DNA from: an uncultured Flavobacteriales bacterium
Lineage (GTDB): Bacteria > Bacteroidota > Bacteroidia > Flavobacteriales_G > Salibacteraceae
Direction: 5' to 3'
Assembly: GCA_937121175.1 (NCBI GenBank)
Contig: CAKZKD010000005.1
Location: forward strand, 186,001-250,000
Length of the DNA: 64,000 nucleotides
How positions within the stretch are numbered: the first letter of the stretch is position 1; every line of letters starts with the position of its first letter. The notes under the pieces were generated by a model that saw nothing but the letters and a program-made list of their open reading frames with translations, was not told the DNA's origin and searched no databases. A program made the position numbers and the translations under genes. Shown here one piece after another: positions 1 to 64,000 of this stretch.

Positions 1-1071
1 TTCCTTCAAAACCAAATCCCTTCCGTTCAATCCCATTTTAACTCTTTCAGAATAGTTCAAGTTCAACATCGCATCCATTTTAACTACTAAATCTTCAACA
101 CTTTGTTTCTCTACTAAAAATCCATTGTAAGAATCCTTTACTATATCCCTACACCCGACATGATCAGTGGTTATAATTGGAATTCCAGCTGAGGCCGCCT
201 CTATTAATGACCTCGGTACTCCTTCTCTATAGTAGCTTGGCAACACGACACAATCTGTATTTTGAAGAGTTGGAAGAACATCATCAACCCGACCTAAAAA
301 ATTAATTACTTTTTCTTTTTCCCAACGAGTAACAACCTCTTGAGAAATGGATGAAGGATTATCGAACCCTACTATTCCCAGCACATTAAATTTAACCTTT
401 GGATATTTTTGTGTCAATTGCTTTGCTGCTTTTTCAAATTCCCCAATACCTTTTTGCCATAAAATTCTACCAAAAAACATAAACGAAAATTCTCCTGACT
501 CTATTTTCGTATTAGGTATAAAATACTCGGTATTTACACCTGAACCCTTTATTCGAATTGATTTTCCTTTCAGTGCAATTTTATTAGACTGAAACAATTC
601 CTGGTCTTCCTTATTTTGAAAAAAGGTAACTTTTACCTTAGACTGAGAAATTTTATACAGCCATAAAACCAATCTAGTTTTCCAAGTAAATGCAGAAAAT
701 ATACTGCCGAGGCCAGCAATATTGTTCACCGTCGGGATTCCCAAACTACTCGCCGCTAAACTCCCATAAATAACCGGCTTTATTGTAAAATGCATCAACA
801 AATCTGGCCTGTGCTTTCTATATACCTTCCGTAAGTTAATAAACAGAGCTACATCATTGAATGGATTCAAGCTACTTCCTTTAATTGGTATGTTGGTAAA
901 ATCGCAACCAAGATCTATCAAATGGCTTTTATAACCATCGTCATAAGAAACTACATGCACCTGAAATCCACTTGCAATTAATGACTTAATGAGTTCTTTT
1001 CGAAAGTTGTACACCGTCCAACTTGTGTTACTCACAATCATTAATCTATTATTCCCCGAGATTCTTATCAT
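1..1071 (-). CDS. Glycosyltransferase family 4 (PglA/WcaL-like), 3' part cut by window edge
   Basis: This gene would transfer a sugar from a nucleotide donor to a lipid-linked oligosaccharide at the inner face of the cytoplasmic membrane. The frame is open from an ATG at 1071 down to base 1 with no stop, so the C-terminus lies outside the window. The N-terminus has the WTVYNFRKELI type start seen in this GT4 subgroup, followed by NNIAGLGSIFSAF, and near the C-terminus YYREGVPRSLIEAASAG with the GT4 E-x7-E donor-binding pattern, then TTDHVGC. It is divergent from the membrane-protein gene at 1133 with 61 bp between. GT4 membership is clear; the sugar and linkage cannot be told. Confidence 0.85.
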   Translation of the reverse strand, partial: MIRISGNNRLMIVSNTSWTVYNFRKELIKSLIASGFQVHVVSYDDGYKSHLIDLGCDFTNIPIKGSSLNPFNDVALFINLRKVYRKHRPDLLMHFTIKPVIYGSLAASSLGIPTVNNIAGLGSIFSAFTWKTRLVLWLYKISQSKVKVTFFQNKEDQELFQSNKIALKGKSIRIKGSGVNTEYFIPNTKIESGEFSFMFFGRILWQKGIGEFEKAAKQLTQKYPKVKFNVLGIVGFDNPSSISQEVVTRWEKEKVINFLGRVDDVLPTLQNTDCVVLPSYYREGVPRSLIEAASAGIPIITTDHVGCRDIVKDSYNGFLVEKQSVEDLVVKMDAMLNLNYSERVKMGLNGRDLVLKE

Positions 1072-1132
1072 ATTTGCATCATCACTTCTAAACTATGAGT
1101 CCATTGGTTCTTTAGAAGTAAAACAAAGCTAA

Positions 1133-2497
1133 TTGGATTTACTTGATATTTTTCTTTGCATTATTTATTCGCTTACAACAATTGGCGGTGCTTGGATATA
1201 TTTAAAACTGCGCACACCCAGTGACGCGCACTCAATTTTGATTCCTGCACTTGTTGTAAAAATAGTTGGTAGCATAGCATTCTATCTTACGTATTTATAC
1301 TACTTCAAAGTTGGCGACACCTTTGTTTATTTATATGATGCAAGAATATTGGCTGAGGAACTTGTTAATAATCCGATTATAGGATTGAAAATTTTATTTC
1401 AATCCGCAGGAACTTTTGACCCAGACACTTTTACGGTTACCAATCAAATGAACTACTTTAAAGGCACAAGCGAGTTAATAATAGTAAAGATAGCCTCTCT
1501 TGTTTCCATATTTTCTTTACAACAACCGCTTACTACCACTCTATTATTCAGTAACCTATCATTTATTGGAATTTGGAAGTTTTATCTTTTTTTTTATGAT
1601 CAATATCCTAAACTAAAAATGCAACTAGCTATAGCCACATTATTTATCCCATCGGTTGTGTTTTGGGGATCTGGTGTCATGAAAGATACAGTGATTCTTG
1701 GGTTTATTGGTATTTTACTTTACTATACCAACCAATTTTTTAAGTACGAAAAACGAAGCTTTAAAAATTTATTTCTAATTTTTTCTTCTCTTTATTTAAT
1801 TTCAATTACAAAAGCATACGTATCAATAGCTCTAGTTCCAGCATTGTTCTACTGGATATTATTTACTTTCAATAAACGAATTGAAAACCCTGTTTTTAAA
1901 ATTTTCATAATTCCACTATTACTTGGTTGTTTGATTGGCATTTCGATTTTAATATTGAATCAGATTGAAAGTGTTTCAAATAAGTACTCCATCGACAACC
2001 TTATGACCACTGCAGAAGTTTACCAAGACTACCATTACGCTTCGGGCGATCTTGAACAAGAAGGAAGAAGATCCAGTTACTCTCTTGGAGATTACGACCC
2101 AACCTTGTTTGGCATAATTCAAATGTTCCCAGCCGCAGTTAACGTTACCTTATTTAGGCCTTACATTTGGGAAATAAGAAGTCCTGCAATGATCTTGTCA
2201 GCTTTAGAAAGTACTTTCTTTATTTTCTTTACTCTATATATATTCTTTGCTGTGGGTATTGCCAATACATTGAAGTTAATACTTCAAAATAACCTATTGC
2301 TGTTTTGTTTGGTTTTCTCAATCTTCTTTGCTTTTGCTGTTGGTTTTTCTAGCTACAATTTCGGGGCATTGGTTCGTTATAAAACTCCTTGTATGGGATT
2401 CTATCTTTCCTTTCTATTCATTTTAAATTACGAAACCAAACTTTTAAAAAATAAACGGATTACAATACCCTCCCATAAAATGAAATCGTCTCGTTAG
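1133..2497 (+). CDS. Polytopic membrane protein of polysaccharide cluster, possible polymerase (Wzy-like)
   Basis: I do not recognise a named family. The 454-residue product has about ten hydrophobic segments, with an IPSVVFWGSGVMKD stretch after the middle, a pattern I associate with integral membrane proteins of Bacteroidota exopolysaccharide clusters. A TAA codon lies directly before the TTG at 1133, and no in-frame ATG occurs for about 100 codons, so TTG is the only canonical start that keeps the first membrane segments. Among glycosyltransferases and a flippase, a Wzy-type polymerase would be expected and this is the best candidate, but that is inference from context. Its last 38 bases overlap the convergent gene at 2460-3590. 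Confidence 0.7.
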   Translation: MDLLDIFLCIIYSLTTIGGAWIYLKLRTPSDAHSILIPALVVKIVGSIAFYLTYLYYFKVGDTFVYLYDARILAEELVNNPIIGLKILFQSAGTFDPDTFTVTNQMNYFKGTSELIIVKIASLVSIFSLQQPLTTTLLFSNLSFIGIWKFYLFFYDQYPKLKMQLAIATLFIPSVVFWGSGVMKDTVILGFIGILLYYTNQFFKYEKRSFKNLFLIFSSLYLISITKAYVSIALVPALFYWILFTFNKRIENPVFKIFIIPLLLGCLIGISILILNQIESVSNKYSIDNLMTTAEVYQDYHYASGDLEQEGRRSSYSLGDYDPTLFGIIQMFPAAVNVTLFRPYIWEIRSPAMILSALESTFFIFFTLYIFFAVGIANTLKLILQNNLLLFCLVFSIFFAFAVGFSSYNFGALVRYKTPCMGFYLSFLFILNYETKLLKNKRITIPSHKMKSSR

Positions 2498-3590
2498 TCA
2501 TTCTTTCAATGGTCCACTTTTGAGTTAAGCTCTCTGCGGCATTATTTGCTAATATCTGCCTTAGTTCCACATTTTCGATTAACCGCATGGTTTGTTTAAT
2601 CATTTCATCTTCATCGAACGCGTTAACTTTAATTCCATCCACCCCATTTTCAATAGCTTCTCCTGGTCCTACGGTATCAAATGCAATAACTGGGCTTTCA
2701 CTTTTAAACGCTTCAAAAATCACAAGTGGAAGTCCTTCTGCATAACTCGGAACTAGCACCACGTCAGAGTCTGCCATAACATGAATTGGCTCTTCACAAA
2801 ACCCTTCAAAAGACACACTTTCTTCAATCCCTAACTCAATAACCTTTTGTTGAAGTTCAACTCCAAATGGACCGCTTCCTGCAATAACAAGCTTTAATGT
2901 TGGAAACCGTTTTAGAATTTCCGGCATTCCGTTTAGAACAAACAAATGACCTTTTCTAGGAATCAATCGACCAACTATACAAAGTTGAATTTCACCTTTC
3001 CGATATTTACCCGTGCGATAAGGTATTGATGGATATTCAAATCCGTGCTGAATAACCTCAATTTTATTTTGTTTATCTAAACCAACATTACTGAAGAATT
3101 CCTTGAGACCATGCGAGCAAGAATATACACCATCTAACCTTGACAGACAAAACTGCATCAATCGGTAATAAAGTGTCTTGGGCAGCTTGTATGGGCTCAA
3201 ACAATACTCCACATACAAGTTCTCTTGATAACCATGCAGTGTAGAAATGCTTCTGACATTATTGAATGGAATTAGTTTCAATAATGAATTCCAAAAGTCT
3301 GAATATATTAAATGAGAATGAACAATATCGAAACCCCTTTTTCTAACCAAGGCGTGTAGTTTGATTACTGGTTTAATTGTAATAAAGTTGGCCACCTGTA
3401 GTTCATGAACAACTACGCCAACTTCACTTAGTTGTTTAGAGTATTCATATGCAATATTCTTATCCTGTTTTAAAAAAACATTGAGGAATTCAACCTGAAT
3501 TCCGCGTTTTATTAACTCTGGGAAAATTGCAAGAAAGTACTTTTCTGAACCAGCTATCGCCGCAATATTTTGTACAAATAAAACTTTCAA
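2460..3590 (-). CDS. Glycosyltransferase family 4
   Basis: Retaining GT-B glycosyltransferase of 376 residues that likely adds a sugar during surface polysaccharide assembly in the cytoplasm. The N-terminal Rossmann half begins MKVLFVQNIAAIAGSEKYF. The C-terminal half shows GRLIPRKGH and then PSYAEGLPLVIFEAF, which carries the E-x7-E nucleotide-sugar signature, followed by FDTVGPGEAIENG. The start overlaps the end of the upstream GT2 gene by 4 bp, so the two are probably translated together. The 3' end runs 38 bp into the convergent membrane-protein gene. Donor and acceptor are unknown. Confidence 0.88.
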   Translation of the reverse strand: MKVLFVQNIAAIAGSEKYFLAIFPELIKRGIQVEFLNVFLKQDKNIAYEYSKQLSEVGVVVHELQVANFITIKPVIKLHALVRKRGFDIVHSHLIYSDFWNSLLKLIPFNNVRSISTLHGYQENLYVEYCLSPYKLPKTLYYRLMQFCLSRLDGVYSCSHGLKEFFSNVGLDKQNKIEVIQHGFEYPSIPYRTGKYRKGEIQLCIVGRLIPRKGHLFVLNGMPEILKRFPTLKLVIAGSGPFGVELQQKVIELGIEESVSFEGFCEEPIHVMADSDVVLVPSYAEGLPLVIFEAFKSESPVIAFDTVGPGEAIENGVDGIKVNAFDEDEMIKQTMRLIENVELRQILANNAAESLTQKWTIERMTNETISFYGRVL

Positions 3591-4375
3591 TTTAATGAAT
3601 TTTTATAACGTGTAAAGGATTGAATAACCTGATTGGGCAACGCTTGTTTAAGTACATCAACAAAAAGCTCCGAAATGGCGAAACAGTAAAAATAAATATT
3701 ATGAAAAATAGAAGGAACGTGTTTTATTGAAATTTTTTTTACCTCCAACGCAATTTTAAAGCGCCCTTGTTCGCTTTTACCTCCAGCCTCAATAATTGCT
3801 AATGGCTTATTGATATGTTTGAAATTAGCACCAGAAACAAAATTCTTCAGTCCGAAGTCGAAATCGGCACAAACCTCATAGTTTTTATTAAACCCAATGT
3901 TTTTTAGGTATTCTGATCTACAGTATAGAGTTTGATGAGAGAATGGCAGTTTCCTCCAAAACAAATCCAAGGAATTGGCCTTTTTCAAGTTTTCCATTCC
4001 ATTTGGATAATTCACCAAAACATCTCCGTACAAAAAATCAGTCCCACTCTCCATGTTTCTCGAAACCAGGTCCAATGTACTTTCCGAATAAAATTCATCG
4101 CCAGAATTAATAAACACAATCCACTCGCCGCAACTCGCGTTAATCCCTTTGTTCATAGCATCATAAATTCCCTGATCCTTTTCAATAAGACAATGTGAGA
4201 TTTTTGATCTAAATTTTTCGAGAATTGAAATGGATTCATCGCTAGAAAGCCCATCAACTACGACAAACTCATAATCAACAAAAGTTTGGGACAAAACTGA
4301 ATTAATAGTCCGCGTTAAACCCACAGCATTATTGTAGTTAATGGTTATTACAGAAACCTGTTTTGAACTAGTCAT
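3587..4375 (-). CDS. Glycosyltransferase family 2 (WcaE-like)
   Basis: Inverting GT-A glycosyltransferase for extracellular polysaccharide. The product starts with the standard GT2 fold SVITINYNN, then VVVDGLSSDES and KDQGIYDAMNKGI, the hallmark of the WcaE/PGL-type subgroup, and NSGDEF for the DxD-like metal site. I chose the ATG at 4375 because the GT2 domain begins seven residues later; the longer frame up to 4459 would run past the start of the divergent gene at 4443. It forms a two-gene operon with the GT4 downstream (ATGA overlap). Confidence 0.87.
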   Translation of the reverse strand: MTSSKQVSVITINYNNAVGLTRTINSVLSQTFVDYEFVVVDGLSSDESISILEKFRSKISHCLIEKDQGIYDAMNKGINASCGEWIVFINSGDEFYSESTLDLVSRNMESGTDFLYGDVLVNYPNGMENLKKANSLDLFWRKLPFSHQTLYCRSEYLKNIGFNKNYEVCADFDFGLKNFVSGANFKHINKPLAIIEAGGKSEQGRFKIALEVKKISIKHVPSIFHNIYFYCFAISELFVDVLKQALPNQVIQSFTRYKNSLN

Positions 4376-4442
4376 AATGCGCAAATTTATCTTTCCAAGT
4401 TGAGTTAATAAGCTTATTGAATACTTAGTTTTGAAGGATACT

Positions 4443-5525
4443 ATGAAAATAACTATCATCAGCAGATATATTCCAGGTGCATTAGCTCACTTTGAGGAAC
4501 ATTTAAATGATCAGGAAAATGATTATAAATCGTCGTTGAGTACAATTATCAGCCAAGTAGGGGACTATAACTTATTCTTAAAACAAGAACTTGAAAAGAG
4601 AGGTCATAACGTACAATTTGTGATTCATAGATGGCACAAAGGAACTGAACTCTTGCGTCGTGAACAAAATGCTAGCACAGAAACTAATGACCAAGAAATC
4701 ATTAAGAAGCACATCATCGACTTCAACCCTTCGGTAGTTTTTTTAGGCAGCTTTTTCGACCTCTATGATGATTTCTTGAAAGGAATTAAAGAATCGTGTA
4801 AATGTCAAATATTATCCTGGATTAGCTGCCCTTATCCAAATGATTTGTCATTGAAATACATTGATAAGGTTTTCACTGCAATTCCAAGTCATGCTGACTT
4901 TTTTAAAACATTGAAGTGTGAAACGGAGACAACTGTTTTCGGCTTTCCAGAAGATTTCAAGACATCTAACAACCCTAAATCTATTGATGTTGGGTTTATT
5001 GGAGGTGTCAATGGCGTTTTAAGGAAATCAAACCTGCACAATTACAGAACCGACCTAATAAAACACGTCAGTGAACATGTAAATCTTCATAAATGGGGTT
5101 ATGGATTTACCTCTAATTCCAAATTGAAGTCAGCCTTTAAAATAATGTTTCGTAATAAGCATATCCTAAAAAATTATCACGGTGAAATCTGGGGATACAA
5201 AATGTTGGATAAGCTTAGCGAATTTAAAATTGGAATTAATTGTCATGGAGAGGTTGCTTCTCACTTTGCGATTAACCACCGCCTTTTTGAAACAACAGGA
5301 GTTGGAACACTTTTACTCACAGATGATAAAAAATATCTTAACAGATATTTTGAACCTGGAAAAGAGGTTGTTAGCTACAAAAACCCTGAAGATTGTGTTA
5401 AAAAAATACGGAATCTAATAAACTCTCCCGAAAAAATTGAAGAAATATCAAAAGCAGGCCAAAATAGAACGCACTCTGAGTATAAGTTTTCATTTTTCGT
5501 GGATAAGTTCGAAAAATCTTTATAG
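4443..5525 (+). CDS. CgeB-like glycosyltransferase (Glyco_trans_1_2 type)
   Basis: A 360-residue GT-B fold protein. The N-terminal half (MKITIISRYIPGAL) reads as an acceptor-binding Rossmann domain. The C-terminal part has INCHGEVASHFAINHRLFET, then GVGTLLLTDDKKYLNRYFEPG and EVVSYKNPEDCVKKI, the arrangement of CgeB/Glyco_trans_1_2 proteins. The ATG at 4443 was preferred to a TTG four codons upstream because the conserved start falls on it. Its TAG is followed at once by the ATG of the GT9 gene, so the two form an operon. Sugar specificity is unknown. Confidence 0.8.
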   Translation: MKITIISRYIPGALAHFEEHLNDQENDYKSSLSTIISQVGDYNLFLKQELEKRGHNVQFVIHRWHKGTELLRREQNASTETNDQEIIKKHIIDFNPSVVFLGSFFDLYDDFLKGIKESCKCQILSWISCPYPNDLSLKYIDKVFTAIPSHADFFKTLKCETETTVFGFPEDFKTSNNPKSIDVGFIGGVNGVLRKSNLHNYRTDLIKHVSEHVNLHKWGYGFTSNSKLKSAFKIMFRNKHILKNYHGEIWGYKMLDKLSEFKIGINCHGEVASHFAINHRLFETTGVGTLLLTDDKKYLNRYFEPGKEVVSYKNPEDCVKKIRNLINSPEKIEEISKAGQNRTHSEYKFSFFVDKFEKSL

Positions 5526-6704
5526 ATGATTCTTTTTCCAAAAAGCTGGAAAATTTTTTTCAAAGCCATCTTAACAAGTTTTTTGGACGTTAGCTCAACA
5601 AAAAAAAACTTGAAACCCTCGAAGCGATTGCTCATTGTGAAAGTTGATGGTATTGGAGATTATGTTCTATTCAGAAATTGCTTAAAAGCATTATCGGAGA
5701 GTGACCGTTTTAACCAATTCGATATTGACCTTATTACAAATTCGTTAAACAAGGATTTAACAACCCAGTTTGATTCTAAATACTTGAATAATACGTTTTT
5801 TGTTCCCAGAGAAAAAATACACCTTAATCAAAAAGTAAGAAATGAGTACCTTAACCTACTTAATGACAGAGACTATGATTTGGTAATAAACTGGACATTC
5901 TCCAGAGTCGTCTTTGATGACCTCTTTATTCGTTCAATTAACGCCAAAAATAAAATCAGTTTTGAAGGGGATGATAATAATCAATCCAAATGGATGAAAT
6001 CTATTACAAACTCATTTTATTGTAGGCTACTACCAACCGACACATTGATAAAATTTGAATTTGAACGGAATTGGCAAATGTTAGAATTTATTGTTGAAGA
6101 TAAAATTGGCTTAAAAACATTTGGATTCGATAATCTTCCCTTTAAAACAACCGAGACAAATCGAGCACCGTACGTTGTATTCGCACCCGGTGCATCCTCT
6201 GAGGATCGAGTTTGGTCCAGTTCCAATTATTCTAAACTCGCAGACTTGATATTAGAAAACAACCTGTGCCAAAATATTATAATCTGTGGTTCAAAGGGAG
6301 ATGGAAATCTCGCAAAAGCAATCATTAACGGTGCAAAGAACTGTAAAAAGATTATGGATATTACAGGCACTTTAAAACTTTCCAAACTACCTGAACTGTT
6401 TAATAAATCTGTGGCAGTAATTAGCTCTGAATCAGGACTCACTCACATCGCTGCAGCTTCACGTTCCTTTTATTATTGCATAAGTAATGGTAATCACCTT
6501 GGAAGGTTTCACCCATATCCAGAAGAGTTAATTTGCTTGAAGGGCTCATACTTTTACCCTCCTCAAATTGAAAAGGACATCCAATTTCTAAATTTTAAAG
6601 ATGTAACGAAACGACACGGAAGAAAATCAACTTTTGACACTTCGGAAATACCAGTAGAAAAGGTATTTCAAAAACTAGAAAAAGATCAGAATCGTTTGGA
6701 TTAA
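5526..6704 (+). CDS. Glycosyltransferase family 9 (heptosyltransferase-like)
   Basis: GT9 enzyme of 392 residues, related to LPS heptosyltransferases WaaC/WaaF/WaaQ. The N-terminal domain holds RLLIVKVDGIGDYVLFRNC, the typical phosphate-loop start of the family. The C-terminal domain has FAPGASSEDRVWSSSNYSKL (donor binding), IIICGSKGD, and VISSESGLTHIAAA, corresponding to the conserved family sequence with its SGxxH. The start codon directly abuts the stop of the CgeB-like gene. A heptose donor is possible, since gmhA is at 51566, but the true donor is not shown by the sequence. Confidence 0.85.
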   Translation: MILFPKSWKIFFKAILTSFLDVSSTKKNLKPSKRLLIVKVDGIGDYVLFRNCLKALSESDRFNQFDIDLITNSLNKDLTTQFDSKYLNNTFFVPREKIHLNQKVRNEYLNLLNDRDYDLVINWTFSRVVFDDLFIRSINAKNKISFEGDDNNQSKWMKSITNSFYCRLLPTDTLIKFEFERNWQMLEFIVEDKIGLKTFGFDNLPFKTTETNRAPYVVFAPGASSEDRVWSSSNYSKLADLILENNLCQNIIICGSKGDGNLAKAIINGAKNCKKIMDITGTLKLSKLPELFNKSVAVISSESGLTHIAAASRSFYYCISNGNHLGRFHPYPEELICLKGSYFYPPQIEKDIQFLNFKDVTKRHGRKSTFDTSEIPVEKVFQKLEKDQNRLD

Positions 6705-6868
6705 ACCATTGATTAACAATAAATTCAAAAAAAACTCTAACAAAAACAACTATTAAATAGTAGCATTTATTATTCTTCAGGTCCTTTAATGCTTTAGAAA
6801 TCTTGATTAAAGTTGAAAAATCGTTTTAAATAATAAATAGCTTAACTCAATTGTTTTTATTTGCCTCT

Positions 6869-7606
6869 ATGAAACCATATAAAGATTACCCACATTCTAG
6901 CATTTCAATGCAAGATGATAGTGGACTAAAAAACGCGTTAAAAGCACTATCAAAATCAACTATTGAAATTATTATTGAGTCGGGTACATTTAATGGATTA
7001 GGCTCAACCACCTTTATAATGGAAGCTTTTGAAGACGCTGCTTCTCTTGAAAAATTTTACACCATTGAGCTGAACTACCGTACGTATAAAATAGCAACTA
7101 ATAATCTTGCTCAATTCCCAAAAGTGCAGTGCAAATTTGGCTGTTCTACAAAACTTCAAGAGGCCGTTGATTTCATGCAAAATGATGAAGCCATTCTCAA
7201 TCACCAGAACTACACTGACATTTATATAGATGACATTCACGAGCCTGTAAAATTTTACTCAAAAGAACTGAATGGATTTCTTGGCGTCAGTAGTATTAAA
7301 TCTATGATTACAAGAATAATCAACCCAAAAGCCCTTAACCCAGAAGAAAACATTATCGAGTCAATTGTTAAAAATAATTCATCAAAAACTTTTTTAATTG
7401 TGCTCGATTCGGCAGGTGGAATGGGCTACCTCGAATTCCAAAAAGTTCAATCTTTGCTCAAACACAAACATCACTATCTGATGCTAGACGATACTCATCA
7501 TTTAAAACATTTTAGAAGCAAGCGCGATGTACTTGCTTCTGAAAAATACACTGTTTTGTATGAAAGTATTAAGCATGGATCACTACTTGCTGAATATCAA
7601 CCTTAA
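6869..7606 (+). CDS. SAM-methyltransferase-like protein of polysaccharide cluster
   Basis: Not recognised as a named family. The 245-residue product has a class I methyltransferase-like beginning: EIIIESGTFNGLGSTTF resembles the SAM-binding motif I (acidic residue followed by GxxxGxS/T), YTIELNYRTYKIA looks like motif II, and VQCKFGCSTKL follows as a third strand. A C-terminal LLDDTHHLKHF-like segment (LMLDDTHHLKHF) is His/Asp rich. The ATG at 6869 is six codons inside a longer TTG frame and matches the start of the globular part. It stands 164 bp after the GT9 gene in AT-rich DNA without an evident terminator. It may methylate a glycan, but this is inference. Confidence 0.6.
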   Translation: MKPYKDYPHSSISMQDDSGLKNALKALSKSTIEIIIESGTFNGLGSTTFIMEAFEDAASLEKFYTIELNYRTYKIATNNLAQFPKVQCKFGCSTKLQEAVDFMQNDEAILNHQNYTDIYIDDIHEPVKFYSKELNGFLGVSSIKSMITRIINPKALNPEENIIESIVKNNSSKTFLIVLDSAGGMGYLEFQKVQSLLKHKHHYLMLDDTHHLKHFRSKRDVLASEKYTVLYESIKHGSLLAEYQP

Positions 7607-7616
7607 ATAAAGAAAC

Positions 7617-9050
7617 TCAACTTTTTCCAGCCTTCAATATCGTTGTCCGAGTGTAATTTAAATAGTAGCGCATTTCTTTAACCGGAATGATTGCAATAAC
7701 AATTAACCCTAATCCTATGATAGCCTGAGCTATACGATTTAAGAGGTTGCTTTCCACTTGTAGAAAACTGTTTAAATACCAAACAAATATTATAATGGTT
7801 AACCCTACCGTTAATCTCAACCATGACATTTGAATTTGATAATATTTATTGGCAAACCAACTGTATAAAACAAAATACAAGAAAAAGCTAATTAAGGTGG
7901 AAATGGCCGCTGCTATTAAGCCGTATATTGGAACTAAATAAATGTTCAAAACACAATTTAGCACACCACAAAACAATCCAATCCAACTAATTGTTGAGGT
8001 TTTTTTATGTATCACCAAACCAGGAAAAAACTGACTGAGATTACTAAAAAATACCGAGAGCAACATGAACGGAAGAAGTAGGCTAACTGCAAAATATTTT
8101 TCTCCTGCCATAACATCTATTAGGTAGCTATCGAAACAGACTAAAACAAAACAGAAACCAATTGCAAGAACGATATAAAGGCGTAATAGTTGACCCAATT
8201 TTTTTGGGGTTTCACTGTCCTTATGGTGTTTATAAATGAGCGGAGTAAGCGCTGAACCTAGTCCAATACTGATTGCTGTTATTATCATGGCTATTTTTCC
8301 ACCAACCGCAAAAACACCTAAATCATCCAACCCCAAGAATTCTTTTATTACCAATCGATCGCTAAAATGAAAAGAAAAAATACTCAATGCAAAGGGCATT
8401 AATGGCAACCCAAAGCCAAGTACTTTTCTGAAAATGGGGACTGAAAATCTAAGAACTAAATCCTTAATCTGAAATGATAAAGCAACGACAACTCCTATTG
8501 CTCCTCCGCATATTTGAGCATAAAAAACACCTTTTAAACCTAGCCTTAATACCACCAAGAACAAAATCATGAACAGTATGGTTGTCAAACTATAGGTTAG
8601 GCTCGAGATTGCATCGAAGTACGGTAATAACTTCCACCGTAAATGAGAACGGACAATATAAAAAATTCCATTAAGCGCGATTGATAAGGCGATCAAATAG
8701 GTAAACTCCTTAGAGACACCAATAAAAACTGACAATTGGTCTGTAAACAAGAACCAAAGAACTACCATACAAGAATAAGATCCTAAAACAGCCCATATAA
8801 TAGTAGAAGAAAATAGAGCGCGACGTTCAGTACTTTCTTGTTCATGAAAAAACCTTCCAGTTCCCTCATTCAATTGAAGGGTAAAAAAAATAACCCCAAG
8901 CGTAGATAAAACCGAGCATAATTCAATAATGCCGTAATCAATTGGTGAAAGAATTGCGGTATAAACGGGTAACAAAAAGAATGAAATTCCTTTAGTTAGA
9001 ACGTTTGAAAAAGTATAGATGAAACTATTCTTTAAAACATCTTTTATCAC
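7617..9050 (-). CDS. Wzx-type oligosaccharide flippase
   Basis: Polysaccharide export protein of 477 residues with about fourteen membrane segments and the N-terminal pattern of the polysaccharide synthase/MATE-like flippase family (NSFIYTFSNVLTKGISFFLL, then YTAILSPIDYGIIELC). It would flip undecaprenyl-linked oligosaccharides across the inner membrane. It converges on the methyltransferase-like gene with 10 bp between and diverges from glyA. Its position at the right end of the glycosyltransferase group fits Wzx/Wzy-dependent assembly. Confidence 0.88.
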   Translation of the reverse strand: MIKDVLKNSFIYTFSNVLTKGISFFLLPVYTAILSPIDYGIIELCSVLSTLGVIFFTLQLNEGTGRFFHEQESTERRALFSSTIIWAVLGSYSCMVVLWFLFTDQLSVFIGVSKEFTYLIALSIALNGIFYIVRSHLRWKLLPYFDAISSLTYSLTTILFMILFLVVLRLGLKGVFYAQICGGAIGVVVALSFQIKDLVLRFSVPIFRKVLGFGLPLMPFALSIFSFHFSDRLVIKEFLGLDDLGVFAVGGKIAMIITAISIGLGSALTPLIYKHHKDSETPKKLGQLLRLYIVLAIGFCFVLVCFDSYLIDVMAGEKYFAVSLLLPFMLLSVFFSNLSQFFPGLVIHKKTSTISWIGLFCGVLNCVLNIYLVPIYGLIAAAISTLISFFLYFVLYSWFANKYYQIQMSWLRLTVGLTIIIFVWYLNSFLQVESNLLNRIAQAIIGLGLIVIAIIPVKEMRYYLNYTRTTILKAGKS

Positions 9051-9173
9051 GCAATTCTTATTTTAATTTTAAGCCTACGGACAACAATAAAATAAATATA
9101 TTGGCTTTCCTAAGAATATACGTTTTGCACGCTTATTCATGCATTAAATAAAACATTTTTAATACCCTTTCCG

Positions 9174-10472
9174 ATGAAAGACACTCTCATTTTCTCTTTA
9201 CTCAAACAAGAAAAAAAACGCCAAAAAAGCGGGTTGGAATTAATTGCTTCAGAAAACTTTGTGTCTAAGCAAGTAATGAAAGCTATGGGCTCTGTAGCAA
9301 CCAATAAGTATGCAGAAGGTCTTCCCGGAAAAAGATATTATGGTGGCTGCGAAGTAGTGGACCAAATTGAAGATTTAGCTCGAGAACGTCTAAAAACCTT
9401 ATTCAATGCTGAGTGGTGTAACGTGCAGCCTCATTCTGGAGCACAGGCTAATGCTGCAGTGATGCTAGCGTGCTTAAAACCTGGTGACGCCATTCTTGGA
9501 TTTGACCTTTCTCACGGAGGACACCTAACTCATGGTTCTCCAGTAAATTTCTCTGGTAAAACTTACACTCCACATTTTTATGGGGTAGAAAAAGAAACCG
9601 GAATCATCGACATGGACAAAGTCGAAGCAAAAGCCAAAGAAGTAAAACCAAAAATGATTATTGCAGGTGCGTCAGCATACTCTCGAGATTGGGATTTTAA
9701 ACGCTTTAGAGAAATTGCCGACAGTGTGGGTGCAATTCTTCTAGCAGATATTTCTCATCCAGCAGGACTGATTGCAAAAGGTCTATTGAATGACCCAATT
9801 GAACATTGCCATGTGGTAACCTCTACAACCCACAAAACATTGCGAGGACCAAGAGGCGGAGTGATAATGGTAGGTAAAGATTTCGAAAACCCTTTTGGCA
9901 GCAAAACTCCCAAAGGGAAAACTCGCTTATTTTCTTCACTTTTAGATTCCGGTGTATTTCCAGGAACTCAAGGCGGCCCACTAGAACATGTTATTGCTTC
10001 TAAGGCTATTGCTTTTGGTGAAGCTCTTACAGACGATTATTTGCAATACACGCTGCAAGTCACTAAAAATGCCAAGGCGATGGCTAGTGAATTGGTAAAA
10101 AGAGATTACAACCTAATTTCAGGAGGAACTAGCAATCACTGTATGCTGATTGATGTAAGAAATAAAGACATAACTGGAAAAGATGCGGAAAATGCGTTGG
10201 TGAAAGCAGATATTACGGTGAACAAAAACATGGTTCCGTTTGATACGCAAAGCCCCTTTACCACCTCAGGAATTAGAATAGGAACATCTGCAATTACTTC
10301 TCGAGGATTAGACGAAAATGACATGGTTAAAGTAGTTGACTACATCGACAAAATCATTAAAAATCCTGAAGATGAAAATGCCCAACATGAAGTTAAAAGT
10401 GAAATTAACAATTGGATGAATAGTTACTCCCTTTTCCCTACTGTGGAGTATCCAAACACAGATATAGATTAA
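9174..10472 (+). CDS. glyA: Serine hydroxymethyltransferase
   Basis: PLP enzyme interconverting serine and glycine with tetrahydrofolate, the main source of one-carbon units in the cytosol. The 432-residue length is normal. Clear family sequences are [13 protein letters not shown] near the N-terminus, [17 protein letters not shown], the aldimine-forming lysine in [13 protein letters not shown], and [17 protein letters not shown]. The ATG at 9174 gives the usual N-terminus. It is followed 22 bp later by the fumarylacetoacetase gene on the same strand. Confidence 0.98.
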
Positions 10473-10494
10473 GAATCAAACACGAAATAGAAAC

Positions 10495-11766
10495 ATGATT
10501 GAAGCAAATAACCCTTCGTTGAAAAGCTGGATTGAAGTCGAAGAAAACTCGGACTTTCCCATTCAGAATCTTCCTTTTGGAATCTACTCTACAAACAAAA
10601 AATCAAAAAGAATTGGCGTAGCAATCGGGAGTCAAATTTTAGATTTATACGAACTTGCAAATGCGGGCTTTCTTGAAGCTACTGGTGTGTCAGCTAACGT
10701 TTTTGAAAGCAACCACCTAAATCCATTTATGGAGCTTGGCAAAGAAAGTACACGCAAAGTCAGAAATCGAGTTTCTCAACTATTACGAGCAAGTAATACA
10801 GAAATCACTAGCGATTCAAGGCTTATGAAATCAGTGCTTGACAAACATTCGGAGGCAACAATGCATTTGCCTGTTCAAATCGGAGATTACACCGACTTCT
10901 ATTCTTCAAAAGAACATGCTACCAACGTTGGTACCATGTTCCGCGACCCTGACAATGCTTTATTGCCTAACTGGTTGCACATACCAGTAGGGTATCATGG
11001 AAGAGCTAGTTCAATTATTACAACGGAACAACCTATTCATCGTCCAAAGGGTCAACAAAAACCAAAAGATGACGAACCTCCAACATTTGGAGCGTGCAAA
11101 TTGCTCGATTTCGAATTAGAAATGGCATTTATAACCTACAACGGAAAAGAACTAGGTGATTCTATTGGAGTAAATGAAGCTGAAGAATATATGTTTGGGA
11201 TGTGCCTGTTCAACGACTGGAGCGCAAGAGACATTCAAAAGTGGGAATACGTTCCTCTCGGACCGTTTTTAGCTAAGAATTTCGCCTCTAGCATGTCTCC
11301 GTGGATTGTAACCATGGATGCATTGGAACCTTTTAGATGTGAAACTCCGAAACAAGACCCAAAACCATTCGAATACCTTCAATTTAGTGGTAAGAAAAGT
11401 TTTGACATCAAATTAGAAATGTACATTCAACCAGAAAATGGTGCAGAAAATTGTGTAACCAAAACCAATTACAAACACATGTACTGGAATCAGAGTCAAC
11501 AACTGGCGCATCATTCGGTAAATGGCTGCAACATCAAATGCGGAGATATGATGGGTTCCGGTACCATTTCTGGACCTACGCCAGATTCTTATGGTTCTAT
11601 GTTAGAATTATCGTGGAAAGGGACTAAACCTTTAAAACTAAGTGATGGTTCTGAAAGAAAATTCTTATTGGATGGTGATACCGTAATTGAACGCGGGTAT
11701 TGCCAAAACAATGACCTAAGAATTGGTTTTGGAGAAGTAAGAACAAAAATTCTTCCGGCTAAATAG
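10495..11766 (+). CDS. fahA: Fumarylacetoacetase
   Basis: Last enzyme of tyrosine degradation, splitting fumarylacetoacetate into fumarate and acetoacetate. The 423-residue protein has the N-terminal FAH domain up to about residue 120 and the catalytic domain after it, with DYTDFYSSKEHATNVGTMFR, VGYHGRASSI, FELEMAFI for metal binding and NDWSARDIQKWEYVPLGPF. Spacing to glyA (22 bp) and to the RelA/SpoT gene (15 bp) suggests co-transcription. No other tyrosine-degradation gene is in the window. Confidence 0.96.
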   Translation: MIEANNPSLKSWIEVEENSDFPIQNLPFGIYSTNKKSKRIGVAIGSQILDLYELANAGFLEATGVSANVFESNHLNPFMELGKESTRKVRNRVSQLLRASNTEITSDSRLMKSVLDKHSEATMHLPVQIGDYTDFYSSKEHATNVGTMFRDPDNALLPNWLHIPVGYHGRASSIITTEQPIHRPKGQQKPKDDEPPTFGACKLLDFELEMAFITYNGKELGDSIGVNEAEEYMFGMCLFNDWSARDIQKWEYVPLGPFLAKNFASSMSPWIVTMDALEPFRCETPKQDPKPFEYLQFSGKKSFDIKLEMYIQPENGAENCVTKTNYKHMYWNQSQQLAHHSVNGCNIKCGDMMGSGTISGPTPDSYGSMLELSWKGTKPLKLSDGSERKFLLDGDTVIERGYCQNNDLRIGFGEVRTKILPAK

Positions 11767-11781
11767 CATTGGAACGGACAA

Positions 11782-13989
11782 ATGGATTGGTCAGACAACG
11801 ACTATTTAGATGAATTACAGCGGAAAGAAAAAACCGCTATTCTGCGGGAATATCGCAAACTTCTGAAATCTTTAATGTATGAGATTACCGAGGACGATAC
11901 CGAGGAAATACGAAAAGGATTTGAGGTAGCCCTTGAGGCCCATCGCGGCGTACGGAGAAAATCTGGAGAGCTATATATTTTCCATCCATTGGCTGTTGCA
12001 CGAATTGCCAAGGAAGATATTGGCGTTGATGTTATTGGAATAGTTTGCGCTCTATTGCACGACGTGGTGGAAGATTCCAATATGACCATCCAGGATATGG
12101 AAGACCTGTTTGGAAAAAAGGTGGCCACCATTATTGATGGCCTTACCAAAATTTCTGAAATCTTTGACCAAAACACCAACCTTCAAGCTGAGAATTTCAA
12201 GAAGTTAATTCTCACCCTTTCTCAAGACGTAAGGGTTATTCTGATAAAACTTGCCGACCGATTGCACAACATGCGAACACTTGGTTCAATGCGTGAAGAT
12301 AAATCCAGGAAAATCGCTTCCGAAACCATGTTTTTGTACGCTCCACTTGCCCACCGACTTGGATTGTACCATATTAAATCCGAAATGGAGGATTTAAGTC
12401 TTAAATACCTAGAACCAACGATTTTCAATGAAATTAAAGAGAAATTACAAAAATCAAAAGCAGTAAGAACTCGATTTCTAAATCAATTCTCTTTGCCTAT
12501 AGAGCGTGGTCTAAAAAAAGCTGGACTGAAGTATGAAATAGTTGGACGAACCAAGTCCATCTACTCCATTTTTCAGAAAATGCGAAAACAAAACATTCCT
12601 TTTGAGGAAGTATATGATATTCTTGCTGTTCGCATTGTCATTGACTCTAATCCAGATAATGAAAAGGCTGATATTTGGAAAACCTATTCAATTGTAACCG
12701 ACTTCTATCGGCCTAACCCAGACCGACTCAGAGATTGGATTTCTACTCCTAAGGCCAACGGTTATGAAAGTTTACATATTACCGTAATGTCGCCAAGTGG
12801 AAAATGGGTAGAAGTACAAATTAGAAGCGATAGAATGAACGACATTTCTGAAAACGGCTACGCAGCGCATTGGAAATATAAGGGTCAGGAAGAAGAACAT
12901 GTTGTTGACCAATGGATTACAAAAATTCGAGAGTCCATTGAAAACCAAGAAACTCATTCTGAAGATTTTTTGAATGATTTCAGACTCAATCTATTTGAAA
13001 AAGAAATCATTGTTTTTTCTCCTCGAGGTGATGCTATAACCTTACCGGCAAGTAGCACTCCAATAGACTTTGCGTACGAAATCCACAGTGATGTTGGAAA
13101 CACATGTATTGGAGCAAAAGTGAACAACAAATTGGTTCCTTTAAGTGAATCGTTAAGTACAGGTGATCAGATTGAAGTTATTACAACCCGAAAAGGACAT
13201 CCTTCTGAGGATTGGCTCAAATTTGTAAAAACCGCCAAAGCAAAATCTAAGATTAAAGCATTTCTGAAAAGTAAAAAAAAGAAGCTATCAGGGCTTGGAC
13301 AGACCATTCTAAAAAAAGACCTACGAGAATTAGGAATTAAACCTGTAAAGGAGAATATGTACAAGGTGGCGTACTTCTATAATTTGCCAAACCTCGAAGA
13401 ACTATTTTACCAGGTAAAAAGCAACCGATTAAACCTCAAAAAACTAGAAAAACTCAAAGTTGAGAAAGGGCTTATCCGCAATAATTTCTCAAAAAAGAAA
13501 AACACCATTGTTACAAATATTGGTGGCAAAGCCGAATTCAACAATCCGGGAGAGTCCGAATCGGCGGTTGAATATAAGCTTGCGCATTGCTGCAACCCCA
13601 TTCCAGGTGAAAAGGTATTTGGTTTTATTGGTGAAACCAACGAAATAGAAATTCACAGAGTAACCTGCCCAAATGCTGTTGAAATACAAAGTCACAAACA
13701 CTTTAGAGTAATTGAAGCTAAATGGACCAATCAACAGGCACTAGCTTTCATGTCAGGTATTGCAATAACAGGAATAGATTCGAAAGGAATGGTGAACGAA
13801 ATTACAATGAAAATCAGCCAGAACTTGAACATTAATATGCGAGCCATTCACTTTGAATCATTGGACGGTTATTTTGAAGGGAAAATATCTGCATATGTAA
13901 CTGATATTGACCATCTTAATGATTTAATTGAAGAAATTAGAAAGGTGAACGGTGTACATAAAGTAATACGTGAAGATGTACTTTCATAA
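11782..13989 (+). CDS. rsh: Bifunctional (p)ppGpp synthetase/hydrolase, RelA/SpoT family
   Basis: Makes and degrades the stringent-response alarmone. The 735-residue protein has an N-terminal HD hydrolase domain with His53, HPLAVARIA and the metal-binding HDVVED (His93-Asp94), so hydrolase activity should be kept. The synthetase domain follows, with GRTKSIYSIFQKM, YDILAVRIV and TPKANGYESLHITV, then a TGS domain beginning near IIVFSPRGDAITLPA and a C-terminal ACT domain ending VHKVIREDVLS. The intact HD site and regulatory C-half match the long bifunctional Rel/SpoT type rather than RelA. It follows fahA at 15 bp. Confidence 0.96.
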   Translation: MDWSDNDYLDELQRKEKTAILREYRKLLKSLMYEITEDDTEEIRKGFEVALEAHRGVRRKSGELYIFHPLAVARIAKEDIGVDVIGIVCALLHDVVEDSNMTIQDMEDLFGKKVATIIDGLTKISEIFDQNTNLQAENFKKLILTLSQDVRVILIKLADRLHNMRTLGSMREDKSRKIASETMFLYAPLAHRLGLYHIKSEMEDLSLKYLEPTIFNEIKEKLQKSKAVRTRFLNQFSLPIERGLKKAGLKYEIVGRTKSIYSIFQKMRKQNIPFEEVYDILAVRIVIDSNPDNEKADIWKTYSIVTDFYRPNPDRLRDWISTPKANGYESLHITVMSPSGKWVEVQIRSDRMNDISENGYAAHWKYKGQEEEHVVDQWITKIRESIENQETHSEDFLNDFRLNLFEKEIIVFSPRGDAITLPASSTPIDFAYEIHSDVGNTCIGAKVNNKLVPLSESLSTGDQIEVITTRKGHPSEDWLKFVKTAKAKSKIKAFLKSKKKKLSGLGQTILKKDLRELGIKPVKENMYKVAYFYNLPNLEELFYQVKSNRLNLKKLEKLKVEKGLIRNNFSKKKNTIVTNIGGKAEFNNPGESESAVEYKLAHCCNPIPGEKVFGFIGETNEIEIHRVTCPNAVEIQSHKHFRVIEAKWTNQQALAFMSGIAITGIDSKGMVNEITMKISQNLNINMRAIHFESLDGYFEGKISAYVTDIDHLNDLIEEIRKVNGVHKVIREDVLS

Positions 13990-14073
13990 CCTGTTCAAAA
14001 AACGGTTTTAGCGCACCTCTCCTACCCTTCTTAGGCAGCAAAATATTGTACTTTTACAGCTTAATAAACGGCA

Positions 14074-14523
14074 ATGACACAGGCTGAAATAGCTGAAGAA
14101 GTACACAACATTTTCGCTGCATTCTTAAAGCAAAATGGTCATCGGAAAACTCCAGAGCGATTCGCAATCCTTGAAGAGATTTATTCTACCGAAGAGCATT
14201 TCGATGTTGAGTCTTTGTACATTTCTATGAAAAACAAAAAGTATCGCGTAAGCCGCGCCACCTTATACAACACCATAGACTTACTGCTTGCATGTAATTT
14301 GATAAGAAAACACCAATTTGGTCAAAACATGTCTCAATATGAAAAAGCACATGGATACAAGCAACACGACCATATTGTGTGCACGGTTTGCGGGAAAGTA
14401 ATTGAATTTTGCGATCCACGAATTCAACAAATAAAATCAACCCTAGAATCCCAGCTAGATGTGAAAATTTTGCATCATTCGCTCAATTTTTATGCGAAAT
14501 GCAATGATAACTGTAGTAAATAA
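14074..14523 (+). CDS. Fur-family metal-dependent transcriptional regulator
   Basis: A 149-residue Fur superfamily repressor. It has the winged-helix part ([14 protein letters not shown], then [16 protein letters not shown]) and the C-terminal metal/dimer part with [15 protein letters not shown], giving the first CxxC of the structural zinc site, and KCNDNCSK giving the second. The HDH run is typical of Fur. The spacing of the metal site alone does not tell Fur from Zur or PerR. It lies 24 bp upstream of purA, in the same direction. Confidence 0.9.
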
Positions 14524-14547
14524 CCCAATAAAGTAGCTTTGAATAAG

Positions 14548-15831
14548 ATGAAAGTAGATGTATTGCTTGGTTTGCAATGGGGTGATGAAGGCAAAGGAAA
14601 AATTGTTGACGTTCTTACTCCTAAGTATGACGTAATCGCCCGATTTCAAGGAGGTCCAAACGCTGGACACACTTTAGAATTTGAAGGCATTAAGCACGTT
14701 TTACACACTATTCCTTCCGGTATTTTTAGAGATGAAACTCAGAATGTTATTGGCAACGGTGTAGTTATCGATCCGGTAATTCTTAAAAAAGAATTGGATG
14801 CCTTAATTCCATTTGGGGTCAAGGTTAATGAGGTTCTTAAGGTATCGAGAAAAGCGCATTTAATTTTACCTACTCACAAGTTGTTGGATGCTGCTTCTGA
14901 AAAAGCAAAAGGTAAAAACAAAATTGGCTCTACGCTTAAAGGAATTGGCCCTACTTACATGGACAAAACTGGTCGTAACGGCCTTCGGGTTGGCGATATA
15001 GAAGCAGCAAATTTCGAAGAGCGTTACAACAGACTAAAAGAAAAGCATCTACAATTATTAGGAAATCTAAATTTTGAACCTACCGAATTAGAAGGTTTAG
15101 AAAAAGAATGGATGAGCGCAATTGAAGAAATGCGAAATCTTGTTCTTATTGATAGTGAGCATTACATAAATGCCTGTGTTAAAAACGGTCAGGCTGTGTT
15201 AGCCGAAGGTGCGCAAGGTTCCTTATTGGATATTGATTTTGGCTCGTACCCCTTCGTTACTAGTTCAAACACCATTTGTGCTGGAGCGTGCACCGGACTT
15301 GGTATTGCCCCCAATAAAATACAAGACGTTTATGGGATTTTCAAAGCGTATTGTACCCGTGTTGGCTCAGGACCATTCCCTACTGAGTTGCACGATGAAG
15401 TTGGCGAAAAAATAAGAGCTGCGGGACACGAATTTGGAGCGACAACTGGAAGACCTAGACGATGTGGTTGGGTAGATTTACCTGCGCTTAAGTATGCCAT
15501 TATGTTGAATGGAGTTACCAAACTCATAATGACTAAAGCAGATGTTTTAAGTGGCTTCGACTCCATTGAAGTTTGCACACATTACAACTATCGAGGAGAA
15601 AAAATTGATTATTTACCGTACGGAGTTGAGGAGGGAGAATTAGAGCCTGTTTACGCTACAATTCCGGGTTGGAGCGAAGATTTAACTGGACTACAATCCA
15701 CAGACGAACTTCCTAAAACACTCAACAATTATGTAGAATACTTGGAGCGTGAATTAGAAACTCCTATTGCTATTGTATCTGTGGGACCAGACCGTTCTCA
15801 AACCTTAATCAGAGAATCTGTTGGGGTGTAA
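14548..15831 (+). CDS. purA: Adenylosuccinate synthetase
   Basis: Converts IMP, aspartate and GTP to adenylosuccinate, the first committed step to AMP. The 427-residue protein carries the GTP loop LGLQWGDEGKGKIVD, GGPNAGHT, and TTGRPRRCGWVDL. The ATG at 14548 gives the family start MKVDVLLGLQWGDEG; a TTG three codons upstream is less likely. Its last 11 bases overlap the TTG start assigned to the OstA-like gene. A terminator-like hairpin lies just after the stop. Confidence 0.97.
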   Translation: MKVDVLLGLQWGDEGKGKIVDVLTPKYDVIARFQGGPNAGHTLEFEGIKHVLHTIPSGIFRDETQNVIGNGVVIDPVILKKELDALIPFGVKVNEVLKVSRKAHLILPTHKLLDAASEKAKGKNKIGSTLKGIGPTYMDKTGRNGLRVGDIEAANFEERYNRLKEKHLQLLGNLNFEPTELEGLEKEWMSAIEEMRNLVLIDSEHYINACVKNGQAVLAEGAQGSLLDIDFGSYPFVTSSNTICAGACTGLGIAPNKIQDVYGIFKAYCTRVGSGPFPTELHDEVGEKIRAAGHEFGATTGRPRRCGWVDLPALKYAIMLNGVTKLIMTKADVLSGFDSIEVCTHYNYRGEKIDYLPYGVEEGELEPVYATIPGWSEDLTGLQSTDELPKTLNNYVEYLERELETPIAIVSVGPDRSQTLIRESVGV

Positions 15832-17440
15832 TTTTCAAAATATTTATCGCATAAAAGCCTTCAGAAAAAACCTTTGGAGGCTTTTTGCATTATTGATAAT
15901 TATTGGTGGTGTTACAACCGCATTCGCCCAAAAAGAGAAAAAAGAAAAACGAAAAAAGTCCAAAATTGAAATATTACACGCCAACGATTTGTTCTTTGAT
16001 GAAGAAAATGGCGTGAAAGCGAAACGACTAATTGGTGACGTAAAAATTAAATACGATAAAACCATCATGACTTGCGATTCGGCATTTGTGTATAATAGCA
16101 CAAACTCCATGAAAGCCTACGGTCGTGTCCATATTACTGATAAGGAAGGTATGGAACTTTTTGGAGATTCTCTGAAGTACGATGGGGAGCGAAAACTGAC
16201 CGAAGTAAGAGGAAGAGTGCGGGTATTGACAGACGACATGGAATTACACACTCGCTATTTAGATTACGATAGGCAAAACGATTATGGCTATTACTGGAAT
16301 GGCGGTATCATTTACCTAAACGAAAAAAAAGATACGCTCACCAGTCAAATCGGCCATTTCTACAATGCCATAAATGAAATCCATTTTAAAGACTCTGTTC
16401 GTTTGAGGTCGAAAGAATATCGAATAGAATCGGACACCATGAACCACAATACCAGAACAGAACGTACACTGTTTTTTGGCCCAACAACAATTACAAGCGA
16501 TGCCAACTTTATATACACCGAAAAAGGCTGGACTAACAATAAAACAGGTGAATCGGAATTTACCACCAACAGCTTTATCTTAACCGATGACCAACAAATA
16601 TGGGGAGATAGCATTCTGTATAATCAAAAAACAGAACTAGCCGAGATGTTTTGTAATGTAACTATGCTAGACACCGTGAATGAATTTATAGTACAGGGTG
16701 ATTACGTTCTGCATAACCAAGAAGACAGCACAACCCTAATAGTTGGAATGCCGCTAATGACTCAAATATTTGATGAGGACAGTTTGTTTTTACATGCCGA
16801 CACCTTGTTTTCTGAATTTGATTCAACTCGACAATTCCGAAGAATTAAAGCATACCGAAAAGCGAAATTTTACAAATCGGACATGCAAGGAAAATGCGAT
16901 TCTCTTGTGTTTAGAGATGAAGACTCAAGTATTGTACTCTTCTACGACCCAATACTTTGGTCGGATGCTAACCAAATAACAGCAGATTTTATTCAAATTT
17001 TTAGAACTAACGGAAGATTAGACCGAATGGTGATGAACGACAACGGCTTCATTAATTCACTGGAAGACAGTACGGTACAAAACATAATGTACAACCAAAT
17101 AAAAGGCGATAGTATGGTTGGAGTGTTTGATACCAATGCTCTGCGCAAAGTCTTTGTCCGACATTCTGGTATTGCTATATATTGGGCTAAGGAAGATACA
17201 TCGGGCTATATTGGCATGAATAAAGCAAATGCAGAATTTATGACCATTTTGCTTGATAGTAATGAGGTAGAAGAAATAATACTAAGCCAAAATCCTACGG
17301 CTACGCTGTACCCTATCAAAGACATTACGCCTAGAATGATGTATTTAAAAAACTTTGAATGGAGAGGTGACGAACGGCCGGCAAAAAAAGAAGATGTTTA
17401 CAATTGGAAGGAAAAGGAGGCTATCAAAGAAGGAGATTAA
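15821..17440 (+). CDS. OstA-like LPS transport protein (LptA/LptD N-domain type)
   Basis: Bacteroidota OstA-like protein with several beta-strand repeats of the LptA/organic solvent tolerance kind (KRLIGDVKIKYDKTIMTCDSA, MKAYGRVHITDKEG). It probably acts in the periplasm in LPS transport to the outer membrane. The N-terminus has a signal peptide, RKNLWRLFALLIIIGG ending TTAFAQ. The TTG at 15821 is the only canonical start that keeps the basic part of the signal; it overlaps purA by 11 bp. At 539 residues it is longer than E. coli LptA (about 185) and lacks the LptD barrel. The C-terminal part beyond about residue 300 is of unknown role. Confidence 0.82.
   Translation: MGCNFQNIYRIKAFRKNLWRLFALLIIIGGVTTAFAQKEKKEKRKKSKIEILHANDLFFDEENGVKAKRLIGDVKIKYDKTIMTCDSAFVYNSTNSMKAYGRVHITDKEGMELFGDSLKYDGERKLTEVRGRVRVLTDDMELHTRYLDYDRQNDYGYYWNGGIIYLNEKKDTLTSQIGHFYNAINEIHFKDSVRLRSKEYRIESDTMNHNTRTERTLFFGPTTITSDANFIYTEKGWTNNKTGESEFTTNSFILTDDQQIWGDSILYNQKTELAEMFCNVTMLDTVNEFIVQGDYVLHNQEDSTTLIVGMPLMTQIFDEDSLFLHADTLFSEFDSTRQFRRIKAYRKAKFYKSDMQGKCDSLVFRDEDSSIVLFYDPILWSDANQITADFIQIFRTNGRLDRMVMNDNGFINSLEDSTVQNIMYNQIKGDSMVGVFDTNALRKVFVRHSGIAIYWAKEDTSGYIGMNKANAEFMTILLDSNEVEEIILSQNPTATLYPIKDITPRMMYLKNFEWRGDERPAKKEDVYNWKEKEAIKEGD
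15853..15886 (+). terminator. Terminator-like hairpin inside the 5' end of the OstA-like gene
   Basis: AAAAGCCTTC at 15853-15862 pairs with GGAGGCTTTT at 15876-15885 over ten positions with one G-T pair, and a T follows. This is the form of a rho-independent terminator for purA, 21 bp after its stop, but it lies inside the signal-peptide codons of the next gene. Only one T remains after the stem, so it may attenuate rather than stop transcription. Confidence 0.45.
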
Positions 17441-17462
17441 CTTGATAACACGCCTCCTTTTC
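17411..17462. terminator. Bidirectional terminator between OstA-like gene and 42-codon gene
   Basis: GAAAAGGAGGC at 17411-17421 pairs perfectly with GCCTCCTTTTC at 17452-17462, and the inner TATCAA (17422-17427) pairs with TTGATA (17442-17447), leaving a small ACAC bulge. T-rich DNA follows on both strands. The stop of the OstA-like gene is in the loop, and the minus-strand 42-codon frame stops at the base next to the right arm. Confidence 0.75.
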
Positions 17463-17591
17463 TTATCCTACCAATTTAGCATCAGGGTAACGTTTAATCC
17501 AGAGTAAGGCTTTTGCCTTCGACCGAACAATAATAGTTGTGGTCTCATTTAACCATACTCGGAAAATTTTTTTATGTTTTTGATTGTTCAT
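17463..17591 (-). CDS. Small basic protein, 42 residues, unrecognised
   Basis: An open frame from ATG 17591 to TAA 17465-17463 encodes a 42-residue basic peptide beginning MNNQKHKKIFRVWLNETTT and ending KRYPDAKLVG. It has no cysteine, no membrane segment and no signal peptide. An in-frame TAA lies 4 codons upstream of the ATG, so it is not the tail of a longer gene. Reasons to think it is real are its even, protein-like composition with alternating hydrophobic positions (VWLNETTTIIV looks like beta strands) and a strong bidirectional hairpin exactly at its 3' end, shared with the convergent OstA-like gene. I know no family for it. Confidence 0.5.
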   Translation of the reverse strand: MNNQKHKKIFRVWLNETTTIIVRSKAKALLWIKRYPDAKLVG

Positions 17592-17737
17592 CTGGTGGTA
17601 TTACAATCTGAAAATCTGAGGGTTGGGAAACAACCTTCTAACCGTATTAACAATTGGTAAAAGGTCGTTTTTGGTTCACGAAAGGATATTGAACATATCT
17701 CAATGATAATGGTCATAAATGCAATACGAATTACAGC

Positions 17738-17745
17738 TATTTTTG
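17738..17745 (+). promoter_or_regulatory. Candidate -7 box (TATTTTTG) of desaturase gene
   Basis: TATTTTTG matches the Bacteroidota -7 consensus TAnnTTTG, 25 bp before the desaturase ATG. No TTG is seen at the expected -33 distance. The stretch 17592-17737 between this and the small minus-strand gene shows nothing else I can support. Confidence 0.4.
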
Positions 17746-17770
17746 CAATTCGAAAAACACAGATAATTTC

Positions 17771-18547
17771 ATGATATATATAGTAACATTTTTCGTTGTT
17801 CACTGGTACGGGTCACTACTTTTCCAATCTATGTTCCACCATAGATATGCAGCGCACGCTCAATACGAATTATCTCCATTCATGGAGAAAGTTTTCTTTG
17901 TTTTATCCTGGATTTTTATGGGGTCTAATTACTTAAGCCCTTATGGATATGGAGTAATGCATAGAATGCATCACGCTTGGCCTGACACGGAAAAGGACCC
18001 ACACTCACCGCAGTACGACAAAAACGTATTTGCTATGATGTGGCGCACTAAAAGCATCTATTCTAGCTTATCAAACAAAAAGACAGAGGTAGAAGAACGT
18101 TTTACTAAAGGTGTTCCAGAATGGTGGGCCTTTGACAACTTTGGAAGAAGTTGGCCGTCTAGAATATTGTGGGGAGCCATTTACGTGGGTTTTTACTACT
18201 ATTTTGTACCAAGTGACATGCTGTGGCTGTGGGCTTTACTACCAATTCAATTTTTGATGTCTCCAGTTCATGGAGCTATTATTAATTGGGGAGCTCATGT
18301 TTGGGGTTATACTAACTTTAAAGTTAGTGACACCTCTAAAAATTTATTGCCATTTGACTTTTTAATGTGGGGCGAAAGCTATCACAACAATCACCACAAA
18401 TTAGGCGGAAGTGCAAATTTTGGTGGACAGAGATGGCACGAGATTGACCCAATGTATTTAGTGATGCTGGGATTACACAAAGTTGGTATTATTAAGCTTA
18501 AAAAGGTTGACCCAATTTTAAAATACCGGAACAAGCAGGCTGCCTAA
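17771..18547 (+). CDS. Acyl-CoA (fatty acid) desaturase
   Basis: Membrane di-iron desaturase of 258 residues that would introduce a double bond into acyl chains, adjusting membrane fluidity. The three histidine clusters are present: HHRYAAH near residue 24, HRMHHAWPDTEKDPHSP in the middle and HNNHHKLGG near the C-terminus, with membrane segments between. The protein is shorter than the 300 or more residues of many delta-9 desaturases but complete for the compact bacterial type. The ATG at 17771 opens directly into the first membrane segment. It converges on the YceI gene. Confidence 0.92.
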   Translation: MIYIVTFFVVHWYGSLLFQSMFHHRYAAHAQYELSPFMEKVFFVLSWIFMGSNYLSPYGYGVMHRMHHAWPDTEKDPHSPQYDKNVFAMMWRTKSIYSSLSNKKTEVEERFTKGVPEWWAFDNFGRSWPSRILWGAIYVGFYYYFVPSDMLWLWALLPIQFLMSPVHGAIINWGAHVWGYTNFKVSDTSKNLLPFDFLMWGESYHNNHHKLGGSANFGGQRWHEIDPMYLVMLGLHKVGIIKLKKVDPILKYRNKQAA

Positions 18548-18567
18548 ACTATTTTACCTTAGGCAGC
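18539..18567. terminator. Hairpin spanning the convergent stops of desaturase and YceI genes
   Basis: GCTGCCTAA (18539-18547) and TTAGGCAGC (18559-18567) form a perfect 9-bp stem with an 11-base loop. Both arms are coding: the left contains the desaturase stop and the right the end of the YceI gene. No long T tract follows, so termination strength is uncertain. Confidence 0.5.
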
Positions 18568-19100
18568 ATTTCTGTGTTAACATTAACCATAATAACTTTG
18601 GCTAGTTTCTGATTCACTATTGTCGGAATCTTAATATTATGGTCGAGTAATTTAACTTCAAATGTACTGGTGGCGGTCACTTTATCGCCAACTTTCTTTA
18701 TTACAGCTTTAATAGTGCGCTCCTTTGTTATTCCATGGAGGGTCAAATTTCCTTTTAATTCTACCTGCTTTTCAAACGAGCCTTTAAAGTCAATTGCATC
18801 CTGTATTTTTCCAACAAACTTAATTTTTGGATACTTTGTACTTTCCATATAGTTTTCATTAAAATGCTCGCGTTGCAATTCGGAATTGAATCCTTGAAAA
18901 GAAATTACAGCTACTTGAAAGGCATAGGATTTCTTTTCTGTGTCAAGCAATCCTACTAACTTCTTCGAATCCGCTTGAATTAATTCTAAAGGCGCCTCAG
19001 ATCTAAATTCTACCGATGATTTAAACGTTTTGAAGACTGTCGAAACTGGCGTCGCAGAAAGAAACAATAAACTTAATCCAGTTAAAATGAGTGTTTTCAT
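18549..19100 (-). CDS. YceI family periplasmic lipid-binding protein
   Basis: YceI-like lipocalin-fold protein of 183 residues, probably periplasmic and binding an isoprenoid or other lipid. The N-terminus is a signal peptide (MKTLILTGLSLLFLSATPVS). Family features are FNSELQREHFNENYMES, YPKIKFVGKI, GNLTLHGITKERTI and a closing stretch with KVIMVNVNTEM. It lies 17 bp downstream of the DUF6090-like gene on the same strand and probably shares its transcript. Confidence 0.88.
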   Translation of the reverse strand: MKTLILTGLSLLFLSATPVSTVFKTFKSSVEFRSEAPLELIQADSKKLVGLLDTEKKSYAFQVAVISFQGFNSELQREHFNENYMESTKYPKIKFVGKIQDAIDFKGSFEKQVELKGNLTLHGITKERTIKAVIKKVGDKVTATSTFEVKLLDHNIKIPTIVNQKLAKVIMVNVNTEMLPKVK

Positions 19101-19117
19101 ATTTTAAATTTTGTTTG

Positions 19118-19894
19118 TTAGAGTAAATCCTCTAATTCGTCGAACTCAGCCTCAATCTCGGCCTCATCATTCACATTTACTTCTTCTATTACAATGTCTG
19201 ACTCTATATCTTTCGCTACTATTTCTTCTTCTAACGCAATTCGCACTTCTTCAATTTTCAGCAGCGCACCCTGCATATCGTAATAGTACGCTTCTATCAA
19301 CTTGTTGTAACGCTTCACTCGGTTAAATAGTTCCAATCTCAAGTTATTTTCAGACAAATTGGTGGAATAATTTTGATAATTAAAATGGTCTATCAAAAAA
19401 CCTGCCCACATTAAGCTATTTGTATAACTCATGAATAAATCACCCTTTTGCTGATTGGTTTGAAATGATTTATCCAATTCAAACAACAATATTTTCAACT
19501 CAGAATTTGTAATAAACTTAATATCACCACTACTTTCTAGGGCTTTATAGGTGTTGTTTGAAGGTACATAAGCAAAAAGGTAAGCAAGTCTATCCTCAAT
19601 TATTTGAATAATTTCTTTCTGATTAATTTCATCGGCATTACTCAAATTCTGCATCAACTCAACTGTAGTCGATAGCTTAATTTCGTAGTCCTTAATTCTT
19701 CTAGTTAGTTGGTTTTGATCTTTTATCATATCTGAATGCAGACTTTTAAGGTAAATCTCCTCTTTCTCAATTTTACGCTGGTCTTCATCCCAGTTCTCAA
19801 TTGCAAATGCTACCAAAATAGAAGCGATAATACCTAATGTCTCCAAGACATAGCCAGATACTTTAGCCCAATTAATCTTTTTAGAATCCTTCAT
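19118..19894 (-). CDS. DUF6090-like membrane protein
   Basis: A 258-residue protein of unknown function. The N-terminus has a basic stretch and one membrane segment with the recognisable run GIIASILVAFAIENWDEDQR, which resembles the DUF6090 group common in Flavobacteriia. A long, charged, probably coiled-coil region follows (KEEIYLKSLHSDMIKDQNQL), and the tail is very acidic (DEAEIEAEFDELEDLL). The ATG at 19894 fits better than a TTG three codons upstream. A perfect palindrome lies 25-46 bp upstream of this start. The assignment rests on the N-terminal motif only. Confidence 0.65.
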   Translation of the reverse strand: MKDSKKINWAKVSGYVLETLGIIASILVAFAIENWDEDQRKIEKEEIYLKSLHSDMIKDQNQLTRRIKDYEIKLSTTVELMQNLSNADEINQKEIIQIIEDRLAYLFAYVPSNNTYKALESSGDIKFITNSELKILLFELDKSFQTNQQKGDLFMSYTNSLMWAGFLIDHFNYQNYSTNLSENNLRLELFNRVKRYNKLIEAYYYDMQGALLKIEEVRIALEEEIVAKDIESDIVIEEVNVNDEAEIEAEFDELEDLL

Positions 19895-19918
19895 CACTGC
19901 CAAAAATACTCGTTCCTG

Positions 19919-19940
19919 TTGCAGATATTTATATCTGCAA
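19919..19940. promoter_or_regulatory. Perfect 22-bp palindrome, possible operator
   Basis: TTGCAGATAT and ATATCTGCAA are exact reverse complements with a TT spacer. On the minus strand the palindrome lies between a TACTTTG sequence (overlapping its edge, resembling a -7 box) and the DUF6090-like start. That is where a repressor would block transcription. The nearest regulator gene is the XRE/S24 protein at 20223. Confidence 0.5.
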
Positions 19941-19944
19941 AGTA

Positions 19945-20115
19945 TTATTGCAAATGAATAGTCAGTTGAACAAAACTGGCATTTTGTTGTAATTTTAAAA
20001 GAGTGTTCTCAACCTCCATTTTCGCTTCGAAACTTTCGCGAAAAAGTGCAGTGTTATACATAGCAATCCGTCGCTGAAACTGAAGGAAGAGTACATTCTT
20101 TTGTAAGTCGTACAT
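19945..20115 (-). CDS. Small open frame, 56 residues; possible remnant of a DUF6090-like paralogue
   Basis: The frame runs from ATG 20115 (or TTG 20124) to TAA 19947-19945. The peptide begins MYDLQKNVLFLQFQRRIAMY and has a LLKLQQN segment near the end. The RIAMYN...LLKL pattern resembles the C-terminal part of the neighbouring DUF6090-like protein (RVKRYNKLI...ALLKI), so it may be the tail of a decayed duplicate. It could equally be a chance frame. The rest of the gap between 19895 and 20222 holds the palindrome and nothing else I can support. Confidence 0.3.
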   Translation of the reverse strand: MYDLQKNVLFLQFQRRIAMYNTALFRESFEAKMEVENTLLKLQQNASFVQLTIHLQ

Positions 20116-20222
20116 CCAACTCAAGAGCGAATTAAGTTTAATTTTTATACAAATTCAATGGCAAGTACCTGAACTAGTAGTGCGAATTGATAAAAGAAGC
20201 GTTCTCTTTCTTAGAACATTAA

Positions 20223-20960
20223 TTATCCAACCTCAAAGCTGTTGAACGTTTCGAATCTCCATATCTCAACAATAGAGTTTATTGAAACTTTGTAAGGCTC
20301 ATAAATTCGATTGGTTGAAACCAACAGAAGGCTTTTTTCCGCAACAATGTTATTGTAAATCAATTTAAATACAACTCCATCATCTTTAGTAACTACAATG
20401 CAAGGTGTTCCATTCTTTAGTGTCTTCCAGTTATCTACAAAAGAAGCAGTTACCCAAGCACCATCAGCAACTGGTGGCATAGAGTCTCCTTTTATTTGAA
20501 AACACCGATACGATTTCTCTTTTTCTAAAAACGGTAGTTGAAATTTTGGTAACGACTCTATAAACTCTGGATTTTCATAACCTAAAGCATAACCTGCTTG
20601 TGCTTGTTGCTTCACTAGCTCTATATTTTCATTACCTTCTTTATCTGCTGTTTTCACGAGCAAACGAAGCTTAGAACCCGTAATATCGACATCAAATCCT
20701 TTTTCTATCCTTGATAATTCAAATTCCCCGATGACACTTACATCATAACGTAACAGCGCATCAACACTAATCTTAAAAAAATCTGATAAGGAAAGAATTA
20801 CCGAAAATGGCGGTTGTACACCTTTTTCGTATCCAATTAAACTGGTTCTTTTTAATTCTAATTCTTGGGCTAATTTAGTTTGGGAAAGACCCTTTCTTTT
20901 CCGCAAAAAAACAAGGTTTAATCCAAAACGATCGTTATTGGTATTTACTTTTTTGCTCAT
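20223..20960 (-). CDS. LexA/CI-like regulator: XRE helix-turn-helix plus S24 peptidase
   Basis: A 245-residue repressor. The N-terminal HTH_3 domain covers about residues 13-68 (LRKRKGLSQTKLAQELELKR, then SLIGYEKGVQPPF). The C-terminal S24 domain has an Ala122-Gly123 bond in QQAQAGYALG suited to autocleavage, the catalytic serine in KGDSMPP (Ser160) and the catalytic lysine in GVVFKLIY (Lys199). So it should be able to self-cleave in response to RecA or another signal. Its ATG follows the TAA of crcB with no gap. There is no prophage nearby, which argues for a chromosomal stress regulator. Confidence 0.85.
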   Translation of the reverse strand: MSKKVNTNNDRFGLNLVFLRKRKGLSQTKLAQELELKRTSLIGYEKGVQPPFSVILSLSDFFKISVDALLRYDVSVIGEFELSRIEKGFDVDITGSKLRLLVKTADKEGNENIELVKQQAQAGYALGYENPEFIESLPKFQLPFLEKEKSYRCFQIKGDSMPPVADGAWVTASFVDNWKTLKNGTPCIVVTKDDGVVFKLIYNNIVAEKSLLLVSTNRIYEPYKVSINSIVEIWRFETFNSFEVG

Positions 20961-21326
20961 TTAATTAAACACCCTCCATCCTACGAAAAACATAAAAAAA
21001 GAAAGAACCAAGGAACCGAATGTATATAAGGCAAACTGCAAATAAATCCCTGACTTCAAGAAGGTTAAAGCGTCATACGAAAAGGTAGAAAACGTAGTAA
21101 ACCCTCCACAAAAACCAACCGTAAGCATTAGTGCAACTATACTTGAAGAATCTTGTTGCCTTGCAAAATAAGCTAGCAATCCTCCCAAGAGAAATGAACC
21201 TAAAATATTTACAGTACCAGTTACAAGAGAAGAGGAAAAAGCTAATCTATTGATTAGAACATCTCCAAGTTGGTAACGGATTACGCTACCTATTCCGCCG
21301 CCTATGAATATCGCCAAAAACTTCAT
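20961..21326 (-). CDS. crcB: Fluoride channel CrcB/Fluc
   Basis: Small four-helix membrane protein of 121 residues that exports fluoride as a dual-topology dimer. The family residues are plain: GGGIGSVIRYQLG at the N-terminus, VNILGSFLLGGL, and GFCGGFTTFSTFSYDA with the TTFST segment that lines the pore. The gene starts directly after kdtA, leaving no room for its own fluoride riboswitch, so it is expressed from the upstream operon. Confidence 0.95.
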   Translation of the reverse strand: MKFLAIFIGGGIGSVIRYQLGDVLINRLAFSSSLVTGTVNILGSFLLGGLLAYFARQQDSSSIVALMLTVGFCGGFTTFSTFSYDALTFLKSGIYLQFALYTFGSLVLSFFMFFVGWRVFN

Positions 21327-22568
21327 TTACAAGTATGATTTTAAGTGCTTAACTACCATTTCAGTAGCGCCCTGGTTTTGGTGTATGTAGGATTCACAAA
21401 TCTGCGACCGTTCTTTTAATTGCATGGGGTTCATTAACAGGGCAGATTGCTCAAAAAACTCTTTGTACGACTTTATTGATACAGCTCCTCCTTGCTCAAT
21501 AAGGTCTTCAGCTTCACCAAACTTTTTATAATTTGGCCCAAAAAGTATTGGTAAACCAAAAGTTGCAGGCTCTAAAATATTATGAATACCATCAGAGAAG
21601 CCTCCTCCAATAAAAGCCCAGCTTCCATATTTGTATATTTCTTTCAAAACACCAATGCAATCTAGAATTAATACTTGGCCTTTTGGCTCTTCTAAACCCA
21701 GTTCGACTTGAGAATACCTAACAGATGACACAGAAAGTTTTTCCATAAACTCGGTAATTTTTTGAGGGTTAATTTCATGGGGTGCCATTATTATTTTGCC
21801 TGAAAATGCACCTGAATTCAACCATTTCATTACATAATCCTCTTCCGTTTTCCAAGAACTGCCAACAACCACAGCCTTTCGATTATCCAAGAATGATTCA
21901 ACAATAGCATTATCCTTTCCAGAAGACAACACCTCCAAAACACGATCTATTCTAGTATCTCCTGTAACCATGGTATTGTCAATATCCAACCCTTTAAGCA
22001 GTTCATTTGTTTTTTCGTCCTGCACAAAAAACAACGTTGGTAATTTTAGGACTTGTCTGTAACGAGAGCCATACCATTGAAAGAACAAATGGCTTTCTGT
22101 AAGCTTTGCTGAAATTAAAAACAATGGAATTTGCCGACCTGAAAGTTCTTTAAAATAGAATAGCCAGAACTCATACTTTACAAAAACAACAATTTTAGGT
22201 TTGACAATTTCTATAAACTGCTTGGCGTTTGGTTTATTGTCCAGTGGCAGGTAATGCACTGAATTGGCTTTTGAATAATTGGAATGTTGTAAATAACCAC
22301 TCGGACTAAAAAAAGTAAGTAAATAGAAATGATCAGGTTGTTCAACTTTCAATCTTTCGAGCACAGTTCTACCCTGCTCAAACTCACCGGTTGATGAAGC
22401 ATGAAACCAAATAACAGGTTTATCATTACCTATTAAACTAGATTTTAATTTTTGCTGCCAGCCTTTTCGACCATTGACCCAATGGTTGGCTTTTTCTTTC
22501 CCAAAGATGGCCGCAATTCTAATAGCAAAGCCATACAGCGAGACGATTATAGTATATAGATACTCGAT
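21327..22568 (-). CDS. kdtA: 3-deoxy-D-manno-octulosonic acid (Kdo) transferase, non-canonical start
   Basis: GT30 enzyme that adds Kdo to lipid A precursor at the cytoplasmic side of the inner membrane. The first ATG/GTG/TTG in frame is a GTG at 22364, which would remove the whole N-terminal start of the family. The open frame continues upstream to a TAA at 22592-22590 and encodes exactly what KdtA needs: a membrane anchor (EYLYTIIVSLYGFAIRIAAI), then HWVNGRKGW, and WFHASSTGEFEQGR with the catalytic Glu. I place the start at ATC 22568, two bases after the stop of the upstream gene, giving 413 residues, the usual length. The C-terminal half has FIGGGFSDGIHNILEPATFG. The exact initiation codon is inference. 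Confidence 0.85.
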   Translation of the reverse strand: MEYLYTIIVSLYGFAIRIAAIFGKEKANHWVNGRKGWQQKLKSSLIGNDKPVIWFHASSTGEFEQGRTVLERLKVEQPDHFYLLTFFSPSGYLQHSNYSKANSVHYLPLDNKPNAKQFIEIVKPKIVVFVKYEFWLFYFKELSGRQIPLFLISAKLTESHLFFQWYGSRYRQVLKLPTLFFVQDEKTNELLKGLDIDNTMVTGDTRIDRVLEVLSSGKDNAIVESFLDNRKAVVVGSSWKTEEDYVMKWLNSGAFSGKIIMAPHEINPQKITEFMEKLSVSSVRYSQVELGLEEPKGQVLILDCIGVLKEIYKYGSWAFIGGGFSDGIHNILEPATFGLPILFGPNYKKFGEAEDLIEQGGAVSIKSYKEFFEQSALLMNPMQLKERSQICESYIHQNQGATEMVVKHLKSYL

Positions 22569-22570
22569 AA

Positions 22571-23353
22571 CTAATCGAAATAAAAATCCTTAGGAGCTCT
22601 CTTATAGATTGGAATCATCCAACCAAACTTAAATCCAATGGACGAGTCAAATCGTTTGTCTGAATCCTTCCTTTTCTCCGTAAAATTATAAGCTCTTCGG
22701 TTTTGGGTAAATGATTCATTCAATTCAATACCAGCGTAAATATTTATCAATTTCTTATTACTAAATAGCTGATAACCCACAAACTGAGAAAGCATTAAAC
22801 CGTTCGTCATCCTATCGTAACCTTTTTGGTAAGGCCAAGCCAATTGTGGCGTATTCACTTGTCGGTCTTCAACCCGCATTTTGTGCTGCATCATACCTAC
22901 TCCTATTCGAACCAATAAACCCGAATTATCATTAGGTTTCCCCATCGAAAACACCTTTCCAATACTCCCCCTAATCTGCCATCCTCTCAGTGAAACTAAT
23001 AAATCTGCAGCATTCCCATCTCTGTCAAGAATTGTACTTGTGCTAGTTAGTAAGTTATCAATAATAGTTCTCTCTCTAATTTGGTTTCCGAAAATGAACA
23101 CTCCTTCCGCGCCATATTCCAAGTTATTTTTTGCCTTATAAAAAAAGCCACCTCCAATTCCATGAAAATAACCAAATCGGCTTGCAAGGTCTCCACCGGG
23201 CAATTGAAAAGAATAGGTTATATCGATATGAGAAACACTGATTGCTGAATCTGAAATACTTTTTTGAGCCCATATTTTTGTGGGAAAAAGCAATACTAAA
23301 AACACCAGAACAGGTAAATGTAAGATGCTTTTATTATCCTTCGAAACACTCAT
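22571..23353 (-). CDS. Outer-membrane beta-barrel protein, unknown function
   Basis: A 260-residue protein with a signal peptide (LPVLVFLVLLFPTKIWAQ). The body is made of alternating strands typical of a small outer-membrane barrel (GGGFFYKAKNNLEYGAEGVF, GLLVRIGVGMM, LINIYAGIELNE), ending in an aromatic FYFD. It is the first gene of an operon with kdtA, crcB and the S24 regulator. A -33/-7 promoter of Bacteroidota type lies upstream. I do not know a specific function; a role in envelope or LPS maintenance is only suggested by kdtA next to it. Confidence 0.75.
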   Translation of the reverse strand: MSVSKDNKSILHLPVLVFLVLLFPTKIWAQKSISDSAISVSHIDITYSFQLPGGDLASRFGYFHGIGGGFFYKAKNNLEYGAEGVFIFGNQIRERTIIDNLLTSTSTILDRDGNAADLLVSLRGWQIRGSIGKVFSMGKPNDNSGLLVRIGVGMMQHKMRVEDRQVNTPQLAWPYQKGYDRMTNGLMLSQFVGYQLFSNKKLINIYAGIELNESFTQNRRAYNFTEKRKDSDKRFDSSIGFKFGWMIPIYKRAPKDFYFD

Positions 23354-23384
23354 GTAAGTTAGACTTTTAGGGCTTTTGAGGCTG

Positions 23385-23416
23385 CAAATTTAACTATATT
23401 CGCGTTTTATTTTCAA
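23385..23416 (-). promoter_or_regulatory. Bacteroidota-type promoter of the barrel-kdtA-crcB operon
   Basis: On the minus strand a TTG (23416-23414) is followed after 21 bases by TAAATTTG (23392-23385), matching TTG-N19-21-TAnnTTTG. The gene start is at 23353. On the plus strand the overlapping TATATTCG at 23395-23402 may serve the divergent aminotransferase gene. Confidence 0.6.
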
Positions 23417-23429
23417 GCAATTAATTTAA

Positions 23430-24560
23430 ATGAAAAACTTACAACTAGTTGACCTCAAAACTCAATACGAAAGAATTGAAGAAGAGGTAAATACAGCAGT
23501 TCTAAACGTTATTAAATCGACCGCATTTATTAATGGACCAGAGGTAAAATCCTTTCAAAAAGAATTTGAAGAGTATTTAAATGTAAAGCACGTAATTCCA
23601 TGTGCTAACGGCACTGATGCTTTACAAATTTCTCTAATGGCTCTAGGATTACAGCCTGGCGACGAAGTAATATCTCCAAGTTTCACGTATATAGCTACGG
23701 CAGAGGTAATTGGGCTTCTTAACCTTACTCCGGTTTTTGTCGATGTTGACAAAGAAACTTTTTGCATGGACCCAGAATCCTTAAAAAATGCGATTTCAAC
23801 TAAAACCAAAGCAATAGTTCCAGTGCATCTTTATGGTCATTGTGCTCCAATGGACGAAATCATGGAAGTTGCCAATGAACACGGTATTCCTGTTATAGAA
23901 GACACTGCACAAGGTATTGGATCAAACTACACAGGTAAGGATGGAACGTCTAAAAAAGCTGGTACGATTGGGACTGTCGGTACTACATCTTTTTTTCCGT
24001 CAAAAAATTTAGGTTGCTATGGAGATGGTGGTGCAATTATGACCAATGATGATGATTTGGCTGCTATGATCAGAATGGTATCTAACCACGGTCAAAGTAA
24101 AAGGTATTACCATGATGTAATTGGGGTGAATAGTAGGTTAGACTCGATTCAAGCGGCAATTCTTAGAATCAAACTTCGACATTTAGACACCTATTTGGCA
24201 GATAGAAACAAAGCTGCCTCTTATTACAATGATGTCTTCTCTGAAAGACCAGAATTGACTGTTCCTAAAATTGCAGGATATTCAGATCATGGCTTCCACC
24301 AATACACATTAATACTAAACGGAGTAGATAGAGACGAACTAATGAACCACCTGGACAAGAAAGGCATACCGAGCAATATATACTACCCACTACCGGTGCA
24401 CGAACAAAAATCTTTCGAAGGTCGATTCATTGAAAGGGTAAACCTTGACAATACTGACTATCTGAAAATGAAAGTAATTTCCCTTCCAATGCATACGGAA
24501 CTAACAGATGATCAATTGGAATTCATTACATCATCGGTAATTGAATATTTAGATCAATAA
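23430..24560 (+). CDS. DegT/DnrJ/EryC1 sugar aminotransferase (WbpE-like)
   Basis: PLP-dependent aminotransferase of 376 residues that aminates a 3- or 4-keto nucleotide sugar. Visible are CANGTDALQISLMALGL, SFTYIATAEVIGL, EDTAQGIGSNY and the PLP lysine in FFPSKNLGCYGDGGAI, followed by VSNHGQSKRYYHDVIGVNSR typical of WbpE-type enzymes. It heads a run of six sugar-nucleotide genes. With a WbpD-like acetyltransferase and a WbpA-like dehydrogenase downstream, amination of UDP-3-keto-GlcNAc uronate is likely, but the WbpB oxidase that would make this substrate is not in the window. Confidence 0.9.
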   Translation: MKNLQLVDLKTQYERIEEEVNTAVLNVIKSTAFINGPEVKSFQKEFEEYLNVKHVIPCANGTDALQISLMALGLQPGDEVISPSFTYIATAEVIGLLNLTPVFVDVDKETFCMDPESLKNAISTKTKAIVPVHLYGHCAPMDEIMEVANEHGIPVIEDTAQGIGSNYTGKDGTSKKAGTIGTVGTTSFFPSKNLGCYGDGGAIMTNDDDLAAMIRMVSNHGQSKRYYHDVIGVNSRLDSIQAAILRIKLRHLDTYLADRNKAASYYNDVFSERPELTVPKIAGYSDHGFHQYTLILNGVDRDELMNHLDKKGIPSNIYYPLPVHEQKSFEGRFIERVNLDNTDYLKMKVISLPMHTELTDDQLEFITSSVIEYLDQ

Positions 24561-24581
24561 TTTTAAACACATTATAAATAA

Positions 24582-25880
24582 ATGAAAGTAGCTGTAGTTG
24601 GCACAGGGTATGTCGGTTTGGTAACAGGCACATGTCTCGCTGAAACTGGCAACCACGTGATTTGCGTTGATATTGACGCAAAGAAGGTTGAAAAAATGAA
24701 AAATGGTCAGGTGCCAATCTATGAACCAGGTCTTGAACTGCTCTTTGAAAGAAACATTGCACAGGGTAGGCTAAGTTTCACAACTGATTTAAAATCCGCA
24801 GTAGATGAATGCCAGTACATTTTCTTAGCACTGCCTACCCCTCCTGGAGAGGATGGCTCTGCAGACCTTTCGTACATTCTTGGTGTTGCAAATGAGTTAG
24901 GAAAAATAATTTCTGATTACAAAGTAATCATTGACAAAAGTACTGTTCCTGTAGGTACAGCTGAAAAAGTTCAATCGGCAATTGCCGCCAATACTAACTG
25001 TGAATTTGATGTAGTTTCAAATCCCGAATTTTTGAGAGAAGGCTTTGCTGTCGATGATTTCATGAAACCTGACAGAGTAGTTGTTGGCCTATCGTCCGAC
25101 AAGGCAAAACGACACATGGACGAGTTATACAAACCTTTTGTACGACAAGGCAACCCGATAATCTATATGGATGAAAAATCCGCAGAACTTACAAAGTATG
25201 CGGCGAATTCATTTTTAGCAACCAAAATCACCTTCATGAACGAAATCGCTAACATTTGCGAAAAGGTAGGCGCGAATGTTGACCAAGTTAGGATGGGAAT
25301 GGGTTCAGACACTCGAATTGGTAAAAGATTTTTATTTCCGGGTATTGGATACGGAGGTAGTTGTTTCCCTAAAGATGTACAAGCATTAGTTAAATCTTCG
25401 AATGAAGTGGATTACAATTTTGAAATTTTAGATGCTGTAATGGAAGTAAATCAAACCCAAAAAACAAAGCTATTCCCGCGACTTAAATCATTCTTTAACG
25501 ATGATTTAAAAGGAAAGAAAATAGCTATTTGGGGTCTTGCATTCAAACCTAATACTGATGATATTAGAGAGGCTCCAGCGCTTTATAACATTGATTTATT
25601 ATTAGAAGCAGGTGCTAGGATAACTGCCTTTGATCCGGAAGCGATGGAAAACGTGAAAGAATTGTATCAAGACAAAATAACCTACGCATCGAACCAATAC
25701 GAAGCTACTGAGGATTGTGATGCACTCTTAATTTGTACGGAATGGCAAGTATTTAGAACACCGGACTTCAATTTGCTAGCTTCAAAAATTAATTCCAAAG
25801 CAGTTTTTGATGGGAGAAATTTATACAATAAAGAAGATATGACAGATCGTGGATTCAAGTACTTTAGTATCGGACGCTAA
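24582..25880 (+). CDS. ugd: UDP-glucose 6-dehydrogenase
   Basis: Oxidises UDP-glucose to UDP-glucuronate with two NAD+. The 432-residue protein has the N-terminal NAD loop [54 protein letters not shown], and the catalytic cysteine in [16 protein letters not shown], with a C-terminal [16 protein letters not shown]. It begins 21 bp after the aminotransferase, and its TAA overlaps the next ATG by one base. Its product is the substrate of the following gene. Confidence 0.96.
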
Positions 25881-26866
25881 TGGAACAAGTATTAATAACA
25901 GGTGCGGCAGGTTTCTTGGGTTCTCACTTGTGTGAGCGATTTCTGAACGAAGGGTATAAGGTTATAGGAATGGACAACCTTATTACTGGAAACCTGGCCA
26001 ATATAGACCATTTAATGAGCAAAGAAAACTTTGTGTTTTCGCATCATGACGTTTCTAATTTTGTTCATGTCTCAGGAAAACTCAAGTACATTTTGCACTT
26101 CGCCTCTCCGGCAAGCCCAATAGACTATTTAAAAATTCCAATTCAAACCCTTAAAGTTGGTTCTCTTGGAACTCATAATCTCCTGGGGTTGGCTAAAGCA
26201 AAAGGTGCAAGGATTCTTGTTGCAAGTACAAGTGAAGTATATGGAGATCCTACTGTCCATCCACAACCTGAAGAGTATTGGGGTAACGTGAACCCCGTTG
26301 GTCCAAGAGGGGTGTATGATGAAGCTAAAAGATTTCAAGAAGCTATTACTATGGCTTATCATAACTTTCACAAGGTGGAGACTAGAATCGTTCGAATTTT
26401 CAATACTTATGGCCCTCGAATGAGATTGAACGATGGTAGGGTTCTGCCCGCATTTATCGGTCAAGCATTAAGAGGTGAATCACTTACGGTTTTTGGTGAT
26501 GGAAGCCAAACTCGTTCCTTTTGTTTTGTAGATGACTTAGTTGAAGGAATTTATAAGTTGTTACTTTCGGATTACTCCATGCCTATGAATATTGGAAATC
26601 CTGATGAAATTACCATCGGTGACTTCGCAGAGGAAATCATTAAACTCACCAATACCGACCAGAAGGTTATTTATAAAGATTTACCGGTAAATGACCCTAA
26701 ACAGCGAAGACCAAATATTGAAAAAGCCACAACGATATTAGGTTGGACACCTAAAGTTGATAGAGCCGAGGGATTAAAAATTACTTACGATTACTTTAAG
26801 TCACTAAACTCTGATGAACTTTATAAAACGGAGCACAATGACTTTTCTGATTATATAAAAAAGTAA
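25880..26866 (+). CDS. UDP-glucuronate decarboxylase (UDP-xylose synthase-like SDR)
   Basis: Extended short-chain dehydrogenase of 328 residues that would turn UDP-glucuronate into UDP-xylose. It has [14 protein letters not shown] for [27 protein letters not shown], and [20 protein letters not shown], where the YxxxK catalytic pair sits in the context seen in UXS enzymes (GPRxxYDExKR). Gene order directly after ugd supports this role. A 4-keto intermediate or a different 4-epimerase activity remains possible. Confidence 0.85.
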
Positions 26867-27439
26867 ATGGGTTACTTTACACACGAATCAGTAGTGATTG
26901 ACAATGGTTGCGAAATTGGTGACGGATCCAAAATCTGGCATTTTTCGCATATTATGAAAGATTGCATCATTGGTAACAATTGTAATATTGGTCAAAACTG
27001 TGTAATATCCCCTCAAGTAGTTTTAGGTAGTAATGTTAAAATTCAAAATAACGTTTCAGTTTACACAGGGGTTATTTGCGAGGATGATGTTTTTCTTGGC
27101 CCTTCAATGGTATTTACAAACGTAAACAATCCAAGAAGCGGTGTAAATAGGCAAGGACAGTACGAAAAAACAATTGTACGCAAGGGTGCTTCAATTGGAG
27201 CAAATGCGACTGTAATATGCGGTAATAACATAGGAAAATATGCTTTTGTAGGTGCCGGTACGGTTGTAACAAAGGAAGTTGATGATTATGCTTTGGTAGT
27301 TGGCAATCCATCCAAGCATATAGGATGGATGAGTGAATTCGGGTCAAAGCTTAATTTCAATGATAAAGGAATCGCTGTATGTGCCGAATCAAAGGAAAAG
27401 TATAAACTAACTAATGGAAAGGTTAGAAAAATAAACTAA
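26867..27439 (+). CDS. Left-handed beta-helix N-acetyltransferase (WbpD-like)
   Basis: A 190-residue hexapeptide-repeat transferase, with turns such as [17 protein letters not shown] and [12 protein letters not shown] and an insert [19 protein letters not shown], typical of WbpD, the enzyme acetylating the 3-amino group of UDP-2-acetamido-3-amino-2,3-dideoxy-glucuronate. A C-terminal tail of about 40 residues follows the helix. It directly abuts the UXS-like gene. Together with the WbpE-like aminotransferase and the WbpA-like dehydrogenase it points to a diacetamido uronic acid in the polysaccharide. Confidence 0.88.
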
Positions 27440-27440
27440 T

Positions 27441-28736
27441 ATGATTTTAGAGGATTTAATTAAAAAAGAAGGAAAGTTAGGTGTAATCGGTCTTGGCTAT
27501 GTTGGGTTGCCAATTGCTCTCGAATTTGCAAGAAAAATTAAGGTCGTAGGTTTTGACATTAACGCTGATAGAGTGGAAATGATGAAAAATCATCAAGACC
27601 CAAGTGAAGAGTTAGAAGCTAGTGATTTTGAAGGATGTGATATTGAGTTCACTCATAAATTACAAGATTTAGAAGACGTTTCATTTTTCGTCGTAGCGGT
27701 CCCTACTCCCATAGATGAATACAATCAACCAAACTTACGTCCACTACTAGGAGCTTCTGAGACAGTTGGTAAAGTTCTTAAAAAAGGGGATTATGTTGTT
27801 TTTGAATCAACTGTTTACCCTGGATGTACCGAAGACGATTGTATTCCAGTACTTGAAGAACATTCAGGTCTAAAATTTGTAACTGATTTCAAAGTTGGAT
27901 ACAGTCCTGAACGGATTAATCCTGGTGATAAAGAACATACTATTACCAAAATATTAAAAGTAGTTTCAGGTTGTGATGATGAATCCTTAGATGTTATTTC
28001 TAAAGTTTATGAATTAATTATAGAACCAGGAGTTCATAAAGCCTCTTCAATTAAAGTTGCAGAAGCGGCTAAAATCATTGAAAACACCCAACGTGATTTG
28101 AATATTGCTTTGATGAATGAACTTTCAATTATATTCAATAGAATTGGAATAAACACTTTTGAGGTGTTAGAGGCTGCTGGTACTAAATGGAACTTTTTAC
28201 CCTTTAAACCAGGTCTAGTTGGTGGCCACTGTATTGGTGTCGACCCATATTACCTAACCTTTAAGGCTGAAGGGGTTGGTTATCACGCGAGAGTTATTAA
28301 CTCAGGACGGTATGTTAATGATAGTATGGGATTCTATGTTGCAAAACAAACTGTGAAAAGAATTTTGGCAAAGGGAGAAAATATAAGTGGTTCAAGAGTA
28401 TTAATTATGGGCGCTACATTTAAAGAAAATGTAAGCGACATCAGGAACTCTAAAATTTGTGATGTTGTCAAAGAACTTCAATCCTTTAGAGTTGATGTAG
28501 ATATCGTTGACCCGCATGCTGATTCAGACGAGTTGTTTGAAGAGTATCATTTTGGGCTTGCTGAAAATGGAATTTCCGGAAAATACAGCGCTATAATCTT
28601 AGCAGTGAACCACCACGAATACGTTGGATTAAGTGAAGAATATTTCCAAAATATTCTAACTCCAGAAGGGTTATTTGTTGATGTAAAAGGCGTTTATCGG
28701 AGCAAGTTTAACACTATTGATTATTGGTCTTTATAA
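27441..28736 (+). CDS. Nucleotide sugar dehydrogenase, WbpA/TviB-like
   Basis: A second UDP-sugar 6-dehydrogenase, 431 residues, distinct from ugd. It has LGVIGLGYVGLPIALEFARK, ESTVYPGCTEDDCIPVLE (a double-cysteine stretch typical of the WbpA/TviB/WecC group), VGYSPERINPGDKEHTI, and the catalytic cysteine in FKPGLVGGHCIGVDPYYL. This group oxidises UDP-GlcNAc or UDP-GalNAc (or the ManNAc form) to the uronate. Only one base separates it from the acetyltransferase gene, and its stop overlaps the RmlB start (TAATG). Confidence 0.92.
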   Translation: MILEDLIKKEGKLGVIGLGYVGLPIALEFARKIKVVGFDINADRVEMMKNHQDPSEELEASDFEGCDIEFTHKLQDLEDVSFFVVAVPTPIDEYNQPNLRPLLGASETVGKVLKKGDYVVFESTVYPGCTEDDCIPVLEEHSGLKFVTDFKVGYSPERINPGDKEHTITKILKVVSGCDDESLDVISKVYELIIEPGVHKASSIKVAEAAKIIENTQRDLNIALMNELSIIFNRIGINTFEVLEAAGTKWNFLPFKPGLVGGHCIGVDPYYLTFKAEGVGYHARVINSGRYVNDSMGFYVAKQTVKRILAKGENISGSRVLIMGATFKENVSDIRNSKICDVVKELQSFRVDVDIVDPHADSDELFEEYHFGLAENGISGKYSAIILAVNHHEYVGLSEEYFQNILTPEGLFVDVKGVYRSKFNTIDYWSL

Positions 28737-29791
28737 TGGGAGTTTCAAAACAAATATTAATTACTGGTGGTGCAGGATTCATAGGTTCTCACGTTATTCG
28801 GCAATTTGTCTTTAACTATCCTGAATACCAAATAATAAATTTTGATAAACTTACATACGCTGGTAACCTAGAAAATCTTTTGGATTTAGAAAGTCTCCCG
28901 AACTATACATTTTTCAAAGGCGATATTACCAGTACAAAAGATTTAGCGACAGTGTTTTCTAAGTACAACATTGATAATGTTATTCATTTAGCTGCGGAGT
29001 CACACGTTGATCGATCTATTGAAAATCCCAATGTATTTGTGGAAACTAACGTGACTGGCACTGTAAACATCCTGAATCAATGTCTAAAATCATGGTCCAA
29101 TGATATTGCTGAACATGTGTTCTACCACATTTCTACTGATGAAGTTTATGGTAGTCTAGGAAATACTGGCTTATTTAAAGAAACAACTAATTATGACCCA
29201 AAGAGTCCTTACAGTGCTTCAAAAGCATCATCGGACCACTTTGTAAGAGCATACGCTAACACCTATAAACTACCTGTCAAAATTTCTAATTGTTCTAATA
29301 ACTACGGTCCCAATCAATTTCCGGAGAAACTTATACCACTTTGCATAAATAACATCAAGAACAATAAATCTCTCCCTATTTATGGAGCAGGTCTAAACAT
29401 AAGAGATTGGCTATATGTGGAAGACCATGCAAAGGCCATTGACACCATATTTCATACTGGTAAAATAGGTGAAACTTATAATGTTGGTGGGCTTAATGAA
29501 TGGACAAATATTGATTTAGTAAAAAAGCTTTGTCAAGTTATGGACAATGCACTCGGTCAACAAAATGGCACCTCCGAAGGACTAATCACCTATGTTGAAG
29601 ACAGAAAAGGTCATGATCTACGCTATGCAATTGATGCAACTAAACTTTCCAATGAACTGAATTGGAAGCCAGCCGAGACATTTGAAACAGGAATTTTAAA
29701 AACTGTGGATTGGTATCTACGTAATGATGCTTGGCTTAATAATGTTGTCTCTGGTGAATACGTAAAGTACTATGCTGAAAAATATTCTTAA
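28736..29791 (+). CDS. rfbB: dTDP-glucose 4,6-dehydratase
   Basis: Makes dTDP-4-keto-6-deoxyglucose, the entry to rhamnose and other deoxysugars. The 351-residue SDR has ITGGAGFIGSHVIRQFV, HLAAESHVDRSIENP, STDEVYGSLG, the YSASKASSDHFVRAY catalytic YxxxK, and NCSNNYGPNQFPEKLIPL, all typical of RmlB. The ATG at 28736 overlaps the upstream stop by one base; a frame extending five codons further upstream is less likely. RmlA, RmlC and RmlD are not in the window. A strong terminator follows. Confidence 0.95.
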   Translation: MGVSKQILITGGAGFIGSHVIRQFVFNYPEYQIINFDKLTYAGNLENLLDLESLPNYTFFKGDITSTKDLATVFSKYNIDNVIHLAAESHVDRSIENPNVFVETNVTGTVNILNQCLKSWSNDIAEHVFYHISTDEVYGSLGNTGLFKETTNYDPKSPYSASKASSDHFVRAYANTYKLPVKISNCSNNYGPNQFPEKLIPLCINNIKNNKSLPIYGAGLNIRDWLYVEDHAKAIDTIFHTGKIGETYNVGGLNEWTNIDLVKKLCQVMDNALGQQNGTSEGLITYVEDRKGHDLRYAIDATKLSNELNWKPAETFETGILKTVDWYLRNDAWLNNVVSGEYVKYYAEKYS

Positions 29792-29831
29792 CCAGACTAT
29801 AATTCTGCCAACCTAAGAATTATGCAGGCAT

Positions 29832-29860
29832 AAAAAAAGGGAACATCTGTTCCCTTTTTT
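29832..29860. terminator. Bidirectional rho-independent terminator
   Basis: AAAAAAGGGAACA at 29833-29845 and TGTTCCCTTTTTT at 29848-29860 are exact complements, giving a stem with A and T tracts that ends transcription both ways. It separates the plus-strand sugar operon from the minus-strand gldN. Confidence 0.9.
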
Positions 29861-29880
29861 ATTATACAATACTGACATCG

Positions 29881-30738
29881 TTAGAAATGCCACAAATCAT
29901 GTTCAAAATTAAATATTTCAGTTTCAATCTTTTCTGCTTCTAATAGGGCATCTAAACCTGTTTTATAATCTCTTATCTGACGGTCATAGACATTAGAAAC
30001 TTTAATAATCGTAGATTCAAATTGTCTTTTCCAGAAAATATCCTCGTAAGTTCTTCTTTCAGCGTCATTTACTCGATTAAAGACTTCACTTTTCTTAAAT
30101 ACAAAACGCGCCTCAGGGAAGTAAATCCAAAACAAATCCTGTATTGTAGGATTTCCATCTGGACCTTCTATTTCAGCCATTGGTTTAATTCCAATAATAC
30201 GCACATCCATCACCGAACGTTGTCTTTCGAAAAACCACTCTTCTTTAATTTCGTAAAACTTTATATTGGCAGACCTGAGAGTATCATAAACCGTTTCTGT
30301 TCCCGTTACATCACCGAATTCATCAAATATTTCAACTTCAGTTTCGGAAACCATCACCTTCATCACTTCATCAGCTGTGTATGCCCTAGTAAACTCATCG
30401 TCTGGATCAGTAGGAGGACCAGGGTCGTAAGCCGTAAGAGTACCGTCCTCTAAGAGCCCCTCTCTGATATAATCAAACAAATTTTTTCGTCCTTGAGCCG
30501 GTTCTTCCGGAAAATAAAACACTTGATTTTGCTTTTTACGCAAGTCAATTCTTCTCCAAACCCTTTTTTGCCACATAACGTCTGCTTGCCGTAAGTTAGC
30601 ATAAGGAATTACCTTTCTAGACGGCGTATTTTCGTTTACAACAATACCATCTAAAACCATGCTTTGTTGAGCACTTCCAGAATGCCAAAATATTCCGAAA
30701 ACACTTAGTACTATACCTATTTTAAACAGACTCTTCAT
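29881..30738 (-). CDS. gldN: Gliding motility / type IX secretion protein GldN (PorN)
   Basis: Periplasmic T9SS core component that, with GldK, forms the ring under the outer membrane. The 285-residue protein has a signal peptide (IGIVLSVFGIFWHSGSAQ) and the GldN body with IPYANLRQADVMWQKRVWRR, DLRKKQNQVFYFPEEP, and KFYEIKEEWFFERQRSVMDV. It is last in the porP-gldK-gldL-gldM-gldN series, 6 bp after gldM, and is closed by the terminator at 29832. Confidence 0.95.
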   Translation of the reverse strand: MKSLFKIGIVLSVFGIFWHSGSAQQSMVLDGIVVNENTPSRKVIPYANLRQADVMWQKRVWRRIDLRKKQNQVFYFPEEPAQGRKNLFDYIREGLLEDGTLTAYDPGPPTDPDDEFTRAYTADEVMKVMVSETEVEIFDEFGDVTGTETVYDTLRSANIKFYEIKEEWFFERQRSVMDVRIIGIKPMAEIEGPDGNPTIQDLFWIYFPEARFVFKKSEVFNRVNDAERRTYEDIFWKRQFESTIIKVSNVYDRQIRDYKTGLDALLEAEKIETEIFNFEHDLWHF

Positions 30739-30744
30739 ACTACA

Positions 30745-32391
30745 TTATTTTACGTGCACAATAATATTTCCATCAAGGGGCCTCGTTGGTGCTCCTGGCT
30801 TAGCCATTTGAGCAACTAATTTTTGAAAAATTACAGTTTGGCCAGGCTTCATTGTTTTCAGAACATTTTTCATGTTTCCAGTTAATCGATTTCCTTTTGC
30901 AGGGTATGATTTCGACTTTCCTCCAACACTTACAAACATTTCGAAACTAGTAATCTTATATTTTAAATCAAACAAGAAATCATCCAATTTCGCCGTAACA
31001 AACTGACCTGTCATCAACTTACTTTTCTTCATATCAACTGACCCCGTTTTACCAACGAAATATGGAGTTGGTTTAGGTACAGTTTTGAGTCGGTACTCAA
31101 TAGCAGGGTATGAAGTTTTATTTCCGTCAACATTCGACGTTACCGTAATCTTCACTGTTTTGTCTTTAGATTTTGGATTAGGAACAACTTCATATTTTCC
31201 TTGTTCTTTGCTTTTAGGAACTACTCTACAACCTCCACCCGAGATGGACATAGAAAGATTCTGCGAGGCTACACCAGAAACTGAAATATCAACAGGGTTT
31301 TCCAGCCCTTTGTAAAATACATTCATTTTAGTAGGAGATACAACCAAACTAGGCTTAGCTACCATGTACTTGTGATCAAATTTATAATGCGCCCATTTCC
31401 CGTTAGGTTTTAAAATTTTAATAATTCCACCCCACTTCTGTTCACCAAGACCGCTTGTCTTAGTTGCATAGGTTGCAATTCCTCTATTTATGTACACATT
31501 TGACGTATCACCATCTTTGACATCTGGTTGTTCCCCAGTAGTATCTACTTCACCAATTATCAATTGTGGGTTTTTAGTAGTACTGTACGCCGCAACAATT
31601 ACATCAGCTTTAAAAGAATCACCCTGAGATATATACGTTCCATTAGTAGGTATTACTTTCACAGCAAGTGTATCGAAACTAAAATCCTCTGCACTAATCT
31701 CCCTTAACAATTCCTTTAGAGCATCTGCTTCAGAATTTCTAACAGCAGCCTGAAAACGGGTTAGGTTAGTTATTGTAGCTGCAATTGGCAAATGGTAAAA
31801 ATTTGCAATTTCCCAAGGTTCTACAACATCATGTACAACTTGGTCTTCAAGAGGGATTTTCATTTCCTCAACCATCTCTTTTTCCTTCACAAATTGCTCC
31901 AAATGCAAATTGAATTCTTCAATTTTAACCTTCAAACCAAGTGCACTATATTCTTCCGATGCAGGTTTAGGAGTTGTGGTCTCCGGGCCAATCATCACCA
32001 TAGCACCAATATCTTGATTATCCTTACTATGACAATGCTCAAGTGTCATAGTATCTGCCACCGCTTGCTCTAATTGATCCGCTTGTTTAAAAATTTCAAC
32101 TTTTACTGCATCAATATATTCAACAATGTCATCCGCATTTTTCTTTAATTCCTGAGCATGCTCATAAAATTCACCAACCTTAACCGGATCATCGGCATTC
32201 ATACGAGCAAATTTATCGTACGTTGTGTTAATTTTGCTTTCGAAATTCTCCGTCGTTCTTTCCAATCCTTCATTAATAATCAAGAAAGATTGCAGAATTT
32301 CCTTTGATACGTTCATTGCCAATAGGCAAAGCAATACCAAATACATCAAGTTAATCATTTTCTGCCGTGGAGGCAAATCACCTAATGACAT
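30745..32391 (-). CDS. gldM: Gliding motility / type IX secretion protein GldM (PorM)
   Basis: Inner-membrane shaft of the T9SS rotary motor. The 548-residue protein has its single N-terminal membrane segment in MINLMYLVLLCLLAMNVSKE, right after LGDLPPRQK, then a long helical region to about residue 220 and several beta-sandwich domains reaching the periplasmic C-terminus (CRVVPKSKEQG, KMNVFYKGLENPVDISVSGV). The length is close to that of flavobacterial GldM (about 510-520). It follows gldL by 52 bp. Confidence 0.96.
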   Translation of the reverse strand: MSLGDLPPRQKMINLMYLVLLCLLAMNVSKEILQSFLIINEGLERTTENFESKINTTYDKFARMNADDPVKVGEFYEHAQELKKNADDIVEYIDAVKVEIFKQADQLEQAVADTMTLEHCHSKDNQDIGAMVMIGPETTTPKPASEEYSALGLKVKIEEFNLHLEQFVKEKEMVEEMKIPLEDQVVHDVVEPWEIANFYHLPIAATITNLTRFQAAVRNSEADALKELLREISAEDFSFDTLAVKVIPTNGTYISQGDSFKADVIVAAYSTTKNPQLIIGEVDTTGEQPDVKDGDTSNVYINRGIATYATKTSGLGEQKWGGIIKILKPNGKWAHYKFDHKYMVAKPSLVVSPTKMNVFYKGLENPVDISVSGVASQNLSMSISGGGCRVVPKSKEQGKYEVVPNPKSKDKTVKITVTSNVDGNKTSYPAIEYRLKTVPKPTPYFVGKTGSVDMKKSKLMTGQFVTAKLDDFLFDLKYKITSFEMFVSVGGKSKSYPAKGNRLTGNMKNVLKTMKPGQTVIFQKLVAQMAKPGAPTRPLDGNIIVHVK

Positions 32392-32443
32392 ATATCAGTC
32401 TCCTTTTTTAAATTTTATTTAACAATTAATTTTGATGTTCCTA

Positions 32444-33298
32444 TTAGGAATTTGCATTTGGGTTCATTGCAGTAAGCATATTCCCATAAACAGTATTCAA
32501 GGAAGTAATGTTTCTAGACAACTCACCCATCTTTTCTGAATAAACTTTTGCATCATCAACTGAGTTGTTCAAGCTAGCCATTAACTCATCTACACCAGTG
32601 AAATAACCTTTGGAATTTTCCAAAGTTTCTTGTGCACTTCTTAATTGTAGTTCGTAAGCCGAATTAAGCTCAGTTAAATTACTTGACATTTTAGATAATT
32701 GTTCTCCAAAATTTGCTCCTTCTCTATTTTCTTCTGCCAAACCAGTAAGGGCATTAGCTGCTGTTTGGTATGTTTCAGACAAACTTGAAACAGAATTTGC
32801 TGCCCCTCTTACGCTTTGCACATACTCATCAGTTGCAACAGATGCATCTGTTATATTGTTCAATTTACTAGTTTGATCAGAAAGACCCTTAAGACCAGAA
32901 CCAAGACTTTCAAGTAATTCAGGGCCAATTTTAGCCTCTTCCAACATCTCATCTAGTTTTTGAGTGACAGTTAAATCATCGGCCTCAACGTGACCTTCAG
33001 TAAGTTCTTCAGAAGCGAACTCATCATCCTCTTCCTCTTCATGGTGTGCTAATTCAGGATATACTTTAGACCAATCTAACGCCAAATGTTGAGGTTCTAT
33101 AGCACCTAAGAAGAATAATGCAGATTCCGTACAAAGGCCCACAATAAGCATCAAACTCGCTCCAGGGTAATGCTGAATTTTGAACAATGCACCCAAAATA
33201 ACTACAGCCGCACCAACTGACATTGAGATATTTACAATCGTTTTACCTTTAACTGTACCATACAGAAAATGAGCTAATCCACCTTTTTTCCCTGACAT
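32444..33298 (-). CDS. gldL: Gliding motility / type IX secretion protein GldL (PorL)
   Basis: Proton-driven stator of the T9SS motor. The 284-residue protein has two N-terminal membrane segments (VNISMSVGAAVVILGALFKI and ASLMLIVGLCTESALFFLGA), with the conserved glutamate in the second, needed for proton-motive coupling in the family. A long cytoplasmic coiled-coil follows, rich in Ser, Thr and Asn (GLKGLSDQTSKLNNI). It lies between gldK and gldM. Confidence 0.95.
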   Translation of the reverse strand: MSGKKGGLAHFLYGTVKGKTIVNISMSVGAAVVILGALFKIQHYPGASLMLIVGLCTESALFFLGAIEPQHLALDWSKVYPELAHHEEEEDDEFASEELTEGHVEADDLTVTQKLDEMLEEAKIGPELLESLGSGLKGLSDQTSKLNNITDASVATDEYVQSVRGAANSVSSLSETYQTAANALTGLAEENREGANFGEQLSKMSSNLTELNSAYELQLRSAQETLENSKGYFTGVDELMASLNNSVDDAKVYSEKMGELSRNITSLNTVYGNMLTAMNPNANS

Positions 33299-33330
33299 AA
33301 TATTCTTTTTTTTAGTTTAATTTAATTATC

Positions 33331-34644
33331 TTATATATCACTCTTACCCATTCCTAGGTAACTCATTACATTTCTAAAGCCTATGTACGACTTCGCCGTA
33401 TCTTGATACTCATAGGTTCTTGAGCTTGTTTGAAGGAAATACCCCACATCTTTCCATGAACCTCCTCTAATTACTTTTCTTTTTAAAACTGGAGGATCGT
33501 CGTCGTTCGCTTCATACTTGTAATCCATATTTAAATCATGGGCAAAGTCGTAAACAGACTCGTCAAAAGCAGTAGTAGTCCATTCAGCAACGTTGCCAGC
33601 CATACAGTACAAACCGAAATCATTTGGCTCATAGGAAACTACAGGAACAGTGTGAATCCCACCATCATCATAATAATTTCCACGCAACGGTTTAAAATTA
33701 GCCAAGAAACACCCTCTTGTATTTCTAATGTAAGGCCCGCCCCAAGGGTAAGGTGACAAATCCAATCCACCTCTTGCAGCATACTCCCACTCTGACTCTG
33801 TAGGCAATCTGTAGTCCTGAACAAAAGCCTCTCCCAATCCCGAAAGAAAATTATTATGCTGCATGGTTCTCCAAATTGAAAACGCTCTGGCTTGCTTCCA
33901 AGTGACACCTACTACTGGATACTCATCATAAGCAGGATGCCAGAAATACATATTTGTCAATGGTTCATTGTACGAATATGTAAAGTCATGTATCCAACAA
34001 AGTGTATCTGGATAAACTGAAATCTGATCCTGTCTAATAAAAACTGAACGATCAGTTAATCCTCTATCTCTCATTGGGTCTCCATTAATTGAAGGGCTTT
34101 TTCGTGCAGCATCTTTATAGTCAATCCAGTAATATTCATAAACCAACTTACGAGTATCAATTGATTTTCTTCCGTAAAAACGCTCATACTCTGGCAAAAA
34201 CATTACCGATAACGCTTCCCTATTTTCCGCTTCATCCCAATCCAACTCAGATTCCCAATTAATAATTGGAGGATCGATGTCCTCCTCAAATTCATTGACA
34301 GAGATAAGAAACAACTCTTCACTTACCTCTTCACCTAGAATCTTATAAGCCATGGAATCACGAACCCAATAAACAAATTGCCTGTATTCATTATTCGTAA
34401 TCTCGGTTTCATCCATATAGAATGGAGAAACCGAAACAGTTTTTGATTTAGATGTGTATGAATATGGTGCATCCTGATCATTAGGCCCCATATTGTAACT
34501 TCCTGGAGGAATGTATAACATCCCATAAGGGTCTGGTTGATACCAAACCTGTCTACCCAGTACACCTGTAAGCTGACCTCCAGCGTCGTTTATACAACTT
34601 GAAAGAATCAGTGCAACAAATCCTACTATGAGTAACTTTTTCAT
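33331..34644 (-). CDS. gldK: Gliding motility / type IX secretion lipoprotein GldK (PorK)
   Basis: Outer-membrane lipoprotein of the T9SS ring, with a formylglycine-generating-enzyme-like fold. The start at ATG 34644 gives a lipoprotein signal (MKKLLIVGFVALILSSCIN, Cys17) and follows GGGAGGTAG, one of the few clear ribosome-binding sites here; the longer frame to 34707 lacks both. The fold shows YIPPGSYNMGPNDQDAPYSY, YMDETEITNNEYRQFVYWV, PVVGVTWKQARAFS, RLPTESEWEYAARGG and KRKVIRGGSWKDV. It heads gldK-gldL-gldM-gldN, downstream of porP. Confidence 0.96.
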   Translation of the reverse strand: MKKLLIVGFVALILSSCINDAGGQLTGVLGRQVWYQPDPYGMLYIPPGSYNMGPNDQDAPYSYTSKSKTVSVSPFYMDETEITNNEYRQFVYWVRDSMAYKILGEEVSEELFLISVNEFEEDIDPPIINWESELDWDEAENREALSVMFLPEYERFYGRKSIDTRKLVYEYYWIDYKDAARKSPSINGDPMRDRGLTDRSVFIRQDQISVYPDTLCWIHDFTYSYNEPLTNMYFWHPAYDEYPVVGVTWKQARAFSIWRTMQHNNFLSGLGEAFVQDYRLPTESEWEYAARGGLDLSPYPWGGPYIRNTRGCFLANFKPLRGNYYDDGGIHTVPVVSYEPNDFGLYCMAGNVAEWTTTAFDESVYDFAHDLNMDYKYEANDDDPPVLKRKVIRGGSWKDVGYFLQTSSRTYEYQDTAKSYIGFRNVMSYLGMGKSDI

Positions 34645-34704
34645 GCTACCTCCCTTTTTAAATATGTAACTATTTTTCGTCAAAACAATATTGCGGCAAA
34701 ATGC

Positions 34705-34712
34705 CAAAACTA
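34705..34712 (-). promoter_or_regulatory. Candidate -7 box upstream of gldK
   Basis: TAGTTTTG on the minus strand matches TAnnTTTG, 60 bp before the gldK ATG, in the porP-gldK gap. No clear TTG is present at -33. It could give gldKLMN a promoter of their own besides read-through from porP. Confidence 0.4.
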
Positions 34713-34750
34713 ACGCAAATAAAATAAATTATTGTAAATAAATTGATTTC

Positions 34751-35737
34751 CTACAACCAACGTGGGTTTTTGTGAATAGTAATTTTTGGTTTAGGAGTAA
34801 TTGTAAAACAGTAGTTTAGGAATAATTCTACTGTACCACTGTTGTAACTTCTAAGTTTTGAAGTATTCAAATCATAAGAGACTCCAATTTTCATTCTACC
34901 AGGGCCTAAATCCCTCATATAGCCAGCCATGGGAGAAATTGCATCTTGAATCCTATAGGACAATCCACCCCAAATCATATCTTGATAAGTTGCCCGAAGG
35001 TTAAAATCAAACTGAGTTGTTGACAGTTCAGTTTTCAAGAAAATTGAAGGCTCCAACATCCAGTCTGCATTAAGATCATATCTATACCCTCCCATTATAT
35101 ACAAATGCTGGACTATAGAATATTTATTTGAAGGAACACCACCTGGAAGCTCTCCTAATTCCGCAGGAGCAATATGCTGCATAGCGGCACCCGCCCATAT
35201 TTTGTTGTTAGCACTTCTAAAGTACACACCCGCATCTAAATCAAAACCATAGTCTTTACCTGTCTGAGCGGCTGCTACCAAATTCGGATCAGCATCTACG
35301 GAACCCAATCCATCAGGACCTTCGAACTTACTACCGTCAATTGCCATCCCTACGGCACCTAAACCCAGTCCAACACTAATAGTCCCAATACCGTTCAATG
35401 CAAATTTATTAGCCAAGGAAAATTTAAATATATTAGTATTAATTGGCCCGATATTATCATTGGAAACACTTAAACCAACTCCCAAGTTCACATAAGGGAC
35501 AGGGATAAGAGTGGTTGGTATATTTCCATGAACCGTTAACAATCCAGTTCTAGGAGCACCATCGAAGCCCAACCATTGTTGTCTCCCGAGCAAAGTTCCA
35601 CATATCGCATCGTTCATTCCAGCGAATGCAGGATTGTTGTACAATTTATTCGCAAAGTTTTGGGTAAACTGAGCGTCTTGCTGAGCCCAACTACTTAACG
35701 AACTGAAAGCTAACACAATAAGTATTATTCTCTTCAT
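34751..35737 (-). CDS. PorP/SprF family type IX secretion membrane protein
   Basis: Outer-membrane barrel of the PorP/SprF family, which in T9SS bacteria serves secretion or anchoring of surface proteins. The 328-residue product has a signal peptide ending SSLSSWAQ and then QDAQFTQNFANKLYNNPAFA, the defining N-terminal sequence (QDPQFSQYMFNxxxxNPAYAG in the family), followed by barrel strands with GVGLSVSNDNIGPINT and KIWAGAAMQH. The ATG at 35737 starts the signal; another in frame six codons upstream is possible. It precedes gldK, as porP precedes porK in Porphyromonas. Confidence 0.9.
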   Translation of the reverse strand: MKRIILIVLAFSSLSSWAQQDAQFTQNFANKLYNNPAFAGMNDAICGTLLGRQQWLGFDGAPRTGLLTVHGNIPTTLIPVPYVNLGVGLSVSNDNIGPINTNIFKFSLANKFALNGIGTISVGLGLGAVGMAIDGSKFEGPDGLGSVDADPNLVAAAQTGKDYGFDLDAGVYFRSANNKIWAGAAMQHIAPAELGELPGGVPSNKYSIVQHLYIMGGYRYDLNADWMLEPSIFLKTELSTTQFDFNLRATYQDMIWGGLSYRIQDAISPMAGYMRDLGPGRMKIGVSYDLNTSKLRSYNSGTVELFLNYCFTITPKPKITIHKNPRWL

Positions 35738-35875
35738 ATAAACTACTATTTTCATAGAAATAAGGCGACTAAAATACTTAAAAAATCAAATTAGCCAAAT
35801 ATTAATTAAATAAAGAACAACTTTTAATCACCCGTACAATCAACTGTAATACAAGCTCTTAAAAGAGCAAACAAC

Positions 35876-37036
35876 CTACCTGAGCCGTTTATAGTTCCTC
35901 CACCACTTTTCCGGAATTCCGTCATTGCAAGCCTCTTGATAGTCTGAATAACTACAAGGAACCAACTGATGTCTCCTATATTTTGAGAGCTTAGATTCTG
36001 GATAAGGTACATCCATCCACCAGCGATCGGATTTCAAATTTTTATAAAAAGTGATTTCCTCAGCATCGGTGCTAGTAGCAACTATGTACTTCAACACTTC
36101 GGCATTATCTTTAGATGCTCCATCTCCCTTCCGATTGCAAAAACCCTCTAATATGTACCAAATCATTTCTGCAATTAAAAATGCAGTTTGACCATCACCA
36201 TCCTTTAAGGGGTTATACTCATAAATCCCTATGCTTGAAAGCTTATCGCTTAACCCGGCATAACGCGTGATAGCGCAAATATCCTCACCATTAAATCCGT
36301 TAGGTGTTGCATTGCTGTTACCAGGCGCATCGGCCGCTCGAACCGAACCAATGTCTATTGTAAGCATATCTGCGTTACGAATTACAGGCTCCACTTCTTT
36401 CATATCGGCCTTTACTTGACCCAACCTATGAATGTCGAAATAGAGTTTATCCATTAATGTTCGTTCCTCATCAGTTACAAAGTATGTTTGGTAACCGAGG
36501 TTACTGTAACTGAATAGGTAATTCGGTTGGTGAAGTATGATTTTATTTAAATATGCTTTTGAATTAATTTCTTGATCAACTTCCCCAAGATCTATTGAAT
36601 TATCAATAGACACAATATTTACGACCTGCTCTAAAGCTTCGTAGGCTTGGTAATTTGCAAAAGTTAAATCCTGACTACCCCCAATAAGAATTGGAAGCGT
36701 ATTGTTTTTTATGCATTCAGAAATTATACTTCGCACTGCAAAGTACGTATCATTAACTTCTTCCCCTGGAAACACGTCACCAAAGTCAGCGAATTTCACG
36801 TTCCAATTTGTTTTTAAATTGTAAAGCTTTTTCCTGATTTCATGAATTCCATCTGCACATCCAACATTTCCAATAGACCTTCTATCTTCAATTACGCCAA
36901 ACAAAGCAATATCAACATCCTTTAGTTCTGGAAATCCATTCTTTTCACTATTAAAAATGACCGAACTGCCAATAGTTGAGCCTAGAAAATCATCGTTTTT
37001 TAACTCAAGTTTATTTAAATAGATTTCAATATCCAT
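35876..37036 (-). CDS. Degenerate arginase/formimidoylglutamase-fold protein, probable pseudoenzyme
   Basis: A 386-residue ureohydrolase-fold protein of the kind usually annotated as formimidoylglutamase in Bacteroidota. The fold positions are present, but the manganese ligands are largely lost: GGDHS is GGSQD (119-123), DAHxD is DNSID (145-149) and SxDxDxxDP is TIDIGSVRAADAP (226-238), leaving only some of the Asp residues. About 60 extra C-terminal residues (DRWWMDVPYP, SDYQEACNDGIPEKWW) are not part of the arginase core. It lies between topA and the porP-gld genes on the same strand. A catalytic role looks unlikely; a structural or T9SS-related role is conjecture. Confidence 0.75.
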   Translation of the reverse strand: MDIEIYLNKLELKNDDFLGSTIGSSVIFNSEKNGFPELKDVDIALFGVIEDRRSIGNVGCADGIHEIRKKLYNLKTNWNVKFADFGDVFPGEEVNDTYFAVRSIISECIKNNTLPILIGGSQDLTFANYQAYEALEQVVNIVSIDNSIDLGEVDQEINSKAYLNKIILHQPNYLFSYSNLGYQTYFVTDEERTLMDKLYFDIHRLGQVKADMKEVEPVIRNADMLTIDIGSVRAADAPGNSNATPNGFNGEDICAITRYAGLSDKLSSIGIYEYNPLKDGDGQTAFLIAEMIWYILEGFCNRKGDGASKDNAEVLKYIVATSTDAEEITFYKNLKSDRWWMDVPYPESKLSKYRRHQLVPCSYSDYQEACNDGIPEKWWRNYKRLR

Positions 37037-37060
37037 CCTAGGGTATTTGGGGCTAAATAT

Positions 37061-39370
37061 TTATTTTTTCTTTTTCCGAGCTACACGTTTTTTGGCAGGA
37101 GCTTTTTTCTCTAATTCCACGCAATCTTCAAAAGTCAATTCTTTCGGATCCACGTCTTTTGGAATCTTCACGTTCTTTTTACCAAACTTAATATATGGTC
37201 CGTATCTTCCGTTAAGCACCTTCACATCGTCCTGTTCATCAAACTCTTTGATTAACATATTGGCAATGGCTTCCAATTTTTCGTCAATTAAAACCTGAGC
37301 TGCTGGCATTGTTACCTCTAAAGGATCTAACTTACCCAATGAAACGAAAATCTTCCCATATCTAATGTACGGACCAAACCGACCAACACCAATTACAACT
37401 TCTTCTTCCTTGTATTGACCTAATTTCTTAGGTAATTTAAAAAACTCCAATGCTTGCTCCAGCGTAACCTTAGTCATACTGATATTTCCGCGAATCGGTG
37501 AAAAGAGAGGCTTTTCTTCATCTTCTCGTTCCCCAATCTGAATCATTGGACCAAAACGACCAATTTTAGAATAAACGTTCTTTCCTGATTTTGGATCGAC
37601 ACCCAAAAGTCTTTCACCATTTGCCCTGCTCTCATCTTCAAGTGCAGAATTGACCGATTTGTGGAATGGTCCGTAGAAACGATCAATCATGTCGTTCCAC
37701 TTTTTCATTCCTTCAGCTATTTCATCAAATTCTTTTTCAACCTCAGCCGTAAAACCATAATCTAATACTGATGGAAAAGTTTTTACTAAATAATCATTCA
37801 CTACCCTACCAATATCAGTTGGGAATAATTTTTTTCGTTCAACTCCAGTATTTTCAGTCTTGTCCCCGGCTGTAACTTCACCTTTTCCAAGTAACTCTAG
37901 TTGGCGATACTTTCGCTCATAACCATCTCTGTCGTCCTTTTCTACGTATCCTCTTTTCTGCACAGTTGCAATAGTTGGGGCATACGTTGACGGTCTTCCA
38001 ATTCCTAAGGTTTCTAACTTCTTAACTAAAGAGGCTTCACTATACCTTGGTGGATGATTTGTAAACCGCTCTGTTGCAAGAATAGATTTGGGATTCAAAT
38101 CTTGACCTTCTTTCAGAGGCGGTAACATACCCGACTCATCAGCTTCTTGCTCATCGTCAACACCCTCCATATATACTTTCAAGAAACCATCAAAGAGCAA
38201 AACCTCACCTTTTGCCTTGAAGTGTTCAGAAGCAACTTCACTTATGTCAATACGAACATTGGTTTTTTCAAACTTGGCATTAGCCATTTGAGATGAAACT
38301 GTCCTTTTCCAAATTAAATCGTACAATTTTTGTAAACTAGAGTCCCCACTAACCGAGTGCTCTTCAAAATTTGTTGGACGTATGGCCTCATGTGCTTCTT
38401 GAGCACCTTTTGATTTGGTCGAATATTGCTTAGGGTTTGAATACTCAGAACCGTAAGATTTTAAAATTTCATCCTTCGCTCCATTGATGGCCGTCTCAGA
38501 CAAATTCATAGAATCTGTTCTCATGTAAGTAATTTTACCACTTTCATAGAGTTTCTGGGCAACAACCATAGTTTGCTGCACTGAGTAACCCAATTTCCTA
38601 CTTGCTTCTTGCTGCAAAGTTGAAGTAGTAAAAGGTGCCGAAGGTGAACGAGTTCCCGGCTTTTTCTCGATGGATTTTATTGTAAAATCACTTTTCTGAC
38701 ACTGCTTCAGAAATGCTAATGCATCTTCTTCTTTCTCAAACTTATGCTGAAGTTCAGCTTTCAATACACTTTTGTCATCCACCAAGAATTCCGCATTCAC
38801 ACGAAAAGCAGAAACTGGAACAAATGCTTCAATTTCCTGTTCTCGTTCCGCAATCAATCGAACAGTAACTGACTGCACACGACCTGCTGATAATGATGGC
38901 TTTACTTTCCTCCAAAGTACTGGCGATAATTCAAAACCAACTAATCTATCCAAGACTCTTCTAGCCTGTTGAGCATCCACCAAATTCTTATCAATCGTTC
39001 TTGGGTTTTCAATTGCTTTAGTTATAGCTGGTTTAGTAATCTCGTGAAAAACAATTCTTTTCGTTTTTTCAGGTGTTAACCCTAAAGTCTCGTATAAGTG
39101 CCAGCTAATTGCTTCACCCTCGCGGTCCTCATCCGTCGCTAACCAAACTGTATCACTTTTTTTAGCTAAAGATTTTAATTCTTTTACGACCGCTGTTTTA
39201 TCTTTCATCACCTCGTAATGAGGTGTAAAACCATTTTCAATATCAATTGCTTTATCCTTTCCAGCTAGATCTCTAACGTGCCCAAAACTGGACTTCACGG
39301 TAAATCCTTTTCCAAGGAACCCTTCAATTGTTTTGGCTTTTGCCGGTGACTCAACGATTACTAAATCCAT
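37061..39370 (-). CDS. topA: DNA topoisomerase I (type IA)
   Basis: Relaxes negative supercoils by cutting one strand. The 769-residue enzyme has the Toprim domain at the N-terminus (LVIVESPAKAKTIEGFLGKG, TDEDREGEAISWHL), the active-site tyrosine in GKITYMRTDSMN, and a C-terminal set of glycine-aromatic repeats (GRFGPYIRYG, GRYGPYIKFG) in place of the Cys4 zinc fingers of E. coli TopA, ending in a basic tail KKRVARKKKK. It is first in its minus-strand group and divergent from miaB across 242 bp. Confidence 0.97.
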   Translation of the reverse strand: MDLVIVESPAKAKTIEGFLGKGFTVKSSFGHVRDLAGKDKAIDIENGFTPHYEVMKDKTAVVKELKSLAKKSDTVWLATDEDREGEAISWHLYETLGLTPEKTKRIVFHEITKPAITKAIENPRTIDKNLVDAQQARRVLDRLVGFELSPVLWRKVKPSLSAGRVQSVTVRLIAEREQEIEAFVPVSAFRVNAEFLVDDKSVLKAELQHKFEKEEDALAFLKQCQKSDFTIKSIEKKPGTRSPSAPFTTSTLQQEASRKLGYSVQQTMVVAQKLYESGKITYMRTDSMNLSETAINGAKDEILKSYGSEYSNPKQYSTKSKGAQEAHEAIRPTNFEEHSVSGDSSLQKLYDLIWKRTVSSQMANAKFEKTNVRIDISEVASEHFKAKGEVLLFDGFLKVYMEGVDDEQEADESGMLPPLKEGQDLNPKSILATERFTNHPPRYSEASLVKKLETLGIGRPSTYAPTIATVQKRGYVEKDDRDGYERKYRQLELLGKGEVTAGDKTENTGVERKKLFPTDIGRVVNDYLVKTFPSVLDYGFTAEVEKEFDEIAEGMKKWNDMIDRFYGPFHKSVNSALEDESRANGERLLGVDPKSGKNVYSKIGRFGPMIQIGEREDEEKPLFSPIRGNISMTKVTLEQALEFFKLPKKLGQYKEEEVVIGVGRFGPYIRYGKIFVSLGKLDPLEVTMPAAQVLIDEKLEAIANMLIKEFDEQDDVKVLNGRYGPYIKFGKKNVKIPKDVDPKELTFEDCVELEKKAPAKKRVARKKKK

Positions 39371-39430
39371 GTAATATCAAATGTTTTTTATCGAAAAATG
39401 AATCTGTCAAATTCCGAATTTAGACGGTTG

Positions 39431-39437
39431 CAAAGTA
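39431..39437 (-). promoter_or_regulatory. Candidate -7 box of topA (TACTTTG)
   Basis: TACTTTG on the minus strand, 60 bp before the topA ATG, is one base short of TAnnTTTG; the same heptamer recurs before other genes here (19942-19948, 56895-56901 and 56948-56954). Confidence 0.35.
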
Positions 39438-39574
39438 AGTTAATCTTTAAAACTTCAACAGTCCTGTTGTTATTTTGGTGTTGAAAGAGCGAAAAACGCC
39501 CCTTCAATTTACCTGAATTTGTGTTCTTTTAACCACCCAAAATATGCCACTATGGCAGCTACTTAAATATTGGC

Positions 39575-39582
39575 TAATTTTG
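39575..39582 (+). promoter_or_regulatory. Candidate -7 box of miaB (TAATTTTG)
   Basis: TAATTTTG fits TAnnTTTG and lies 30 bp before the miaB ATG. A TATGG at 39551-39555 sits near the -33 distance but is not a TTG. The gap 39371-39612 holds this and the topA box and no other feature I can support. Confidence 0.45.
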
Positions 39583-39612
39583 CACCACAAATTCAGACAC
39601 TAAGCGAATTAC

Positions 39613-41043
39613 ATGTCAATAGACACAAAAGATATTGTTGAAGAAAAACCAGGGAATTCTACCTTGGTTGACCTGCCTTCAAATCCCAACGGAAAAAAAG
39701 TTTATTTAGAGTCTTATGGTTGCGCAATGAATTTCTCGGATAGCGAAATTGTTGCCTCTATTCTTACTAAAGAGGGTTATGCAACCACCTACAAACCACA
39801 AGAAGCAGATTTAGTTCTTATAAATACCTGCTCAATACGAGATAAAGCCGAACAAACGGTTCGGAATAAGCTCACCCAGTTTAAAGGAATGAAACGAAAG
39901 TTTAACCCTAAAATGAAAGTGGGTATTCTAGGCTGTATGGCGGAGCGACTAAAAACTCAACTACTTGAAGAAGAAAAATTGGTTGATTTGGTTGCAGGAC
40001 CAGATTCTTATAGAGCACTTCCTGAATTGCTAAAAGAAATAGACAGCGGACAAAAAGCCGTAAATGTTTTACTATCTAGAGATGAAACGTATGCAGACAT
40101 CTCCCCAGTTAAGCTGGGAGAAAACGGAGTTTCATCATTCATTTCAATTACTAGGGGTTGCGATAATATGTGTTCGTTTTGTGTTGTTCCGTTTACGAGA
40201 GGACGTGAGCGCAGCAGAAATCCAGAAACTATTGTGCAAGAAGCGAAAGAACTTTTTGAAATGGGTTTTAGAGAGGTAACATTGCTTGGGCAAAACGTGG
40301 ATTCATACCGTTGGAACATTACAAAAAAAGGCGAGGTAAAAGACGATTCTTTACCCACGGTCAGTTTTGCGCAATTAATGATGATGGTTGCCGAAGTAAA
40401 CCCTTTATTAAGAATTCGTTTTTCTACTTCCCACCCAAAGGACCTTAGTGACGAGGTACTTTACGCAATAAAAAAATACGACAACATTTGTAATTACGTT
40501 CACCTACCGGTTCAATCTGGTAATAGTGAAATGCTTAAACGGATGAATCGCGGATATTCTCGTGAATGGTATTTGAATAGGATTAATGCTATTAAAACAA
40601 TAACCCCTGAGTGTACCATTAGTACAGATTTAATAATTGGGTTTTGTGGTGAAACAGAAGAAGAACATCAAGATACAATTTCTTTAGTTAAAGAGGTTGA
40701 GTTCAGTTTTGCTTATATGTATAAATACTCGGAACGACCCAAAACATTAGCCGAACGGAAATATGAAGACGACGTACCTGAAAAGGTGAAATCTGACCGA
40801 TTGAGTGAAATAATTGATATTCAAAGGGAAAATCAACGAAAAACACACGACCGTTTTATAGGGTTAACCAAAGAAGTACTAGTTGAAGGACCATCTAAGA
40901 AAAACCCAGACGAATTGTGCGGTAGAATATCTGAAAATACAATGGTGATATTTCCGAATCGAGACTTTAAAGCGGGGCAATACGTGGATGTAAAAATTAC
41001 TGCTGCAACTTCTGCAACATTAAGAGGAGAAGCTATAGTTTAG
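39613..41043 (+). CDS. miaB: tRNA-2-methylthio-N6-dimethylallyladenosine synthase MiaB
   Basis: Radical-SAM methylthiotransferase acting on i6A37 of tRNAs. The 476-residue protein has the N-terminal UPF0004 domain with its three cluster cysteines ([28 protein letters not shown]), the radical-SAM motif in [20 protein letters not shown] (CxxxCxxC), [20 protein letters not shown] and a C-terminal TRAM domain. It is the first gene of a run that continues to secG, with 7 bp to the next. Confidence 0.96.
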
Positions 41044-41050
41044 TGAAGTA

Positions 41051-42322
41051 ATGACGACTCAACAAATAAAACAACGATTCGAAATTATTGGTACATCCGA
41101 AGGACTTGACCATGCTATTTCTACAGCTATGCGTGTAGCTCCAACAGATTTGAGCGTTTTAGTTATGGGTGAAAGTGGAACTGGAAAGGAAAACTTCCCT
41201 AAAATTATTCACCAACTCAGCAATCGTAAACACAAAAAATACATTGCAGTAAACTGCGGTGCTATACCAGAAGGCACGATTGACTCTGAATTATTTGGAC
41301 ACGAAAAAGGTGCATTTACAGGTGCACAAAATACACGTCAAGGATATTTTGAAGAAGCCGACGGTGGAACTATTTTCTTAGATGAGGTTGGGGAACTGCC
41401 TTTGCAAACCCAAGTTAGGTTACTTCGAGTTCTTGAAACTGGTGAGTTCATTAAAGTTGGCTCCAGTAAAGTCCAGAAAACCGATGTTAGAATCGTTGCC
41501 GCCACAAATGTTAATCTGCCAGAAAGCATTCAAAAAAATAAATTTAGAGAAGACTTATTTTACCGATTAAGTACAGTTCCAATAACGCTTCCAGCCCTAA
41601 GAAATAGAAAGGGAGATATCTATTTATTATTTAGAAAATTCTCTTCTGACTTCGCAGAAAAATATAACATGCCACCCGTTCGATTGACCGAAGATGCGCA
41701 GCACATGCTTATGAATTATACATGGCAAGGAAACATTCGACAATTAAAGAATGTAACCGAACAGATTTCCATTATTGAACCAGAAAGAATAATAAATTCG
41801 GAAAACTTGCTGAAATATCTGCCTAACTACTCTAACACTAACCTACCCGCTATCGCATCCAAATCTGGCGGAAGCGAAGACTTTAGTAATGAAAGAGAAA
41901 TCTTGTACAAAGTGCTTTTTGACTTAAAGAGCGATGTAACCGATTTGAAAAAGTTAGTTTTAGAAATGGCCAGGACCAATAATATTGACACTTCAGATAC
42001 CGAAAATTCAAGAATTCTAACTCAGATAATTAAGGACGTTAATTCAAACCCTGAACGACAATTACCGGCAGCAGTGAATACCGAATCTACCTATCAGGAA
42101 GAAAAAAATGAATTTACTCCATCTTACGCGCCTAATTCAAGTGTTGATGGGTTTCAAGAACATGAAATTGTAGAAGAGTCACTTTCTTTGGAGGAAAAAG
42201 AAAAAGAACTAATTACCAAAGCATTGGAAAAATACAACGGTAAAAGAAAAATGGCTGCAGGCGAATTGGGCATTAGCGAAAGAACACTTTACCGAAAAAT
42301 TAAAGAATACGACTTAAATTGA
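41051..42322 (+). CDS. Sigma-54-interacting transcriptional activator without receiver domain
   Basis: AAA+ enhancer-binding protein of 423 residues. It begins almost directly with the ATPase: Walker A GESGTGKENF, the sigma-54 contact loop ELFGHEKGAFTGA, Walker B GGTIFLDEVGELPL, and the arginine finger region FREDLFYRLS. A long linker with a predicted coiled-coil (LKSDVTDLKKLVLEMART) separates it from a C-terminal Fis-type helix-turn-helix (KRKMAAGELGISERTLYRKI). There is no N-terminal receiver or PAS domain, so its signal is unknown. It sits between miaB and lptE and overlaps the latter by 4 bp. Confidence 0.93.
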   Translation: MTTQQIKQRFEIIGTSEGLDHAISTAMRVAPTDLSVLVMGESGTGKENFPKIIHQLSNRKHKKYIAVNCGAIPEGTIDSELFGHEKGAFTGAQNTRQGYFEEADGGTIFLDEVGELPLQTQVRLLRVLETGEFIKVGSSKVQKTDVRIVAATNVNLPESIQKNKFREDLFYRLSTVPITLPALRNRKGDIYLLFRKFSSDFAEKYNMPPVRLTEDAQHMLMNYTWQGNIRQLKNVTEQISIIEPERIINSENLLKYLPNYSNTNLPAIASKSGGSEDFSNEREILYKVLFDLKSDVTDLKKLVLEMARTNNIDTSDTENSRILTQIIKDVNSNPERQLPAAVNTESTYQEEKNEFTPSYAPNSSVDGFQEHEIVEESLSLEEKEKELITKALEKYNGKRKMAAGELGISERTLYRKIKEYDLN

Positions 42323-42828
42323 GAATCCAAGCAATCATATCATTAGGCGCGATTGCTGTTGTTTTTAGCGCATGTTCTGTTAACTATGGTTTTTCTGGCG
42401 CATCGGTTGATTATAACGAAGTTAAGACGTACTCCGTGGATTTCTTTCCTAATTACGCACCACTTGCCCAGCCTACATTGGCGCAGGAGTTTACGGAAGA
42501 GCTTCGAAATATTTTTTTGAATCAAACTAAACTCGATTTAGTCAAAACTGATGGTGACCTTCAGTTTTCTGGCAAAATAACCGATTACAGAACTGCGCCC
42601 GTGAGTATCCAAGCAAATGAGGTAGCTGCTCAGAACAAACTGACTATTACGGTTTCTGTGGTTTTTGTAAATACTAAAGATGACACCAAAAACTTCGAGC
42701 AAAGCTTTACGCAGTATGCGCTTTACGATAGCGACAAACCGCTATCCGAAGTAGAAAGTACCCTTATTGAGCAGGTTAATGAATTACTTACCCAAGATAT
42801 TTTCAATAAAGCAGTAAGCGATTGGTAA
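42319..42828 (+). CDS. lptE: LptE-like LPS assembly lipoprotein
   Basis: A 169-residue lipoprotein of the LptE family, which plugs the LptD barrel in LPS insertion. The signal peptide ends in SACSVNYGFSGASVDY with the lipid cysteine at residue 19. Other features are the TLAQEFTEELRNIFLNQTKL helix and the QFSGKITDYRTAPVS strands. The start is a TTG at 42319 overlapping the stop of the activator gene (TTGA), and the 3' end overlaps the next ATG. Family assignment rests on this signal, size and strand pattern. Confidence 0.85.
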   Translation: MRIQAIISLGAIAVVFSACSVNYGFSGASVDYNEVKTYSVDFFPNYAPLAQPTLAQEFTEELRNIFLNQTKLDLVKTDGDLQFSGKITDYRTAPVSIQANEVAAQNKLTITVSVVFVNTKDDTKNFEQSFTQYALYDSDKPLSEVESTLIEQVNELLTQDIFNKAVSDW

Positions 42829-43709
42829 TGAAATTAGACTGGCTTACTAAAAGTATTTCTAATCCAAACGTTTTGCTTGATTCAAAAGAAAATCTAGCAG
42901 AATTAAAAAAACGATTCCCATATTTATCGGCATTGCACACTTTCGATGCAAAATTGGAACAACTGGAAAGCGGTCTCGACTATCAAGATAAAATCAAAAA
43001 AGCCGCTGTATATTCTCCAAACCGAACTGTGTTATATGAATATGTAATTCAACCTGGAATTGAAAAAGCGATAGAAAAAACAGAACAAGCTAAATCGGAG
43101 GTTCGGGAACAATCTACTGAACAGACTTCCGTCAGTACTAAGCCTATTAATCTTGAATCGGAAGAGCAATTAAGTGCAAAATCTATTCTTGAAAAAGAAA
43201 TTCTAACTCATGCAATTTCTTCATCCATACTCAAAGAGTCGGATGTAGCGAAATCAACTGAATCAGAAGTTGCTAATACTGGAACACCTACTTCAAAACC
43301 AGAAGTTAAAAAAGAAAAGAAAATCGACCATTCTATGAATGTGTTGGCTTGGTTATCGACTGAAAACGAGGGACATGCTCCATCAATCGATTCAAGGCTA
43401 TCTGTAAAGAAAGAAGATTTAATCAACAACTTTATTCAACAAGGAGAAGAAAAAATCCACTTACCCAAAGAAACAACCAACACGTTTCTAGAAATTAATC
43501 GACCGCAAACGGAGTTTTTCTCGCCAGAAAACATGGCTAAAATGAGTTTAGCCGAAAACGAAGACTTTGTTACAGAGACACTTGCAGGCATTTACGCAAA
43601 ACAGGGCAATTCTAAAAAAGCAATTTCGGCTTACGAAAAATTAAGTTTGAAATTTCCCGAAAAAAGCAATTACTTTGCGCGCCTTATTCAAAAATTGAAA
43701 GAAAACTAG
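42828..43709 (+). CDS. Tetratricopeptide-like protein of unknown function
   Basis: A 293-residue soluble protein without signal peptide. The N-terminal part (LDWLTKSISNPNVLLDSKEN) is globular, the middle is a low-complexity acidic region rich in Ser, Glu and Lys, and the C-terminal 40 residues form one TPR-like helical hairpin (ETLAGIYAKQGNSKKAISAY, then KLSLKFPEKSNYFARLI). Its ATG overlaps the lptE stop by one base and secG follows after 6 bp, so it is part of the operon. No function is known to me; a role as a scaffold in envelope biogenesis would fit the neighbours but is conjecture. Confidence 0.75.
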   Translation: MKLDWLTKSISNPNVLLDSKENLAELKKRFPYLSALHTFDAKLEQLESGLDYQDKIKKAAVYSPNRTVLYEYVIQPGIEKAIEKTEQAKSEVREQSTEQTSVSTKPINLESEEQLSAKSILEKEILTHAISSSILKESDVAKSTESEVANTGTPTSKPEVKKEKKIDHSMNVLAWLSTENEGHAPSIDSRLSVKKEDLINNFIQQGEEKIHLPKETTNTFLEINRPQTEFFSPENMAKMSLAENEDFVTETLAGIYAKQGNSKKAISAYEKLSLKFPEKSNYFARLIQKLKEN

Positions 43710-43715
43710 AATACA

Positions 43716-44084
43716 ATGTTAACATTCATATTTATCGTAATTTTTATTGTTTGCATCCTCCTTATTGGAGTTGTACTTGTACAAGAATCTAAAGGTGGCG
43801 GATTAGCGAGCAGCTTTTCTTCTGCAAACCAAGTTATGGGCGTTAAAAAAACTGCCGATGTTTTAGAAAAAGCAACTTGGGGTTTAGCAATCTTTTTGTT
43901 GGTTCTTTGCCTTGGTGCAGCAGCATTGCAAGGTGGTGGAACAGCAGTAGAGTCAGGTCAAGAAGAGTCTCAAATTCAAGATTTTGTGGATAGCGAAACC
44001 ATTTTGCCACAACAAGGAACTCAGCAGGCACCGGCAGGTCAGCAGCAACAAGCTCAACCGGTTCAAGAAGCTCCAGCAGAGTAG
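43716..44084 (+). CDS. secG: Preprotein translocase subunit SecG
   Basis: Small inner-membrane partner of SecYE. The 122-residue protein has two membrane segments (IFIVIFIVCILLIGVVLVQE and TWGLAIFLLVLCLGAAALQG) around the family stretch KGGGLASSFSSANQVMGVKK. The C-terminal 30 residues are a Gln/Pro/Ala-rich tail. It ends the miaB run and is followed by a strong terminator. Confidence 0.95.
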   Translation: MLTFIFIVIFIVCILLIGVVLVQESKGGGLASSFSSANQVMGVKKTADVLEKATWGLAIFLLVLCLGAAALQGGGTAVESGQEESQIQDFVDSETILPQQGTQQAPAGQQQQAQPVQEAPAE

Positions 44085-44106
44085 AAAGAATTTAAAATCA
44101 TGTTTA

Positions 44107-44143
44107 AAAATGTCAGTATGTCATTCATACTGACATTTTTTTT
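44107..44143 (+). terminator. Rho-independent terminator after secG
   Basis: AAAATGTCAGTATG (44107-44120) and CATACTGACATTTT (44126-44139) form a perfect 14-bp stem with a 5-base loop, followed by further T residues. It lies 22 bp after the secG stop. Confidence 0.92.
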
Positions 44144-44185
44144 GCTTAAAACTGAAAAATTGACCCATTGTCAGTCGCTTATCCA

Positions 44186-44215
44186 TTGGCACATGAAATG
44201 ATTACAGCATGTTTG
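44186..44215 (+). promoter_or_regulatory. Candidate promoter of groES-groEL
   Basis: TTG at 44186-44188 and CATGTTTG at 44208-44215 are 19 bases apart, the spacing of the Bacteroidota -33/-7 promoter, with one mismatch in the -7 box. The groES ATG is at 44251. I find no CIRCE-type inverted repeat in this gap. Confidence 0.5.
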
Positions 44216-44250
44216 AAATTGAAAAAGTTTAACTAATAAATATTTTAAAA

Positions 44251-44526
44251 ATGGGATTAAGCATTAAACCTTTAGCAGACAGAGTAGTTGTTGAACCTGC
44301 TGCAGCTGAAGAAAAAACTGCAGGAGGAATCATTATTCCTGATACAGCGAAAGAAAAACCACAAAAAGGAAAAGTATTAGCTGTAGGAAGCGGAAAGCCG
44401 GATGAGCCAATGACAGTAAAAGTTGGTGATTCTGTATTATACGGAAAGTATTCAGGTACTGAAATCTCAATCGATGGTGGCGATTATCTTATGATGAGAG
44501 AGTCGGACATTTTTGCAATTGTTTAA
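44251..44526 (+). CDS. groES: Co-chaperonin GroES
   Basis: Seven-membered lid of the GroEL chaperonin. The 91-residue protein shows the family start [20 protein letters not shown], the mobile-loop region [20 protein letters not shown], and the end [13 protein letters not shown]. It is 26 bp upstream of groEL. Confidence 0.98.
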
Positions 44527-44540
44527 TCACGAAAATTTAA

Positions 44541-46196
<1,656 letters not shown>

Positions 46197-46220
46197 GAAT
46201 TTAAGATTCCCTGAATAATT

Positions 46221-46268
46221 AAATCCCCTGTGGTTTTCTTGTAAAAGAAAGTTCAGGGGATTTTTTTT
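46221..46268 (+). terminator. Rho-independent terminator after groEL
   Basis: AAATCCCCTG (46221-46230) pairs with CAGGGGATTT (46254-46263) and is followed by five more T residues. The loop holds a weaker inner TTTTCTT/AAGAAA pairing. It begins 24 bp after the groEL stop. Confidence 0.9.
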
Positions 46269-46317
46269 GTGGGTGAAATATGAATGAATAATTTCGTTTT
46301 ATTCAAAACTATATCTG

Positions 46318-46929
46318 ATGAAAATCATTACCGTAATTGCCGCTTCGTTTCTATTTTGTTTTAATTTCCTCACAGCTCAAGAATATGTAAAACCAAAAAA
46401 CAGCATCGGTCTCTCAGCCGGTTTGAGCTTTATGAATTTATCGAGTGTTCAGAGCGAAAATAACGGACAGGTCACTGAAGGTACCCGAACCACTAATATT
46501 CCAGTTTTTGGTTTTTTTGCTGAAAGGCGAATAACGGCTAAAGTTGGTCTTGGAATGGAGTTTACCTATGCTTTAAATCAATGGTTTCTGGACGAACCCG
46601 GGATTGGTGGAATGGAAATTTCGTATTCGAGAATTCGAATTTTACCTATAATAAACATTCATTTCGCTGAGTATCAGAAAGAAAATGTAGTACACGATTT
46701 CTACTCCAGTTTTGGACTCGGGGTGAAGCTTGCTTCATTCGACATCAATTACGTGGGACCTAATTTCGGACGTTCACAGATTGAAGACGGCATTCCCATA
46801 TTTGAATTTCCCCTTGCCATGAAAACAGGCATTGGATACAGCATCTCTTCTCATAATGGATTGATGGGCAAAGTAGAATTGTCGCTAGGAGGTCCTTTCT
46901 TTGTGATTGGTGGAGGCTATGAATTCTAA
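46318..46929 (+). CDS. Small outer-membrane beta-barrel protein
   Basis: A 203-residue protein with signal peptide (ITVIAASFLFCFNFLTAQ). The body alternates glycine-rich turns and aromatic strands (IGLSAGLSFMNLSS, FFAERRITAKVGLGMEFTY, SLGGPFFVIGGGYEF), ending in the C-terminal Phe typical of barrels sorted by BamA. Similar in layout to OmpW/opacity-type porin folds, but I cannot name a function. A TAATTTCG box lies upstream. Confidence 0.72.
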   Translation: MKIITVIAASFLFCFNFLTAQEYVKPKNSIGLSAGLSFMNLSSVQSENNGQVTEGTRTTNIPVFGFFAERRITAKVGLGMEFTYALNQWFLDEPGIGGMEISYSRIRILPIINIHFAEYQKENVVHDFYSSFGLGVKLASFDINYVGPNFGRSQIEDGIPIFEFPLAMKTGIGYSISSHNGLMGKVELSLGGPFFVIGGGYEF

Positions 46930-46949
46930 GAGTATCTGAATCATTCTCA

Positions 46950-46957
46950 TACATTTG
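46950..46957 (+). promoter_or_regulatory. Candidate -7 box (TACATTTG) directly before GT39 gene
   Basis: TACATTTG matches TAnnTTTG and ends 10 bases before the ATG at 46968, which would leave a leader of only a few bases. No TTG at -33 is seen. Confidence 0.4.
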
Positions 46958-46967
46958 AACTTTAAGT

Positions 46968-48314
46968 ATGAGACACCCAGTAATTGTAGTTTTTTGTATT
47001 GCCTTCGCCATTCGGATAGGCTACGTTTTACTCATTCAACTTCTTCACCCTAACTCCATTTATTTTTTTGATTCATGGGGTTATCTAAACATAGGATACA
47101 ACCTTTTTCACGACGGCATTTTTACTCAAATGACTGCCGAACCACAAACACCCGACAGCACCAGAACTCCTTTTTACCCAATATTCATAAGTGCTTTGCA
47201 TGTTCTTCAACTTGGTGGTGAATGGATTGTAATCATTCAATCGTTCATTGGAGCATTCACCGCTTCTATTGCAACCCAATGTGCCTTGCTCTTAAAACGA
47301 AATAAAGTGGCGGCATTTGTCGTTGGAATTTTTGTGGCCATTAACACTCCAAGCATCATTTTTTCCAACGCTGTCATGACAGAAACTTGGTTCACTTTTT
47401 TTCTTACCATTTCGGTTTACTACTTAATTAAGAGTATAAAATTTGAAGAACCAAACTTGCGGTTGTATGCCGTGCTGTTTATGGTTTGTGCTGCCTACAC
47501 TCGCCCTTCGGCAGTTTACCTTCTTGTACTGATTCCACTGTTGGCGTTATTATTCAATCAACATGGATTGAAATACGAACTAAAGCAAACGGCCATGATT
47601 ATTTCCATCGGAGCTTTGTTAGTTGCTCCATGGTATTATCGGAATTACAAAACATTTGGCTCCGCATTTTTTAGTTCCATAGCAGAAGTCAATTATTTAT
47701 TTCATACCGCATCGAACATAAATGCAAAAGTCAATGGTACCACCCGCCGTGTTGAAGAATACAAGTACAGAAACAACGTGCCACTCTCGGAATATTCATT
47801 TACTCATAATTCTCGAGTGATTCCATTGTTTCAAAAATTTGCCAGGCAGGAGTGCATTTCTGTTATTAAAGAACATCCACTTGTTGCACTGAAAATATTC
47901 AGTAAAAGCTTTGTAGGTTTTTTCATTAAGCCCATACGTGCCCCGATTGGGAAACAACTCTACGGTCGAAAATGGAACGACACTCCTCCATTAACCATGG
48001 TCGAAAGCAACAATTCGTACTGGCAAAGTCTTCTTACGGCGTTTAAAGTAGGAACCAAGTTGGAAGGCTTACTTATCTGCTTTCAGTTATTATTTTTAGT
48101 CGTTTTGTATCTCTCCATTCTTGGTTCCATTCCAATATGGTTCAAGTCAGATTTAAATGTTGGCATAGCATTGATGTTGTTGATTTTATTTTTCTCCGTA
48201 ACATCAAGTATAACTGATTTAGATGCCCGGTTTAGAGTTCCTGTCATTCCGATTTTGGCAATTCTAGCTTTTCCATTTTGGAATAAACTCCTAAAAAAGT
48301 ACGCACATGAATAA
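46968..48314 (+). CDS. GT39/ArnT-like membrane glycosyltransferase
   Basis: Polyprenyl-phosphate-dependent glycosyltransferase of 448 residues with about eleven membrane segments. The first periplasmic loop has FFDSWGYLNIGYNLFHDG with the acidic Asp used by PMT/ArnT-type enzymes, then DSTRTPFYPIFISAL. It acts on the outer face of the inner membrane, transferring a sugar from a lipid carrier to lipid A, glycan or protein. It overlaps the following gene by 8 bp. Donor unknown. Confidence 0.85.
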   Translation: MRHPVIVVFCIAFAIRIGYVLLIQLLHPNSIYFFDSWGYLNIGYNLFHDGIFTQMTAEPQTPDSTRTPFYPIFISALHVLQLGGEWIVIIQSFIGAFTASIATQCALLLKRNKVAAFVVGIFVAINTPSIIFSNAVMTETWFTFFLTISVYYLIKSIKFEEPNLRLYAVLFMVCAAYTRPSAVYLLVLIPLLALLFNQHGLKYELKQTAMIISIGALLVAPWYYRNYKTFGSAFFSSIAEVNYLFHTASNINAKVNGTTRRVEEYKYRNNVPLSEYSFTHNSRVIPLFQKFARQECISVIKEHPLVALKIFSKSFVGFFIKPIRAPIGKQLYGRKWNDTPPLTMVESNNSYWQSLLTAFKVGTKLEGLLICFQLLFLVVLYLSILGSIPIWFKSDLNVGIALMLLILFFSVTSSITDLDARFRVPVIPILAILAFPFWNKLLKKYAHE

Positions 48315-48981
48315 GCTAAAAAGGAAACAAGCCGATAGACTGTATTTGTTATTAGCAGCATTATTTATAGCGGCATTGGTTACCTGTAACCTCATTGCCA
48401 ACAAGTTCATTTCTATAGACCTAGGTTTCAAAACTTTTATCATTTCCGCTGGAGTCCTCCCCTATCCCATTACATTTTTAATCACCGATATCCTCTCTGA
48501 AATTTATGGGAGAAAAAAAACGAGCTTAGTTGTATTATCTGGCTTGGCTGCGTCATTATTCGTGTTATTGATTATTTACCTAGGAGACTCATTTGATGCC
48601 ATTCCGGACTCCCCAGTAAATAATGAATCGTACTCCATGGTTTTTGGGAATTCTTGGCGAGTGATTTTTGCATCTATGACCGCCTACCTTTTTGCCCAAT
48701 TGATTGACGTTCGTATTTATCATTTTTGGAAAAAATTCACCAACGGAAAGTATTTGTGGATACGCAATAATGGCTCCACCATCTTCTCTCAATTATTGGA
48801 TACAACACTGGTAGTTGGCGTGTTGTTTTACGGCGTAAAACCCTCCGACCAACTTCTACAACTCATTATTGATGGATGGATGTTCAAAGCACTGATGGCT
48901 TTAGTTGATACGCCAATTTTGTACGTTTCAGTTTTCTCCATTCGAAAATATTTTGGAATAAAAGGTACCGATGAGATTTAA
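48307..48981 (+). CDS. yhhQ: Queuosine precursor transporter (VUT/YhhQ family)
   Basis: Six-helix inner-membrane transporter of 224 residues that imports preQ0/preQ1 for queuosine in tRNA. The family features are LLAALFIAALVTCNLIANKF, ISAGVLPYPITFLITDILSE and YGRKKTSLVVLSG in the first half, and GSTIFSQLLDTTLVVGVLFY in the second. It overlaps the GT39 gene by 8 bp, so no room for a preQ1 riboswitch exists. Confidence 0.93.
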   Translation: MNKLKRKQADRLYLLLAALFIAALVTCNLIANKFISIDLGFKTFIISAGVLPYPITFLITDILSEIYGRKKTSLVVLSGLAASLFVLLIIYLGDSFDAIPDSPVNNESYSMVFGNSWRVIFASMTAYLFAQLIDVRIYHFWKKFTNGKYLWIRNNGSTIFSQLLDTTLVVGVLFYGVKPSDQLLQLIIDGWMFKALMALVDTPILYVSVFSIRKYFGIKGTDEI

Positions 48982-49063
48982 CACTATGTACTAAAGCATA
49001 CAAAAGCGGTGTTAATACTTCTTTATTGGCACGGCTCACGCGCACTCTATTTGCCAAATTATC

Positions 49064-49071
49064 TACATTTG
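49064..49071 (+). promoter_or_regulatory. Candidate -7 box (TACATTTG) of dsbD
   Basis: TACATTTG matches TAnnTTTG, 20 bp before the ATG at 49092. It lies inside the longer TTG frame from 49026, which supports the ATG as the real start. Confidence 0.45.
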
Positions 49072-49091
49072 AGTGCTACAAAAACGTATTT

Positions 49092-51566
49092 ATGTTTAGA
49101 CTTTTATTCGGAGCATTATTAGCTCTAACTACTTTAGTATCAACCGCACAAATACACAACCCAGTAACTTGGTCTTACGATTCAAAACAAATCTCTGCGG
49201 ATGAATTTGAATTGCAGTTTAAGGCAGAAATCGAAGAGCACTGGCACATATACTCAAGTACACTTTCTGGCGACGAAGGCCCTCTTCCTACAGAAATTAC
49301 CTTTGAAAAAAGCAATGACTACACTTTAATCGGAGGGATCAAAGAGCCTAAACCTATTAAGCAATTCGACAAAAACTTCCAAATGGAATTGCTGTTTTTT
49401 GATAATTCTGCAACCTTCAGACAAAAAGTAAAAATCAACAAGACATCTACTAAAGTTACGGGTGAACTTACGTTTATGGTTTGTGACGATTCTAAATGTT
49501 TACCTCCAGATTACTTAGAATTCAGCTTTGATTTAAAGAAATCAGCTATCAAAACTGAAGTTGTGGAATCGAAACCAAAAGAACAAACCAAACCCACATT
49601 AGCAAGTGTAGATAATGCTTCAATGATGGAAGAAGCCGAGCCATTGGTGCAAGAGAACAAAGTATTTGACCCTGTAAAATGGAGCTTTTCAGCTAAAGAT
49701 TTAAGCGATGGAACTTATGAAGTTATAGCAAGTGCAACAATTGAAGAAGGCTGGCATTTGTACTCTCAAAAATTGGATAACGCTGATGGACCCGTTGCTA
49801 CGGAGTTTAGGTATTTCAATGAAAAACAAGAATTTGAAATAGTTGGAGAAACGGAAGAAGTTGGTGACCTGTTAAAAGAGTACGACAACAATTTTATGAT
49901 GGAGCTTAACTATTATGAGAGGGAAGTTTCATTCAAACAAAAAGTAAAAGTTAAAGATGGAATTACTCAAGTAAAAGGCGATGTTTATTATATGGTTTGC
50001 GACGAATCTAAATGCCTTCCTCCTGAGGCGTTGGAGTTTATCGTTGACTTGCCAGGAGCAACTTCTAATGAAACTGAAGCTATTGCTGCAGATGAGCCAG
50101 CCGAGGAAAGCGATTCTGATTCAAAATCATTTTGGGAAATCTTCATCATTTCGTTTTTAAGCGGTTTTGCAGCTTTGTTAACACCATGCGTGTTTCCAAT
50201 GATTCCAATGACAGTTAGTTTTTTCACTAAACAATCAAAGACTAAGGCTCAAGGAATTAAAAACGCCATTCTTTATGGGCTGTCCATTATTATTATTTAT
50301 GTACTTCTAGGAACAGTAGTGACCGCCGTGTTCGGTTCCGAGGCTTTAAATGAATTGGCCACAAATGTTTGGTTCAATCTCATTTTCTTTGTCTTGCTGG
50401 TCGTTTTTGCCATCTCGTTTCTGGGGGCTTTCGAAATCGTACTGCCTTCATCATGGGTAAATGCGGCCGACAGAGGGGCAGACAAAGGTGGACTTATCGG
50501 AATCTTCTTTATGGCATTTACGCTGGCACTGGTCTCCTTCTCCTGTACAGGACCAATAGTTGGAACCTTAATAGTGGAAGCCGCAGCCAAAGGTGGAATA
50601 ATGCCCATTGTTGGAATGTTTGGATTCTCTTTAGCGATTGCATTGCCTTTCGGATTATTTGCAGCCTTTCCCGGGTGGTTAAATTCTTTGCCTCAGTCGG
50701 GTGGATGGTTGAATTCTGTTAAAGTTGTTCTTGGTTTCTTAGAGTTAGGTTTAGCGATTAAATTCTTATCGAATGCTGATTTAGTAGTTCAAGCTGGATA
50801 CATAACTCGTGAAATTTTCATCGCTTTCTGGATTGTGATTTCATTGATGCTCGGGTTTTATCTTATGGGTAAAATTCGATTGCCTCACGATTCACCAATT
50901 GAAAAACTTTCGGTAGGTAGAGCACTTATGGCAATTGTAGTATTCACATTTGCTGTCTATTTACTCCCTGGAATGTGGGGTGCACCTTTAAAATTAATCG
51001 CTGGGTTCCCTCCACCAATGAATTATGCTGAAGCTGCCGGTGGTTCGTTCGTTGGCGGAGCTGCAAATTCTGGAGGACACACCGATTTTGTAGATGGAAC
51101 TCACCCTGGCCCTCAAAATTTACCAGTATTTCATGACCTTAAAAAGGGAATGGCATATGCCAAAGAAGTTAATAAATCACTCTTCGTTGATTTTACTGGA
51201 CATGCATGCGCAAACTGCCGAAAGATGGAGCAAAAGGTTTGGGGCGAACCTGGTATTATTGAAATGTTGACCAATGATGTGGTAATTGTATCGCTATATG
51301 TTGATGACAGAACCAAGCTACCAGAATCTGAACAACGAGAAGTGAAAATTGGAGATAGAACCAAAAAAATCAGAACTATTGGCGATGAGTGGATGGTGTA
51401 TCAAGTAGAGAATTATCAAACCAATACCCAACCCTACTACGTTATGTTAGGCCCTAACGGCGAAGACCTAAAAAATGGTTCTGCAGATTTTGAACATCAT
51501 AGTGACCCGACGGATTTTCGCAATTGGTTAAAAGAAGGTTTGGATCTTTATAAAGCTGCCAACTAA
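49092..51566 (+). CDS. dsbD: Thiol:disulfide interchange protein DsbD with duplicated N-terminal domain
   Basis: Carries electrons from cytoplasmic thioredoxin to periplasmic partners. The 824-residue protein has a signal peptide ([20 protein letters not shown]), two tandem N-terminal DsbD-type domains (about residues 22-150 and 190-325), each with a matched cysteine pair in [11 protein letters not shown] and [11 protein letters not shown], a membrane domain of about eight helices with cysteines in [11 protein letters not shown] and [10 protein letters not shown], and a C-terminal thioredoxin domain with CANC. E. coli DsbD (about 565 residues) has a single N-domain. The ATG at 49092 gives the signal peptide; an upstream frame to 49026 does not. 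It overlaps gmhA by one base. Confidence 0.93.
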
Positions 51567-52132
51567 TGAAACTCATTCAAGAACAATTTCAAGAAGCAAA
51601 GTCAGTTCTAGATAAATTCTCCAACGATGACAATTATCAACTCATTCAAAAAGCTGGAGATATTATCTGTGCATCGCTTTTAGCCGAAAAAAAAATTATC
51701 TCTTGCGGAAATGGTGGTTCTATGAGCGACGCCATGCACTTTGCAGAAGAGCTCTCGGGTCGTTACCGAGATGACAGAAAGTCTCTTGCTGCTATGGCTA
51801 TTTCGGATAGTGGTCACCTCACATGTGTAGGCAATGATTACGGTTACGACAAAGTATTTTCTCGATTTGTAGAAGGCCTTGGAAAAAAGGGAGATGTATT
51901 GCTTGCTATTAGCACCAGTGGTAATTCAGAAAATATAATCAATGCTATTTCTGTGGCAAAAAGCCAGGGAATGCTTGTGATTGGATTAACCGGAAAAGAC
52001 GGTGGTAAAATGGCTTCTTTGTGCGATGTAGAGATACGCGCACCGCATTCAAACTACGCAGATCGTGCCCAGGAAATTCACATTAAAGTGATACATGCTT
52101 TGATTGGTTACGTGGAATCACAGATTTGTTGA
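51566..52132 (+). CDS. gmhA: Sedoheptulose 7-phosphate isomerase
   Basis: Converts sedoheptulose 7-phosphate to D-glycero-D-manno-heptose 7-phosphate, first step of heptose for LPS or other glycans. The 188-residue SIS-domain protein shows [37 protein letters not shown], and [15 protein letters not shown], and the length fits GmhA (about 192). The start overlaps dsbD by one base. Genes for the following heptose steps are not in the window. Confidence 0.93.
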
Positions 52133-52177
52133 GGACAACTTAATTAATCGGCTTTCGTTTAGGCCGAACTGAATTTT

Positions 52178-52185
52178 TACTTTTG
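52178..52185 (+). promoter_or_regulatory. Candidate -7 box (TACTTTTG) of GT2 gene
   Basis: TACTTTTG matches TAnnTTTG exactly and ends 17 bp before the ATG at 52203, in the 70-bp gap after gmhA. Confidence 0.45.
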
Positions 52186-52202
52186 CCTCAAATTGTTGAA
52201 CT

Positions 52203-52949
52203 ATGATTAAAGGAAAGAAGGTTGTTGTTGTAATGCCTGCTTACAATGCTGCAAAAACCGTTGAAAAAACGTACAGCGAAATTGACTTTGACATAGTTGA
52301 CGAAGTCATCCTGGTTGATGACCATAGCCCCGATGATACTGCCGAAGTTGCCAAAAAAATAGGAATCAAACACGTAATTCGCCACGAACAAAACAAAGGT
52401 TATGGTGGAAACCAAAAAACCCTGTATAACAAGGCTTTAGAATTGGGCGCTGATATCGTAATTATGGTTCACCCAGATTATCAATACACTCCGCTGCTTA
52501 TTCCGTCAATTGCCCACATGATAGCTAATGAACTTTATCCAGCGGTACTTGCTTCAAGAATCCTTGGAAAAGGAGCGCTTAAGGGGGGAATGCCAATGTA
52601 TAAGTACATCGCAAACCGTTGTTTGACCTTGTATCAAAACATTTTAATGAACCAAAAGCTTTCAGAATATCATTCAGGATACAGAGCGTTCTCAAAGGAA
52701 GTATTGGAAGGCATCAACTACAATATCAATTCTGACGATTTTGTATTTGACAATCAAATGCTAGCACAAATTTTTTATGCCGGATTTGAAATAGGAGAAG
52801 TTACCTGCCCAACAAAATACTTTGAGGAGGCATCTTCAATCAATTTTAAAAGAAGTTCAATTTATGGCTTTGGAGTGCTGTGGACAAGTTGGTTGTATCT
52901 CGTGAATAAGCTTGGGTTGGTAAAATCGAAAATCTTTCATCAGAAATAA
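52203..52949 (+). CDS. Glycosyltransferase family 2 (polyprenyl-phosphate sugar synthase type)
   Basis: A 248-residue GT-A enzyme resembling DPM1-type synthases: VVVVMPAYNAAKTVEKTYSE, VILVDDHSPDDTAEVAKK, NKGYGGNQKTLYNKALELGA, MVHPDYQYTP, and YHSGYRAFSKEVL. Such enzymes load a sugar on polyprenyl phosphate, giving the donor for a GT39 transferase, like the one at 46968. No membrane segment is present. It is followed by the ion channel at 6 bp. Confidence 0.9.
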   Translation: MIKGKKVVVVMPAYNAAKTVEKTYSEIDFDIVDEVILVDDHSPDDTAEVAKKIGIKHVIRHEQNKGYGGNQKTLYNKALELGADIVIMVHPDYQYTPLLIPSIAHMIANELYPAVLASRILGKGALKGGMPMYKYIANRCLTLYQNILMNQKLSEYHSGYRAFSKEVLEGINYNINSDDFVFDNQMLAQIFYAGFEIGEVTCPTKYFEEASSINFKRSSIYGFGVLWTSWLYLVNKLGLVKSKIFHQK

Positions 52950-52955
52950 TCTCAT

Positions 52956-53651
52956 TTGCTTAACCAACTAAAAAAAACGATTGAAAACACCGATTCGCTA
53001 TCAGGTAAAGTATTTGATATTTCAATTCAAATACTAATTGCGGCCTCAGTTATATCTTTTAGTGTTTCAACTCTTCCCAATCTATCAACCGCAGATAAAT
53101 CCATTTTAAAGTACTTAGACCATTTATTGGTAACTATATTCATTATTGAATATGTACTTCGACTAATTGTTGCTGATAAAAAAATCGCCTACATCTTTAG
53201 TTTTTTCGGTTTGATTGACCTTCTATCAATTCTACCCACAATACTGATGCTCGGACTCGATTTTAGGGCGCTTCGCGCATTACGTTTTTTAAGGCTTGTA
53301 CGAATTTTAAAGCTTGCTCGCTACTCGAAAGCAATGATGCGTTTAAAATTTGCATTACTCGGTATAAAAGAAGAATTGATTCTCTTTCTTATCCTAACCG
53401 TGATACTTATCTACTTTTCAGCAATTGGTATATACTATTTCGAAAACCCGGTTCAACCAGAAATATTTAAATCAGTATTCCACAGTTTATGGTGGGCTGT
53501 AGCAACTTTAACGACAGTAGGGTATGGTGACATTTATCCAATCACAGTAGGAGGAAAACTATTTACGTTTTTGATTCTCATGATTGGTCTGGGAATAGTT
53601 GCTATTCCCGCTGGATTATTTGCTTCCGCTTTGACAAAGCCAGAGAAATAG
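52956..53651 (+). CDS. Voltage-gated potassium channel-like ion transporter
   Basis: Six-helix cation channel of 231 residues. The S4-type voltage sensor is plain (DFRALRALRFLRLVRILKLA, arginines every third residue) and the pore has the potassium selectivity sequence TTVGYGDIYPIT. No cytoplasmic RCK domain. The start is TTG 52956, the only canonical codon near the family start. It converges on the NifU-like gene with 3 bp between stops. Confidence 0.92.
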   Translation: MLNQLKKTIENTDSLSGKVFDISIQILIAASVISFSVSTLPNLSTADKSILKYLDHLLVTIFIIEYVLRLIVADKKIAYIFSFFGLIDLLSILPTILMLGLDFRALRALRFLRLVRILKLARYSKAMMRLKFALLGIKEELILFLILTVILIYFSAIGIYYFENPVQPEIFKSVFHSLWWAVATLTTVGYGDIYPITVGGKLFTFLILMIGLGIVAIPAGLFASALTKPEK

Positions 53652-53654
53652 TGG

Positions 53655-53918
53655 CTACTTATACAGCTCAAAGCCTACGGCTTCAACTTTCTGAATCTCG
53701 GGAACGGCTTTTTTGATTGCTTCTTCTACACCAGCTTTAAAGGTCATGTTATTCATAGAACAACTCGTACATGCACCTTTTAGTTGTACACGAGCAATGG
53801 CATCATCTGTTACTTCAATCAACTCTAAATCTCCACCATCTTCTTTTACAAAAATACGTAGGTCGTTTAAGGCGTTGTCAACTCGCGAAAAAAGTGTTGC
53901 ATTTACTGTTTCTTCCAT
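53655..53918 (-). CDS. NifU-like C-terminal domain protein (Fe-S scaffold)
   Basis: An 87-residue protein consisting of the NifU C-terminal domain, a carrier of iron-sulfur clusters. It has RIFVKEDGGDLELIEVTDD and the CxxC of GACTSCSMNNMTFKAGVEEA. It follows the mrp gene on the same strand by 38 bp, and the two together fit an iron-sulfur cluster transfer pair. Confidence 0.93.
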   Translation of the reverse strand: MEETVNATLFSRVDNALNDLRIFVKEDGGDLELIEVTDDAIARVQLKGACTSCSMNNMTFKAGVEEAIKKAVPEIQKVEAVGFELYK

Positions 53919-53956
53919 AGGCTTAATCGTGCCTCAAAAATAGCCGAAAAACTATC

Positions 53957-55021
53957 TTATTTATTGTCCATAGTTTTTATCACCTGCTCCACCAAATCTT
54001 CAAATGCTTTAGACGAAACCGTGTTATCCTGTAACACAGCTGGACGACCAATATCTCCACTTTCTCGAATGGACTGTACCAATGGAATTTGCCCAAGAAG
54101 TGGTGTATTCATTTTCTCACTTAGTTCCTTCGCCCCATCTTTTCCAAATATGTAATACTTATTATCTGGCAATTCTTCGGGAGTAAAATAGCTCATATTT
54201 TCAACCAGCCCTAAAACCGGAACATTAATAGAATCCAATTGGAACATATTTATTCCTTTTCTGGCATCTGCCAAAGCTACTTGCTGCGGAGTACTTACTA
54301 CAATAGCACCACTCAAAGGCACTGCCTGTACTATGGAAAGATGAACATCACCTGTACCCGGAGGTAAATCAATTAGCATATAATCTAACTCACCCCAATA
54401 CACGTCTTTCACCATTTGGTCCAATGCCTTACTGGCCATAGGTCCTCTCCAAACAATAGCCTGGTCGGTGTCGGCAAAAAATCCAATGGACAACATTTTT
54501 ACTCCGTAAGATTCTACTGGAGTCATGTAATTTTTGCCATCGATGTCTTTCATGCCTGGCTTGTGCAATTGCACGTCAAACATGATAGGTGCAGACGGAC
54601 CATATATATCGGCATCGATAAGACCTACTTTAAATCCTTTTTTAGCCAATCCTGCAGCAAGGTTTGAGGTAATAGTAGATTTACCGACTCCTCCCTTCCC
54701 AGATGCTACTGCTATAATGTGCTTAACTCCTGGAAGCACTTTTCTTGTTTGCGGACTCACCTGATTTTCTTCATTCATGGCAACTACCTGAACACTTGCC
54801 TTGACTTCGTTACCGATTTTCAATTTGAATTGGTGCTCGCAAGCCTCTTCTATTCTTTTGCGATTGTGCATGGCAGGATTACTCGCCTGAACGGTACAAG
54901 AAATTGTATTTCCTTCAATTTTGATATCCGATACAAAACCTAGCGTTACAAGGTCTTTTTTTAAATCCGGTTCAATGACAAACGACAAAGCATTGAGTAC
55001 TTGTTCTTGAGTTATTTCCAT
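53957..55021 (-). CDS. apbC: Mrp/ApbC-type iron-sulfur carrier ATPase
   Basis: P-loop ATPase of 354 residues that delivers Fe-S clusters. An N-terminal DUF59/MIP18 domain (ALSFVIEPDLKKDLVTLGFV) is followed by the deviant Walker A motif in ASGKGGVGKSTITSNLA, LIDADIYGPSAPIMF, DYMLIDLPPGTGDVHLSIVQ and STPQQVALADARKG. The region after ENMSYF, which in E. coli Mrp carries the CxxC cluster site, reads TPEELPDNKYYIFGKDG without cysteine. A TAnnTTTG box ends five bases before its ATG. Confidence 0.93.
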   Translation of the reverse strand: MEITQEQVLNALSFVIEPDLKKDLVTLGFVSDIKIEGNTISCTVQASNPAMHNRKRIEEACEHQFKLKIGNEVKASVQVVAMNEENQVSPQTRKVLPGVKHIIAVASGKGGVGKSTITSNLAAGLAKKGFKVGLIDADIYGPSAPIMFDVQLHKPGMKDIDGKNYMTPVESYGVKMLSIGFFADTDQAIVWRGPMASKALDQMVKDVYWGELDYMLIDLPPGTGDVHLSIVQAVPLSGAIVVSTPQQVALADARKGINMFQLDSINVPVLGLVENMSYFTPEELPDNKYYIFGKDGAKELSEKMNTPLLGQIPLVQSIRESGDIGRPAVLQDNTVSSKAFEDLVEQVIKTMDNK

Positions 55022-55025
55022 GCCA

Positions 55026-55033
55026 CAAAGGTA
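55026..55033 (-). promoter_or_regulatory. Candidate -7 box (TACCTTTG) abutting the apbC start
   Basis: On the minus strand TACCTTTG is followed by four bases and then the ATG at 55021. If used, the message would start at about the ATG, with no leader. No clear -33 TTG. Confidence 0.35.
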
Positions 55034-55137
55034 ATTCTAGGGTTTAGATTTGTGAGAAAAATGAAAGTAAATTAAGTTTAAAAAGCACATTCGATTCTCA
55101 CGAATTTAACTGTACTAAGGACTCACCTATATTGATT

Positions 55138-55476
55138 TTATAACTTCAATTCTTCTGTTGGGTTCCAGCTCAATTGTTTGAAATTTAGCACTTGGTCATC
55201 TTTAACTTCAACCCCCTCTTTTTCCAGCAATTGTTGCATTTCGAAAGGAGTTGAAAAGTGGTGTTTACCCGTCAACAATCCATTACGATTAACTACTCTA
55301 TGTGCAGGTACGTCAGGTAATTCATGAGCTGCATTCATAGCGTATCCGACCATTCTTGACGACCTTGCCATTCCCAAATATTTAGCAATTGCACCATACG
55401 AGGTAACTCGACCTTCCGGTATCTGCCGAACTACATCGTACACATTCTGAAAAAATGTATAAGTTTTTTCCTGCAT
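55138..55476 (-). CDS. Alkyltransferase-like protein (MGMT family, no catalytic Cys)
   Basis: A 112-residue protein of the O6-alkylguanine-DNA alkyltransferase fold. It has VRQIPEGRVTSYGAIAKYLG, SRMVGYAMN with the DNA-binding arginine finger, and PAHRVVNRNGLLTGKHHF in which the reactive cysteine of PCHR is Ala. Such ATL proteins bind alkylated bases and recruit excision repair, without transferring alkyl groups. It overlaps trmB by one base and is the last of a three-gene group. Confidence 0.9.
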   Translation of the reverse strand: MQEKTYTFFQNVYDVVRQIPEGRVTSYGAIAKYLGMARSSRMVGYAMNAAHELPDVPAHRVVNRNGLLTGKHHFSTPFEMQQLLEKEGVEVKDDQVLNFKQLSWNPTEELKL

Positions 55477-56180
55477 TAGGGTCTAAACTGTGTGTAGGTA
55501 ATTACGTGACCACGTGCTGTAAACAGCTCTTCGTAATACGTTTTTATATTCAGTATCTTCTGCATAAAATCATCAAATTCGCCAATAGCCTCTCCATACA
55601 AATCAGCAGTACTCAAAAAACTCTTATACCCATGCTCGTTAATTTCTTCCTGAGTAAACTCATACAAAAAGGCACTATCTGTTTTTAAATGAATAATACC
55701 GTCCGGTTTCAAAAACCGCTTGTACCTGTCGATAAACATTTTGGCGGTGAGTCTTTTTCGGGCTCGATTTTCTTTTTCTTGGGGGTCAGGAAAAGTAATC
55801 CAGATTTCATCGATTTCATTCTTTGTAAAAAACGCGGTTATAAAGTCAATTCGAGTTCTTAAGAAGTGAACATTATCTATTTCGTTGTCCAATGCCTCCT
55901 TGGCTCCATACCAAATTCTATTTCCTTTAATATCAACCCCAATAAAGTTTTTATTTGGAAAAGCCTTTGCCATTCCAATAGAGTACTCGCCTTTACCGCA
56001 ACCCAATTCTAAAACAATTGGGTTTTCATTTTTAAAAATCGAGCTTCTCCAATTTCCTGCCAATGAATGGGCAAAAGGAGTCCCTTCTTCTTTGTTAAAG
56101 AACTCCTCCATTGGGGGTTCCGAAACATTCTTAAAAACCTTAGTATCGGCAAATCGAAGTAGTTTTTTCTTTTTACTCAT
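55476..56180 (-). CDS. trmB: tRNA (guanine46-N7)-methyltransferase
   Basis: Makes m7G46 in the variable loop of tRNAs. The 234-residue enzyme has PIVLELGCGKGEYSIGMAKA for SAM, NFIGVDIKGNRIWYGAKEAL, the family's ITFPDPQEKENRARKRLT, and HLKTDSAFLYEF. Its start overlaps the SDR stop and its stop overlaps the next ATG by single bases. Confidence 0.96.
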   Translation of the reverse strand: MSKKKKLLRFADTKVFKNVSEPPMEEFFNKEEGTPFAHSLAGNWRSSIFKNENPIVLELGCGKGEYSIGMAKAFPNKNFIGVDIKGNRIWYGAKEALDNEIDNVHFLRTRIDFITAFFTKNEIDEIWITFPDPQEKENRARKRLTAKMFIDRYKRFLKPDGIIHLKTDSAFLYEFTQEEINEHGYKSFLSTADLYGEAIGEFDDFMQKILNIKTYYEELFTARGHVITYTQFRP

Positions 56181-56875
56181 TAGTAATTTGGATTAATTGG
56201 TTTGATTTCAATTTCTTCAACCAAACCGTTACTTTTTAACGCCATAATTACACCGTTCGCAACATCCTCTGGCTGAACGAATTCATCAACATGAGCATCG
56301 ATACCGTCCCAACTTGGTGTGTTGGTTGAGCCTGGTAAAATTGCGGTAACTTTTACGTCAAAGGCTCTCAGTTCTTCTCTTAATAATTTGGTATATCCGT
56401 ATAGTGCTTGTTTGCTAATAGAATAGGAAATAGCGTGCTTTCTTCCCTTTTTACTTAACACAGAGCAGATATTAATAATGTTTCCGGACTTTCTTCTTTT
56501 AAATTCAGGAACGAATGGTTGAGTGAGCCTTAAAGCACTGAAAAAATTAACGTTAAACTGGTTCATAAAACCTTGTTCGGTGAGTTCGTCTAAATTATCT
56601 TCTTCGTACACGCCTACATTATTAACTAGAACATCTACGTCACCCCAATAATGCATAAAGGTTTCAGCAAAGTTTCTGGTTTCGTGCTTCTGTGAAAAAT
56701 CCACTGACTTTGTTATCACTTCAAGTGAAGGATATATGGCTGAAATTTCTTTCCGTAAAAAATCGAGTTCCTCTAGGTTTCTTGCTCCTAAACCTAAATC
56801 GTAGCCTTCGGCCGCAAGAGCCATTGTTATTGACCTTCCAATTCCTTTTGTAGCACCTGAAACAATCGCTTTCAT
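56180..56875 (-). CDS. Short-chain dehydrogenase/reductase
   Basis: A 231-residue classical SDR. Visible are the cofactor loop VSGATKGIGRSITMAL, NNVGVY (the NNAG position), and the catalytic YSISKQALYGY with Ser upstream in NICSVLSKKG. The substrate is unknown. It is first in the SDR-trmB-atl operon. A TACTTTG heptamer lies 18 bases upstream of its ATG. Confidence 0.93.
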   Translation of the reverse strand: MKAIVSGATKGIGRSITMALAAEGYDLGLGARNLEELDFLRKEISAIYPSLEVITKSVDFSQKHETRNFAETFMHYWGDVDVLVNNVGVYEEDNLDELTEQGFMNQFNVNFFSALRLTQPFVPEFKRRKSGNIINICSVLSKKGRKHAISYSISKQALYGYTKLLREELRAFDVKVTAILPGSTNTPSWDGIDAHVDEFVQPEDVANGVIMALKSNGLVEEIEIKPINPNY

Positions 56876-56951
56876 TTGTAAATTTTACCGATTCAAAGTA
56901 ACAAAACAATGAATGATAAAAGGCAGTTAATCCTTAATTAAACATTGTACT

Positions 56952-58073
56952 TTGGTCAGAGTGGAGCACAAAAAACATACTCAACCTCAACAACGAATTT
57001 TATTCGGTGTTCTGAATTGGGGTTTAGGGCACGCAACGCGAAGTTCACCCCTTATTCGTTCATTACTGGAGCTGGGACATTCTGTAGAAATAGCATCGGA
57101 TGGATTGGCACTTGCTTATTTGCAAAAGGAATTCCCAGAATTAACTACTCACAAATTACGCGGGTACGATATTAAATATGCGAACAACAAAAACCTTTTA
57201 ACACTAAAACTAATTTGTCAATTACCAAAACTCAAGTCGGCCATTGTAGCTGAACACAAAAGAGTGGAAGAATTGACTCAATCAAACCACTACGACTTAA
57301 TACTCTCCGATAACCGATACGGATTTTATTCTTCATCCACAAAAAACGTTTTAATCACCCATCAACTTCGGTTGATCACTCCTACAATGTTCCAGTGGAT
57401 TAATAATTCGTTAGCAAATTTCCAGAATAAGTTTGACGCTCTATTTGTTCCAGATAAACAATCTCCTTCCGATTCTTTAAGCGGAGATTTATCCCATTCG
57501 ATACAAACTAAAACTCCTGTGCATTTTATTGGCCCTGTGAGCCAGTTTTCCAATGTTGAATTTAGTTACACCAAAAAAGATATCGATTTTTTGATTTTGC
57601 TTTCAGGCCCTGAACCTCAACGCACAATTTTAGAAAAAGAATTAATAAATGCAGGGGCCAAAACGGACAAAAAAGTGGTGTTGGTGCGAGGTACACAACA
57701 ACCCTTTGCAACCACCACCAAATTTGAAACCTATGATGTGGTATTAAAACCCAAACTCATTGAATTATTCGAAAGAAGTAAAGCCGTAGTTTGTCGTTCA
57801 GGATATTCTACGCTTATGGATTTGCAATTTGCTGGTTTACCTGCTATTCTAATTCCAACGCCAGGTCAGACGGAACAAGAGTATTTGGCCAAATTGCATT
57901 CAAAACAAAGTGACATTTTAGTTGTGAATCAATCCGAAATTACGCCTGATGTATTCAATTGGTCGTCCGAAAATGAAAGAATAAAAAAAGCCTCAACTTT
58001 GGATAAATCATCCAACGGAAAGGCTTTTAAAAATGCTTTAAATGCCGTAGGATTTCCTACGCCAACATTGTAA
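56952..58073 (+). CDS. MurG-like glycosyltransferase (GT28-type)
   Basis: GT-B protein of about 373 residues. The N-terminal acceptor domain has ILFGVLNWGLGHATRSSPLI, with the GxGH-type loop, and the C-terminal domain has LLSGPEPQRTILEKEL and VCRSGYSTLMDLQFAGLPA, then LIPTPGQTEQEYLA, typical of MurG/GtrB-like donor binding. Start uncertain: TTG at 56952 or GTG at 56961; no ATG is available. A TACTTTGG sequence overlaps the TTG, which favours the GTG. The 3' end overlaps the convergent pdhC by 17 bp. Confidence 0.82.
   Translation: MVRVEHKKHTQPQQRILFGVLNWGLGHATRSSPLIRSLLELGHSVEIASDGLALAYLQKEFPELTTHKLRGYDIKYANNKNLLTLKLICQLPKLKSAIVAEHKRVEELTQSNHYDLILSDNRYGFYSSSTKNVLITHQLRLITPTMFQWINNSLANFQNKFDALFVPDKQSPSDSLSGDLSHSIQTKTPVHFIGPVSQFSNVEFSYTKKDIDFLILLSGPEPQRTILEKELINAGAKTDKKVVLVRGTQQPFATTTKFETYDVVLKPKLIELFERSKAVVCRSGYSTLMDLQFAGLPAILIPTPGQTEQEYLAKLHSKQSDILVVNQSEITPDVFNWSSENERIKKASTLDKSSNGKAFKNALNAVGFPTPTL
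57986..58028. terminator. Weak terminator-like stem in the 3' end of the MurG-like gene
   Basis: AAAAGCCT (57986-57993) pairs with AGGCTTTT (58021-58028), with an inner GGAT/ATCC pair. Near 58046-58061 a further perfect CGTAGGA/TCCTACG stem spans the overlap with pdhC. Either could separate the convergent transcripts, but both are coding. Confidence 0.25.
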
Positions 58074-59301
58074 CTGGATTCTCTACAAACTGCTTAAAAG
58101 TTTGTAAGAATTTTGCACCGTTAGCACCATCAACCGTTCTATGATCACAAGTAAGGGTTACTTTCATAACATTTCCAACTGTGAGTTCTCCGTTCTTCAC
58201 AACCGGTTCTTGTTTGATTGCTCCAACGGCCAAAATACAAGACTCCGGTGCATTAAGAATTGAGGTAAATTGTTCAATTCCAAACATTCCCAGATTAGAA
58301 ACCGTGAATGTGTTTCCTTGTAATTCGTCCAATGAAATTTTCTTTTCTTTTGCTTTTCCCGCAAATTCTTTTACTTCAGCAGAAATTTGAGACATCGATT
58401 TTTGATCGGTAAATTTCACCACCGGAACCAATAACCCATCTTCAACAGCCATAGCAACACCAACGCTTACATGATGGTTTTGACGAACACTTTTCGTTTC
58501 TTCAATCCACGAAGTATTAATGTTTGGATGAACTTTTAATGCCGAGGCAACCGCTTTAATCACGATATCGTTAAATGATATTTTGACATCTGAAACTTCG
58601 TTCAAGCTTTTTCGAGCAGCTATGGTGTTGTCCATATCCAACGAAACAGTAAGGTAAAAATGCGGTGCCGAAAACTGATTTTTAGTTAAGCTCTTCGCAA
58701 TCGACTTTCTCATTTGTGAAGCAGAAGTATCTTCAAAAGATTCAACTGAAGACGTCGTGAAAGTACTAGACGCTGAAGGTACATAGTTATCAATATCCTT
58801 TTTCACTATACGTCCACCTTCCCCAGAACCAGAAACTGAACCAAGGTCAATTCCTTTATCTTCTGCGAGTTTTTTCGCTAACGGTGAAGCTTTTATTCTA
58901 CCGTTTGAATTGGACTGAACAGGTGCAGGTGTCGGTGCACTTTTTTCTTCTGCAGGGGCAGGCTGAGAAGCAGGTGCACTTGCTGTTTCAGGTTCTTCTG
59001 CTGGCGATTCTGGTGCACTTCCAGCAGCCTCTTCAGCTTTAAGAATTGCTGCTACATCTTCACCTTTTTCGCCAAGAATTGCCAAAACGCCATCAACTGG
59101 AGCCGCCGCGCCCTTTTCTACACCAATGTGCAAGAGCACGCCATCTTGAAAAGACTCAAATTCCATTGTGGCCTTGTCGGTTTCAATTTCCGCCAAAAGC
59201 TCTCCTGACTCAACAGTATCTCCAACTTTTTTATGCCATTCAGCAACTACACCTTCTTCCATGGTGTCACTCAATTTGGGCATTCTTACTACTTCAGCCA
59301 T
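58057..59301 (-). CDS. pdhC: Pyruvate dehydrogenase E2 (dihydrolipoamide acetyltransferase)
   Basis: Acetyl-transferring core of the pyruvate dehydrogenase complex. The 414-residue protein has one N-terminal lipoyl domain with the lipoate lysine in EIETDKATMEFES, an Ala/Pro/Glu-rich linker, a peripheral subunit-binding domain (ASPLAKKLAEDKGIDL), and a catalytic domain ending DHRTVDGANGAKFL with the active His and Asp. It follows pdhA at 3 bp. E1-beta and E3 are elsewhere. Confidence 0.94.
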   Translation of the reverse strand: MAEVVRMPKLSDTMEEGVVAEWHKKVGDTVESGELLAEIETDKATMEFESFQDGVLLHIGVEKGAAAPVDGVLAILGEKGEDVAAILKAEEAAGSAPESPAEEPETASAPASQPAPAEEKSAPTPAPVQSNSNGRIKASPLAKKLAEDKGIDLGSVSGSGEGGRIVKKDIDNYVPSASSTFTTSSVESFEDTSASQMRKSIAKSLTKNQFSAPHFYLTVSLDMDNTIAARKSLNEVSDVKISFNDIVIKAVASALKVHPNINTSWIEETKSVRQNHHVSVGVAMAVEDGLLVPVVKFTDQKSMSQISAEVKEFAGKAKEKKISLDELQGNTFTVSNLGMFGIEQFTSILNAPESCILAVGAIKQEPVVKNGELTVGNVMKVTLTCDHRTVDGANGAKFLQTFKQFVENPVTMLA

Positions 59302-59304
59302 AGT

Positions 59305-60303
59305 CTAATCTGTTACAAATGGATAATCTTCTTCAACGTAAACATCTTTATATAATTCAGATGCTTCTGGTAGTGGAGAATCTTCAGCAAATTTCACCGA
59401 TTCTTCTACCATATCTTTTACTCGTTGCTTTATTTCTTCTAATTGCTTTTCGGTTGCGTATTTCTTGGTAGTAATAATATCCAAAACTTTTTCTATTGGA
59501 TCTTTCGCTTGCCAATCTTTAACCTCATCTTTTGTTCTGTATTTCTGAGGGTCTGACATCGAATGACCTTTATAACGGTATGTTCTAATGTCTAATAAAT
59601 ATGGTCCATTTCCTTTTCTACAGTGCTCACAAGCACGTTGAATAGCATCATGAACTTCTTCTACTGTCATTCCATCAACAGATTCAGAAGGCATTTCATA
59701 GCTATCGCCAATTTTGCTCATGTCGGTTACGTTTGTTGTTCGTTCAACAGAAGTACCCATCGCATAATTGTTATTCTCAATAATGAATACAACAGGAATT
59801 TTCCATGTCATAGCCATATTGAAAGTCTCATGCAAAGCACCTTGACGAGCAGCTCCATCGCCAAACGAACAGAAAGTAACGTTATCGTTACCCATATATT
59901 TATCAGCAAAGGCAATACCTGCTCCCATTGGAATTTGAGCACCAACAATACCGTGACCACCCATCATGTTCAAGTCTTTATCAAACATATGCATGGAACC
60001 GCCTTTTCCCTTTGAACAACCGGTCTGCTTGCCATAAAGTTCGGCCATCACATATTTAGGGTGCATTCCTAAACCCAGTGGATGTGCATGGTCTCGATAC
60101 GCTGTAATGTGTTTATCTCCTTCTTTACTTCCAGAGACCGTTCCAGCAACTACAGCTTCTTGACCAATATACAAGTGGCAAAAACCACCAAATTTTTGTT
60201 GAATATAAAGTTGACCACACTTCTCCTCAAACTTGCGCATGAGTAACATGGATTCGTACCATTTAAGGTACTGGTCTTTTGAGAATTTTGTTCGCTTTGC
60301 CAT
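59305..60303 (-). CDS. pdhA: Pyruvate dehydrogenase E1 component, alpha subunit
   Basis: Thiamine-diphosphate decarboxylase subunit feeding acetyl groups to E2. The 332-residue protein has LLMRKFEEKCGQLYIQQK, YRDHAHPLGLGM, and the ThDP motif FCSFGDGAARQGALHETFNM to IENNNYAMGTS (GDG...NN). The Ser loop YKGHSMSDPQKYR is also present. The ATG at 60303 starts MAKRTKFSKDQYL; a frame nine codons longer exists. pdhC is next on the strand. Confidence 0.96.
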   Translation of the reverse strand: MAKRTKFSKDQYLKWYESMLLMRKFEEKCGQLYIQQKFGGFCHLYIGQEAVVAGTVSGSKEGDKHITAYRDHAHPLGLGMHPKYVMAELYGKQTGCSKGKGGSMHMFDKDLNMMGGHGIVGAQIPMGAGIAFADKYMGNDNVTFCSFGDGAARQGALHETFNMAMTWKIPVVFIIENNNYAMGTSVERTTNVTDMSKIGDSYEMPSESVDGMTVEEVHDAIQRACEHCRKGNGPYLLDIRTYRYKGHSMSDPQKYRTKDEVKDWQAKDPIEKVLDIITTKKYATEKQLEEIKQRVKDMVEESVKFAEDSPLPEASELYKDVYVEEDYPFVTD

Positions 60304-60392
60304 TGTATTATCCTCTTTTGTGGTGAGCAAATTTATACAAATAGCAGTCTGAGCCGTTAAGGAATTTTACGGGTTTGGCTCTATTTAAGAAT

Positions 60393-60878
60393 CTAGTTTT
60401 TTAAGCCAGTACTGGAGAATCTAAAAGGCAGTAATTGATTGACGCCGTTGGTTTTTATTATCCCTGCCTCCGAACCCATTATTACAGAAATCGGCTGTTT
60501 TGAAATTCCCTCATATTCAGCTATTACCTGACGGCACGCTCCGCAAGGAGAGACCACTTCGTCAACGGCAAAATCCTTAGAAAATGCGAAGATGGCGATA
60601 GATTCAATTTTTTCGTTCGGAAAAAGTGTGTGGGCTGAAAATAATGCAACACGCTCGGCACAAAGTCCGGATGGGTAAGCGATATTCTCTTGGTTAGTTC
60701 CAACTATAATTTCACCGTTTGCTAGTTTAACTGCCGAACCCACATTGAATGCAGAATAAGGAGCATAAGCATTTGTACTTATTTCTACGGCTTTTGCATA
60801 CAATTCCTGGTCTTCTGTGCTCAACTCTGCAGCGTTTTCGTAACGCTCAAATTCACATTGAATTACGTGCTTTTTCAT
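60393..60878 (-). CDS. cdd: Cytidine deaminase
   Basis: Zinc hydrolase that deaminates cytidine and deoxycytidine. The 161-residue protein shows YAPYSAFNVGSAVKLANGE, GTNQENIAYPSGLCAERVA with the catalytic CAE, and VSPCGACRQVIAEYE with the two other zinc cysteines. It overlaps ispF by 4 bp. Confidence 0.96.
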   Translation of the reverse strand: MKKHVIQCEFERYENAAELSTEDQELYAKAVEISTNAYAPYSAFNVGSAVKLANGEIIVGTNQENIAYPSGLCAERVALFSAHTLFPNEKIESIAIFAFSKDFAVDEVVSPCGACRQVIAEYEGISKQPISVIMGSEAGIIKTNGVNQLLPFRFSSTGLKN

Positions 60879-61360
60879 TTTTCGATAGTATTTACCAAGG
60901 CTACAGCATAAGCCTTTACCCCTTCTTCTCTACCAACAAAACTTAGTTTTTCACTTGTAGTGGCCTTAATAGAGATATCATTTTCAGACACATTGAGCAA
61001 GGGCGCCATGGTAGCTTGCATTTTTTCAATATGCGGATTAATTTTTGGCTGTTCCATCACGATGGTAGCATCAACATTTCCTAATTTGTAACCATTCTTG
61101 TTAAGAATGGAACCTACTTCTTTCAGCAAGATTTTACTGTCTGCTCCTTTATATTTTGGATCTGTGTCTGGAAAATGAAAACCGATATCCCTCAAATTAG
61201 CAGCACCCAAAATAGCATCACAAATGGCGTGTATTAATACATCGGCATCAGAATGCCCTACCGTACCCAGATGGTAATCCAGCTTTACTCCTCCTAACCA
61301 AAGATCTTCACCTTCAGCAAGTTGGTGGATATCATACCCGAAACCAATTCTGAAACCCAT
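60875..61360 (-). CDS. ispF: 2-C-methyl-D-erythritol 2,4-cyclodiphosphate synthase
   Basis: Enzyme of the MEP isoprenoid pathway. The 161-residue protein has GFGYDIHQLAEGEDLWLGG, with the zinc Asp and His, GHSDADVLIHAICDAILGAA, DIGFHFPDTDPKYKGADS and the KATTSEKLSFVGREEGV end. It overlaps cdd by 4 bp and the porV stop by one base, forming a tight operon porU-porV-ispF-cdd. Confidence 0.97.
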   Translation of the reverse strand: MGFRIGFGYDIHQLAEGEDLWLGGVKLDYHLGTVGHSDADVLIHAICDAILGAANLRDIGFHFPDTDPKYKGADSKILLKEVGSILNKNGYKLGNVDATIVMEQPKINPHIEKMQATMAPLLNVSENDISIKATTSEKLSFVGREEGVKAYAVALVNTIEK

Positions 61361-62742
61361 TATGCACCTCCAGTGCCCCCTGCAGGAACTGCAGAACCCG
61401 ATTTATTTTCATTGAAATTGAAAATAAGGGTAAATCTAAGCGTGTTTTGCAACGGCGACTGAACACCGCGTTGGCCAAAGTATGCGGGAATTAAATACGA
61501 AAAATCTAACCCTAATACTTTGTATCTAAGGCCTGCACCCATTGTGATGTACTTCCTATTTCCTTTTAATTCATGCTCCCAAAAATACCCTGTGCGAATG
61601 GCAAATAAATCATCATACCAATACTCGATACCTGTACCAACACTTAATTCACGCATTTCTTCTCTAAAGACACTTCCTTTCTCAATTTCATAAGTTCCAT
61701 CAGCATTTGTAACTGGATTACCTGCTTCGTCGCGAATAATATTACCTGGTGCATCGGAAAATGAACCAACCATACCTTCAACTACAGGACGGTTTGGGTC
61801 TTTACCTGCACCAATTGCAATATTGTCACCGTCTCTAACTACAACCAACTGGCCTTGGTCATTCAGTTCTGTTTGAGGGATAGGTGGTGTCGGCACCAAC
61901 AGTTTATTTACATCTGTATTAATAGATATTTTATTGTATTTATCAATATGATAGGTAAAACGTGGACCTATTCTTAGGTTAATCGGTAGAAAGTCTTTTT
62001 CGGTAGAATTCGAATAAGAGACTTTTCCACCCATATTATTTATTGACATTCCTGCAGCACATTCGGCTTTTCTATCGGCAATTTTAAATTTATTTGATTG
62101 GTAATACAATGAGATATCAGATGCAACAGTCTGACCAGGCTGAGTTGATTGACCTGCAACGGTTATTCCTCCAGTAAGATTGGAGTGTATATACTTGAAA
62201 CTAACTCCACCTGAGAGATTATCAGAAAATTTGGCAGCAACACTTCCATTGATTGCAAACTCGTTTGGTCTAAACTGATTTAAATTTTGACCAGTATTAT
62301 CTGTAAACTGAATGTCACCCAAGCTGAAATACTTTATACCTCCACCAAATGTTATAATTTTATTAAGGTTGTAGTAAAATGTAAAGTAAGACAGACTAAT
62401 ATCTGGAACGAGGTTTCTCAGCCAAGGCGTATAGCCCATAGCAAAACCATATTTTTCTTCCATAAATGCCAATTTAGATGCGTTCCAATGCATGGCGTTT
62501 ATATCCGGACTAGTTGCTACACCTGCATCTCCCATAGCGCCATGACGAGAATCAGGAGAAATCAATAAGAAGGGAACGGCTGTCGTTATGGTATTTAACC
62601 GGTCATCATCAGCGGTTTGCCCACTCAATTGACCAGTACTAACCGTATTACCACTCACCTGGGCATTTGAATTAAAGCCTAACAATACCACAAGTGCAAA
62701 AAGTGCGGATGAAATGAAGTTTGCTTTTAAAGAATCCATCAT
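61360..62742 (-). CDS. porV: Type IX secretion outer-membrane protein PorV (LptO)
   Basis: FadL-like outer-membrane protein that carries cargo from the SprA translocon to PorU in the attachment complex. The 460-residue protein has a signal peptide (SALFALVVLLGFNSNAQ) and the PorV start FLLISPDSRHGAMGDAGVAT, then INAMHWNASKLAFM and GYTPWLRNLVPDISLSYFTF. The ATG at 62742 was chosen for its signal peptide; an ATG at 62775 is in frame and possible. It follows porU by 7 bp or more and overlaps ispF by one base. Confidence 0.95.
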   Translation of the reverse strand: MMDSLKANFISSALFALVVLLGFNSNAQVSGNTVSTGQLSGQTADDDRLNTITTAVPFLLISPDSRHGAMGDAGVATSPDINAMHWNASKLAFMEEKYGFAMGYTPWLRNLVPDISLSYFTFYYNLNKIITFGGGIKYFSLGDIQFTDNTGQNLNQFRPNEFAINGSVAAKFSDNLSGGVSFKYIHSNLTGGITVAGQSTQPGQTVASDISLYYQSNKFKIADRKAECAAGMSINNMGGKVSYSNSTEKDFLPINLRIGPRFTYHIDKYNKISINTDVNKLLVPTPPIPQTELNDQGQLVVVRDGDNIAIGAGKDPNRPVVEGMVGSFSDAPGNIIRDEAGNPVTNADGTYEIEKGSVFREEMRELSVGTGIEYWYDDLFAIRTGYFWEHELKGNRKYITMGAGLRYKVLGLDFSYLIPAYFGQRGVQSPLQNTLRFTLIFNFNENKSGSAVPAGGTGGA

Positions 62743-62781
62743 AATTTTTCGGTTTGCAAATATACGGTTTGTCATTATTAA

Positions 62782-64000
62782 TTAATGTAGTATAACTAGT
62801 TTCTCAAATTTGTCGGCAATATCACCGTTCTGAGATTTTACATATACTTTATATACATATACACCTTTTCCAATTTTATCGCCAAAGTCATCCAATCCAT
62901 TCCAATTTATTGGGCCTAATCTAAATCCCTTTGAATTGTATGTTCCGTCTATAGTCTTTACTACTTTACCACTTATGGTAAATACTTGTATTCGCACAAA
63001 CAAATCCTGATTGGGATGATTGTGCTCTAAATAGAAGTCGGTATTTGTAGTGAAGGGGTTGGGGTAATTTAACACATGATCAAGCGCCAATTCTTCACTC
63101 GAAGTTACCACAAAGGCAATATCCGAAGTTGATGAGTTATTGTAAACGTCCCACGCCTTGAGTTGCAAAGTATGGTTCCCTTCGCTCAACTCTGAAAGCG
63201 GATAAGTAACTACTCCTCTTTGGTATGAATTTAATTCAGTTTCATAATACTCATTTAAAACAATTTGATCTGCGGTATTTGCATCAAGCGTGGCTGTAAT
63301 ATCGTGACCTACGCCGCTCCCTGTGGTATTAATCCCATTATTATCAAAGAATTTTGCATAGATATTCGGACTTTCATCAGTCATTCCACCATTAACAAAT
63401 GTGCTGTCGTTCATGTACAAATCAATCTGAGGGCCCAAATTATCTGAAGCGGCATTGGGGTTTTTACCTCCAACAATAATGTCATTATCGACTCCATTAC
63501 CATCAATAACTCCGTTTTCTGCGTAATAACTGATTTTGCCAGTACCGTAACTAAAGTCAATATCCTTCGGAACAACAAATGAAAATGTAAATTTACCTGC
63601 CTTCACCGTAGCCTTTCCTCTGAATAAAACACTTGTTCGAGCTTTAAATTCCATTGACCCGGACTTGCCATCGTTGTTTAACGTTTTTAAGTTCTTTTCT
63701 TTATCGAATACAGTTGGATAAACAACTCCGTTGAAATCCGTAAGTAAATCATTGGTTTTTCTACTTCTAACTTCTCCAGAGATAGTCACCAAATCCAATG
63801 CTCTGATCGTATCTGGAACCGATGTTGTCACGACTTTTTCTTTTGGGTAGGCTAATCTAATTGCGGGATCACCTAGCAACGCAAAAACTCTACTATTTAA
63901 ACTCGTTTGGCCTTCTTTCGTTAGTCGAACTAAATCACCTAGCCTTGGCATTTCACCATTGTACTCTTCGTAAGCCACTTTGTTGAATAAAGTAGCAAGC
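62782..64000 (-). CDS. porU: Type IX secretion sortase PorU, C-terminal part (cut by window edge)
   Basis: C-terminal 406 residues of the C25 cysteine peptidase-like sortase that removes the T9SS signal and links cargo to anionic LPS. The visible part includes the end of the catalytic region (LTKEGQTSLNSRVFALLGDP, where AIRLAYP marks the family end), beta-sandwich domains, and a type-A sorting domain (LNYPNPFTTNTDF, then NGLDDFGDKIGKGVYVYKVY). The active-site Cys and His lie upstream outside the window. The frame is open to the window end. Confidence 0.9.
   Translation of the reverse strand, partial: LATLFNKVAYEEYNGEMPRLGDLVRLTKEGQTSLNSRVFALLGDPAIRLAYPKEKVVTTSVPDTIRALDLVTISGEVRSRKTNDLLTDFNGVVYPTVFDKEKNLKTLNNDGKSGSMEFKARTSVLFRGKATVKAGKFTFSFVVPKDIDFSYGTGKISYYAENGVIDGNGVDNDIIVGGKNPNAASDNLGPQIDLYMNDSTFVNGGMTDESPNIYAKFFDNNGINTTGSGVGHDITATLDANTADQIVLNEYYETELNSYQRGVVTYPLSELSEGNHTLQLKAWDVYNNSSTSDIAFVVTSSEELALDHVLNYPNPFTTNTDFYLEHNHPNQDLFVRIQVFTISGKVVKTIDGTYNSKGFRLGPINWNGLDDFGDKIGKGVYVYKVYVKSQNGDIADKFEKLVILH

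Follow-up and report, generated by a model that had tools for sequence, protein, structure and literature searches.

A conserved ATC at the start column of kdtA suggests a near-cognate AUC start in a genus of Flavobacteriales

The kdtA locus

The window analyzed here, a 64,000-nucleotide stretch of the genome of an uncultured Flavobacteriales bacterium, carries on its minus strand a reading frame that is open from 22589 to 21327, is bounded on its upstream side by an in-frame TAA (22592-22590), and ends in a TAA at 21329-21327. By predicted function the gene is kdtA, encoding the Kdo transferase KdtA/WaaA, a key enzyme of lipopolysaccharide synthesis: the product matches Pfam Glycos_transf_N (PF04413) at 1.6e-37, scoring 129 bits where the cut-off is 23.9, aligns with the Aquifex KdtA structure 2xci and with orthologs, and also matches the NCBIfam Kdo-transferase models, at scores under their equivalog cut-offs. 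The gene is single copy, with no second match in the window’s genome. With kdsA present in each of the four genus genomes sampled, these organisms would be expected to require a Kdo transferase.

The first ATG, GTG or TTG in the kdtA frame is a GTG at 22364-22362, which is codon 69 counting from an ATC at 22568-22566. The original prediction held that no canonical start could give full-length KdtA, that initiation at this GTG would lose the membrane anchor together with the catalytic Glu, and that the ATC, two bases past the upstream TAG stop (22573-22571), would give a protein of 413 residues; all of this was borne out, and its coordinates for the frame, the stops, the GTG and the ATC proved correct on re-reading. 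Translated from the ATC, the coding region would run from 22568 to 21327, comprising 413 codons and the TAA. Glu62 of the STGEFEQGR motif (GAG, 22385-22383) is aligned to the Glu of GEF in 2xci, the established catalytic residue of the family. Since Glu62 and the N-terminal anchor both lie upstream of codon 69, a start at the GTG would delete both, and the catalytic Glu would be present in the product only if translation begins above codon 62.

On the same strand, the gene upstream of kdtA (23353-22571) encodes a 260-residue protein with an N-terminus that, judged by eye, is signal-peptide-like, and with no match to any Pfam or NCBIfam family. Its product is predicted to be a conserved envelope-type protein. 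In about 50 loci from Bacteroidota the gene precedes kdtA, often with one-nucleotide overlaps of the form TAATG or TGATG, and many relatives space the two genes by -1 to +4 nt. On the downstream side, the ATG of crcB (21326-20961, minus strand; Pfam CRCB, TIGR00494) directly abuts the kdtA stop. Directly 3′ of crcB and co-oriented with it is a gene for a LexA/CI-like regulator with HTH_3 and Peptidase_S24 domains (20960-20226, minus strand).

Conservation of the ATC within and beyond the genus

The genus was represented by four genomes, that of the window (G000) and three others (G001, G002 and G003). Their KdtA proteins are 61-92% identical, with those of G001-G003 at 61-62% identity to the window’s. 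An alignment of kdtA from close relatives, the check proposed with the original prediction, places an ATC at the identical column in 4/4 genomes, none of which has a canonical start at the kdtA N-terminus. The sequence joining the upstream stop to this triplet reads TAG-TT-ATC in G000, TAA-GCTT-ATC in G001 and G003, and TAG-CCT-ATC in G002, corresponding to gaps of 2, 4, 4 and 3 nt, respectively.

The comparison beyond the genus took in 105 kdtA genes, drawn from the family, the class and the phylum. Every one of these has a canonical start within five codons of the ATC column, and in 104 of them it lies within two codons (ATG in 84, GTG in 10 and TTG in 10), the remaining gene (L090) having an ATG five codons upstream of the column. 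A missing canonical start with an ATC at the column was therefore found in 0/105 genes outside the genus. In a maximum-likelihood tree, the ATC-bearing kdtA genes form a single clade with support of 100/100, nested within a supported group whose other members start kdtA with ATG (G008 and G005) or GTG (G014).

The triplet itself is also unusually uniform. All four species have Ile at 18 shared columns of KdtA, and of these codon 1 alone is ATC throughout, the other codon-invariant Ile columns being ATT. Among orthologs sharing 50-75% identity, Ile codons written as ATC are retained as ATC in 34/179 cases (19%), so that an invariant codon 1 is mildly surprising when kdtA is taken alone. From these comparisons, the kdtA ATC appears to be a heritable near-cognate AUC start that is shared genus-wide.

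Initiation signals and a proposed mechanism

In none of the four genus species is the kdtA ATC preceded by a Shine-Dalgarno (SD) sequence at normal spacing, and position -3 is G or C in the genus; A is favored at this position in Flavobacterium and Bacteroidota (PMC6847099). Each genus genome has one initiator-type anticodon stem, belonging to a tRNA with a CAU anticodon, C1:A72 and the GGG/CCC stem. A GAU-anticodon variant of the initiator tRNA was considered and not found, the sole initiator-type stem of each genome being that of the CAU tRNA. An RNA hairpin presenting the start was likewise set aside, as single-sequence folds from the four species gave no common structure at the ATC. A stop-start spacing of an overlap or a few nucleotides, such as that seen at kdtA, is a requirement for translational coupling in E. 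coli and Haloferax (PMC10666635; PMC6728339).

Given the lack of an SD, the ordinary CAU initiator tRNA and the 2-4 nt gap, the likely event at this site would be a mismatched reading of AUC by re-initiating ribosomes. We consider it likely that kdtA in this genus is translated from the near-cognate AUC at 22568, probably fed by re-initiation after the upstream gene; the central proposal of the original prediction, a rare ATC start with coupling to the gene before it, thus gains support from comparative evidence. Ribosomes ending the upstream gene would stop 2-4 nt short of the AUC and a fraction of them would re-initiate there, making re-initiation probably the source of ribosomes for kdtA. 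The ordinary fMet-tRNA (CAU) would then read AUC with A and U paired and a mismatch at the third-position C, a reading expected to be weak and of low efficiency, and the product would be a full-length, membrane-anchored KdtA with an N-terminal Met. On this view, a canonical start in the genus ancestor would have changed to AUC a single time, and the AUC would have been kept thereafter. Several points count against an AUC start for kdtA, namely the G or C at -3, the presence of AUH Ile codons at positions 7 and 8 in all four species, and the weakness in E. coli both of AUH starts, of which ATT, by a figure cited in PMC10666635, reaches about 0.3% of ATG, and of SD-less re-initiation (PMC2268962).

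Alternative explanations

Sequencing or assembly error, with an ATG in the true genome or an indel joining an upstream ATG to the frame, is the commonest cause when one draft genome misses one start codon, and a lost ATG or assembly error was the alternative put forward in the original prediction. It is rejected here because the ATC stands at one column in four species, three of which differ from the window’s by 38-39% in protein sequence. Initiation at a downstream canonical codon, yielding a truncated KdtA, would accord with GTG 22364 being the earliest codon that gene finders accept, but such a protein would lack Glu62 and the N-terminal anchor. Moreover, the first canonical codon falls at 69, 31, 16 and 69 across the four species, and as this position differs among them, none can be a conserved start. 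The codons above it are also under purifying selection: between G001 and G003, codons 1-30, all of which lie above the first canonical codon of G003 (31), have a dN of 0.022 and a dS of 0.268, indicating that they are translated. We regard a downstream start as extremely unlikely. The absence of an ATG from kdtA is real biology, and both a pseudogene reading and a sequencing error are effectively excluded.

The proximity of the upstream stop, only 2-4 nt from the ATC, would also suit a programmed frameshift or read-through that fuses kdtA to the upstream gene. However, a gap of 2, 3 or 4 nt alters the frame relation between species, and hence the shift required, which rules out a conserved frameshift fusion; in addition, in-frame stops lie close above the kdtA frame, and the signal-peptide-like N-terminus of the upstream protein is unlike the cytoplasmic KdtA. 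Such a fusion is thus highly improbable. Initiation at codon 7 or 8 instead of codon 1 is suggested by the AUH Ile codons found there in 4/4 genus species, but column 1 is where relatives begin, Tyr5 is shared by the genus and most relatives, and the codon used varies at 7 and 8 while staying fixed at 1, leaving this choice of codon unlikely. The AUC might instead be used without coupling, through de novo initiation on the kdtA mRNA, for which dprA of the same genus offers a model, its AUH start lying, by our reading, about 30 nt from the upstream stop with an A at -3. In contrast, neither an A at -3 nor an SD is present at kdtA, where the 2-4 nt gap is conserved and ancestral overlap with the upstream gene is common, so that we view uncoupled initiation as conceivable but rather doubtful.

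For an AUC start fed by re-initiation, the behavior of E. coli suggests possible consequences for regulation. In that organism, both initiation at non-canonical codons and re-initiation without an SD are repressed by IF3 (PMC2268962); by analogy, kdtA could be doubly sensitive to IF3. It is plausible that the weak start may limit Kdo transferase, as the original prediction suggested, or that IF3 may control kdtA.

Other genes with apparent AUH starts in the lineage

Stop-to-stop frames were compared between 1.16 Mb of the window’s genome and 1.2 Mb of G001, giving 526 ortholog pairs. In three of these, kdtA, dprA and rnhA (the latter two names being ones we take from sequence recognition), conserved protein extends well above any canonical start in both species. 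Three such genes is a lower bound, because a chance canonical codon within the first dozen codons masks a case. Two short pairs with long extensions were set aside, C4_858 as a probable spurious frame and C4_946 as part of a tRNA region. A more sensitive scan of start columns gave, among the matches listed, mainly conserved 5′ leaders followed by an ATG. Separately, a gene for an 800-residue secreted-type protein (G000:C2:213438-215879, minus strand) reads CTG-AAA-CAA-GCT against TTG-AAA-AAA-GCT in its G001 ortholog, and CTG is a possible start for it.

The rnhA gene (G000:C2:81431-81910, minus strand) has ATC-GCN at the column of the MA- start in every one of the four genus genomes and also in G005, G008 and G014, which represent three sister genera (7/7; loci L319-L322, L324, L328 and L329). 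In the other rnhA genes read, the start column or its vicinity holds an ATG, GTG or TTG. The ATC lies shortly past an upstream stop, 9 nt after that of a Dxs-like gene in G000. Pairwise third-position identity among the seven ATC genes is 34-68%, and 6 of the 75 amino-acid-invariant codons are also codon-invariant, with the start ATC among the 6. Retention of ATC despite diverged third positions is good evidence of constraint on the triplet itself, as expected of a start codon.

In the genus, dprA (G000:C2:263514-264620, minus strand; loci L289-L292) has no canonical start, and an ATC (G000 and G001) or an ATT (G002 and G003) stands where relatives are canonical. The genus infC has an ATA start behind AAGGAGG (G000:C5:4136 region; loci L126 and L129-L131), and a canonical infC start is missing in nearly all relatives read. 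With infC starting at ATA, initiation at an AUH codon must already take place in this organism.

At the position that appears equivalent to R112 of E. coli IF3, the IF3 sequences compared (loci L123, L126 and L129-L131 among them) have N in the genus and in G008 and K in G005 and the other sampled relatives. This change was rejected as the cause of the rnhA ATC, since G005 has K and the substitution and the ATC are not co-distributed; it is a lead only. More broadly, we tentatively propose that a subclade of the family may have adopted AUC as a recurrent SD-less start for ordinary genes (kdtA, rnhA, dprA and others) through a change in the initiation machinery, for example in IF3. If so, standard annotation would truncate or drop AUC-start genes throughout the clade.

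Significance and comparison with known near-cognate starts

To our knowledge, very few bacterial genes have a start other than ATG, GTG or TTG. Near-cognate starts were known before in infC, pcnB and sigR, several of the best-documented non-canonical starts rely on a strong SD, and Bacteroidota is a phylum in which SD pairing is hardly used. What appears to be new at kdtA and rnhA is an AUC without an SD, just past an upstream stop, that is conserved genus-wide in the former and across several genera in the latter; AUC starts for kdtA, rnhA or dprA did not turn up in a literature search of incomplete coverage. The apparent fixation of AUC in a single-copy envelope gene throughout a genus, and in rnhA of several genera, would provide a natural test case for the acceptance of weak start codons by ribosomes when no SD is present, and for whether termination-reinitiation can substitute for one. 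It also predicts that automatic annotation strips the catalytic N-terminus from KdtA, and the N-termini from DprA and RNase HI, in these species.

E. coli infC starts with ATT, and its Streptomyces counterpart with ATC (PMC5472188). Like kdtA, infC is a housekeeping gene with a conserved near-cognate AUH start, but it encodes IF3 itself, hence its autoregulation, and in this genus it has AAGGAGG before its ATA, whereas kdtA, with no normally spaced SD, would start 2-4 nt past an upstream stop. Streptomyces sigR resembles kdtA in that its non-canonical start is conserved in the genus, leaves no trace in other genera and is misplaced by gene finders. It differs in using GTC rather than ATC, in having an extensive RBS (AGGAGGTG), and in being experimentally shown and IF3-repressed (PMC5472188), whereas the kdtA AUC start is predicted from sequence. 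In S. aureus, cvfC1 (AUU) and ccpN (AUA) likewise have conserved near-cognate starts, which reduce protein yield; these are directed by extended SD motifs (PMC13009471), unlike the apparent SD-less starts of kdtA and rnhA. Strong or extended SDs thus accompany sigR (PMC5472188) as well as cvfC1 and ccpN (PMC13009471) and S. aureus infC, and this element, typical of IF3-regulated weak starts of the infC/sigR type, is missing before the kdtA ATC in 4/4 species. Termination-reinitiation pairs, which in Bacteroidota seldom have an SD, share with kdtA a start only a few nucleotides from the upstream stop (PMC6728339; PMC10666635). Those pairs restart at canonical codons, however, whereas the restart proposed for kdtA would take place at an AUC.
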